Shown: positions 1 to 34,973 of the stretch, piece by piece
Numbering within the stretch: the first letter of the stretch is position 1
Layout: every line of letters starts with the position of its first letter
NCBI GenBank assembly: GCA_016873315.1
Contig: VGXL01000013.1
Location: 1-34,973 of the forward strand
DNA: 34,973 nucleotides
From: Phycisphaerae bacterium
Lineage (GTDB): Bacteria; Planctomycetota; Phycisphaerae; Phycisphaerales; SM1A02
Direction: 5' to 3'
Made by a program: the position numbers and the translations under genes
The notes under the pieces: model-generated
Seen by the model: only the letters and a program-made list of their open reading frames with translations
Database searches by the model: none
What the model was told of the DNA's origin: nothing

Positions 1-292
1 GCGGCTCAGTGGTCCGGATGAAGTCGTCGTTGGACAGACCGAAGGTGCCGAGCACGCGGCGAAACTCGGCGCTGTTCTCGTCGGCGAGTGCCTTGGGGCT
101 GATGCCACGCTCTTGAGCGCTCTTCTCGACCTTCACGCCGTGTTCGTCCGTCCCAGTGAGGAAGAAGACATCCTCACCGCACGCTCGCATGGCGCGCGCC
201 CACACATCGCAGAGCGTGGTGGTGTATGCGTGGCCGATGTGGGGTCGGTCGTTGACGTAGTAGATCGGCGTCGTGATGTAGGCGCGTGCCAT
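1..292 (-). CDS. metG: Methionyl-tRNA synthetase, N-terminal part (runs off the left edge)
   Basis: This gene charges tRNA-Met with methionine in the cytoplasm. Only the first 97 codons lie in the window. The start of the Rossmann catalytic domain is clear: the N-terminus MARAYITTPIYYVND is followed by the class I HIGH motif at residues 18-21 and TGTDEHG at 46-52, a typical MetG signature. The KMSKS loop and anticodon-binding domain lie outside. The ATG at 292-290 was chosen because it gives the standard MetG N-terminus and sits 9 nt after a TACCAT box. The gene upstream on the same strand ends 69 nt away, so it may also be read through from there. Identification is secure; completeness cannot be judged. 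Confidence 0.95.
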   Translation of the reverse strand, partial: MARAYITTPIYYVNDRPHIGHAYTTTLCDVWARAMRACGEDVFFLTGTDEHGVKVEKSAQERGISPKALADENSAEFRRVLGTFGLSNDDFIRTTEP

Positions 293-301
293 GGCCGTGC
301 G

Positions 302-307
302 ATGGTA
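302..307 (-). promoter_or_regulatory. Putative -10 box of metG
   Basis: On the minus strand TACCAT ends 9 nt before the metG ATG, with no Shine-Dalgarno sequence in between. It would give a leaderless or nearly leaderless transcript. Confidence 0.45.
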
Positions 308-361
308 TCGGTGCCAGAGCGCCGGCTCCGGTGCGCACGCGCACCATCGCGCTCAACTCGA

Positions 362-988
362 TCAGCGCGAGTGCGCTGCGCTGCGATCCGGTGCGTTGGC
401 GCCCGCGAGCACTTGTGTGAGCAATGCCGCGTCGTGTCCCATGACCACCCACAGCAGCCCGTCGTCGCGCCAGGCATAGACCGATGCCTCGTCGGTGCCG
501 CCCACATCGCCCACGACCTCGCCGGGTTCAAGGCCAACGAGTCGCCCGAAGCGGTCGCAGACTGCGAACTGCCCGACATCTTCCGCCAGACCGATCCAGG
601 CCTGCGGTTCGCTGCCGTTCCCATACGCAAGGATCGCGGATTGCTGCGGTGCTGCATCGGCGCCCATCTGAATGGACATGAGGACGAGCCCAGTCGAGGA
701 GAGGTCGGGCATCGAGATGGAACGACCGAGCGCCCGCTGCAGCCGCGTCGCCAACATGCCCTGCGATTCGGCGGCCACGCTCAGCGGCTGAAGGTGATCG
801 TGCATCAGGCTCTCTCTGCGCAGGCGTTCGAGCGCCACGATGACCTCGCCGATCGGAATGAAGCCATCATCGGGGCTCGACGGCCGCGCGCTCGGCACGA
901 CGAGGCCGAAGGTCACCGCCATGGCCATCAGCGCCAGCACGGCGGCCACCGCCCAAGGATGTGCCCGATCCGTCGTCGGTTCCTGCAT
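362..988 (-). CDS. Membrane-anchored protein of unknown function, possibly anti-sigma-factor-like
   Basis: The product is 208 residues. There is a short cytoplasmic N-terminus, one hydrophobic segment at about residues 12-31 (rich in A, V, L, M), then a soluble extracytoplasmic part. The C-terminal third (about 165-195), with VYAWRDDGLLWVVMG, looks like the last strands of the outer domain of some planctomycete and proteobacterial anti-sigma factors, where a Trp-Arg-x-Gly-Leu-x-Tyr motif is common. No zinc-binding anti-sigma domain and no adjacent sigma factor gene are visible, so that reading is weak. The ATG at 988 lies just downstream of a TATAAGGT box shared with the divergent gene at 1011. 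It is followed by metG on the same strand. I do not recognise the family with confidence. Confidence 0.65.
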   Translation of the reverse strand: MQEPTTDRAHPWAVAAVLALMAMAVTFGLVVPSARPSSPDDGFIPIGEVIVALERLRRESLMHDHLQPLSVAAESQGMLATRLQRALGRSISMPDLSSTGLVLMSIQMGADAAPQQSAILAYGNGSEPQAWIGLAEDVGQFAVCDRFGRLVGLEPGEVVGDVGGTDEASVYAWRDDGLLWVVMGHDAALLTQVLAGANAPDRSAAHSR

Positions 989-994
989 GGTGCA

Positions 995-1002
995 ACCTTA
1001 TA
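995..1002 (-). promoter_or_regulatory. -10 box of the 208-aa gene, overlapping the divergent -10
   Basis: The minus strand reads TATAAGGT. TAAGGT ends 6 nt and TATAAG 8 nt before the ATG at 988. The same bases form part of TATACT on the plus strand (999-1004), so the two promoters share their melting region. Confidence 0.55.
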
Positions 1003-1004
1003 CT
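999..1004 (+). promoter_or_regulatory. -10 box of the secreted 531-aa protein gene
   Basis: TATACT is followed by 6 nt and then GTG at 1011. This spacing puts the transcription start at or next to the GTG and decides the start codon. Confidence 0.6.
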
Positions 1005-1010
1005 TTCGTT

Positions 1011-2606
1011 GTGCTTCCGCGCGCGATCATCCCAGGAGTCTTCACGGCGATCGTGGTCTCTGTGACGCACGCCCAGAACACGCTCGATTCGAACATCACG
1101 CGCAACGCGACATCCCGGCAAGGCACAGCACTGGATCGCAATCTGCGCCGTGGATCGGGCGGCGTGAATGAGGTCCGCCAATCGGGCTACAGCAAAGAGG
1201 CGTGTGACTATCGCAACTTGGTCGTGACGGGTGGTGTTGCTGGCGGTTCGCAGTTCCGAGGCAATGTGGGCTACACGGCGCCGACAGACTTTCGCGCTGG
1301 CGGCACCGCATTCCTCGACCCGGGGGCTTCGTTGGGCAGTTCGAGCGTCGGCTCCATCGAGGGGTTCCTTGCCGGATCCGCGCTGAGCAACCCAGCGTTC
1401 ATCAACAGTTCGCGCGCGCAGGATCGGTTCCTGCTCGCCAACGGTCTGGGACAGTTCCAATGGCGGCCCTACCTCACCCCCGATCCTGTTGCACTCTCGC
1501 GGATCCCGGATTGGCGACGCGTTGACAGTCAGATCCGACTCGACGATGTGGTGGGAACGCAGTCGTTGGCTTCGTTCCGTTCCGGTGCGCAACAGTGGCG
1601 ACAGTTGGCGTCCGTGACCGACGATCGGAACCGTCCCAGCATGGCGACCTTCTTCCATCCGGTCCGCGGTGCAACGACCATCGGCGTGGAGAATCGACCG
1701 GACTTCTTCGCACCCAGTCCATACGAAGCGGCCCAGATTCGGCAGGACATCGACAGCGGCATGACGCCCTTTGAGCGCGCTGTGACGGTGTTCGATGATC
1801 CGTACCGACGACCACTCGATGAGTCGGAGCGGAGCGGACAGCCCGTTTCACGGGACTACCGAACAGCGATGGAGCGGGTGAAGAGTCGGGCGGCCGAGGA
1901 TGCGAGGCAGCGACGCGAACGCGACGCAACGCAACCGGCTGCCTCAGCCGACGAGACAGCCAAGCTCCTCGAGTCGATTCGGGAGCAACTTCGATCAGGC
2001 GAAGCGGAATCGGCTGCGAAAGGGCGGTCGAGCGACACGCTGACATCGCCAAGCGATGCTCCGCGCGGGCCAAGGCCGCTCACTCCCGAAGAGGCCGCGC
2101 TGATCCTCAAGCACGGCATGACCATGAAGACCATCGACGCCGAGACTGGTCAGCGTGTCGACGAATTGCTGCGCATGGCCGCGGCGCAGATGAAGCGCGG
2201 CGACTACTTCCTGGCGGAGGACTCTGCACGCACCGCGGCCGCGCTGGTGTTGGACCATCCGACCGCGTTGGCAGTGAAGGCGAACGCGCAGCTCGGCGCT
2301 GGGTTGCTGCGCAGCGCGGGGCTTTCGTTGCACGATCTGTTCATCTCCAGCCCCGAGATGATCGATGTCAAGTTCGATCCTTCACTGCTCCCTGACACCG
2401 CACGGCTTCGTGAGGTGCTCGCGCGAGCCAAGGCCGAAGCACCTCGACAGGCCGATGCCTTCGACCTTGGATTGGTGCAGGCCTACCTCGGATTTCAGCT
2501 CGGCGATGCTGACGCGACGGCCGAAGGACTCGGAGCCATGGACCAGGCGGGCACCAATCAGACGCTGTCCAAAGTGTTGCGCGGCGTGTGGCTGGCCCCG
2601 CGCTGA
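1011..2606 (+). CDS. Secreted protein of unknown function with TPR-like C-terminus
   Basis: With the GTG start at 1011 the product is 531 residues. It opens with a signal peptide (hydrophobic run IIPGVFTAIVVSV, likely cleavage after THA before QNTL). The middle part has no recognisable domain and is rich in Arg, Ser, Pro and aromatic residues. A charged low-complexity linker (about 290-370) follows, then a helical C-terminal region (about 375-530) with amphipathic helices of the TPR type, for example a segment around MKRGDYFLAEDSARTAA. The frame stays open upstream to 840, but those codons run antisense through the divergent gene and precede the -10 box, so I reject them. It is probably envelope-associated, acting as a protein-binding scaffold. 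Function unknown. Confidence 0.75.
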   Translation: MLPRAIIPGVFTAIVVSVTHAQNTLDSNITRNATSRQGTALDRNLRRGSGGVNEVRQSGYSKEACDYRNLVVTGGVAGGSQFRGNVGYTAPTDFRAGGTAFLDPGASLGSSSVGSIEGFLAGSALSNPAFINSSRAQDRFLLANGLGQFQWRPYLTPDPVALSRIPDWRRVDSQIRLDDVVGTQSLASFRSGAQQWRQLASVTDDRNRPSMATFFHPVRGATTIGVENRPDFFAPSPYEAAQIRQDIDSGMTPFERAVTVFDDPYRRPLDESERSGQPVSRDYRTAMERVKSRAAEDARQRRERDATQPAASADETAKLLESIREQLRSGEAESAAKGRSSDTLTSPSDAPRGPRPLTPEEAALILKHGMTMKTIDAETGQRVDELLRMAAAQMKRGDYFLAEDSARTAAALVLDHPTALAVKANAQLGAGLLRSAGLSLHDLFISSPEMIDVKFDPSLLPDTARLREVLARAKAEAPRQADAFDLGLVQAYLGFQLGDADATAEGLGAMDQAGTNQTLSKVLRGVWLAPR

Positions 2607-2662
2607 GCGACCGCACAACGGTCCGCCGAGGAGATGCGCTGCAGGGCGCAACGGACTCGCCA

Positions 2663-3568
2663 TCAGCCCGGCCGCAACTCTGCGCTCGTGCGTGCCCCAA
2701 GCGTTTCGTAGATCCGTCGCGTGCTGGCTGACTTGTTGAGCGTGTAGAAGTGAATGCCTGCGACGCCGGCGTCGATCAGGTCGCGGCACTGTTCGGTCGC
2801 CCAGTGCGTCCCCACGCGCGCGACCGCTTGCTCGTCGCGACCCGCTCGCGCGAGTGCGCGCAGCAACTTGGCCGGAAATCGCGTGCCGGCGGCCAGCTCG
2901 GCCATGCGCCGAAGTCCCGACAAGCTCGTCACGGGCATGATGCCGGCCACGATGGGTACGCGGATCCCAGCGAGTTCGCACCGTTCGCGCCAGTCATGGA
3001 ACGAAGCGTTGTCGAAGAAGAGTTGCGTGATGATGGCATCAGCTCCAGCGTCGACCTTCGCCTTCAGGTGATCCATCTGCACGAGGGTGTTCGGCGTCTG
3101 CGGATGACCCTCGGGGAATCCTGCAACGGCCACGCCGAATCGTGTGCCCGGTCCATGACGGCCAGCATCATTGAATCGCTGAATCGCCCGCACAAGATCC
3201 ACTGCGTGTGTGAAGTCGCCCAAGGTGACATCGGGCTGCGGATCGCCTCGCAACGCAAGGACATTGCTGACGCCAGCCTCGGCGTACCGAGTCAGGAGCC
3301 CGTCAATCTCGGCACCCGTGTGGCCGACGCAGGTCAGGTGCGGCATGGGATCCAAGCTCGTGTCGCGGCGCAGGCGCACCACCAGATCGTGCGTCTGCGC
3401 ACGCGTGGACCCGCCGGCGCCATAGGTCACCGAGACGAAACTCGGACTGAGAGCCTCGCATTCGGCGATGGTCGCGAACAGGGCGCCCCATCCGGCTTCG
3501 GACCGAGGTGGGAAGTACTCGAAGCTTGCGCTCATCGAGGGACCCGCGAGGATCTGCGCCAGATGCAT
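2663..3568 (-). CDS. metF: Methylenetetrahydrofolate reductase
   Basis: This is the flavoenzyme that reduces 5,10-methylene-THF to 5-methyl-THF, the methyl donor for methionine synthesis. The 301-residue length is typical of bacterial MetF. Family marks are FEYFPPRSEAGW near the N-terminus (the Glu of FE in this strand is catalytic in the family), VSVTYGAGGSTR, a T-C-V-G-H segment, LALRGDP, and a QLFFD segment near residue 195. It is an (beta/alpha)8 barrel binding FAD. The ATG at 3568 lies 6 nt after TAGACT on the minus strand. It is divergent from rex, and its 3' end faces the 531-aa gene with a 56-nt gap in which I see no clear terminator. Together with metG nearby it suggests methionine metabolism, although the genes are not in one operon. 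Confidence 0.96.
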   Translation of the reverse strand: MHLAQILAGPSMSASFEYFPPRSEAGWGALFATIAECEALSPSFVSVTYGAGGSTRAQTHDLVVRLRRDTSLDPMPHLTCVGHTGAEIDGLLTRYAEAGVSNVLALRGDPQPDVTLGDFTHAVDLVRAIQRFNDAGRHGPGTRFGVAVAGFPEGHPQTPNTLVQMDHLKAKVDAGADAIITQLFFDNASFHDWRERCELAGIRVPIVAGIMPVTSLSGLRRMAELAAGTRFPAKLLRALARAGRDEQAVARVGTHWATEQCRDLIDAGVAGIHFYTLNKSASTRRIYETLGARTSAELRPG

Positions 3569-3575
3569 CGATGCA
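3564..3575. promoter_or_regulatory. 12-bp palindrome over the metF start codon
   Basis: TGCATCGATGCA is a perfect 12-bp palindrome. It covers the metF start codon and touches its -10 box, in the rex-metF divergent region. It could be an operator, but a palindrome of this length can occur by chance. Confidence 0.3.
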
Positions 3576-3580
3576 GTCTA
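3575..3580 (-). promoter_or_regulatory. -10 box of metF
   Basis: The minus strand has TAGACT, 6 nt, then the metF ATG. Confidence 0.6.
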
Positions 3581-3602
3581 TGGTCGCCCGCGCGCACTGC
3601 CG

Positions 3603-3608
3603 TACACT
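3603..3608 (+). promoter_or_regulatory. -10 box of rex
   Basis: TACACT is followed by 7 nt and the rex ATG at 3616. The divergent metF box lies only 22 bp away, so polymerase binding at the two is likely competitive. Confidence 0.6.
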
Positions 3609-3615
3609 CGGCCGC

Positions 3616-4263
3616 ATGTCGATTCGATCGCGCGTGCCTCGGCCGGCTGCTCGCCGCCTGAGCCTGTACCTGCGGGAGCTCATGCTTCGCGCGCGGGACG
3701 GCAGCGCCACGATCAGCAGCCGACAGCTCGGCGACGCACTCGGACTGACCGATGCGCAGGTTCGCAAGGATCTGGCGCACTTCGGGCAGTTTGGACAGCC
3801 CGGCGTGGGCTACCGATGCATCGACTTGCTCGAACGCCTGCGCACGATCATGGGCGTCGACCGCCCATGGCCATGCGTCCTCGTGGGTGCGGGCAACATT
3901 GGGCGCGCGCTGCTGGCGTATCGCCCGTTCGTGCATGGCGGCTTCGAGATCAAGGCGGTGTTCGAACGCTCGCGTGAACTCGTCGGGACCACCATTGCTG
4001 GCCGCAAGGTGCGCCCCATCGAGGATCTGGCGCGCGGGGTCGCCGCGGTCAACGCCGAGATCGGCATCGTGGCCGTGCCGGCTGAAGCAGCTCCGGCGAT
4101 CGCGGCGATGCTCGTCGGCGTCCGGATCCGCGGCATCCTGAACTTCACGCCTTGCCGGCTCGATGTTCCGCCCTCCATCCCTGTGCGCAATGTGGATGTC
4201 AGCGTGGCGCTTGAGCAACTGGCCTTCGACATCAGCAGCATGGCTGCACCGGACGAATCATGA
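3616..4263 (+). CDS. rex: Redox-sensing transcriptional repressor Rex
   Basis: The product is a 215-residue NADH/NAD+ sensing repressor, which in other bacteria controls respiration and fermentation genes. The N-terminal winged helix (about 8-75) carries the family hallmark QVRKDLAHFGQFGQPGVGY. A Rossmann domain follows with VLVGAGNIGRALL (glycine motif at 91-96). The C-terminal part NFTP...LDVP...VRNVDVSVALEQLAF matches the domain-swapped helix region of Rex. The ATG at 3616 fits the family N-terminus and the -10 spacing. The following lipoprotein gene starts inside its stop codon (ATGA), so the two are co-translated. I found no convincing TTGTGANNNNNNTCACAA-type Rex operator in the window. 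Confidence 0.95.
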   Translation: MSIRSRVPRPAARRLSLYLRELMLRARDGSATISSRQLGDALGLTDAQVRKDLAHFGQFGQPGVGYRCIDLLERLRTIMGVDRPWPCVLVGAGNIGRALLAYRPFVHGGFEIKAVFERSRELVGTTIAGRKVRPIEDLARGVAAVNAEIGIVAVPAEAAPAIAAMLVGVRIRGILNFTPCRLDVPPSIPVRNVDVSVALEQLAFDISSMAAPDES

Positions 4264-4859
4264 ACCGCACGCTCCTCGTTCTCCTCGTCGCCTTCGGCGG
4301 ATGCTCGGCCACCGTGGTATCGCCTTCGCCCAACGACGCGCTTCGCCGCGACATGCAGGCGGCGGTCGATCGTTCGCAGGCTCTGGAACGCGAGAACCAC
4401 GAGCTGCAGCAGAAACTTGCGACGGCCATGGCGGCCGGGAGCTTCTCGCCCGAGGCGATCAAGGCCTTGCCGACCGTGACGACGCTCGTGCTCAACCCTG
4501 CGCCGGTCCTGGAGCAACGACCTGATGGGTGCTGGGTCGTCGTCCGCGTCGAAACGCAGGACGGTCGTGGTCGCTTTACCCAGGCGGTCGGCACCATGGG
4601 CTTCCGCGTGCTTTCCCTGACGGCACCCGCGGGCACGCAGCCGCTTCTGGCCGAGAGTTTCGCGAACCCCCTTCAGGTCCGCGAGTCGTACCGCGGCGGG
4701 GTCCTGGGCGCGTACTACTCGTTCGAGATTCCACTGCTTGCGGGGGCGTCCTGCCAGGGTCCGCTCAGCGTCTTGCTCGTCTACGAAGATGCGCTCACGA
4801 AGGCCAGGATCGAGGTCGTCGGACACACGGCGGCGCAACCGATCCAGCTGGGCAAGTGA
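4260..4859 (+). CDS. Predicted lipoprotein coupled to rex
   Basis: The product is 199 residues. A lipoprotein signal (MNRTLLVLLVAFGGC, predicted lipidated Cys 15) is followed by a coiled-coil stretch at about 27-56 (RSQALERENHELQQKLA) and a beta-rich domain (about 70-199) with CWVVVRVETQDGRG and YYSFEIPLL. The beta part is reminiscent of the extracytoplasmic sandwich domains of small planctomycete lipoproteins. I do not know a named family. The start ATG overlaps the rex stop by 4 nt, and a weak purine site (GGACGA) lies 3 nt upstream. It is probably anchored on the periplasmic face of a membrane. Function unknown. Confidence 0.75.
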   Translation: MNRTLLVLLVAFGGCSATVVSPSPNDALRRDMQAAVDRSQALERENHELQQKLATAMAAGSFSPEAIKALPTVTTLVLNPAPVLEQRPDGCWVVVRVETQDGRGRFTQAVGTMGFRVLSLTAPAGTQPLLAESFANPLQVRESYRGGVLGAYYSFEIPLLAGASCQGPLSVLLVYEDALTKARIEVVGHTAAQPIQLGK

Positions 4860-4887
4860 TCGGACTGCCGACGCGCCCAACCACCAT

Positions 4888-4893
4888 TAGCAT
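4888..4893 (+). promoter_or_regulatory. -10 box of the small lipoprotein gene
   Basis: TAGCAT is followed by 7 nt and the ATG at 4901. The in-frame ATG at 4892 overlaps the box and is therefore unlikely to be the start. Confidence 0.5.
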
Positions 4894-4900
4894 GAAGCCG

Positions 4901-5122
4901 ATGCGAGAGCTGACACGATCCATGGTGCGCCATGTGCTGCTGACGGCAGCAGTGTTGTCGTGCGTCGGCGGTTGCCAACGGTTGCTCTTCAACCCAGACG
5001 AGCCGTACAACCAGTACGACCGCTATGACCGATTGCGCGATGGGTTCTCGCCAACGGAAGTGCCCGATGAGTACGGCGTGCCGCAGCCCGCGTTGCGGTC
5101 CAGGCTCGGTCCGGACACATGA
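4901..5122 (+). CDS. Small predicted lipoprotein (73 aa)
   Basis: This short gene encodes a lipoprotein signal (VLLTAAVLSCVGGC, lipobox ending at Cys 22) and a tail of about 50 residues rich in Tyr, Asp, Arg and Pro, with the repeated motif YDRYDRL. It has its own -10 box. The mature part is too short for a folded enzyme and may be a structural or interaction peptide in the envelope. The codons continue upstream in frame into the preceding gene, but that stretch is antisense-like or out of frame with a known gene and is rejected. No family recognised. Confidence 0.65.
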   Translation: MRELTRSMVRHVLLTAAVLSCVGGCQRLLFNPDEPYNQYDRYDRLRDGFSPTEVPDEYGVPQPALRSRLGPDT

Positions 5123-5210
5123 GGCCGGATGCGCCCCTGTCAAGGGGTCATCTCGAACAATCGTTGCAGGCCGGATGAATCGTGGCCGATGAACCTGAAG
5201 AGCCACGCCC

Positions 5211-5879
5211 ATGTCGTACTCGCCCACCAAGCCAAGCGCCTCGACCCGTCGGACCCGCATTGTGTGGTCGGTGTTCATCGCGGCGATGACGCTGACGGCC
5301 GGGCTGCTCATGCTCGGCGACACGGGCGCGCCACCGATGACCATGGCGGTCAACCCGGTTCGCATCGGCAGCACCGTCGGACCCGTCGAACCACGCCAGG
5401 CACAACCCGCTGCATGGAAGGGCATCGTCGTCCACGGATCCGGAACCGCGGGCGGGGATCCGGACCTGCTCAGTCGCCAGACCGGCGGCGCGAGCTTCCA
5501 CTTCATCATCGGCAACGGACAGGGCATGGCCGACGGCAGCGTGCATGTCAGCCCGGCGTGGGACCGACAGGAGATGTGCCGTCACATTCGTCCGACCGCC
5601 CCCGGCGGCATGCTCCGCGCGGCGCATGACCCAGCCACACTCGCCAAGTCGGCCGATCGCGCGAGCGCGTCCACGATCTCGATCTGCCTCGTGGGCAACG
5701 GCAATCGCCGGGCCTTCACGGATCTGCAGATGCAGGAACTGGTGACCCTTGTCCGAGCCCTGCAGGACCGATTTGCAATCCCGTCCGATCGCGTGCTCCT
5801 GCGCAGTGATGTGGATGGGACCGCCAGTCCGGGACAGTTCTTCCGACAGGCCGACTTCGAAGCTCAGTTGCGACGATGA
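5211..5879 (+). CDS. Membrane-anchored PGRP/amidase_2-like protein lacking zinc ligands
   Basis: The product is 222 residues. It has an N-terminal membrane anchor or signal (about 16-36) and then a domain laid out like N-acetylmuramoyl-L-alanine amidase type 2: WKGIVVHGSG with His 75, FHFIIGNG (96-103), SISICLVGN (155-163), a helix FTDLQMQELVTLVRALQDRF, and the closing segment LLRSDVDGTASPGQFF. Active family members have a second and third zinc ligand in the GH.D and T.CPG motifs. Here those positions read RSD and TASPG, Ser in place of His and Cys. Hydrolysis therefore looks unlikely, but muropeptide binding remains possible. The start ATG at 5211 has no TANNNT box and only a weak GAAG upstream. 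The 88-nt gap before it holds a short CCCCT/AGGGG hairpin and a repeated AGGCCGGATG. Confidence 0.7.
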   Translation: MSYSPTKPSASTRRTRIVWSVFIAAMTLTAGLLMLGDTGAPPMTMAVNPVRIGSTVGPVEPRQAQPAAWKGIVVHGSGTAGGDPDLLSRQTGGASFHFIIGNGQGMADGSVHVSPAWDRQEMCRHIRPTAPGGMLRAAHDPATLAKSADRASASTISICLVGNGNRRAFTDLQMQELVTLVRALQDRFAIPSDRVLLRSDVDGTASPGQFFRQADFEAQLRR

Positions 5880-5916
5880 TCCAACGGGCGGGCTTGAGCC
5901 GAAGACCGCTGATCCC

Positions 5917-5922
5917 TACACT
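5917..5922 (+). promoter_or_regulatory. Possible -10 box for the kinase-protease-deaminase unit
   Basis: TACACT lies 75 nt upstream of the kinase ATG with no start codon at leaderless distance. If used, it would give a 5' leader of roughly 70 nt, unlike most units here. Confidence 0.35.
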
Positions 5923-5997
5923 CCACGCTCACTTCTCTCCGGATCTTCTGCGCGTGGGCGGTTGTCCAGTCGCGGTTTCTGGCGGCAATGGCTCTTC

Positions 5998-6915
5998 ATG
6001 TCTTCCCTCGCTGTCAAGGACATCTTCGGCTTCAAGGTGATCGCCCCGCTCGGTACCGGAGCGGCCAGCATGGTGTTTGCCGTGCAGGACCCTGCGGACA
6101 AGCAGATCTACGCGCTGAAGCATGTGGTGAAGAACAGCGAACGGGACCAGCGTTTCCTGGATCAGGTCGAGCTCGAGTTCGAAATCGGCAGCAAGCTGTC
6201 GCACCCCAACATCCGCACGCTCCACCGAATCCATCGGACCAAGAAGTTTTTCAAGGTCGTCGAGGTCGCCCTGACCATGGAACTGCTCGACGCCCCCACG
6301 CTCGACAAGGCGCTACCCAAGACGATGGATGAGGCGGCCGGCATGTTTGCGCAGATCGCCCGCGGCCTGGCCCACATGCACGACAAGGGCTTCTGCCATG
6401 CCGACATGAAGCCGATCAATGTGATGATCACCACCGGTGGCACCGTCAAGATCATCGACCTCGGGCAGGCCTGCCCGCTCGGCACGGTGAAGAAGCGGAT
6501 CCAAGGAACGCCTGGCTACCTTGCGCCCGAGCAGGCGCACCGGCAGGAAGTCAACGGCCAGACGGACATCTACAACCTCGGCGCGACGATGTACTGGGTG
6601 CTTGTGGGCGACACGATTCCCACGGCGATCCCGTCCAAGGCCGACCCCAAGGCGCTCGGTGGTGAGTTCACGCCAGTCGCCGTGAAGCCGCCGACTCCGC
6701 CGTCCGCTCGTAACGCGTCCATTCACCCCATGCTCTCCGACCTCATCTTGGAGTGCGTGCAGGTTCGTCCCGCTGATCGCCCGGCGTCGATGCAGCTCGT
6801 GGCCCAGCGGCTCGAAGACTTGCGCACGCTCTTTGCAGCGCAGCCCGACGGCGTTCGGCTGGACACTCGCGGGTGGGGATCGAGCGAGTCCTCACGGGGG
6901 TCGTGGGAGCGCTGA
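5998..6915 (+). CDS. Serine/threonine protein kinase (eukaryote-like)
   Basis: This 305-residue soluble kinase has an almost complete set of catalytic motifs: glycine loop LGTGAASMVF (18-27), ATP-anchoring Lys 41 in YALKH, catalytic loop HADMKPINVM (Asp 136, Lys 138, Asn 141), metal-binding DLG (Asp 154), APE at 176-178 and the F-helix Asp 190 in TDIYNLG. The HRD arginine is Ala (HAD), making it a non-RD kinase that may not need activation-loop phosphorylation. No membrane segment or sensory domain follows the kinase fold. The ATG at 5998 gives a normal N-terminus. The protease gene starts inside its last 43 nt, suggesting co-expression and perhaps a common signalling or envelope role. Substrates unknown. 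Confidence 0.9.
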   Translation: MSSLAVKDIFGFKVIAPLGTGAASMVFAVQDPADKQIYALKHVVKNSERDQRFLDQVELEFEIGSKLSHPNIRTLHRIHRTKKFFKVVEVALTMELLDAPTLDKALPKTMDEAAGMFAQIARGLAHMHDKGFCHADMKPINVMITTGGTVKIIDLGQACPLGTVKKRIQGTPGYLAPEQAHRQEVNGQTDIYNLGATMYWVLVGDTIPTAIPSKADPKALGGEFTPVAVKPPTPPSARNASIHPMLSDLILECVQVRPADRPASMQLVAQRLEDLRTLFAAQPDGVRLDTRGWGSSESSRGSWER

Positions 6916-9230
6916 CGCGCAGCCGGACTCGTGCGCGGCCGGCACTGCTGGCTGCGCTCGTCGTGAGCTCCTCACTCCTTGCGTTCGTCTGGGCCTCCGT
7001 CGCGCATGCGGGCGATCCAGATCTTCGCCACCCAAACGGACTGCAGGATCTGCAACGGCTCGAGGGTCGACTCCGTGCGCTGTCGCAATCCGTTCGGCCG
7101 ACGCAGGTCGCGATCAAGGTCACCGATCTGGGCGGCGGCGGTTCGTGCAGCGGAACGATCATCGACGATCAGGAGGGCTGGATCCTGACGGCAGGACACT
7201 GCTTTGAGCGGCCGGGTCAGCCGGTGGCGATCGAACTGCCCGACGGTCGCACGATTCCTGGAACGACGGCTGGTCTCACCTGCGAAGCAAACAAAGACTG
7301 TGGTCTCGTCAAGTTCGATCCAGTCGAGGGAATCGTCGCGGCGCGCTTTGGTCCTTCGGCACGGTTGATCGAGGGCGACTGGTTAGCGCCGTTCGGCCAC
7401 ACTCACGGCTTCATGAAGAATCGCGCCGCGGTCATGCGCATCGGGCGCGTCGCCCATCAACGCGAGCATGCGATCGATCTCGATGCGCCGATGTCCGGTG
7501 GCGACTCAGGTGGTGGAGTCTTCGATCTTCACGGCAGGCTCGTGGGCATCGTGAGCACGACCAGCGGCGAACCAACGCTTGGATCGATGTGCACGAGCGA
7601 CTTCGCCGCATCACAGTTGGCTGATCTCAAGGCGGGCAAGGTCACCGGTGGGCGCGCGGTGGATCCGGTCAAGCTTCAGGCGATGTGGGAGGGCGAGCGC
7701 GGCGAGTTCGAACCGACCGACGACCATGGTCGCGGCGCACCTGAACTGCGTGAGATCACCGAGGGCGTGACCACGCCGTGGTTGCAATCGGTCTGCCAAG
7801 TCATGGTCGACCATCGACCTGTCGGCATGGCCACGGTGATCGACGCCAGTGGCGTGCTGTTGGCCAAGGACAGTGACATCGGTCGGACGAGCGACGCCGT
7901 CGATGTGACACTGCCTGTGGGGACGACCGTTCGCGCACGGCGTGTGGTGCGCGACCGGGACCTTGACCTTGTCGTGCTCAGGATCGCGGGCGAGGACTTG
8001 GTCCCGGTCGAGTGGTCTGATGATGAGGCTCCGACTTCGGGCACGATCGTCGTGAGCGCGTCGTCGCAGTGGAACGGCGAGTCGTGGGGCGTTGCAGGAT
8101 TGGATGGCTTGCGCGAGAACGCCATCGATGGACTGTCGGGGTTCCTGGGAATCCGCGTGGAGCAGGGGACTCCGGATGGTCCTGGCCTGAAGGTGACTGA
8201 GTCGACCATCGGATCGCCGGCCTGGGTTGCGGGGCTTCGCGTTGGCGATCGCGTGCTGCGCGTTGCGGGACGGCCCGTCGCCGAGCAGGGCGACATCGGG
8301 CGCATCGTTCGCGCGTTCGGTGGCGGCGAAGTGCTCTTGATCGAGATCGATCGCGATGGAACACCGAGGTCGCTCCTGACGCGCGTGACCGTGCGGCCGG
8401 ACGATCGTCGCATCATGCAGAGCACGGCGATGTTCCCGGCGAGCCGACGGGCGAGCGGATTCGGCGGCGTGGTGCAACATGACACGCCGCTTCCGTGCAT
8501 GCGCATGGGCGGGCCGCTGCTCGGTCTGGATGGTCGCGCTGTCGGCATCAACATCGCGCGCCCCGATCGCACCGCGACCTATGCGTTGCCGGCAGCCCGC
8601 ATCAAGCCGCTCCTTGAGGGTTGGATTGAATCCGCGAAGGCCGGCATCACCTTGCCGTCCGTCGCGCCGATCGATCTGTGGCCTCCGATGCAGCGCAGTG
8701 GTTCGCGATGGATCGGGCACCCTGCGCTGGCGGACCTTGAGGGTTCATCGCTGGTCTACGCGTTCGACCGACGGGTTGATCCTGGCGTGATCGAGGGCTG
8801 GACCGATCCACTGGCTCGATGCGCCTGGGTCGCTGAGCTCGATGCAGGCACATACGAGGTGTTCATTGAAGCGGGGCTCGTGGGCGATGCGGGCCGATCG
8901 GCGACCATCGATGTTGGGCATGAGATTCGTTCCGCGCAGAACGCAGACCAAGGCGAGGAGGCTGGTCCGGATGGGCCAGGCAACCAGCCCAACCGATCCA
9001 CACGAGTTCGGATCACCGCCACGCAGCCTCCGAACGATCGCACGAGTGGTCGCATGAAGTTGGGAACATTTCCGGCCGGACGCATCGAAGTGCAGGAGCA
9101 CGGGCCCGTCGTGATCTGGGCGGGACGCCCGGGCGCGCCCGAACTGGTCATTGGTCGGCTCACGCTGCGCGCGGTGGACGCGGCGGGCATTCCCGGCGAG
9201 GATGTGCCCAAGGCCGACCCCAATGAATGA
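6873..9230 (+). CDS. Exported double trypsin-like protein: active-looking S1 domain plus degenerate S1 domain with internal PDZ
   Basis: The product is 785 residues from a GTG start. A signal peptide ends around Ala 46 (VWASVAHA). The first trypsin-like domain (about 75-235) has His 109 (TAGHC), Asp 142 (KDCGLVKF) and Ser 212 (GGDSGGG), so it looks catalytic. A second S1-like half (about 300-400) keeps Asp 365 (DLDLVVL) but has KDS where His is expected. A PDZ domain (about 422-505, GSPAWVAGLRVGDRVLRV) follows, and then the second half of the barrel, where GNSGGP has become MRMGGP. The order suggests a PDZ inserted between the two barrels of a dead protease. The C-terminus (about 625-785) is a beta-rich domain of unknown type. 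Its start overlaps the kinase gene by 43 nt, and its stop overlaps the deaminase start. Probably periplasmic quality control or signalling. Confidence 0.85.
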   Translation: MGIERVLTGVVGALTRSRTRARPALLAALVVSSSLLAFVWASVAHAGDPDLRHPNGLQDLQRLEGRLRALSQSVRPTQVAIKVTDLGGGGSCSGTIIDDQEGWILTAGHCFERPGQPVAIELPDGRTIPGTTAGLTCEANKDCGLVKFDPVEGIVAARFGPSARLIEGDWLAPFGHTHGFMKNRAAVMRIGRVAHQREHAIDLDAPMSGGDSGGGVFDLHGRLVGIVSTTSGEPTLGSMCTSDFAASQLADLKAGKVTGGRAVDPVKLQAMWEGERGEFEPTDDHGRGAPELREITEGVTTPWLQSVCQVMVDHRPVGMATVIDASGVLLAKDSDIGRTSDAVDVTLPVGTTVRARRVVRDRDLDLVVLRIAGEDLVPVEWSDDEAPTSGTIVVSASSQWNGESWGVAGLDGLRENAIDGLSGFLGIRVEQGTPDGPGLKVTESTIGSPAWVAGLRVGDRVLRVAGRPVAEQGDIGRIVRAFGGGEVLLIEIDRDGTPRSLLTRVTVRPDDRRIMQSTAMFPASRRASGFGGVVQHDTPLPCMRMGGPLLGLDGRAVGINIARPDRTATYALPAARIKPLLEGWIESAKAGITLPSVAPIDLWPPMQRSGSRWIGHPALADLEGSSLVYAFDRRVDPGVIEGWTDPLARCAWVAELDAGTYEVFIEAGLVGDAGRSATIDVGHEIRSAQNADQGEEAGPDGPGNQPNRSTRVRITATQPPNDRTSGRMKLGTFPAGRIEVQEHGPVVIWAGRPGAPELVIGRLTLRAVDAAGIPGEDVPKADPNE

Positions 9231-9666
9231 CCACTGGCACCAACGATTCCTGGACTTGAGCCGCACGATCGCCGGATGGAGCAAGGATCCGTCCAGACAA
9301 GTCGGCGCCGTCATCGTGAGCCCGTCCAAGCAGATTCTGTCGACGGGCTTCAACGGATTGCCGCGCGGCGTAGCCGATCGGCCCGAGCGACTTGAGCGAC
9401 CCGTCAAGTACGACCTCATCTGCCACGCCGAAATGAACGCGATCGTGCAGTGCGCGCGAAATGGCGTGAGCCCCGTGGGCTGCACGATCTACTCAAGTTT
9501 CAGCCCGTGCGTGCAGTGCTCCTTGGCGATCATCCAGGCTGGATTGGCCGAGGTGGTCACCTTCACGGTCGATCACGGAAGCGAGCCTTGGTCGGAGTCG
9601 ATTCGCAAGGCCGTCGATCTCTTCGCCGAGGCCGGCATCTCGTACCGATCGTTCCCCATGCGGTGA
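9223..9666 (+). CDS. dCMP deaminase (cytidine/deoxycytidylate deaminase family)
   Basis: The product is 147 residues and probably converts dCMP to dUMP for thymidylate synthesis. The zinc site is complete: HAE at 68-70 (CHAEMNAI) and SPCVQC with Cys 96 and Cys 99. GFNGLPRGVAD at about 42-52 matches the dCMP deaminase signature, and WSKDPSRQVGAV near the N-terminus is also typical. The ATG at 9223 overlaps the protease stop by 8 nt, so translation is likely coupled. Specificity for dCMP rather than a related nucleotide is inferred from the GFNG.PRG motif. Confidence 0.9.
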   Translation: MNDHWHQRFLDLSRTIAGWSKDPSRQVGAVIVSPSKQILSTGFNGLPRGVADRPERLERPVKYDLICHAEMNAIVQCARNGVSPVGCTIYSSFSPCVQCSLAIIQAGLAEVVTFTVDHGSEPWSESIRKAVDLFAEAGISYRSFPMR

Positions 9667-9706
9667 ACGACGTCCCAGATGGGCGCGTGCGGCGCTCTGA
9701 GCTTCC

Positions 9707-9712
9707 TACACT
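9707..9712 (+). promoter_or_regulatory. -10 box of the SDR-transporter unit
   Basis: TACACT is followed by 6 nt and the ATG at 9719. Confidence 0.6.
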
Positions 9713-9718
9713 TGGTCG

Positions 9719-10516
9719 ATGCACGAGCAGCGCGACTGGTTCAGGCTCGATGGCCGTCATGCCTTGGTCGGCGGAGCCACGCAGGGAATCGGTCGCGCGT
9801 GCGCGATCGCCCTTGCGCGAGCTGGCGCGCGCGTGACGATCACAGGACGCAACGACGAGGGTCTGTCCAAGGTCGTCTCGGAGCTTGCGACGATTGGCCC
9901 TGGGCACACCACCCTGCACGTCGATCACGCAGATTGGCAGGCCGCGCAACGAGCGCTTGATGGGCTCGTCAGTCGCGATCCGGTGCATGTGTTCGTTCAC
10001 AACACCGGCGGACCGGCCGCCGGATTCGCGATCGATGCGGATCCTTCGCAGTTCATGGCGGCCTTGAGCCAGCATGTCGCGACAGGTCAGGCCATCATGC
10101 AGTCCTGCGCGCCGGGCATGCGCGCGGTGGGTTACGGCCGATTGGTCTCGATCACGAGCACAAGCGTGACGACGCCGCTGCGGGGGCTGGGCGTCTCCAA
10201 TGTGGTTCGAGCGGCTGTGGCCAACTGGGTGCGCACGCTTGCGCATGAGCTCGGTCGCTTCGGCATCACGGCGAACAATGTGATGCCTGGGTTCACGCGC
10301 ACCGGGCGACTGGTCTCGCTCTTCGAGGGGAAGGCGCGCCGCAGTGGAGTCGCCGTGGACGACATCGAGCGCGAGGCCATCGCCACGATTCCGGCGGCAC
10401 GGATTGCCGAACCCGATGAGATTGCGGCGGCCGTGCTCTTTCTGTGCTCGCCGGCGGCGAGTTATGTGAACGGTGTGAATCTGCCTGTCGATGGCGGACG
10501 CCTTGTGCAGGACTAA
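9719..10516 (+). CDS. Short-chain dehydrogenase/reductase-like protein with altered YxxxK motif
   Basis: The product is 265 residues with the classical SDR layout. The nucleotide-binding GGATQGIG is at 18-25, followed by HNTGGP (94-99), SITSTS around 144-149, NVMPGFTRTGR (PG motif) and a C-terminal VNGVNLPVDGG typical of FabG-like enzymes. At the catalytic YxxxK position the sequence reads SNVVR (160-164), so both Tyr and Lys are replaced. A subset of annotated 3-oxoacyl-ACP reductase-like SDRs carries this S-N-x-x-R variant, so the protein may catalyse another reaction or only bind the cofactor. Start fixed by the -10 spacing. The transporter gene follows after 3 nt. Substrate unknown. Confidence 0.85.
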   Translation: MHEQRDWFRLDGRHALVGGATQGIGRACAIALARAGARVTITGRNDEGLSKVVSELATIGPGHTTLHVDHADWQAAQRALDGLVSRDPVHVFVHNTGGPAAGFAIDADPSQFMAALSQHVATGQAIMQSCAPGMRAVGYGRLVSITSTSVTTPLRGLGVSNVVRAAVANWVRTLAHELGRFGITANNVMPGFTRTGRLVSLFEGKARRSGVAVDDIEREAIATIPAARIAEPDEIAAAVLFLCSPAASYVNGVNLPVDGGRLVQD

Positions 10517-10519
10517 TCG

Positions 10520-11503
10520 ATGGGTCGCCCAACCACCTACTCTGCTCACACGCACGACGATGTCGCGCGAGGTCGTCAAGTCGGTTCCCTCAATGCACTC
10601 GCCGCGCTCTTGGGGTGGAGCACGGTGCCGCTGCTGCTGCGTGATCTCGCCGGCCGCGGCGTCGATTTTTGGAGCAACAACGGTTGGCGCTACGGCGCAA
10701 GCGCATTGATCTGGCTGCCGTATGTGATCTGGCATGCGTGGTGTGGCCGCATGCCCAAGGGCATCTGGAAGGCGGCGATCATTCCCAGCATCGCGAACAT
10801 CGCGGGGCAGGCCTGCTTCACGGCGGCGTTCGGGTTGGCGACGCCAGGCATCGTGACCTTTGGGCTCCGAAGCCAACTCATCTTCGTGGCGCTCGGCGCG
10901 TGGTTCCTCTTCCCATCCGAGCGAGCGGTGATGCGCTCGGCGCGCTACCTCGTTGGATTCGCCCTGCTCATCACCGGGCTCATGCCAGTGCTCTTCGACG
11001 GGGAGTGTTCCCTCAGCGGCGCGAACGGCTCCGGCGTCATGATGGCGATCTGCTCCGGGCTGGGCTATGCCTGCTACGGACTCAGCGTGCGGCGTTTCAT
11101 GGCGCCCTACCACCCGGTGCTCGCCTTCGCGGTGATTTGCCAGATCACGGCCGTCGGCCTCGTGGCGTTGATGTTGGCCTTCGGTCGCGATGGCGGTGCC
11201 TATGTGCCATCGCTCGGCTCGCGCGAACTCATCTTCCTCGCGCTCGGCGCGATCATCGGCATCGCCGCCGGGCATGTCTTCTATTACATCGCGATCGCAC
11301 GCCTGGGCGTCGCGGTGACGAGCGGCGTGCTGCAACTGCAGCCTTTCCTCGTCAGCGCGGCGAGTGTCATCGTCTTCGAAGAGCGGCTCACCGGACTGCA
11401 GTGGCTGGGTGGATTCGTCGCGGTCGGCGGAGCGCTCCTGATGCTCACCGCCGAACGCAAGGCCCCGCAGCAGGCCCAAGCCAGCACTGAGACCGGCGAC
11501 TGA
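10520..11503 (+). CDS. EamA/DMT-family membrane transporter
   Basis: The product is 327 residues with about ten hydrophobic helices in two repeats of five, the EamA (drug/metabolite transporter) pattern. The second repeat contains IGIAAGHVFYYIAIARLGVA and ends with a glycine-rich last helix (LQWLGGFVAVGGALLML), both characteristic. An unusually polar N-terminus of about 20 residues precedes the first helix. It begins 3 nt after the SDR stop, so both are in one unit; no leaderless start fits the TACTCT at 10538. The transported compound cannot be predicted, and pairing with an SDR suggests a small metabolite. Confidence 0.88.
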   Translation: MGRPTTYSAHTHDDVARGRQVGSLNALAALLGWSTVPLLLRDLAGRGVDFWSNNGWRYGASALIWLPYVIWHAWCGRMPKGIWKAAIIPSIANIAGQACFTAAFGLATPGIVTFGLRSQLIFVALGAWFLFPSERAVMRSARYLVGFALLITGLMPVLFDGECSLSGANGSGVMMAICSGLGYACYGLSVRRFMAPYHPVLAFAVICQITAVGLVALMLAFGRDGGAYVPSLGSRELIFLALGAIIGIAAGHVFYYIAIARLGVAVTSGVLQLQPFLVSAASVIVFEERLTGLQWLGGFVAVGGALLMLTAERKAPQQAQASTETGD

Positions 11504-11528
11504 ACCTGATCGCGGCCGAGTCGGATCG

Positions 11529-11534
11529 TAGGAT
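11529..11534 (+). promoter_or_regulatory. -10 box deciding a GTG start
   Basis: TAGGAT is followed by 6 nt and the GTG at 11541. The in-frame ATG two codons later (11547) would be at 12 nt, so GTG is preferred. Confidence 0.55.
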
Positions 11535-11540
11535 CGTGGT

Positions 11541-11987
11541 GTGTCGATGCCCGAACCGATCCAGTGGTCCGAGTGCCTTGCTCGCGAACGGCCCGGCCGC
11601 CGTGGACTGATTGGCGTGCTCATCGTTGCCTTGGCGATGGCCGTCGGACTGGTCGCGCAAGAGTGGTTCGTGGGAGCGCTGGCGGCGGTCGGCTTGGCCG
11701 CGATCAGCGCGGACGGCTGGGCTGGTTGCCGCTGCGCGATGGATGCGCAGGGGATCGTCCGCGCGGGGCCGTTCAGGCGGCGCTCCATGCCTTGGACAAC
11801 GATCGAGACCTTCACCGTGAAGAAGGAGGGCGCCACGCTCGCACGAGCGTCGGGCCGCGGAGCCATCTCATTCCATCTTGATGGCGTGGAGCGCACCGAT
11901 CGCGCGCGCGTGAACCACGCGCTCGATGCGTGGCACGCGTGGTGGATCGCCTCACGAGCAGCATCGGCGGCACCGCACCATGCCTGA
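11541..11987 (+). CDS. Small membrane protein with PH-like domain
   Basis: The product is 148 residues. Two adjacent hydrophobic segments (about 23-39 and 43-58) form a hairpin anchor. A cytoplasmic beta-rich part follows with the pattern GIVRAGPFRRRSMPWTTIETF, the order found in bacterial PH-like (bPH) domains, where a Pro-Trp-x-x-Ile precedes the second half. A long C-terminal helix contains several Trp and Ala. The next gene overlaps its stop by 8 nt. Function unknown; bPH-type proteins often sit at membranes as scaffolds. The family assignment rests on pattern only. Confidence 0.65.
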   Translation: MSMPEPIQWSECLARERPGRRGLIGVLIVALAMAVGLVAQEWFVGALAAVGLAAISADGWAGCRCAMDAQGIVRAGPFRRRSMPWTTIETFTVKKEGATLARASGRGAISFHLDGVERTDRARVNHALDAWHAWWIASRAASAAPHHA

Positions 11988-12339
11988 TCCACAACGCACT
12001 TGGCGCGAAGCGATTCGTCATGCCTTTGCCGTCGAACAACCTGGGCCAGCGACGCTGACCGACGCTGAGTCGGCGGTCGTCGGCCGTCTTGCAGACGAGG
12101 TCGTGCGGCGAGGGATGACCGCGCCTGCACTTCTGGCGCTCGAGTCGTTCCGGCCGCTCAATGCGATCGGTGCGAATGCGATGCACGCGCTCACGCCGTT
12201 CGTGGGGGTGATCGGCGATCCTTCGGCGTTCGCGACGCTGGCGGCGCTCCTGGAGCGGCGCGGGAGCGTCGAGGCGATCTGCCTGATGATCGAAGCGCGC
12301 GCTCGCGCTGGGAGTCCGCCGCAGTCCGGCGGAGCCTGA
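11980..12339 (+). CDS. Small helical protein of unknown function, next to the GlmL-like gene
   Basis: The product is 119 residues, with no signal or membrane segment. It has an all-helical pattern with a central ALESFRPLNAIGANAMHALTPF. That resembles, from memory, small proteins with F-L-E-S-x-x-P-L-N-x-x-G-S-Q motifs that occur beside methyl-transfer or B12-linked genes; unverified. The ATG at 11980 overlaps the preceding stop, indicating coupling with the PH-like gene. The GlmL-like gene begins 44 nt downstream from its own promoter. It may belong to the same system. Confidence 0.6.
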   Translation: MPDPQRTWREAIRHAFAVEQPGPATLTDAESAVVGRLADEVVRRGMTAPALLALESFRPLNAIGANAMHALTPFVGVIGDPSAFATLAALLERRGSVEAICLMIEARARAGSPPQSGGA

Positions 12340-12368
12340 CCCCGTTGCGCAGGGTGCGCCTGAGTCCG

Positions 12369-12374
12369 TAGCCT
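12369..12374 (+). promoter_or_regulatory. -10 box of the GlmL-like membrane operon
   Basis: TAGCCT is followed by 9 nt and the ATG at 12384. A TTG immediately after the box is in frame but less likely. Confidence 0.5.
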
Positions 12375-12383
12375 TTGCCTTCC

Positions 12384-14186
12384 ATGCAGAAGGACCCAAG
12401 CCGCATCAAGGTCGTGGTCGCCACCGACTGCGGCAGCACCACCACGAAGGCGATCCTCATCGAGTGCGTGGATGGCGTGTACCGCCAGACCCACCGCGCC
12501 GAAGCCCCGACCACTGTCGAGGCTCCCTTCGCCGATGTCACGCTCGGCGTGTCGAACTCGGTGACCGAGCTCCAGGAACTCAGCGGTCGGCGGCTCGTGA
12601 ACGATGATGGCACGATCCTTCGGCGCACCTCGCCCGATGCGGCCGATGGATGCGATGTGTACATCTCGACGAGCAGCGCCGGCGGTGGACTGCAAATGAT
12701 GGTGGCCGGTGTCGTCAAAGAGATGACTGCCGAGAGCGCCAAGCGCGCGGCGCTTGGTGCAGGTGCGATCGTCATGGACACGATCGCGAGCAACGATCGA
12801 CGACGGCCCCATGAGCAAGTGCAGCGCATCCGTGAACTCCGACCAGACATGGTCCTGATTTCGGGCGGCACCGACGGGGGCGACACGAAGAAGGTCACTG
12901 AACTTGCCGAACTCATCGCGCCCGCGAAGCCTCGCCCTCGCTTCGGCGGCGAGTACAGCCTTCCCATCATCTTCGCGGGCAACCGCGACGCGCGTCCGGC
13001 GATCGAGCGCACCTTCGCGAGCGGTGGCTTCGATCTCAAGGTCGTTGACAACCTTCGCCCAACGCTGGAACGCGAGCATCTTGGGCCGGCGCGCGAGACG
13101 ATCCACGATGTCTTCCTTGAGCACGTCATGGCGCATGCGCCCGGTTACGACCGGCTGATCGCGTGGGCTGATGCGCCGATCATGCCCACGCCAGGCGCGG
13201 TCGGTGACATTTTGCAGGCGATCGCGAAGGGTCGCGGAATCAATGTGGTTGGCGTCGACATCGGTGGCGCGACGACCGATGTCTTCAGCGTTTTCGACGG
13301 GTCATTCAATCGCACCGTGAGTGCGAACTTGGGAATGAGCTACTCGATCAGCAATGTGTGCGCCGAGGCGGGCATGGACAACGTGCTCCGGTGGGTGCAC
13401 CTGGACATGGACGAGCGTGAGCTGCGCAACCGGGTCAAGAACAAGATGATTCGGCCGACGACGATCCCGCAGACGCACGAGGCGCTCGTCTTCGAGCAAG
13501 CTGTCAGCCGTGAAGCACTGCGCTTGGCCTATGTCCAGCACAAGGCCTTCGCGACGGAACTCAAGGGCGTGCAGCAACAGCGCACGGTCGGTGATGCGTT
13601 CAGCCAGTCCGAGGGCGGCCGTTCGCTCGTGAGTGGCATGAAGCTCGACCTGCTCGTGGCCAGCGGTGGCGTGCTGAGCCACGCACCGCGCATGGAGCAG
13701 ACCGCCGCGATGTTGATCGACGCCTTCGAGCCCGAGGGCTTCACTGAGCTTGCGAAGGACAGCATCTTCATGATGCCGCATCTGGGCGTGCTCGCGACCG
13801 TGCATGAGCGCGCAGCGATGGAAGTCTTCGAGCGCGACTGCCTGATCATGCTCGGCACATGCATCGCGCCGGCCGGCACGGCGGTCGCAGGCAAGCCCGT
13901 CATGCGCTGGAGCGCACAATGGGATGGCGGCAGCGCTGAAGGCACGCTGATGGCGCAGGAGATGAAGTTGCTGCGCATCGGCGATCGCGCGCAGGTCGAG
14001 GTCACACCAGAGCGAGGCTTCGATGTCGGCGCTGGCCCAGGCGTTGCGGTCAAGCGCGAGGTCCGGGGCGGCAGCGTCGGACTCATCCTTGATGGTCGCG
14101 GGCGATCACTCGCGGTTCCGAGCGGTGCCGAGGGCAGGCGGCTCGTCGCTGCGTGGGCGAAGGCACTCGAACTGCATCCTGACTGA
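12384..14186 (+). CDS. GlmL/MutL-family ASKHA ATPase
   Basis: The product is 600 residues. The sugar kinase/Hsp70/actin fold is visible from phosphate-binding motif 1, DCGSTTTK (15-22), and motif 2, DIGGATTD, around 292-299. The whole length matches the glutamate mutase L (MutL) family: YISTSSAGGGLQMMV, DMVLISGGTDGGD, PIIFAGNRDA and a C-terminal half with GVLSHAPR. In clostridia this protein accompanies B12-dependent glutamate mutase, but no mutase gene (large E or small S subunit) is in the window. In several bacterial groups homologues stand next to DUF6754-type membrane genes, as here. Probably a cytoplasmic ATPase serving the membrane complex encoded downstream. The function is inference; the fold assignment is firm. 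Confidence 0.88.
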   Translation: MQKDPSRIKVVVATDCGSTTTKAILIECVDGVYRQTHRAEAPTTVEAPFADVTLGVSNSVTELQELSGRRLVNDDGTILRRTSPDAADGCDVYISTSSAGGGLQMMVAGVVKEMTAESAKRAALGAGAIVMDTIASNDRRRPHEQVQRIRELRPDMVLISGGTDGGDTKKVTELAELIAPAKPRPRFGGEYSLPIIFAGNRDARPAIERTFASGGFDLKVVDNLRPTLEREHLGPARETIHDVFLEHVMAHAPGYDRLIAWADAPIMPTPGAVGDILQAIAKGRGINVVGVDIGGATTDVFSVFDGSFNRTVSANLGMSYSISNVCAEAGMDNVLRWVHLDMDERELRNRVKNKMIRPTTIPQTHEALVFEQAVSREALRLAYVQHKAFATELKGVQQQRTVGDAFSQSEGGRSLVSGMKLDLLVASGGVLSHAPRMEQTAAMLIDAFEPEGFTELAKDSIFMMPHLGVLATVHERAAMEVFERDCLIMLGTCIAPAGTAVAGKPVMRWSAQWDGGSAEGTLMAQEMKLLRIGDRAQVEVTPERGFDVGAGPGVAVKREVRGGSVGLILDGRGRSLAVPSGAEGRRLVAAWAKALELHPD

Positions 14187-14189
14187 GGA
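14185..14189 (+). promoter_or_regulatory. Shine-Dalgarno site of the barrel-sandwich gene
   Basis: GAGGA ends 7 nt before the ATG at 14197 and overlaps the stop of the ATPase gene. It is one of the few clear ribosome sites, and it serves an internal operon gene. Confidence 0.65.
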
Positions 14190-14196
14190 CACGACC

Positions 14197-15327
14197 ATGG
14201 CCAAGGCCTACACACCCGGACTGACCGTGAGCTCGCGCGTGCGGTACCGCGCACGGCGACTCCTTCCCCTGACCGGTCGCATCACCGTGAAGCTCGGCGA
14301 CCGCGTCAAGGCGACCGACGTCGTTGCGCAGACCGACCTCGAGGGTGACATCACGCCGATGAAGATGTCGAATCTGCTCTCGTGTGCACCGCGCGATGTG
14401 CCGGGACTGCTCTTGAAACCTGTCGGTTCGGCGATCGCGAGGGACGAGCCGATCGCACAGTCGAAGGGGATCTTCGGCATGATGAAGGTCACGGTGAAGG
14501 CGACCGCCGCCGGCACCATCGAGAGCGCCAGCGATTCGACAGGCATGGTCATGATCCGCGGCGCGGCGCAGCCCGTGCAGGTCCGCGCGTTCACCTGTGG
14601 GCGCGTCGTCGACATCCTTGGCAACGAGGGCGTGGTCGTCGAGAACGATGTCTCGCTCATCCAAGGGATCTTCGGGATCGGCGGCGAGGCGTATGGACCG
14701 ATCGCGGTCGCCTGCGCGCGGCCGGACGAGCGGCTCGAAGCCTCCTGCATCCGTCCGGAACATGCGGGGTGCATCCTCGTCGGTGGCGCACGCATGACCA
14801 TCGACGCGATTCGCCGTGCGATCGACGTCGGTGTGGCGGCGATCGTGTCGGGCGGCATCGACGATGCGGATCTGAAGGCGCTGTTGGGGCACGATCTTGG
14901 CGTGGCGATCACCGGCAGCGAACGGGTCGGCCTGACGCTGGTCGTGACGGAAGGATTCGGCGACATCGCCATGGCCGCGCGCACGCACACGCTGTTGACT
15001 TCGCATGCAGGTCACCCGGCGAGCGTGAACGGGGCCACGCAGATCCGCGCGGGCGTCATGCGCCCCGAGATCGTCATTCCGCTCGCTGACGAGGCGACCG
15101 GCGAAGTTCAGGCGGGCGGCGGAGCGACTGCTGGGGAACTCTCGATCGGCACACCTGTCCGCGTGATCCGTGACCCGTGGTTTGGCGCGCTCGGCACGGT
15201 CGCGGCGCTGCCCGAACAGCCGGCCGTGCTGGACTCCGGATCGAAGGCTCGCGTCCTCGAGGTCGCACTGGCCGACGGGCAGAGGGTCACGGTGCCACGC
15301 GCCAATGTTGAGCTGATCGCCGGATGA
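14197..15327 (+). CDS. Uncharacterised barrel-sandwich protein with KOW-like C-terminus, partner of DUF6754
   Basis: The product is 376 residues, soluble by hydropathy. The N-terminal part (about 10-50) has a lipoyl/RnfC-type barrel-sandwich rhythm, PLTGRITVKLGDRVKATDVVA. It is repeated in a second half-motif around 87-130 with KSKGIFGM-like and AAGTIESAS elements. A strongly conserved-looking core follows (IQGIFGIGGEAYGPIAV, GGIDDADLKALLGHDLGVAITG, NGATQIRAGVMRPEIVIPL). The last 60 residues (TPVRVIRDPWFGALG) look like a KOW/SH3 barrel. I recall this domain order from genes beside DUF6754 proteins in other phyla; no function is known to me. It follows the ATPase gene after 10 nt with a good ribosome site. 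Possibly a cytoplasmic scaffold docking on the membrane proteins. Confidence 0.8.
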   Translation: MAKAYTPGLTVSSRVRYRARRLLPLTGRITVKLGDRVKATDVVAQTDLEGDITPMKMSNLLSCAPRDVPGLLLKPVGSAIARDEPIAQSKGIFGMMKVTVKATAAGTIESASDSTGMVMIRGAAQPVQVRAFTCGRVVDILGNEGVVVENDVSLIQGIFGIGGEAYGPIAVACARPDERLEASCIRPEHAGCILVGGARMTIDAIRRAIDVGVAAIVSGGIDDADLKALLGHDLGVAITGSERVGLTLVVTEGFGDIAMAARTHTLLTSHAGHPASVNGATQIRAGVMRPEIVIPLADEATGEVQAGGGATAGELSIGTPVRVIRDPWFGALGTVAALPEQPAVLDSGSKARVLEVALADGQRVTVPRANVELIAG

Positions 15328-15362
15328 TGGACGGGCGCTCGGCGCACGATGGACGATCGCGT

Positions 15363-15368
15363 TAGGCT
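15363..15368 (+). promoter_or_regulatory. -10 box inside the membrane operon
   Basis: TAGGCT is followed by 6 nt and the ATG at 15375, in a 47-nt gap. The four membrane genes may thus also be made independently of the ATPase. Confidence 0.55.
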
Positions 15369-15374
15369 CCACGC

Positions 15375-16184
15375 ATGGTGCTCGGTGCCGACGCATCGTT
15401 CCTGAACCCCGACAAGCTGCTGCTCTTGGTGGTGCTTGTGGCGACGTGCGCATGCATCATTGCGAGCATGGTGTTGGCACGAGCCGGCCGCGTGCCGAAG
15501 ATTCGCCGCATTGCCGGCCTCGAGGCCGTCGAGGAAGCGGTGGGCCGCGCGACCGAGATGGGCCGGCCGATCCTGTTCGTCCCGGGCATCCAAGACATGG
15601 ACAACCCGATGACGGTCGCGGGCATCACGGTGCTCAGCCGCGTCGCGGGTACAGCCGCGCAATACGACGCCACCCTTGATGTTCCGGTGAGCCGATCGCT
15701 CGTCATGCAGGCAGCGCGCGAAAGCGTTCAGGCGGCAGCACTCCAAGCCGGTCAGCCCGATTGGTTCGACCCCGAGCGCGTTCGCTACATCACGGACGAG
15801 CAGTTCGGATACGCGGCGTACGCGGCGGGCGCGATGGCGCGTGACAAGCCTGCAGCCTGCTTCTACATGGGCTGCTTCTTCGCCGAGAGCTTGATTCTTG
15901 CGGAGAATGGCAACGCGGTTGGTGCGATTCAGATTGCTGGCACCGCGGAAACCGCGCAGCTGCCCTTCTTCGTGGCCAGTTGCGATTACACGCTGATCGG
16001 CGAGGAGTTCTTCGCAGCAAGCGCCTACCTGAGCGGGGCGCCCGACCAACTCGGCACGCTGCGTGGCCAAGACATTGCCAAGGCCTTGATCGCGTTGGTG
16101 CTCGTGGGCGGCGTGGTCATGGCCACCGTGAAGGTGTTCACGCCGAAGTCGGACCGAGCGCCGACGGCGGAGATGGCGCCATGA
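15375..16184 (+). CDS. DUF6754-type membrane protein
   Basis: The product is 269 residues. A hydrophobic segment at 14-35 and another at 235-253 flank a long central domain with ILFVPGIQDMDNPMTVAGITVL, a segment around 131-165 with YITDEQFGYAAYAAG, and ACFYMGCFFAESLILAE followed by GAIQIAGTAETAQLPFFVASCDYTLIGEE. These blocks match what I know as DUF6754, a family named only by number. The central part is partly hydrophobic and may dip into the membrane. The following gene starts within its stop codon. Biochemical role unknown; its constant company with the GlmL-like ATPase and the barrel-sandwich protein suggests a complex. Confidence 0.82.
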   Translation: MVLGADASFLNPDKLLLLVVLVATCACIIASMVLARAGRVPKIRRIAGLEAVEEAVGRATEMGRPILFVPGIQDMDNPMTVAGITVLSRVAGTAAQYDATLDVPVSRSLVMQAARESVQAAALQAGQPDWFDPERVRYITDEQFGYAAYAAGAMARDKPAACFYMGCFFAESLILAENGNAVGAIQIAGTAETAQLPFFVASCDYTLIGEEFFAASAYLSGAPDQLGTLRGQDIAKALIALVLVGGVVMATVKVFTPKSDRAPTAEMAP

Positions 16185-16876
16185 GTCGCTCGATCGCTCT
16201 GCTCATCTGCCTGCTCGGCGGACTCACCATGCTCGTGAGCCCGTTCCTGCCAATGGCCACCGAATGGTCCAACGAGGTCACGGACTGGTTCAACATCCTT
16301 GCCGCGATGGCGTTCGTGCTCGGTGGCGGCAGCCTGCTGAAGGTGCAGCTCATGCGCCTGAGCGCGCGCGGTCCCGGATGGGGCTACTCGGCCGTCACGC
16401 TCCTGGCGTTCATCGTCACACTCTGGGTCGGTCTGGGCAAGGTCGGGGTCGTTGCCGATCCATCTGCACCCACAGTGGCGTGGAGCGGCAAGCCCGACGA
16501 TGAGGGTTCGGCGTTCTGGTGGATCTATCTCTACGTGATGACGCCCATCACCTCGACGCTCTTCGCAGTGCTCGCGTTCTATGTCGCGAGCGCGGCGTTC
16601 CGCGCCTTCCGTGCCAAGAACCTCGAGGCCACGCTGCTGCTCGGCACGGCCTTCGTGATCTTGCTCGGTCGCACGTTCGCGGGCGTGGTGCTCACCGGAT
16701 GGCTGCCCGACTGGGCGAGCGGACTGCGCCTGGAAAACCTAGCCGTCACCATCATGGATGTCTTCAACACCGCCGGCAATCGCGCGATCATCATTGGGAT
16801 TGCACTCGGCGTCGCTGCGACCGGGATCCGTCTTCTGATCGGACTCGATCGCAGTTACCTCGGGGGTGACGCGTGA
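16181..16876 (+). CDS. Polytopic membrane protein (about 6 helices) of the DUF6754 operon
   Basis: The product is 231 residues, nearly all membrane. Hydrophobic segments lie at about 4-24, 36-55, 73-91, 112-143, 148-175 and 200-222. A short outside or inside loop with PSAPTVAWSGKPDDEGS separates helices 3 and 4, and FRAFRAKNLEATLLL follows helix 4. No transporter signature is recognisable. The ATG overlaps the preceding stop by 4 nt, with GGAG 8 nt upstream, and its own stop overlaps the next GTG. Clearly part of the same translation-coupled block. Function unknown. Confidence 0.75.
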   Translation: MSRSIALLICLLGGLTMLVSPFLPMATEWSNEVTDWFNILAAMAFVLGGGSLLKVQLMRLSARGPGWGYSAVTLLAFIVTLWVGLGKVGVVADPSAPTVAWSGKPDDEGSAFWWIYLYVMTPITSTLFAVLAFYVASAAFRAFRAKNLEATLLLGTAFVILLGRTFAGVVLTGWLPDWASGLRLENLAVTIMDVFNTAGNRAIIIGIALGVAATGIRLLIGLDRSYLGGDA

Positions 16877-17742
16877 GCGGCACACTGGACAGGCGGTGGA
16901 TTTACCTCGGCATGATGCTCGCCGTCGCGCTGCCGATCTTGTGGAACGGCGTCACCGGCAAGACGTTCCCTGAGTCGCCGACGCCGCCGTCGCAGGCGTG
17001 CTTCGATGCAATCGAGGCGTTGCCCGAAGGTTCGCGGGTCTTGATGAGCTTTGACTACGACCCCGCGAGCGAGGGCGAGTTGTCACCGATGGCCACATCG
17101 TTGATGCGACACCTGATGCACAAGCGACTGAAGCCGGTCGTCATTGCACTGTGGCCGCTTGGACCGACGAAGGCCGAGGAAACGATCGCGAATGTGATCA
17201 AGGGTGACTTCCCCGACCGGGTGAGCGGGAAGGACTTCGTGAACCTGGGTTTCCAGACCGGCGGCGAAGGCGTCCTCAAGGTGATCGGCACAGACTTCCG
17301 CAAGCAGTTCCCGCTCGATCGATCGGGCACACCGGTCGATCGCCTGCCGATCATGGAAGGCATCACCAAGGTCGGTGACTTCCCGCTGGTCATCACGATC
17401 AGCGCGGGCTACCCCGGCGGCAAAGAGTGGGTGCAGTATGTCTCGAGCGCGAACCCAGGCTTGGTCTTGCTCGCTGGCGTCACAGGTGTGCAAGCTTCGC
17501 AGATCTACTCGTACTACCCAGGCCAACTTCGCGGCATGCTCGCGGCGATCAAGGGTGCAGCGGAGTACGAAGCGCTGGTGAGCGCAGCGATCGACGGTGA
17601 CCGCGTGACGCCGCCTCTCTACACCGAGGCTCGCCGACGCATGGCGCCGCAACTGTTCGGACATCTTCTGCTGATCGCGCTGATCATCATCGGAAACGCC
17701 GTGTACTTCTCGCAGCGTGGACGGAAGGCGGTGGCACAATGA
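16873..17742 (+). CDS. Bitopic protein with large extramembrane domain, DUF6754 operon
   Basis: The product is 289 residues from a GTG that overlaps the previous stop. A first hydrophobic segment (about 10-28) and a last one (about 268-285) enclose a soluble alpha/beta domain. In it, VLMSFDYDPASEGELSPM (about 57-74), KPVVIALWPLGP, FVNLGFQTGGEG, YPGGKEWVQY and AGVTGVQASQIYSYYPG...MLAAIKGAAEYE stand out. The pattern of alternating strands and helices resembles a Rossmann-like or periplasmic-binding fold, but no cofactor motif is certain. A G-G-G-G-G-T stretch before the GTG may act as ribosome site. Function unknown; probably the soluble sensor or catalytic part of the membrane complex. Confidence 0.75.
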   Translation: MSGTLDRRWIYLGMMLAVALPILWNGVTGKTFPESPTPPSQACFDAIEALPEGSRVLMSFDYDPASEGELSPMATSLMRHLMHKRLKPVVIALWPLGPTKAEETIANVIKGDFPDRVSGKDFVNLGFQTGGEGVLKVIGTDFRKQFPLDRSGTPVDRLPIMEGITKVGDFPLVITISAGYPGGKEWVQYVSSANPGLVLLAGVTGVQASQIYSYYPGQLRGMLAAIKGAAEYEALVSAAIDGDRVTPPLYTEARRRMAPQLFGHLLLIALIIIGNAVYFSQRGRKAVAQ

Positions 17743-18797
17743 GCGACGCGATCATGAATGAAGCGTCGCCTCAGCAAGGCAAGTGGTGGATCGGCCTCTT
17801 CCTTGCGATCGCTGTGCTCGTGGCGATCCGCGCCAGCATTGGCGAGGGTATGGGCCGCGCCTATGTGCAGACTGACTCGACGTCGTACTCGTCCGCGACG
17901 GGCGACGATGGCCGAGTGATGTGGACGGCCGTCGCCGACGGAACGGCTGGATCCGTCACGATTGAGCGGGTGCTCTTCGCGTCAGCAGGGGAGTACCGCG
18001 CGGCTGAAGCAGCGACGCCTGGTCAGCAGGCGATCCGCATCTCGTGGGACCGAACCCTGGGACTATGGTTGGCGGCGTTCTTCACGCTGGCAATCTTCAG
18101 CTTCCTGATGGGCGACAACCCGGCCTACAAGTTCACCGAGAGCATCGTGATCGGTGTGAGCGCCGGATACTGGATGGTGGTTGGCTTCTGGGCAATGCTC
18201 GTCCCCAAGCTCGTGGCGCAACTCGCTCCGAGCATGGTCAAGGCGTGGTGCATGCCCAATCTCGATGTCAGCGCGTTCAATCCAGTCGCCCTGATCCCGC
18301 TTGGCTTGGGCATCATGCTGCTTTCGCAGCTCACGCCGCTGGGCCGCCACATCGGCCGCTGGCCGCTGGCGTTCGTGATCGGCACGTTTGCTGGCTTGAA
18401 GATGATCAGCCATGTCGAGAGCGACATCATTGAGCAGGCGCGCGCCACGATGATTCCCCTCGTTGCGTTCGGCGACGACGGATCCTTCGCACCGTGGGAT
18501 TCAGTCCGCAACATCCTCATCGTGGGCGGGGTGCTGTGCACGCTCGCGTACTTCGTCTTCAGCGTCGAACACAAGGGCGCTGTTGGCCGTGCGGCGCGGG
18601 TGGGTGTGTGGTTCCTGATGATCACCTTCGGATCGGCCTTCGGCTTCACAGTCATGGGTCGCATTGCGCTGCTCGCGGCTCGCTTTGAATTCCTCTTCAT
18701 CGATTGGCTCTGGCTCATCGATCCCAAGGGACAGCGGATGGTGGCAACCGTGTCCGCGATCGCGGGGTCTTGCTCAGCGATCCTGAACGCGATCTGA
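17739..18797 (+). CDS. Polytopic membrane protein (about 7-8 helices), last gene of the DUF6754 operon
   Basis: The product is 352 residues. A first helix (about 16-33) is followed by a polar domain of about 70 residues (34-105) that is likely extracytoplasmic. Six or seven further hydrophobic helices run to the C-terminus, including SIVIGVSAGYWMVVGFWAMLVPKLV and a final FEFLFIDWLWLID. A purine-rich site (GGAAGG) precedes the ATG, which overlaps the preceding stop by 4 nt. The last codons and the stop lie within a set of 8-bp direct repeats that may control the porin gene downstream. No family name recognised. Confidence 0.75.
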   Translation: MSDAIMNEASPQQGKWWIGLFLAIAVLVAIRASIGEGMGRAYVQTDSTSYSSATGDDGRVMWTAVADGTAGSVTIERVLFASAGEYRAAEAATPGQQAIRISWDRTLGLWLAAFFTLAIFSFLMGDNPAYKFTESIVIGVSAGYWMVVGFWAMLVPKLVAQLAPSMVKAWCMPNLDVSAFNPVALIPLGLGIMLLSQLTPLGRHIGRWPLAFVIGTFAGLKMISHVESDIIEQARATMIPLVAFGDDGSFAPWDSVRNILIVGGVLCTLAYFVFSVEHKGAVGRAARVGVWFLMITFGSAFGFTVMGRIALLAARFEFLFIDWLWLIDPKGQRMVATVSAIAGSCSAILNAI

Positions 18798-18812
18798 ACG
18801 CAACCTGAACGC
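18783..18812 (+). repeat. Three perfect 8-bp direct repeats at 11-bp period (Pho-box-like)
   Basis: CTGAACGC occurs at 18783-18790, 18794-18801 and 18805-18812, each separated by 3 nt. The 11-bp period is that of PhoB/PhoP boxes; cyanobacterial Pho boxes also use 8-bp repeats with 3-nt spacers (CTTAACCT). The repeats overlap the end of the upstream gene and lie about 65 bp before the porin -10 box. That is farther than classical PhoB sites, so the role is a hypothesis. Confidence 0.5.
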
Positions 18813-18864
18813 CGCGCCAATCCCATCACCGCGGAATGGACATGCAGGTTTAACGATCCGCGTG

Positions 18865-18893
18865 ATGGTGCCTGCCTATGCTTCATGCACCAT
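18865..18893. promoter_or_regulatory. 7-bp inverted repeat flanking the porin -10 box
   Basis: ATGGTGC (18865-18871) and GCACCAT (18887-18893) form a perfect dyad with a 15-nt centre that contains TATGCT. The right arm covers the start codon. It could be an operator or an RNA hairpin. Confidence 0.35.
18877..18882 (+). promoter_or_regulatory. -10 box of the porin gene
   Basis: TATGCT is followed by 9 nt and the ATG at 18892. Confidence 0.5.
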
Positions 18894-20292
18894 GATCCAC
18901 CTCCCCATGATCCATCTCGCGACAGTCCTCGCAGGTTTCAGCGTTGGTCTTGGCGGTGATGGCGGAGTTCAGGACGAGATCGATGCGCTGCGCGCCGATC
19001 TACGCGAATTCCAGCGGAGTCAGTCGCAGGGCACGCTCGACGCTGAGCGCGCCGCAGAGATCCGCGCGATCGTGAAAGACGCACTCTCGGACGCGGGCAC
19101 GCGCACCTCGATGCAGGATGGCCGCGGCCAGCAGGGTTTCCAAGGCGACAACTTCTACCGGCTCGATGCGTCCGGCACCGAGATCAACTCGGCCGACGGC
19201 AATTTCCGTTACCACCTGAACATCCTGATGCAGTTGCGGTTCACCTGGAATCACCGTGAGGATCTGGGTGACACCATGGGGTTCGAGAATCGCCGTGTGC
19301 GGTTCATCATGGATGGTCATGCCTTCGGCAAGGAGTGGCGCTACGCGTTGCAGGTGGCCCAATCGGCCGGGGCCTCTCCTGTGTATCTCGAAGAGGCCTG
19401 GGTCGGACGAGTGCTTTCACCCCAGCTCCAACTGAAGGTTGGGCAGTTTCGCCCCACCTTTACGCGCGAAGAACTGATGAGCGCGGCGTCGACGCTCTTC
19501 ATGGAGCACAGCGCGATCAACAACTACTTCCGGGCGGGATGGTCGCGTGGCATCGCGCTTGAGTGGGAGACCGATCAGTTTATGTGGCGCAGTGGAGTGT
19601 TCGACGGCATCACTGTGCGATCGCCGACCACGCCCGGTGGGGCTGGTTGGAACACGGGCAACACGAACAACTTGCCGTGGGACAATCCGTTGGCCATCGA
19701 CTGGGCGATCGCGAGCCGCTTCGACTGGAAGTTCGCGGGAACCTGGAAGGAACTGCGCGACTACACGCCGTGGCTCGACATGAAGGGGCAGGCCACCAAC
19801 CTTGGCGTGGCTGTTGATGCAGAACAGGCGAGTCCATCGGCACCGTTCCCTTCCGATCCGTGGATGATCGAGGTCACGGCCGATCTTCTGCACAAGCACC
19901 AGGGCTGGTCGCTCTTTGCGTTGGGCGTCTTCCGTCGCGTGCAGAGCGACCTTGGCCAGTCGAACGAATGGGGCGCACTCGTGCAGGCCAGCACGATGCT
20001 CGCCGAAAAGTTGGAGACTGGTGTTCGGTACAGCGTCGCCAACACGGGCGCGTCATCCGACCTGTCGTACCCCATGCTCAACCTCCTTGAACTGAACCTG
20101 AGCTACTACTTCCACAAGCACAGCATGAAGGTTCAGTTGGACATGGGCTACTCGTTCGATGGTCTGAGCGCGAACAAGTTCGGCAACGGTTTCGCGAACC
20201 CAAACGCCAACCTGTTGCCTGATGTCCAGCCACCGACGGGCGATGCCTCGGGGCAGATGTACGTCGCCGTCCAGTACCAAGTGCTCTTCTGA
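18892..20292 (+). CDS. OprP/OprO-like outer-membrane porin
   Basis: The product is 466 residues. A signal peptide (hydrophobic IHLATVLAGFSVGLG) is followed by a short coiled coil (about 28-70, DEIDALRADLREFQRSQSQ), as in trimeric porins with an N-terminal stalk. A beta-barrel follows, with RRVRFIMDGHAFGKEWRYALQV, LQLKVGQFRPTFTREELMS and GIALEWETDQ, blocks typical of the phosphate-selective porin O/P family. It ends in an aromatic C-terminal strand, YVAVQYQVLF, with the terminal Phe needed for outer-membrane insertion. The ATG at 18892 is preferred over 18862 because of the -10 box. The ion transported may be phosphate or polyphosphate; the upstream repeats favour this but do not prove it. Confidence 0.85.
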   Translation: MIHLPMIHLATVLAGFSVGLGGDGGVQDEIDALRADLREFQRSQSQGTLDAERAAEIRAIVKDALSDAGTRTSMQDGRGQQGFQGDNFYRLDASGTEINSADGNFRYHLNILMQLRFTWNHREDLGDTMGFENRRVRFIMDGHAFGKEWRYALQVAQSAGASPVYLEEAWVGRVLSPQLQLKVGQFRPTFTREELMSAASTLFMEHSAINNYFRAGWSRGIALEWETDQFMWRSGVFDGITVRSPTTPGGAGWNTGNTNNLPWDNPLAIDWAIASRFDWKFAGTWKELRDYTPWLDMKGQATNLGVAVDAEQASPSAPFPSDPWMIEVTADLLHKHQGWSLFALGVFRRVQSDLGQSNEWGALVQASTMLAEKLETGVRYSVANTGASSDLSYPMLNLLELNLSYYFHKHSMKVQLDMGYSFDGLSANKFGNGFANPNANLLPDVQPPTGDASGQMYVAVQYQVLF

Positions 20293-20307
20293 GCTGGGGT
20301 CGGGGCG

Positions 20308-20313
20308 TATGCT
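20308..20313 (+). promoter_or_regulatory. -10 box of zwf-pgl
   Basis: TATGCT is followed by 9 nt and the zwf ATG at 20323. Confidence 0.5.
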
Positions 20314-20322
20314 CCGGCGCCC

Positions 20323-21894
20323 ATGACGGCCGCGCCGATTGCCCCAGCGACTTCCAGCCAGCCCGCCACGACTTTGACCCAGTCGTCCGCGGGTGCCGAC
20401 CCGTGCGTGCTCCTGATCCTTGGCGCGAGCGGCGACCTGACGCATCGCAAGCTCATCCCGTCGATGTACGAGATGCACTGTCTCGGTGCACTCCATCCTT
20501 CGACGGCGATCCTCGGCATGAGCCGGACTGCGAAGACGGATGAGAGTTGGCGCGCGGAACTGCGTGCGGCTGCGCAGGCATCGGTGCAGGGCTTCGATCC
20601 AACCCGCTGGCAGTCGTTTGAAGAGCGGCTCTTCTATCACGCGGGCGATGCAGTGGATCAGGCGTCCTATCCGGCGCTCGTCGAGCGACTGAGTGCGCTG
20701 GCGAGAACACGCGCCACGCGCGACAACATCCTCTTCTACCTCTCGGTTGCTCCATCGCTCTACGAGCCGATCGTGCGTTGCATCGACGAAGCCGGCCTGG
20801 TCACCGAAGGCAAGCGATGGTGCAGCATTGATCCCAACGGCCGATCGTGGCAACGGATCGTGGTCGAGAAGCCGTTCGGGACCGACGAAGCCAGCGCGGC
20901 AAGCCTGAACCGAGCGCTCGGCAGGGTGTTCGAAGAAGACTCGACCTACCGCATCGACCACTACCTGGGCAAAGATCTGGTGCAGAGCCTGCTCGTGCTT
21001 CGATTCGCCAACAGCATCTTCGAGCCGGTGTGGAATCACCGCTACATCGACCATGTGCAGATCACGGCGGCTGAAACCGTTGGCATCGGCACGCGTGGTG
21101 GCTTCTACGAGCAAACGGGTGCGGTGCGCGACATGATCCAGAGCCACCTGATGCAGGTGCTGGCGTTCGTGGCGATGGAGCCGCCGAATCGGATGCGTGC
21201 CAACGAGATCCGAAGCGAGAAGATCAAGATCATCGGTGCGATCAGACAGACCGCCGCGTCCGAGGTCGCCACGCACGGTGCGTTTGGCCAGTACGCCGCT
21301 GGTGCTGAGCCCGCGTACGCACAGCTTCCAGGCGTCGCGCCGGGTTCAACGGTCGAGACATTCGCCGCCCTCAAGTTGCACCTGGATACTTGGCGATGGG
21401 CCGGCACGCCGTTCTACCTTCGCACTGGCAAGGCCATGCGCGCGAAGCGCACTGAGGTCGTGGTGCAGTTCAAACCACCGGCTGCGGACCTCTTCAAGGA
21501 GGTGCCGCACGGGGCCGGCGGCGTGCAGGGCAATCGTCTGGTGATTGAGATCGCACCGCGCGAGCGCGCGGAGTTGCGCTTTGAAAGCAAGATCCCAGGT
21601 CGCCGCATGGCGATCGCGCCGATTGCGATGCAAGCGGACTTTCGCAAGGAGTTCGGCGGGAATCCCATCGAGGCGTACGGGCCGCTCATCGTGGATGCCA
21701 TGCGCGGTGACCAATCGCTCTTCAAGCACCGCACCGAAGTCGAAGGCGCATGGAGCGCGGTCATGCCGTTCCTGGATGCGCGCAGTGCGCCACTGCGCGA
21801 GGGGATTGCTGGCAACTACGCGCAGGGTTCATGGGGTCCGCGCGCGGCTGACGACCTGATGCTGCGCGATGGACGGGCTTGGCACGACGGCTGA
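20323..21894 (+). CDS. zwf: Glucose-6-phosphate 1-dehydrogenase
   Basis: The product is 523 residues and oxidises glucose-6-phosphate to 6-phosphogluconolactone with NAD(P)+, the first step of the oxidative pentose phosphate pathway. The dinucleotide site LGASGDLTHRKLIP (33-46), VVEKPFG (about 182-188) and the active-site RIDHYLGK (about 210-217) are intact. Further family blocks are FANSIFEPVWN and TPFYLRTGKAM. A 26-residue Ala/Thr/Ser-rich N-terminal extension precedes the Rossmann fold. The lactonase gene follows after 3 nt, so the two consecutive reactions are encoded together. Confidence 0.97.
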   Translation: MTAAPIAPATSSQPATTLTQSSAGADPCVLLILGASGDLTHRKLIPSMYEMHCLGALHPSTAILGMSRTAKTDESWRAELRAAAQASVQGFDPTRWQSFEERLFYHAGDAVDQASYPALVERLSALARTRATRDNILFYLSVAPSLYEPIVRCIDEAGLVTEGKRWCSIDPNGRSWQRIVVEKPFGTDEASAASLNRALGRVFEEDSTYRIDHYLGKDLVQSLLVLRFANSIFEPVWNHRYIDHVQITAAETVGIGTRGGFYEQTGAVRDMIQSHLMQVLAFVAMEPPNRMRANEIRSEKIKIIGAIRQTAASEVATHGAFGQYAAGAEPAYAQLPGVAPGSTVETFAALKLHLDTWRWAGTPFYLRTGKAMRAKRTEVVVQFKPPAADLFKEVPHGAGGVQGNRLVIEIAPRERAELRFESKIPGRRMAIAPIAMQADFRKEFGGNPIEAYGPLIVDAMRGDQSLFKHRTEVEGAWSAVMPFLDARSAPLREGIAGNYAQGSWGPRAADDLMLRDGRAWHDG

Positions 21895-21897
21895 GCC

Positions 21898-22692
21898 ATG
21901 GAGATCGATCCGTACGAACTCGTGGATGATTCGTTCGCGGCACCCGCGCTGCCTGGTCGGGTGGTCACGGGAGTCGATGCCGACGATGTGCACGGATCGC
22001 TCGGCGCGGATCTGCTTCTGCAGGCGAACAATTGCGTGCGTGCGTTCGGCTCATTCCATCTTGCCCTTTCGGGCGGATCCACGCCGCTGCCGTTCTATCG
22101 CTGCCTGATGGTCGATCCACGCTTTCGCCACCTGCCGTGGGAACGCACGCACCTGTGGGTCGTTGACGAACGCTGCGTCGCGCCCGATGACGATCGCTGC
22201 AACTTTCGGCACATCCGCGAAACGATCGTCGAGCATGTTGACATCCCGCCGCAGCAGGTGCATCCGATGGACGCCCACCTGCCGGGCGCCGCCGCTGCGT
22301 ACGACCGAGCCATTCGCGAGACGCTCGCGTGGCGCGAAGCAGGACACAACCGGCTCGACTTCGTGCTCCTGGGCATGGGCGGCGACGGCCACACGGCGAG
22401 TCTTTTTCCGCACAGTCCGGCGCTGCGCGAGTCCGACGCGCTCATCACCTTCAACGATGGCCCCACCGTCACGCCGCCGGACCGCGTCACGATGACCTAT
22501 CGACTGCTGAACGCTTCGCGATTCGTCGCCGTGCTCGTCATGGGCGCATCCAAGCACGCGATGCTCGAACGCGTGGCCCGGGCCGATGCAGAAGATGCCG
22601 CCAACCTTCCGATCCGCGGGATTGCACCGACGGGCGGAGAGCTGCGTTGGTACCTCGACCGTGCCGCCTGCACTGGCGCGCAGGCCCGCTGA
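21898..22692 (+). CDS. pgl: 6-phosphogluconolactonase
   Basis: The product is 264 residues and hydrolyses the lactone made by Zwf to 6-phosphogluconate. Family motifs include LALSGGSTPLPFYRCL (about 54-69), WVVDERCVAPDDDRCNFRHI and LLGMGGDGHTASLFPHSPAL, the NagB/RpiA-type signature with the DGH triad. Its start lies 3 nt after the zwf stop with no clear ribosome site, consistent with coupled translation. The 3' end faces ruvX with only 9 nt between the stops, so transcription of the two units must terminate in each other's coding region or read through. Confidence 0.95.
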   Translation: MEIDPYELVDDSFAAPALPGRVVTGVDADDVHGSLGADLLLQANNCVRAFGSFHLALSGGSTPLPFYRCLMVDPRFRHLPWERTHLWVVDERCVAPDDDRCNFRHIRETIVEHVDIPPQQVHPMDAHLPGAAAAYDRAIRETLAWREAGHNRLDFVLLGMGGDGHTASLFPHSPALRESDALITFNDGPTVTPPDRVTMTYRLLNASRFVAVLVMGASKHAMLERVARADAEDAANLPIRGIAPTGGELRWYLDRAACTGAQAR

Positions 22693-22701
22693 CGGATCGT
22701 C

Positions 22702-23115
22702 TCACGCTCGCGAATCGAGGAATGCCTGCAGGATGACGCAGGCGGCGAGTGCATCCCGGATTGCCTTCTTCTGGCCGTGCGTGCGGCCGCTGCGCTGGAG
22801 GAACTCCTCGGCATCCAAGCTCGAACACCGTTCGTCTTGAAGGTGGATCGGCAACTTCGTTCGCTGTTGAAGCAACTCGACGAAGGCGCGCACGATCTTC
22901 GCGCGCGGTCCCTCGGATCCGTCCATGTTGAACGGCATGCCGACGACGAGGTCAGTCGGGTCATGGCTCTCGATCGCACGCAGCACCGCATCGCGGACCA
23001 GATCGTGCGTGGTCGCCTGCACAACCTCGAGCGGCATGGGCAACCGGAGCACGCTGTCGGCCACGGCAAGTCCCGTGCGCTTGTCACCAAGATCGATCGC
23101 GAGGAAACGGGCCAT
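22702..23115 (-). CDS. ruvX: RuvX/YqgF-family Holliday junction resolvase-like nuclease
   Basis: The product is 137 residues, the normal RuvX length. The RNase H-like fold is seen in FLAIDLGDKRTGLAVAD (Asp 8 first acidic residue), DLVVGMPFNMDGSEGPRA and the last acidic region DERCSSLDAEE, followed by KKAIRDALAACVILQAFLD. Family members are implicated in 16S rRNA 5' processing and possibly recombination. Although adjacent to ruvA it is transcribed away from it, with manC. The ATG at 23115 overlaps the manC stop by one base (ATGA), so it is translated from the manC message. Confidence 0.95.
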   Translation of the reverse strand: MARFLAIDLGDKRTGLAVADSVLRLPMPLEVVQATTHDLVRDAVLRAIESHDPTDLVVGMPFNMDGSEGPRAKIVRAFVELLQQRTKLPIHLQDERCSSLDAEEFLQRSGRTHGQKKAIRDALAACVILQAFLDSRA

Positions 23116-24200
23116 CAGCGGAGCGGTGAGGGGAGCCGCGCCACCAGGTCCTTCACCTGCTCGGCCATGTCGGCGCGGCAGACGAGCGTGGCGTCCTTCG
23201 TGCGCACGATGACGACGTGGTCCAGCCCAATCGTGGCGACGAGGTGTTCTGGATCGTCGCTCGCAACGATGATGTTGGTCGAGTCCAGATGGACCGCATG
23301 GCACGAGCCGCGGTTGCCCGCTTCGTCCGCCGGCAGCGTGGAACCCCAACTCGGCCACGATCCCACATCCTTCCAGTCGACCGGCATGGGTACGGTTGCG
23401 ACCGAGAGCGAAGCGTCCACGCTCGCGGGTTCCATGAGGGCCACATCGACGCTCACCTTGGGAAGGTGCTGATAGACGGCAGCGACGGCGTGCGAAACAT
23501 TGCCGCCAGTGGCCGCAGCATCGCGAATCCTCATGATTCCGGCGTGATTCGCTGGGCAGAAGCGTTCGATCGCTCTCAGCACCGTGCCCGCATGCAGGAC
23601 GAACATGCCACTGTTCCAACCGAAACGGCCGCTGGTCATGAACTCCTGCGCGCGCTTGATGTTGGGCTTCTCGACGAAGCGCTTGCAGCGCACGGCGGGC
23701 GCGAAGCCGGGCACGGGATCGCCGAACTCGATGTAGCCGTACGCAGTCGAGGGATGGTTCGGAGCGATCGCGAAGGTGGCGAATCTCGACGGATCGGCTT
23801 CGATCAGGGCGAAGCCCGTCTGCATGCACGCCTCGAAGGTCGCCTGCGGAGTGATCACGTGATCGGCAGTCAGCACGCAGAAGACGGCGTCCGCATCGCG
23901 CGCCGCGAGCACCGCGGCAGTGAATCCGACGGCATTCAGCGTGTCGCGCCCAATCGGCTCACCAAGGAAGTTTCGAGGCTCGAGCCCCGGGACGGCTGCG
24001 AGCACTTGATTCCGGTAGGCATCGGCTGCGCACACCAGGCGTCGTTCAGCAGGAACAAGTCCCGCGATGCGCTCGCCTGCGAGCTCGAGCAGGCTGCGGC
24101 CGTTGATGAAGGGCACGAGTTGCTTGGGCATCGCCGCACGGCTCATCGGCCAAAGCCGCGTGCCGCTGCCGCCGGCCATGATCATTGCGTACCGCGCCAT
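23115..24200 (-). CDS. manC: Mannose-1-phosphate guanylyltransferase
   Basis: The product is 361 residues and makes GDP-mannose from mannose-1-phosphate and GTP for polysaccharide or glycan synthesis. The nucleotidyltransferase signature GGSGTRLWPMSRAAMPKQ is at 10-27, and TADHVI, GYIEFG, RFVEKP and WNSGMFV follow in the usual order. The length corresponds to the monofunctional enzyme without the phosphomannose isomerase cupin. The ATG at 24200 lies 7 nt after TAGGAT on the minus strand. Co-transcription with ruvX is a gene-order effect rather than a shared pathway. A polysaccharide-export gene lies about 10 kb away. Confidence 0.95.
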   Translation of the reverse strand: MARYAMIMAGGSGTRLWPMSRAAMPKQLVPFINGRSLLELAGERIAGLVPAERRLVCAADAYRNQVLAAVPGLEPRNFLGEPIGRDTLNAVGFTAAVLAARDADAVFCVLTADHVITPQATFEACMQTGFALIEADPSRFATFAIAPNHPSTAYGYIEFGDPVPGFAPAVRCKRFVEKPNIKRAQEFMTSGRFGWNSGMFVLHAGTVLRAIERFCPANHAGIMRIRDAAATGGNVSHAVAAVYQHLPKVSVDVALMEPASVDASLSVATVPMPVDWKDVGSWPSWGSTLPADEAGNRGSCHAVHLDSTNIIVASDDPEHLVATIGLDHVVIVRTKDATLVCRADMAEQVKDLVARLPSPLR

Positions 24201-24207
24201 GAGCGTG

Positions 24208-24213
24208 ATCCTA
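24208..24213 (-). promoter_or_regulatory. -10 box of manC-ruvX
   Basis: The minus strand has TAGGAT, 7 nt, then the manC ATG. Only 13 bp separate it from the divergent ruvA box. Confidence 0.55.
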
Positions 24214-24226
24214 CGCGGCCGCCCGG

Positions 24227-24232
24227 TACGCT
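24227..24232 (+). promoter_or_regulatory. -10 box of ruvA
   Basis: TACGCT is followed by 6 nt and the ruvA ATG at 24239. No SOS-type LexA box was seen around it. Confidence 0.55.
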
Positions 24233-24238
24233 CCCCGC

Positions 24239-24871
24239 ATGATCGCGCGACTCCACGGCACCCTTGAGGAACTTCACGAAGGCATCGCGCTCGTGCGATG
24301 CGGGGCCGTGAGTTACGAGGTGCTCGTGCCCGCCGCCGACCAGATGCGGCTCGCCGGCGCGATCGGCAGTGAACTCGAGTTTGTCACGCTGCACTATCTG
24401 GAATCTCAGGGGCAGGGCAGCAGTTTCTGGCCGCGGCTCATCGGGTTTCGCACGGTGCGCGATCGTGAGTTTTTCGAACTCCTCACGACCGTGAAGGGGA
24501 TCGGCAATCGCAAGGCGCTCCGCGCGCTGCAGTTGCCGTTCGGGCAGGTCGCGCAGGCGATCGTCGATCGCAACCTTGCACTGCTCACGAGCCTTCCCGA
24601 GATCGGTCGCAAGACCGCCGAGACGATCGTGGTCGACCTGAAGGACAAGATGGGGCCGTTCCTCCAACTCGGCACGACGGTCGCTGGTGCAAAGGGCACC
24701 GTGCCAGCGGCGGGTGGCCAACTCGCGCTCGACGCGATGGCGATTCTGGTCCAGCTCGGGGAGAGCCGCGCGGGCGCGCGCGACTTGGTGGACCGCGCGC
24801 TCGATGCCGAGCCTGCCTTGGCGACGGCCGACGCGGTCGTCACGGCCGCCTTCAGATTCAAGTCATCCTGA
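24239..24871 (+). CDS. ruvA: Holliday junction branch migration protein RuvA
   Basis: The product is 210 residues and binds Holliday junctions as a tetramer and recruits the RuvB motor. An OB-fold N-terminal domain (1-65, MIARLHGTLEE) is followed by two helix-hairpin-helix motifs, TVKGIGNRKALRAL (84-97) and LPEIGRKTAETIVVDLKDK (119-137). After a linker comes the C-terminal RuvB-binding domain (about 160-205, LDAMAILVQLG). Neither ruvB nor ruvC is in the window. The gene is convergent with plsC and overlaps it by 9 nt. Confidence 0.95.
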   Translation: MIARLHGTLEELHEGIALVRCGAVSYEVLVPAADQMRLAGAIGSELEFVTLHYLESQGQGSSFWPRLIGFRTVRDREFFELLTTVKGIGNRKALRALQLPFGQVAQAIVDRNLALLTSLPEIGRKTAETIVVDLKDKMGPFLQLGTTVAGAKGTVPAAGGQLALDAMAILVQLGESRAGARDLVDRALDAEPALATADAVVTAAFRFKSS

Positions 24872-25687
24872 CGCGCCCGCAGCGGGCTGCGTGAGCCGCT
24901 CCTCGATGTGATCGAGGTGACGGTCCGCAAGCGGTAAGCCGAGGTCGGTGGCGATCATCGTCCGCACGCGCTCGGTGAACGCATCGACATCGGCAGCGCG
25001 CGGAGGATCGAGGACTCCCAGAAGTCGCACGGTGGCCGAGCAGGGAACGAACAAGCTCCGCAGCGTGCCCGCGTTTGCCGGAATGCCGCGCAGCGACATC
25101 ACGACCACGCGAGCTTTGCCCTTGGCCGCAAGCGATGCGAATCCTGGCATGAATCGATAGACCTGCCCCGGCGGTCGTTCGATGCCACCCTCGGGGAAGA
25201 CCCCGAGCGCGCCGCCGGAGCGCAAGTGTTTCATCGCAGCAAGGAGCGATTGCGTGTCGCGACGGTCATAGTGGACCGGGATCACCTGCTGCAGCCGCCA
25301 GAACCAACCGAGTACGCCGACCATCTGGTCGGCAGCCATGAACCATCGCAGCCGCCGGCGCATCGTGAGCTGCACCAGGATCGGATCGACTCCGGCGACA
25401 TGGTTGCAGACGACGATGACCGGGCCCGACGAGGCGTCCTCGAGCAGGTCCTGAGATTGGGGCACGAAGCCATCCGTGCGGAAGCGGTGCACGCGACGAG
25501 TCCAGATCCGACCGATCTGCGCGAAGAACGCGGTCGTGTCATCGGCATCGAGCTGCCGTCGCGCCGCCGGCAGAAACCACCACCAGATCCAGCACCAGAA
25601 GGCAATCCACGCTGCCACGGCGACCCCAACCAAGGCACTCGTGGCGCTCACCAGGGGTTGCGCGGTCGCGGCGTCGGCGGCAGTCAT
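24863..25687 (-). CDS. 1-acyl-sn-glycerol-3-phosphate acyltransferase (PlsC-like)
   Basis: The product is 274 residues, a membrane acyltransferase of phospholipid synthesis. A hydrophobic N-terminal segment (about 17-40, very rich in Trp) anchors it. The catalytic NHVAGVD (His 96, Asp 101) and the acceptor-binding FPEGG (164-168) are in order, with VHYDRRD and VYRFMPGFASLA between and after. The substrate could also be another lysophospholipid or ornithine lipid, since PlsC paralogues are common. The minus-strand start lies 8 nt after CATAAT, and its 3' end overlaps ruvA by 9 nt. Confidence 0.9.
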   Translation of the reverse strand: MTAADAATAQPLVSATSALVGVAVAAWIAFWCWIWWWFLPAARRQLDADDTTAFFAQIGRIWTRRVHRFRTDGFVPQSQDLLEDASSGPVIVVCNHVAGVDPILVQLTMRRRLRWFMAADQMVGVLGWFWRLQQVIPVHYDRRDTQSLLAAMKHLRSGGALGVFPEGGIERPPGQVYRFMPGFASLAAKGKARVVVMSLRGIPANAGTLRSLFVPCSATVRLLGVLDPPRAADVDAFTERVRTMIATDLGLPLADRHLDHIEERLTQPAAGASG

Positions 25688-25695
25688 GCAGGGGC

Positions 25696-25701
25696 ATTAT
25701 G
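25696..25701 (-). promoter_or_regulatory. Possible -10 box of the acyltransferase gene
   Basis: The minus strand has CATAAT, 8 nt, then the ATG at 25687. It matches TATAAT at five of six bases but lacks the first T of TANNNT. Confidence 0.35.
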
Positions 25702-25718
25702 CCGTCGGGCCGTTGCGC

Positions 25719-25724
25719 TATCCT
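25719..25724 (+). promoter_or_regulatory. Possible -10 box of carB
   Basis: TATCCT lies 28 nt before the carB ATG, implying a leader of about 20 nt. No Shine-Dalgarno sequence is obvious in that leader. Confidence 0.35.
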
Positions 25725-25752
25725 CGCCCTGATTTTGCCCTGAGCACCCACC

Positions 25753-29283
<3,531 letters not shown>

Positions 29284-29349
29284 CCGAGCCGAGCAAGTGT
29301 GCCCGAAGCCCACTGGCTGACCCGGGTGGGCCCACGGCCGTGCAGCGGC

Positions 29350-29355
29350 TAGGAT
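29350..29355 (+). promoter_or_regulatory. -10 box of nuoH
   Basis: TAGGAT is followed by 9 nt and the ATG at 29365. A GTGGGCCCAC palindrome lies about 17 bp upstream of the box. Confidence 0.5.
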
Positions 29356-29364
29356 CTCTCTCCC

Positions 29365-30678
29365 ATGCAGGCCCTGATTCCAGAGACCGGCGGCATCGCG
29401 CAACTCATCACCAACGCGATCACCATCTTCGTGGTGATCCATGTCATCCTCGGTGGGTGCGCGTACTCGATCATGCTCGAGCGCAAGCTCAGCGCGTGGA
29501 TGCAGGACCGCATCGGTCCCAACCGAGTCGGCCCCAAGGGGCTGCTCCAGCCAATCGCCGACGGTCTCAAGTTCCTCTTCAAGGAGGACTACCGGCCCAA
29601 GAACTCCGACAGCGCGCTGTTCACACTCGCGCCAGCGCTCATCATCATCCCGGCGATCATCGGTTTCGTGATCATCCCCTGGGCGGGAGTGCTCGATTGT
29701 TCGCAGCTGCCGTTTGGCCTCGCGTCGATGCTCGGCCTTGAAGGCGTTCAGGTCAAGATCACTGGCGCGGCTGTAAACATCGGCGTGATCTATCTGGTGG
29801 CGGTCGCGAGCTTGGGCGTGTACGGCGTGGGTCTGGGTGGCTGGGCGAGCGGCAGCAAGTTCAGCTTCCTCGGCGGACTTCGCGCGAGCGCGCAGATGAT
29901 CAGCTACGAGATTCCGATGGGCGTGAGCCTGCTCTGCGTGGTGCTGCTGGCGGGGTCGCTCGATCCCTACGCCATCGTGCTGGCCCAGCAGGACGGCATG
30001 TGGAATCTGCTGCAGCAGCCGCTGGCGGCGATCATCTTCTACGCGTGCCTGCTCGCTGAATCGAATCGCGCTCCCTTCGACCTTGCGGAGGCCGAGAGCG
30101 AACTCGTGGGCGGCTACCACACCGAATACAGCAGCATGCGCTTCGCCATGTTCTTCCTGGCGGAGTACTTCCACATGATCACCGGGTCGGCGCTCTTCTG
30201 CGTGCTGTTCCTGGGTGGCTTCAGCCTGAATCCGTTCGGCGCGGGTCCCGATCTGCCGCTCGTTGGCGGGCCGCTCCTGATCGTGGCGCAGTTTGGCATC
30301 CTCGCTGGCAAGATCTTCCTCGTCGTCAGCTTGGGCATGGCGGTTCGTTGGACCGTGCCGCGCTTCCGCTACGACCAGCTCATGCGTCTTGCATGGGAAG
30401 GCATGATCCCGGCGTCGGTGCTCGTGCTCGCTGCGACGGCGCTCATGGTGTACTGGGGCCGCACCGACCTGATGTGGCTGGCGAGCATCGCGTGCGTCGG
30501 CGTGATCTACGCCGTGCGCCCGCTTCTGCCCAAGCAGCCCAACGCCAATCAGCGCATTCGCATCATTGGCAGCCGTTTTTCGCCAGTGACAGAGGGCGAA
30601 GCCGCTCCGACCCATCCATTGGCGCTCGACGAATCGGCCATGCCCGATCCGGCGCAAGGCCCAATCTCGATGCACTGA
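29365..30678 (+). CDS. nuoH: NADH-quinone oxidoreductase subunit H
   Basis: The product is 437 residues, with about nine transmembrane helices. It is the complex I membrane subunit that joins the hydrophilic arm to the proton-pumping chain and lines the quinone tunnel. Signatures include YSIMLERKLSAWMQDRIGPNRVGP near 35-57, LRASAQMISYEIPMG, and the long loop AESNRAPFDLAEAESELVGGYHTEYS. The C-terminus carries about 60 extra residues (polar, from about 380), longer than E. coli NuoH. It is unusual that no other nuo gene flanks it; carB precedes and a small gene follows. It is presumably expressed separately from the remaining subunits. Confidence 0.96.
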   Translation: MQALIPETGGIAQLITNAITIFVVIHVILGGCAYSIMLERKLSAWMQDRIGPNRVGPKGLLQPIADGLKFLFKEDYRPKNSDSALFTLAPALIIIPAIIGFVIIPWAGVLDCSQLPFGLASMLGLEGVQVKITGAAVNIGVIYLVAVASLGVYGVGLGGWASGSKFSFLGGLRASAQMISYEIPMGVSLLCVVLLAGSLDPYAIVLAQQDGMWNLLQQPLAAIIFYACLLAESNRAPFDLAEAESELVGGYHTEYSSMRFAMFFLAEYFHMITGSALFCVLFLGGFSLNPFGAGPDLPLVGGPLLIVAQFGILAGKIFLVVSLGMAVRWTVPRFRYDQLMRLAWEGMIPASVLVLAATALMVYWGRTDLMWLASIACVGVIYAVRPLLPKQPNANQRIRIIGSRFSPVTEGEAAPTHPLALDESAMPDPAQGPISMH

Positions 30679-30881
30679 TGCGACTGCTGCGCGCCGTCAT
30701 CGCTCTCGTCCGCCTTGGCTTCGCGACGAGGTTCCGACTCGGTGGTGCGTACTGGTCATGGCGGCGTGAGACTGCGTTCGGCTGCGATGCGGCGCGATGG
30801 CCTTCTGCCGCGCAACGACGACGGGCGATGATCGAGTACGCCGAGTGGGTTGCATCAATGCGAACGCTCATCAAGCGATGA
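30678..30881 (+). CDS. Small Arg/Trp-rich protein (67 aa) coupled to nuoH
   Basis: The ATG lies within the nuoH stop (TGATG). The product is 67 residues: a short hydrophobic or amphipathic start (LLRAVIALVRLGF), then GGAYWSWRRETAFG, an Ala/Arg stretch and IEYAEWVASMRTL. From memory, planctomycete genomes contain small proteins with the same Y-W-x-W-R-x-E-TAFG and Y-x-x-W...MR pattern, so it is likely a real conserved gene. No function is known. It is basic overall and probably sits at the membrane surface. Its coupling to nuoH hints at a role near complex I, which is speculation. Confidence 0.6.
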   Translation: MRLLRAVIALVRLGFATRFRLGGAYWSWRRETAFGCDAARWPSAAQRRRAMIEYAEWVASMRTLIKR

Positions 30882-31060
30882 AGGTCGTGCCGCGTGCGGC
30901 GACCCGCGGTGCAGGACTCACCGAGCATGCAGGTTGTCGTGATGCGCGCGGCGACCCGCGGTGCAGGTCATACGGGGTGTGCAGGATGTCATGCCGCGCG
31001 CGGCGACCAGCGATGTGGTGAACGGCGATCGTGAAGGTTGTCGGACCGCGCGGTTCGGCG
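30879..31060 (+). repeat. Four degenerate tandem repeats, period about 49-52 bp
   Basis: Units begin at about 30879, 30928, 30980 and 31032. Each opens with TG(A/C)AGG(T/A)(T/C)GTC, contains a GCCGCGCGCGGCGACC-type GC palindrome and (in the first two) ends in GCGGTGCAGG. The fourth unit is the most decayed. The array starts in the stop codon of the 67-aa gene. No protein-coding logic explains the period, since 49 and 52 are not multiples of three. Confidence 0.6.
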
Positions 31061-31330
31061 TGGCGCGGGGGGCGCGACTTGCGTGGCGCGATCTTCGTGG
31101 CATAGATTCCCGACACGACTTTCATGCGGGCGTCGAGGGGAACTCCGACCTTCTCGGCGCCCGCTTCGTTTCCGCTTTCGCTGGTGAGCCACGCAGCGTG
31201 TCCGCCCTTGGGAATTGTGTTGATGTTCATCGCTGGGGGGATCTGGGCGGCGACTCGCGTGGGGATCTGCGCCGACTTTCTCAGGGTGTCACGGTGGCCG
31301 CGCTCGGGCGTTGCTACCCTCGGAGCATCC
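31061..31330. other. Intergenic remainder before radA, no convincing gene
   Basis: After the tandem repeats this stretch of about 270 bases holds no recognisable RNA gene or terminator. A minus-strand frame (ATG at 31230, ending at 30871, 119 codons) begins with MNINTIPKGGHAAW and has moderately coding-like codon use. Its second half, however, lies in the repeats and it lacks a -10 box or ribosome site, so I do not call it a gene. The radA frame is also open upstream to 31124, without a promoter match. Confidence 0.4.
31315..31320 (+). promoter_or_regulatory. -10 box of radA
   Basis: TACCCT is followed by 10 nt and the radA ATG at 31331, the longest spacing of the short-leader set. Confidence 0.45.
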
Positions 31331-32773
31331 ATGGCCAAGTTGCGCACATCCTGGGTCTGCGATGGCTGCGGCGGTGTCCAAGTGCGCTGGGCCGGCAAGT
31401 GCCCTGACTGCGGTGCGTGGGACAGCCTCAAGGAGTTTCGTCACGACGCGGCCGCGGTCCCCACCTGCGATGGCGTCTCCGCGCCATGGCAAGCTCTCGC
31501 GTCGGCGTCGCCCGCCGTTCCATTGGCGCAGGTCGAGCCGCTCGAGGCGCCGCGATTCGCCACCGGCGTTGGCGAACTGGATCGCGTTCTCGGCGGCGGC
31601 TGTGTTCCCGGCAGCGCCATCCTGCTCGGCGGCGACCCAGGCATCGGCAAGAGCACGCTGCTGCTGCAGGCACTCGGTCATGTCGCCGCGCGCGGCACGC
31701 CCGTGCTCTACGCGAGCAGCGAAGAAAGCGCGCATCAGGTCAAGTTGCGCGCCGAGCGCATCGACAGCCCATCCAACGCCGAGCGCGATCAGCATCTCTA
31801 TCTTCTGGCCGATTCGAACATCGCTCGCATTCTTGAGCAAGCGCGCGTCATCAAGCCCGCGATCCTGGCGATTGACTCGATCCAGCTTGTGTCGCGACAC
31901 GATCTCGATGCGCTTCCCGGCAGCATGAGTCAGCTGCGGCGCTGCTGCCTCGATGCCGTGCAATTCGCCAAGTCGACCGGTACGGTCGTCATCGTCGTCG
32001 GCCATGTCACGAAGGAGGGCGATCTCGCGGGCCCCAAGCTCCTTGAACACATGGTCGATGTCGTGCTCTCGTTCGAGGGCGATCGCCATCTGGCGTGGCG
32101 CGTCGTGCGTGGCGTCAAGAACCGATTCGGGAGCACACTCGAGATCGGTCTCTTCGAGATGACGGGCTCGGGACTCGAACAAGTCGACGAGGGCGCGATC
32201 GCGCCCGATGCCGTCGCGCGCGCCGGCTGCGTCAGTTTTCCAACGCTCGCAGGGACGCGCGTGCTGCTGGCTGAGATTCAATCGCTCGTCGTGGCTGGCA
32301 TCTTGGGCAGCGCCAAGCGCAAAGGAAGCGGTGTCGATGCCAATCGGCTTGCCATGATGATCGCCGTGCTCGAACGCCACGGGGGCTTGCGACTTGGCGA
32401 CCGCGACATCTACGCGAGCGTCGCTGGCGGGCTTCGCATCGTGGAGCCTGCGGGTGATCTGGCGGTCTGCCTGGCGGTGGCCGGTGCACACCTCGATCGA
32501 ACCCTCGGCCGCGGAACGGCGGCCATCGGCGAGGTCGCACTCTCGGGCGAGGTTCGCCCAACGCGCCAGCTGCTCCAACGAGCGAGCGAGGCGGTCCGCC
32601 GTGGCTGCTCGGCGCTGCTCGTGCCAGCCAGCCAAGTGGCGGATCTGGCGACGCTGTCGGGCAAGGCAGACATCGTTGGCGTGGCCAATGTTGCTCAGGC
32701 GATCGATCAGTTGGGCGCAGTGCCGGGCGCGTCGGCCAAGGGTGCCGCCCGATCGTCGTCCAAGCGCGGCTGA
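31331..32773 (+). CDS. radA: DNA repair protein RadA (Sms)
   Basis: The product is 480 residues, a RecA-like ATPase and branch-migration helicase in recombination. An N-terminal C4 zinc finger (Cys 10, 13, 24, 27) is followed by the RecA core with Walker A GDPGIGKST (101-109), the Walker B region AILAIDSIQ, and the RadA-specific KNRFG motif. The C-terminal Lon-like domain (about 330-455) contains RLAMMIAVLERHGG and GEVALSGEVRPT. It ends in a Ser/Lys-rich tail. The ATG at 31331 gives the family N-terminus exactly. It is followed by pyrB after 69 nt. Confidence 0.97.
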   Translation: MAKLRTSWVCDGCGGVQVRWAGKCPDCGAWDSLKEFRHDAAAVPTCDGVSAPWQALASASPAVPLAQVEPLEAPRFATGVGELDRVLGGGCVPGSAILLGGDPGIGKSTLLLQALGHVAARGTPVLYASSEESAHQVKLRAERIDSPSNAERDQHLYLLADSNIARILEQARVIKPAILAIDSIQLVSRHDLDALPGSMSQLRRCCLDAVQFAKSTGTVVIVVGHVTKEGDLAGPKLLEHMVDVVLSFEGDRHLAWRVVRGVKNRFGSTLEIGLFEMTGSGLEQVDEGAIAPDAVARAGCVSFPTLAGTRVLLAEIQSLVVAGILGSAKRKGSGVDANRLAMMIAVLERHGGLRLGDRDIYASVAGGLRIVEPAGDLAVCLAVAGAHLDRTLGRGTAAIGEVALSGEVRPTRQLLQRASEAVRRGCSALLVPASQVADLATLSGKADIVGVANVAQAIDQLGAVPGASAKGAARSSSKRG

Positions 32774-32830
32774 AGAAGGTCGGTCCGGGCCCTCCGTTCC
32801 ACGGCGACGGGGCCATGCGCCCACCTGCGC

Positions 32831-32836
32831 TACCTT
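32831..32836 (+). promoter_or_regulatory. -10 box of pyrB deciding a GTG start
   Basis: TACCTT is followed by 6 nt and the GTG at 32843. No ATG exists near the expected N-terminus. Confidence 0.6.
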
Positions 32837-32842
32837 CCGGTC

Positions 32843-33760
32843 GTGCACGACTTCTTGCAGATCGAAGGCCTGACGCGGCTCCAGCTCGAGCAGTTGCTCG
32901 AGGCGACGAGCAGCAACATTCCGCATGCCGAGGGGCGTCAGCCGGCCAAGACCACGCTCCACGGCAAGGTCGTGGCGAATGTCTTCTTCGAGGACAGCAC
33001 ACGGACGCGGTGCAGTTTCGAAACAGCCGTGCATCGGCTCGGTGGGCAGGTCTTCACAGTCGCAGCCGCTGGCAGCAGCGCGAGCAAGGGCGAGAGTCTG
33101 GTCGACACGGCCCTGAACATCGAAGCGATGGGCGTTGCCGTCATGGTCGTGCGCTGCACGATCAGCGGTGGCGCGGCGATGGTCGCAAAAGCGCTGAGAA
33201 TTCCAGTGATCAACGCAGGGGATGGTCGTCACGAGCACCCGACTCAAGGGCTGCTCGATGTGGCCACACTTCGCGAAGCGCTCGGTCCCCTCGATGGCCG
33301 TCGTGTGGCCATCGTCGGAGATGTCGCCAACAGCCGTGTGGCGCGCTCGACGACGAAGGCGCTCTGCCTCCTTGGCGCTCGCGTGCGGCTGGTCGGTCCG
33401 CCGACGCTGGTGTCGCGCACCATGGAAGCGATTGGCTCGTCGCCTGGACAGGTCGAGGTGTCCCATGATCTGGACACGGCCTTGCACGATGTCGATGCCG
33501 TGATCATGCTTCGGATCCAACTCGAGCGCGCAGCGGGTTCGTCCATCAGCAGCGACTACCGGATCCTCTATGGACTGACGCAGGCCAGAATTCGTCGCCT
33601 GCCGGCCCACGCGGTGATCCTGCACCCGGGTCCGATGAACCGCGGCGTCGAAATCGACGATTCGGTCGCCGACGACCCCGGCCGCAGTCGGATCCTTCGA
33701 CAGGTCACGCTTGGCGTGGCGTCACGGATGGCGGTCCTGGAGGGGGTGTCGATTGGCTGA
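32843..33760 (+). CDS. pyrB: Aspartate carbamoyltransferase, catalytic subunit
   Basis: The product is 305 residues and condenses carbamoyl phosphate with aspartate in pyrimidine synthesis, using the product of CarB encoded upstream. The carbamoyl-phosphate loop FEDSTRTR (49-56), HEHPTQGLLD (about 132-141), VAIVGDVANSRVARS and the aspartate-binding ILHPGPMNRGVE are all present. The GTG start gives the typical MHDFL.I..L N-terminus. Neither pyrI nor a dihydroorotase gene follows, so it is of the unlinked type. Confidence 0.97.
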   Translation: MHDFLQIEGLTRLQLEQLLEATSSNIPHAEGRQPAKTTLHGKVVANVFFEDSTRTRCSFETAVHRLGGQVFTVAAAGSSASKGESLVDTALNIEAMGVAVMVVRCTISGGAAMVAKALRIPVINAGDGRHEHPTQGLLDVATLREALGPLDGRRVAIVGDVANSRVARSTTKALCLLGARVRLVGPPTLVSRTMEAIGSSPGQVEVSHDLDTALHDVDAVIMLRIQLERAAGSSISSDYRILYGLTQARIRRLPAHAVILHPGPMNRGVEIDDSVADDPGRSRILRQVTLGVASRMAVLEGVSIG

Positions 33761-33802
33761 TTGTCGGGAACCCGGGACCGCCGGCCTTCGTTCAGGTCTG
33801 GC

Positions 33803-33808
33803 TACGAT
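33803..33808 (+). promoter_or_regulatory. -10 box of the mini-ORF/export gene unit
   Basis: TACGAT is followed by 7 nt and the ATG at 33816, which opens a mini-ORF rather than the export gene itself. Confidence 0.5.
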
Positions 33809-33815
33809 CCGGCCG

Positions 33816-33872
33816 ATGATCCCTCAGGTGATTCCCCGTCACCATCGTTCTGCAAGTAAGTCAATGATATGA
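33816..33872 (+). CDS. 18-codon mini-ORF (possible leader peptide) overlapping the export gene start
   Basis: ATG at 33816 opens a short frame of 18 residues (MIPQVIPRHHRSASKSMI) whose TGA overlaps the ATG of the export lipoprotein (ATGA). It starts at the leaderless distance from a -10 box, as real genes here do. The peptide resembles no known protein. It may serve only to bring ribosomes to the next start, or act as an attenuating leader; the two His and two Pro are not an obvious amino-acid sensor. It could also be untranslated leader sequence. Confidence 0.4.
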   Translation: MIPQVIPRHHRSASKSMI

Positions 33873-33896
33873 ACCTTTGGAATAGCAAACTTGCAG
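33850..33896 (+). promoter_or_regulatory. 8-bp inverted repeat enclosing the export gene start
   Basis: CTGCAAGT (33850-33857) and ACTTGCAG (33889-33896) are perfect inverted copies 31 nt apart. The ATG at 33869 lies in the loop and the left arm within the mini-ORF. An RNA hairpin or a protein operator are both possible. Confidence 0.45.
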
Positions 33897-34973
33897 CCAT
33901 CCTCGGTCTTGCCTCGATCGGGTGTGGTTGCGAAACGGCCAGTTTCTTCGATCCAAGCCGGACCGGTCGGTTCGAGACCACCCCGACGACGATCCCCGTG
34001 CTCCAGCGGTTGGATGTGATCGAGGGCGTGGACCGTCTGCCGTTGAAGCCGACCGAGCCCGTTGGTGACGATGTCCAGATCCTGAGTGAACTTGAGACCA
34101 CCATTGCGGCGGGCGATGCGTTGCGTGTTGGGGTCCTCGGACGCCTGAATGCGAACCAAGAGGACGAAGCCCAGATCGTGGTCGATCCGTCGGGCAATGT
34201 CCACCTGCCCTACGGCACGGTTCATGCCGTCGGACTGACGGTTCCCGAGGTGCAGACGGCGATTGAGAAACTGCTTGAGCCGCTCCTGAACAATCCGCAG
34301 GTTCGCGTGGAGTTGCTCCGATCGGGCTCGCTCCAGTACACGATCGATGGCCAGGTCAACCAGCCAAATGTGTATGACTTGACTCGGCCCGACTTCCGGC
34401 TGCGCAGTGCGCTGGCCGCCGCGGGTGGTGCGGCTCCGACCGTCGAGACCATCTTGATCTCCCGCTCGACCGCATGCCAGGTGGACGAGACGATCCCGGA
34501 GTTGCTCACCGGCCGCGCTCGCGAGGAGTATCGCCGAACCCAAGGGAGTGAGACGACCGCGCCGGCACCCGGCGGTACCACAACCGCCCCATCGACGGTG
34601 CCCGTGGCGCCATCGACCGAGGACTTGCTCCGCGAACTCGGGGGCGGCGAAGTCGCGCCGGAACCTGCTCCAGAACCTGCACCGACTCCAGAGCCTGCAC
34701 CCGAACCCGCGCCAGCACCGGAACCTGCGCCAGCTCCCGAGCCGGCTCCTGCACCTACACCGGAACCCGCGCCTGCGCCGGATCCTGCGCCAGCTCCCGA
34801 GCCGGCTCCTGCACCTACACCGGAACCCGCACCTACACCGGAACCCGCACCTACACCGGAACCCGCGCCTGCGCCGGAACCTGCGCCAGCTCCCGAGCCG
34901 GAACCCGCGCCAGCACCGGAACCTGCACCCGCGCCGGAACCTGCTCCAGAACCTGCACCGGCTCCAGAGCCGG
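33869..34973 (+). CDS. Polysaccharide export lipoprotein (Wza/BexD-like), runs off the right edge
   Basis: At least 368 residues lie in the window. A lipoprotein signal ends in the lipobox SIGC (Cys 19). The polysaccharide biosynthesis/export domain (about 75-150) contains GDALRVGVLGR, IVVDPSGNVHLPYGTVHAVGLTVPEVQ and VRVELLRSG, the usual Wza-type blocks. An SLBB-like segment follows (YTIDGQVNQPNVYDLTR, LRSALAAAGG, about 155-195). From about residue 263 the chain becomes a Pro-Glu-Pro-Ala low-complexity tail that continues beyond the edge, an unusual extension that could span the periplasm or cell wall. It would form the outer-membrane channel for capsule or exopolysaccharide; manC upstream could supply GDP-mannose. 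Confidence 0.85.
   Translation, partial: MNLWNSKLAAILGLASIGCGCETASFFDPSRTGRFETTPTTIPVLQRLDVIEGVDRLPLKPTEPVGDDVQILSELETTIAAGDALRVGVLGRLNANQEDEAQIVVDPSGNVHLPYGTVHAVGLTVPEVQTAIEKLLEPLLNNPQVRVELLRSGSLQYTIDGQVNQPNVYDLTRPDFRLRSALAAAGGAAPTVETILISRSTACQVDETIPELLTGRAREEYRRTQGSETTAPAPGGTTTAPSTVPVAPSTEDLLRELGGGEVAPEPAPEPAPTPEPAPEPAPAPEPAPAPEPAPAPTPEPAPAPDPAPAPEPAPAPTPEPAPTPEPAPTPEPAPAPEPAPAPEPEPAPAPEPAPAPEPAPEPAPAPEP
34656..34973 (+). repeat. Imperfect PEPAPA/PTPEPA coding repeat
   Basis: At least 100 codons alternate Pro with Glu, Ala or Thr in 6-18-nt units such as CCGGAACCTGCACC, with longer duplicated blocks (for example near 34730-34820). It is in-frame low-complexity coding DNA, prone to slippage. 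Confidence 0.85.

Follow-up and report, generated by a model that had tools for sequence, protein, structure and literature searches.

What might a MutL-family ATPase be doing beside genes for four membrane proteins? The question is raised by a locus in the window (the whole 34,973-nucleotide stretch of DNA analysed here), in which six intact open reading frames, A to F, occupy positions 12384-18797 of the plus strand, the strand of all the features described here. A (12384..14186) encodes a 600-aa ASKHA ATPase of the MutL family and B (14197..15327) a 376-aa soluble barrel-sandwich protein; C (15375..16184), a DUF6754 protein, D (16181..16876), E (16873..17742) and F (17739..18797) encode the membrane proteins. 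As the sequence-only reading had reported, the four membrane protein genes overlap by 4 nt each, exactly so at C/D, D/E and E/F (ATGA, GTGA and ATGA, respectively). That reading also described a unit of six genes, but the unit is larger and comprises eight, with G and H as conserved members upstream of A. G (11980..12339; 119 aa) lies just upstream of A, and overlaps by 8 nt with H (11541..11987), which codes for a small membrane protein with a transmembrane (TM) hairpin and a bacterial-PH-like domain.

G carries a conserved motif, 'SRPLNxxGSQxMHFFxP...LExRGSI', is present at 50 loci, and stays beside A-B at loci where A-B is unlinked from C-D-E-F (L144, L145 and L149). H has 29 homologues, most of them upstream of G-A; nine of 20 members of its family match bPH_6 (best 8.4e-7), with the window's member under the curated cut-off. 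Immediately downstream of F lies a gene for an OprP-type outer-membrane porin (18862..20292; PF07396, E=2.6e-12), which accompanies the cluster in close relatives alone and is outside the core: porin homologues adjoin the cluster in L053, L055, L056, L057 and L064 only. Porin-zwf-pgl, FtsY and fatty-acid-synthesis neighbours were set aside as functional evidence because they are lineage-specific, and no conserved neighbour outside the unit was found that would name a substrate. Nine window proteins were compared with PADLOC anti-phage defence models and gave no match at E<=0.01, and plasmid and viral searches with C gave no match, so that C does not look like part of a mobile element in those collections.

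A matches the MutL domain over its full length (PF13941; 430.5 bits against a gathering cut-off of 27, E=9.7e-129, positions 1-450 of 450), followed by a C-terminal extension. The motifs TDCGSTTTK, DIGGATTD and SGG.LSHAP are invariant in 24 family members, and mean column identity between distant phyla is 66%. In a phylogenetic tree, A forms a clade of its own (96/98), separated from the mutase-linked MutL proteins by ~8.4 substitutions per site, and the window's A groups with planctomycete MAGs, Phycisphaerae for the most part. While the earlier assignment to the GlmL/MutL family is borne out by the MutL domain, A falls below the cut-offs of both the NCBI GlmL model (232.9 bits against 475) and the GlmL subfamily model (155.3 bits against 204.05). 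As had also been proposed, a mutase subunit is missing: the glutamate mutase E subunit (PF06368) is absent from the window's genome and from all 70 genomes with A and C that were searched. Among MutL genomes without B and C, five of seven encode a mutase, in all five cases ~200 bp or less from the MutL match. Since A fails the GlmL cut-offs, forms its own clade and occurs in genomes that lack the mutase, we conclude on sequence grounds that A is not GlmL.

A and B behave as a single unit. In Neomarinimicrobiota, B is joined to the C-terminus of A (L061, L071 and L098), and divergent fused A-B paralogues also exist. Orphan A-B paralogues have no C-D-E-F nearby, suggesting that A-B may possibly have another client. 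Within the B family, 17 of 23 members match Biotin_lipoyl (best 8e-7), 15 match RnfC_N (best 1.3e-6), ten match NQRA_N and two weakly match KOW. At family level, these matches support the description of B as barrel-sandwich/KOW-like; for the B encoded in the window, Pfam gave no match. We read B as having an NqrA/RnfC-N-like N-terminus and a KOW-like C-terminus, and a PDB sequence search with B returned only weak KOW-region matches, to SPT5. B has no conserved Cys, and an MKM in the window's B was rejected as a conserved biotinylation site, as the family consensus differs.

C is a full-length member of DUF6754 (PF20539; 366.6 bits against a gathering cut-off of 27, E=7.3e-110, positions 4-252 of 257) with two predicted TM helices. 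In AlphaFold 2 models, generated for C and E as single chains only, both proteins adopt a TM-Rossmann-like domain-TM layout (pLDDT 93.1 and 92.6, respectively). Using the positive-inside rule, the soluble domain of C is predicted to be cytosolic (158 of 158 members) and that of E extracytoplasmic (110 of 113), which would place the two on opposite faces of the membrane. Although their layouts look alike, a profile comparison did not support homology between C and E. D (about six predicted TM helices) and F (by TM prediction and alignment) are polytopic, in agreement with the sequence-only reading; E, which it took to be bitopic, has two TM helices, one close to either end, and so is not strictly that. 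Relatives of D carry FG-GAP or FHA domains inserted in an outer loop, and some relatives of E an inserted HEAT domain. Conserved features include an invariant acidic cluster in C (E177, D204, E210 and E211), polar residues within E's second TM helix (Q260, H264 and N275), and the F motifs 'FSFLYKDNPFYK..E', 'YFFFS.EHKG' and 'LMITFGASFGYTVMGR'. Only two columns in five family alignments reached >=50% Cys, the first belonging to C (92%) and the second to E (60%). Foldseek returned generic Rossmann matches only for C and E (TM ~0.3, high rmsd), and sequence searches of the PDB turned up no homologue for any of A, C, D, E and F, so that structure points to no mechanism; given the generic fold, low TM and high rmsd, the names of the Foldseek matches were not used as functions. 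Two further candidates were dropped: an FN3-like N-terminal extension seen by eye in relatives of C, which Pfam did not confirm in four members and which the window's C lacks, and a C-SppA fusion in L112, which spans a run of N. Taken together, C, D, E and F form a putative, previously undescribed membrane complex of four proteins.

The order C-D-E-F is kept in 81 of the 86 loci with sufficient sequence, and 17 loci contain two or three tandem copies of the unit. Across 294 genomes of the phylum, A was found in 80, B in 71, C in 76 and all three in 67, revealing a common phyletic pattern (Fisher p=4e-49 for A-C and 1.5e-53 for B-C, relatedness of the genomes being ignored). The sequence-only reading had put forward a co-occurrence of these partners in distant phyla; this holds for C-carrying genomes of other phyla, 34 of 35 of which also have A. 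The genes are co-conserved across phyla, and the association of A, B and C persists in genomes where they are unlinked; with the glutamate mutase E subunit missing as well, neither of the two outcomes that the sequence-only reading had listed as refuting was seen. In the complete genome G024, the genes are retained at four distant loci, which hold A (0.79 Mb), B-C (0.29 Mb), E (3.53 Mb) and F (2.30 Mb); in the Brocadiaceae-like G217, A-B (3.08 Mb) is remote from C-E-F (0.13 Mb); and parts of the system are also separated in G137, G194, G087, G105 and G283. A counter-example is G153 (99% complete), in which A and B are present but searches with C, E and F gave no match. Because A and B are encoded apart from C-D-E-F in several genomes, the fixed stoichiometry that had been deduced from the gene overlaps needs care. 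DUF6754 relatives are encoded in at least 564 stretches of one genome collection, and the system is spread over many phyla, with anammox planctomycetes probably among them. For one planctomycete, Planctopirus limnophila, a transposon-essentiality map has been published (PMC10632474); the search of the genome collection showed the system in Planctomycetaceae related to this species.

These patterns indicate that the genes almost certainly constitute one functional system. Our main reading, to which we give a probability of roughly 55%, is that A-B acts on C-D-E-F as an ATP-driven trans-membrane machine of the inner membrane. A would hydrolyse ATP and, with B serving as cytosolic adaptor, would induce conformational changes in the domain of C that faces the cytosol; D and F could then relay these changes to the domain of E on the outer side. 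In this way ATP hydrolysis might be converted into work across the membrane, the likeliest form being movement of a substrate or its loading into the cell envelope, although substrate transport as such is a tentative suggestion. Species-specific outer domains in D (FG-GAP, FHA) or E (HEAT) may bind partners or substrate, and H and G may serve as accessory membrane-associated factors.

An alternative, which we regard as unlikely, is that A-B would be an ATP-dependent reactivation or assembly chaperone and C-D-E-F its client, a membrane-bound cofactor enzyme. GlmL is thought to act in this manner on glutamate mutase, A belongs to the MutL family, orphan A-B paralogues would suit a chaperone with several clients, and the acidic cluster of C is also consistent with the idea. 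Against it, in addition to the missing mutase and the great distance of A from mutase-linked MutL, the cobalamin-binding DxHxxG motif is not conserved in C-F (0/162 C, 3/159 D, 0/141 E and 0/118 F; 7/78 for B), and six loci had no match to Rfam families and hence no cobalamin riboswitch.

To a similarly limited degree, the genes might encode a secretion or envelope-assembly apparatus of a set of diderm phyla, which would be a specific form of the ATP-driven machine. FtsY adjoins B-C in L075, L035 and L088 have an ORF homologous to it, plsX-fabH-fabD-fabG-fabF-like ORFs (identified by eye) lie downstream in seven Phycisphaerae-like loci, and the domains inserted in D and E are protein-binding. 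However, these FtsY and fatty-acid-synthesis neighbours are lineage-restricted (3 and 7 of ~100 loci), and secretion-system models matched no window protein.

Doubtful still is an ion-translocating, energy-converting complex akin to RNF or Na+-NQR, in which B would stand in for NqrA/RnfC and for which the barrel-sandwich matches of the B family, the polytopic D and F and the polar residues in the second TM helix of E would speak. Here, the redox motifs CxxCH and CxxCxxC are absent from all B-F members, which also lack conserved Cys pairs; no window protein matched Pfam or NCBIfam models of RNF/NQR; and an ASKHA ATPase is among the parts. That A-B(-G-H) and C-D-E-F are two independent systems, neighbours by chance, would be suggested by their being separable modules, unlinked in Brocadiaceae-like and several Planctomycetaceae-like genomes; it is very improbable, since their co-occurrence persists when they are unlinked.

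Returning to the ATP-driven machine, comparison with known systems yielded no described relative of the whole. RNF/NQR (RnfC, NqrA) resembles it in having polytopic membrane partners and, going by the matches of the B family, may do so in the barrel-sandwich N-terminus of B, whereas A and C-F have no homology to RNF/NQR subunits in Pfam/NCBIfam; D, E and F have no match there at E<0.05, and so none to RnfADE/NqrBDE. With the hydantoinase/oxoprolinase (HyuA) ASKHA enzymes, A shares a weak PF01968 match (E=2e-5, residues 285-315), barely above the curated cut-off and confined to the phosphate-binding stretch, and no HyuB-type partner was seen in the cluster. The Pfam entry for DUF6754 carries no function, and no paper of the literature searched names the family. 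GlmL/MutL (NF040745, PF13941) shares the full MutL domain and ASKHA motifs with A, which differs in being partnered or fused with B, in its C-terminal extension and in its separate clade. On balance, we lean towards an unrecognised class of ATP-powered membrane machine that combines a MutL-type ASKHA ATPase, a barrel-sandwich adaptor and a four-subunit membrane complex, and that would be characterised, with similar confidence, by Rossmann-like domains on both faces, often by tandem paralogous membrane units, and by presence in many phyla. To our knowledge, MutL/GlmL proteins are known solely as accessory factors of B12 mutases; here a whole MutL clade goes together with a hitherto uncharacterised membrane complex which, if truly an ATP-driven machine, would represent a new way of powering work at the bacterial membrane.

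Six intact, contiguous open reading frames, here A to F, occupy positions 12384-18797 of the window, with 4-nt overlaps read from the sequence at C/D (ATGA), D/E (GTGA) and E/F (ATGA), as the sequence-only reading had described. Profile matches bore out its assignment of A to the MutL-family ASKHA proteins and, over the full length, of C to DUF6754, while the B family matched the barrel-sandwich models Biotin_lipoyl, RnfC_N and NQRA_N, and KOW weakly. All six genes proposed as the cluster are present, but the unit is larger: clustering of flanking ORFs from related loci identified two extra conserved genes directly 5' of A, G (11980-12339; conserved in 50 loci) and the bPH_6-like H (11541-11987; 29 loci), giving the order H-G-A-B-C-D-E-F along the window. 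G also adjoins A-B in loci where A-B is unlinked from C-D-E-F. An EamA-type transporter gene (10520-11503) lies 37 nt 5' of H on the same strand, apparently outside the conserved unit. Genes for an OprP-type porin, zwf and pgl (18862-22692, short gaps) follow 3' of the system, likewise in close relatives, and are possibly co-transcribed with it. In one Phycisphaerae-like group (L073, L081, L094, L095, L103, L119 and L130), plsX/fabH/fabD/fabG/fabF-like ORFs, a fatty-acid-synthesis cluster, lie 3' of the system.

The neighbourhood is co-conserved, as had been anticipated: of the 86 loci whose downstream sequence is long enough, 81 keep C-D-E-F in this order and on one strand, and two or three tandem C-D-E-F units occur in 17 loci. 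Among 294 Planctomycetota genomes, A was found in 80, B in 71, C in 76 and all three in 67, an association exceeding chance (Fisher's test of A against C, p = 4e-49; of B against C, p = 1.5e-53). Since these p-values ignore shared ancestry, stronger evidence comes from genomes that have lost linkage, which were searched for A, B, C, E and F. The single-contig genome G024 retains them all at four separate sites, B-C (0.29 Mb), A (0.79 Mb), F (2.30 Mb) and E (3.53 Mb); G217 carries A-B at 3.08 Mb and C-E-F at 0.13 Mb, and parts of the system are likewise apart in G137, G194, G087, G105 and G283. A counter-example to co-retention is the 99% complete G153, which keeps G-A-B (L149) with no match to C, E or F; its family also includes genomes with the whole system. 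The proposed co-occurrence in distant phyla held: A was found in 34 of 35 C-carrying genomes outside Planctomycetota. Records encoding a DUF6754 relative come from Planctomycetota, Zixibacteria, Neomarinimicrobiota, Cloacimonadota, Acidobacteriota, Riflebacteria, Latescibacterota, Gemmatimonadota and others. In Planctomycetaceae loci L035, L075 and L088, B-C lies 3' of an FtsY-like SRP receptor gene (backed by a Pfam match in L075), with A, E and F encoded elsewhere (checked in G024).

A and B appear to function jointly, because three Neomarinimicrobiota loci encode them as a fusion and because divergent paralogues, AB2, are fused or adjacent (L136, L137, L138, L139, L140 and L156-L160). AB2 loci showed no C-D-E-F alongside and no consistent neighbour, and the AB2-bearing genomes found also contain the main system. 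The nucleotide-binding motifs of A are invariant, and A is therefore probably an active ATPase.

Confident AlphaFold 2 models of C (pLDDT 93.1) and E (92.6) each show a Rossmann-like domain with one TM helix before it and another after it. The positive-inside rule predicts this domain to be cytosolic in 158/158 C members and extracytoplasmic in 110/113 E members. F is predicted to be polytopic and D approximately six-pass, with a loop whose charge pattern would place it on the outer side; D loop insertions include FG-GAP repeats (L085) and an FHA domain (L022), and E carries HEAT repeats in L027. The analysis establishes co-inheritance, a conserved gene order, A-B fusion, conserved ATPase motifs and a predicted topology. 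A-B may bind C at its cytosolic side, with ATP hydrolysis driving work on the outer side via D, F and E; as to the kind of work, we tentatively favour transport of a substrate or its loading into the envelope. An ion pump of RNF/NQR-like type would be a rival; against it, no redox motifs were found in B-F. A chaperone reactivating a membrane enzyme is opposed by the lack of a conserved B12 motif in C-F, of Rfam matches in six loci and of a mutase: the glutamate mutase E subunit was not found in the window's genome, nor in any of 70 searched genomes with A and C, and was found in five of seven genomes with MutL but without B or C, always immediately adjoining a MutL match. That A-B and C-D-E-F are merely unrelated neighbours is countered by co-occurrence persisting across the 294 genomes, outside the phylum and when the genes are scattered.

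A is not GlmL: its scores fall below the curated NCBI thresholds of three models, those of GlmL, of the GlmL-related ornithine protein and of the GlmL subfamily, and the mutase distribution above and its separate clade (below) point the same way. Sequence searches of the PDB with A, C, D, E and F returned no relative, PADLOC models gave no match, and DUF6754, PF13941 and PF20539 are named in no paper of the open-access literature searched. As judged from these searches, we rate the system as categorically new, centred on a new clade within a known ATPase family. In the tree, all 38 system A proteins included form this single clade (support 96/98); some 8.4 substitutions per site separate it from MutL proteins whose genomes lack B and C.

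Follow-up and report, generated by a model that had tools for sequence, protein, structure and literature searches.

Upstream of a porin gene in the 34,973-nucleotide stretch of Phycisphaerae DNA analysed here (the window) lie three perfect tandem copies of CTGAACGC with an 11-bp period, which very probably constitute a three-unit Pho box through which the PhoB orthologue of this bacterium, very probably a freshwater planctomycete, would raise porin transcription at phosphate limitation. Judged from sequence, the porin gene, perhaps together with the downstream zwf and pgl genes, is most likely phosphate-regulated. Phosphate control had been called plausible in an earlier, sequence-only reading of the window, and it is supported here by a motif common to the array and pstS, by conservation of the position in related genomes and by a single candidate regulator. 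The features of the locus are collected in Table 1.

Table 1. Features of the porin locus, in window coordinates.
Feature	Positions	Strand	Remarks
Last gene of upstream operon, no Pfam family	17739-18797	+	3′ end overlaps the putative Pho box
Putative Pho-box unit 1, CTGAACGC	18783-18790	+	Followed by spacer gat; slot matches unit 1 of relatives' boxes (CTGAACAC / CTTAACAC / CTTTACAC)
Putative Pho-box unit 2, CTGAACGC	18794-18801	+	Followed by spacer aac; holds TGA of upstream ORF (18795-18797); relatives have CTGAACAT and the homologous stop codon
Putative Pho-box unit 3, CTGAACGC	18805-18812	+	Triple arrays also stand 5′ of pstS in other genera
Candidate -10 of porin, TATGCT	18877-18882	+	64 bp 3′ of array, 9 nt 5′ of ATG 18892
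Porin gene, Porin_O_P family (PF07396)	18892-20292	+	Probable start ATG 18892; ORF listing begins at GTG 18862
-10-like TATGCT of zwf	20308-20313	+	TATGCT-N9-ATG conserved in genus
zwf, glucose-6-phosphate dehydrogenase	20323-21894	+	30 bp 3′ of porin
pgl, 6-phosphogluconolactonase family (PF01182)	21898-22692	+	Assigned by Pfam and gene order

The three copies occupy exactly the positions first reported for them, and the judgement that they are very unlikely to have arisen by chance held up in simulation: among 60 simulated windows per Markov order (orders 1 and 3), none held an 8-mer in three perfect copies at a constant interval between 9 and 30 bp. In the window itself, CTGAACGC is the sole 8-mer with three exact copies at such a fixed period, barring an 18-bp tandem repeat that lies close to the window end (approximately 34811-34905), and a second perfect pair CTGAACGC-N3-CTGAACGC is absent from the rest of the 2.42-Mb genome. 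The array has the form of a Pho box, that is, tandem direct repeats with an 11-bp period and 7-8 conserved bases each, with units that finish in GC and not in AC or AT, a point against the assignment. It also overlaps the end of the upstream operon, as had been noticed earlier, and the stop codon of the last gene falls inside unit 2.

The same motif precedes a known phosphate gene of the same genome. Between phoR and pstS, directly 5′ of pstS, stands CTTAACCCAACCTGAACAG, which has the layout of the porin array and overlaps the phoR stop codon; the porin array lies across the stop codon of its own upstream gene in the same manner. Aligned pstS upstream regions, gathered by pstS homology and independently of the motif search, contained the box in every one of the nine genus genomes, degenerate in some, with an approximate consensus CTTAACACAACCTGAACAT-TGTTCG-TGCTACGGT, in which a 3-bp linker separates two 8-bp units and a -10-like element follows about 9 bp further on; TGCTACGGT-like -10 elements follow the box at a fixed distance in the nine genomes. 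The strict core CTKAAC-N5-CTKAAC matched only the porin array (in two overlapping registers) and the pstS box in the window's genome, and its control gave one match. The idea that such repeats should precede other phosphate genes thus survived its check, both within the genus and in other genera of the family, where the motif occurs in the 11-bp layout 5′ of pstS, phoB and Na/Pi cotransporter genes.

Genome-wide scans were pattern searches. A search for CTGAACGC-N3-CTGAACGC with 3 mismatches was uninformative (66 matches against 41 for the reversed control); the pstS-derived consensus worked instead, and CTKAACMCAAYCTGAACAT with up to 3 mismatches gave 24 matches across the nine genomes of the genus, whereas its reversed control gave 1. 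Most of the extra 3-mismatch matches were dismissed as lying within coding regions, for example in a conserved SLTQPEP-coding stretch. A matrix trained on pstS- and phoB-linked boxes (training range 20.2-34.3) was scored on the window and on sampled upstream regions. It gave 25.5 for units 2-3 and 23.5 for units 1-2, both inside the training range, and these scores are supportive and not independent, because some training sites outside the genus came from a related pattern and the matrix is therefore partly circular. In 5 Mb of order-3 random sequence, one position scored at least 20 and none at least 22.

Orthologues of the porin were found in all eight relatives of the genus (75-80% identity), and wherever the flank suffices the order upstream operon, porin, zwf, pgl is kept. 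A box stands at the homologous position in five of the nine genus genomes and is absent from four; we took this as conservation, although the four absences count against the reading. The four box-bearing relatives have CTGAACACAATCTGAACAT, CTTTACACAACCTGAACAT and, twice, CTTAACACAATCTGAACAT where the window has units 1 and 2, their unit 2 likewise holding the homologous stop codon, and this position has been kept while the rest of the spacer diverged. Their fourth 11-bp slot is CTKAACAA-like (CTTGACCA in one), with an ATAGCGT-like element in register; in the window the third slot is perfect and the fourth not clear. Three of the four relatives without the box have the porin gene approximately 35 bp after the upstream stop codon, with GGAGAGG 6 nt 5′ of the ATG, an arrangement that suggests expression of the porin by read-through from the upstream operon. 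Three relatives also carry inverted units of the form CTGAACGC-N3-GCGAACAT-N3-CTGAACGC or similar in 11-bp register (L033:1400-1440, L032:2956-2990 and L035:2954-2990). These units, in the same CTGAACGC spelling as the window's unit, cover the presumed porin -10 and start and face the direct Pho box; because they overlap the presumed -10 TAGCGT, the identity of that element is uncertain.

A single gene with a Trans_reg_C domain (OmpR/PhoB type) was detected in the source genome (170 contigs, 95% complete), and it adjoins phoR-pst. The regulator combines Response_reg and Trans_reg_C (receiver and winged helix) and is followed by a PAS/HisKA/HATPase kinase, the PhoB-kinase pair expected with a Pho box. 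After the kinase gene, a PstS-like binding protein runs off contig C33; the remaining end of pstS opens contig C7, where two permease genes, an ABC ATPase and PhoU follow. Together the two contigs give the order phoB-phoR-pstS-pstC-pstA-pstB-phoU, and many genera of the family have this order too. The nearest solved relative of the regulator by sequence is RegX3 of Mycobacterium tuberculosis, a phosphate-responsive regulator of the PhoB type, and the family shows almost no variation in the recognition helix of PhoB (RTVDVHVTALRRKL-like), in agreement with the common box. The earlier suggestion that a different response regulator might bind the array found no candidate among the detected genes.

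The next gene had been described as an OprP/OprO-like porin, and Pfam places it in Porin_O_P (PF07396; E 2.6e-12, 47.1 bits against a cut-off of 20.9). Phosphate selectivity is presumed from the name and membership of the family; a sequence search of the PDB returned no solved structure that matches the porin, and an AlphaFold model built on an alignment of 4 close sequences reached a pLDDT of only 28.5. Elsewhere in the window, a DUF6754 ORF (15375-16876) and the ORF that follows it (listed start 15980) share about 200 bp, in relatives too, and the start codon of the second ORF is probably misplaced.

The promoter geometry of the porin differs from that of pstS. The stretch TATGCT-N9-ATG 5′ of zwf (window 20308-20325) is invariant in five genus genomes, the window's and four relatives', which suggests that leaderless transcripts are in use in the genus. 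The candidate porin -10 has the same spacing to its ATG, so the porin transcript would be nearly leaderless and start at about 18889-18892. The array had been said to lie about 65 bp from the -10 box, farther than in the classical arrangement, and the distance to TATGCT is indeed 64 bp; no good -10 nearer the array than 18877 was recognised. The classical PhoB activator layout, with the box about 10 bp 5′ of the -10 as in E. coli, was not found at the porin, and we class the array as a Pho box and not as a classical PhoB activator promoter. With the array 64 bp from the likely -10, against about 9 bp in the pstS promoters of the genus, its activation geometry would be unusual. The array lies at about -92 from the proposed start and the usual position overlaps the -35, so that activation from a distance, a missed nearer promoter or a negative role may each apply.

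From sequence we infer that PhoB binds the array, that it activates the porin gene and does not repress it, where transcription starts and which solute the porin carries, as parts of the following model. As in its family, PhoR would phosphorylate PhoB under phosphate limitation, and PhoB dimers would occupy the 11-bp repeats as head-to-tail operator half-sites. Bound PhoB would then increase porin transcription from the downstream promoter, probably TATGCT at 18877, and the porin would admit more phosphate, or more of another anionic phosphorus compound, through the outer membrane for the ABC transporter that PstS feeds.

The distance of the array from the -10 leaves room for a reading, improbable in our view, in which the Pho box represses or modulates only: too far away for contact with sigma, PhoB would block read-through from the upstream operon or adjust porin expression. 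The inverted CTGAACGC-like units over the presumed -10 and start region of three relatives would fit such a role as well. However, the same motif stands at classical activator spacing 5′ of pstS, the direct units of the relatives run on in 11-bp register toward the -10, and porins within pho clusters agree with induction, all of which argues for activation.

Direct repeats that recur about every 10-11 bp are general targets of OmpR-family regulators, and the porin unit, with its GC ending, is slightly unlike the pstS units; a different tandem-repeat regulator with no phosphate link could in principle account for both. We consider this very improbable given the lone Trans_reg_C gene in a genome that is 95% complete and the occurrence of the motif before pstS, adjoining that same gene. 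It is less credible still that the array is a chance or coding-sequence repeat without function. Unit 1 and half of unit 2 do lie within C-terminal codons of the upstream ORF, but simulated windows never gave such a triple, the array is unique genome-wide, its position is kept in four relatives despite divergence of the spacer, and the pstS box overlaps the phoR stop codon in the same way. Activation by PhoB at a three-unit Pho box remains the reading that we favour.

Pho boxes are 11-bp repeats in many bacteria, with a species-specific consensus (PMC4415409). As in the E. coli Pho box (PMC4415409), an OmpR/PhoB-family regulator would here occupy at least two 11-bp direct repeats in head-to-tail order, and the spacing to the pstS -10 is similar; the core differs (CTGTCAT in E. 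coli, CTGAAC here), as does the 64-bp distance of the porin array from its -10. The cyanobacterial Pho box (SphR, in Synechocystis and others) is built from three or more tandem 8-bp units joined by 3-bp linkers, with the consensus CTTAACCT (PMC1906773). The resemblance to cyanobacterial boxes that had been pointed out earlier is real, since units and linkers have the same lengths and CTTAAC is common to CTTAACCT and the pstS boxes described here, whereas the phylum, the genes and the last two bases of the unit differ (CTGAACGC here, CTTAACAC-aac-CTGAACAT in relatives). With the phosphate and polyphosphate porins OprP and OprO of Pseudomonas, the present porin shares the Porin_O_P family and, presumably, PhoB control; unlike them, its gene is linked to zwf-pgl, and it matched no solved structure by sequence.

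For lake Planctomycetes, high-affinity phosphate uptake regulated through PhoR-PhoB and OprO/OprP porins has been inferred (ISME J 2019, PMC6461901). The passage concerned gives no binding site; the operator sequence and its distribution are added here. The literature searched held no description of a planctomycete Pho box, which is weak evidence of absence as many journals fall outside its coverage. The type of control is already known; its location here and the operator consensus are locally new. The general picture of Pho regulation is unchanged by the porin Pho box, and what is gained is a concrete PhoB operator sequence for a family of largely uncultured planctomycetes, from which phosphate-responsive genes become readable in genomes, and a tie to phosphate, beyond the family name, for one of several Porin_O_P paralogues. 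A bolder proposal, which we hold to be unlikely, is that this is a planctomycete Pho regulon whose operator has a dialect of its own (CTKAACAC-N3-CTGAACAT). Within the genus, porin-zwf-pgl would then have changed between upstream read-through and expression from a PhoB-dependent promoter, joined in some species by additional inverted PhoB units across the start site, and the supply of phosphate would be coupled to the oxidative pentose phosphate pathway.

Across the family, the 2-mismatch pattern had matches in 47 of 151 genomes, and many of the matches whose surroundings were examined lie between phoR and pstS or 5′ of phoB. Triple arrays stand 5′ of pstS at L182, L187, L190 and L197, and boxes precede two Na/Pi cotransporter (Na_Pi_cotrans) genes (L208 and L214). 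Porin_O_P genes are preceded by boxes at L206 and L210 and by weaker ones at L190 and L193, and a Porin_O_P gene lies between phoR and pstS at L186, L189 and L190. A tie between the Pho box and all Porin_O_P genes was rejected: when 70 porin upstream regions were sampled on the forward strand, only five scored at least 20, all of this genus. Most Porin_O_P genes of the family thus lack a box, and Pho control, as read from these sequences, is confined to certain porins, of which several lie within pho clusters.

Similar sites precede other genes in the genus. CTTAAC-N5-CTGAAC with an ATAGCGT-like element stands 5′ of a lipoprotein-like gene (about 450 aa, no Pfam family) in each of the six genomes with this gene (L270, L264, L272, L273, L275 and L271), and this gene is likely a further Pho regulon member of the genus. 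CTGAACNNGAACTGAACAAAGTYATGGT-like (CTGAAC-N5-CTGAAC-like) sites lie 5′ of a gene whose secreted product (476 aa or more) has no clear Pfam family, in at least four of the six genomes having it (L283, L285, L286 and L287). In the window's own genome, neither of the two was detected. In three genomes, CTGAACGC-N3-CTGAACAA occurs just 5′ of the AGGAGG of an outer-membrane barrel-like gene (358-359 aa; L112, L114, L261 and L265), so near the ribosome site that it is too close for a classical activator box. Finally, reverse-strand Pho-like sites were found 5′ of porins of other genera (L241, L243, L055 and L059), above the expectation from random sequence, and may serve divergent genes.
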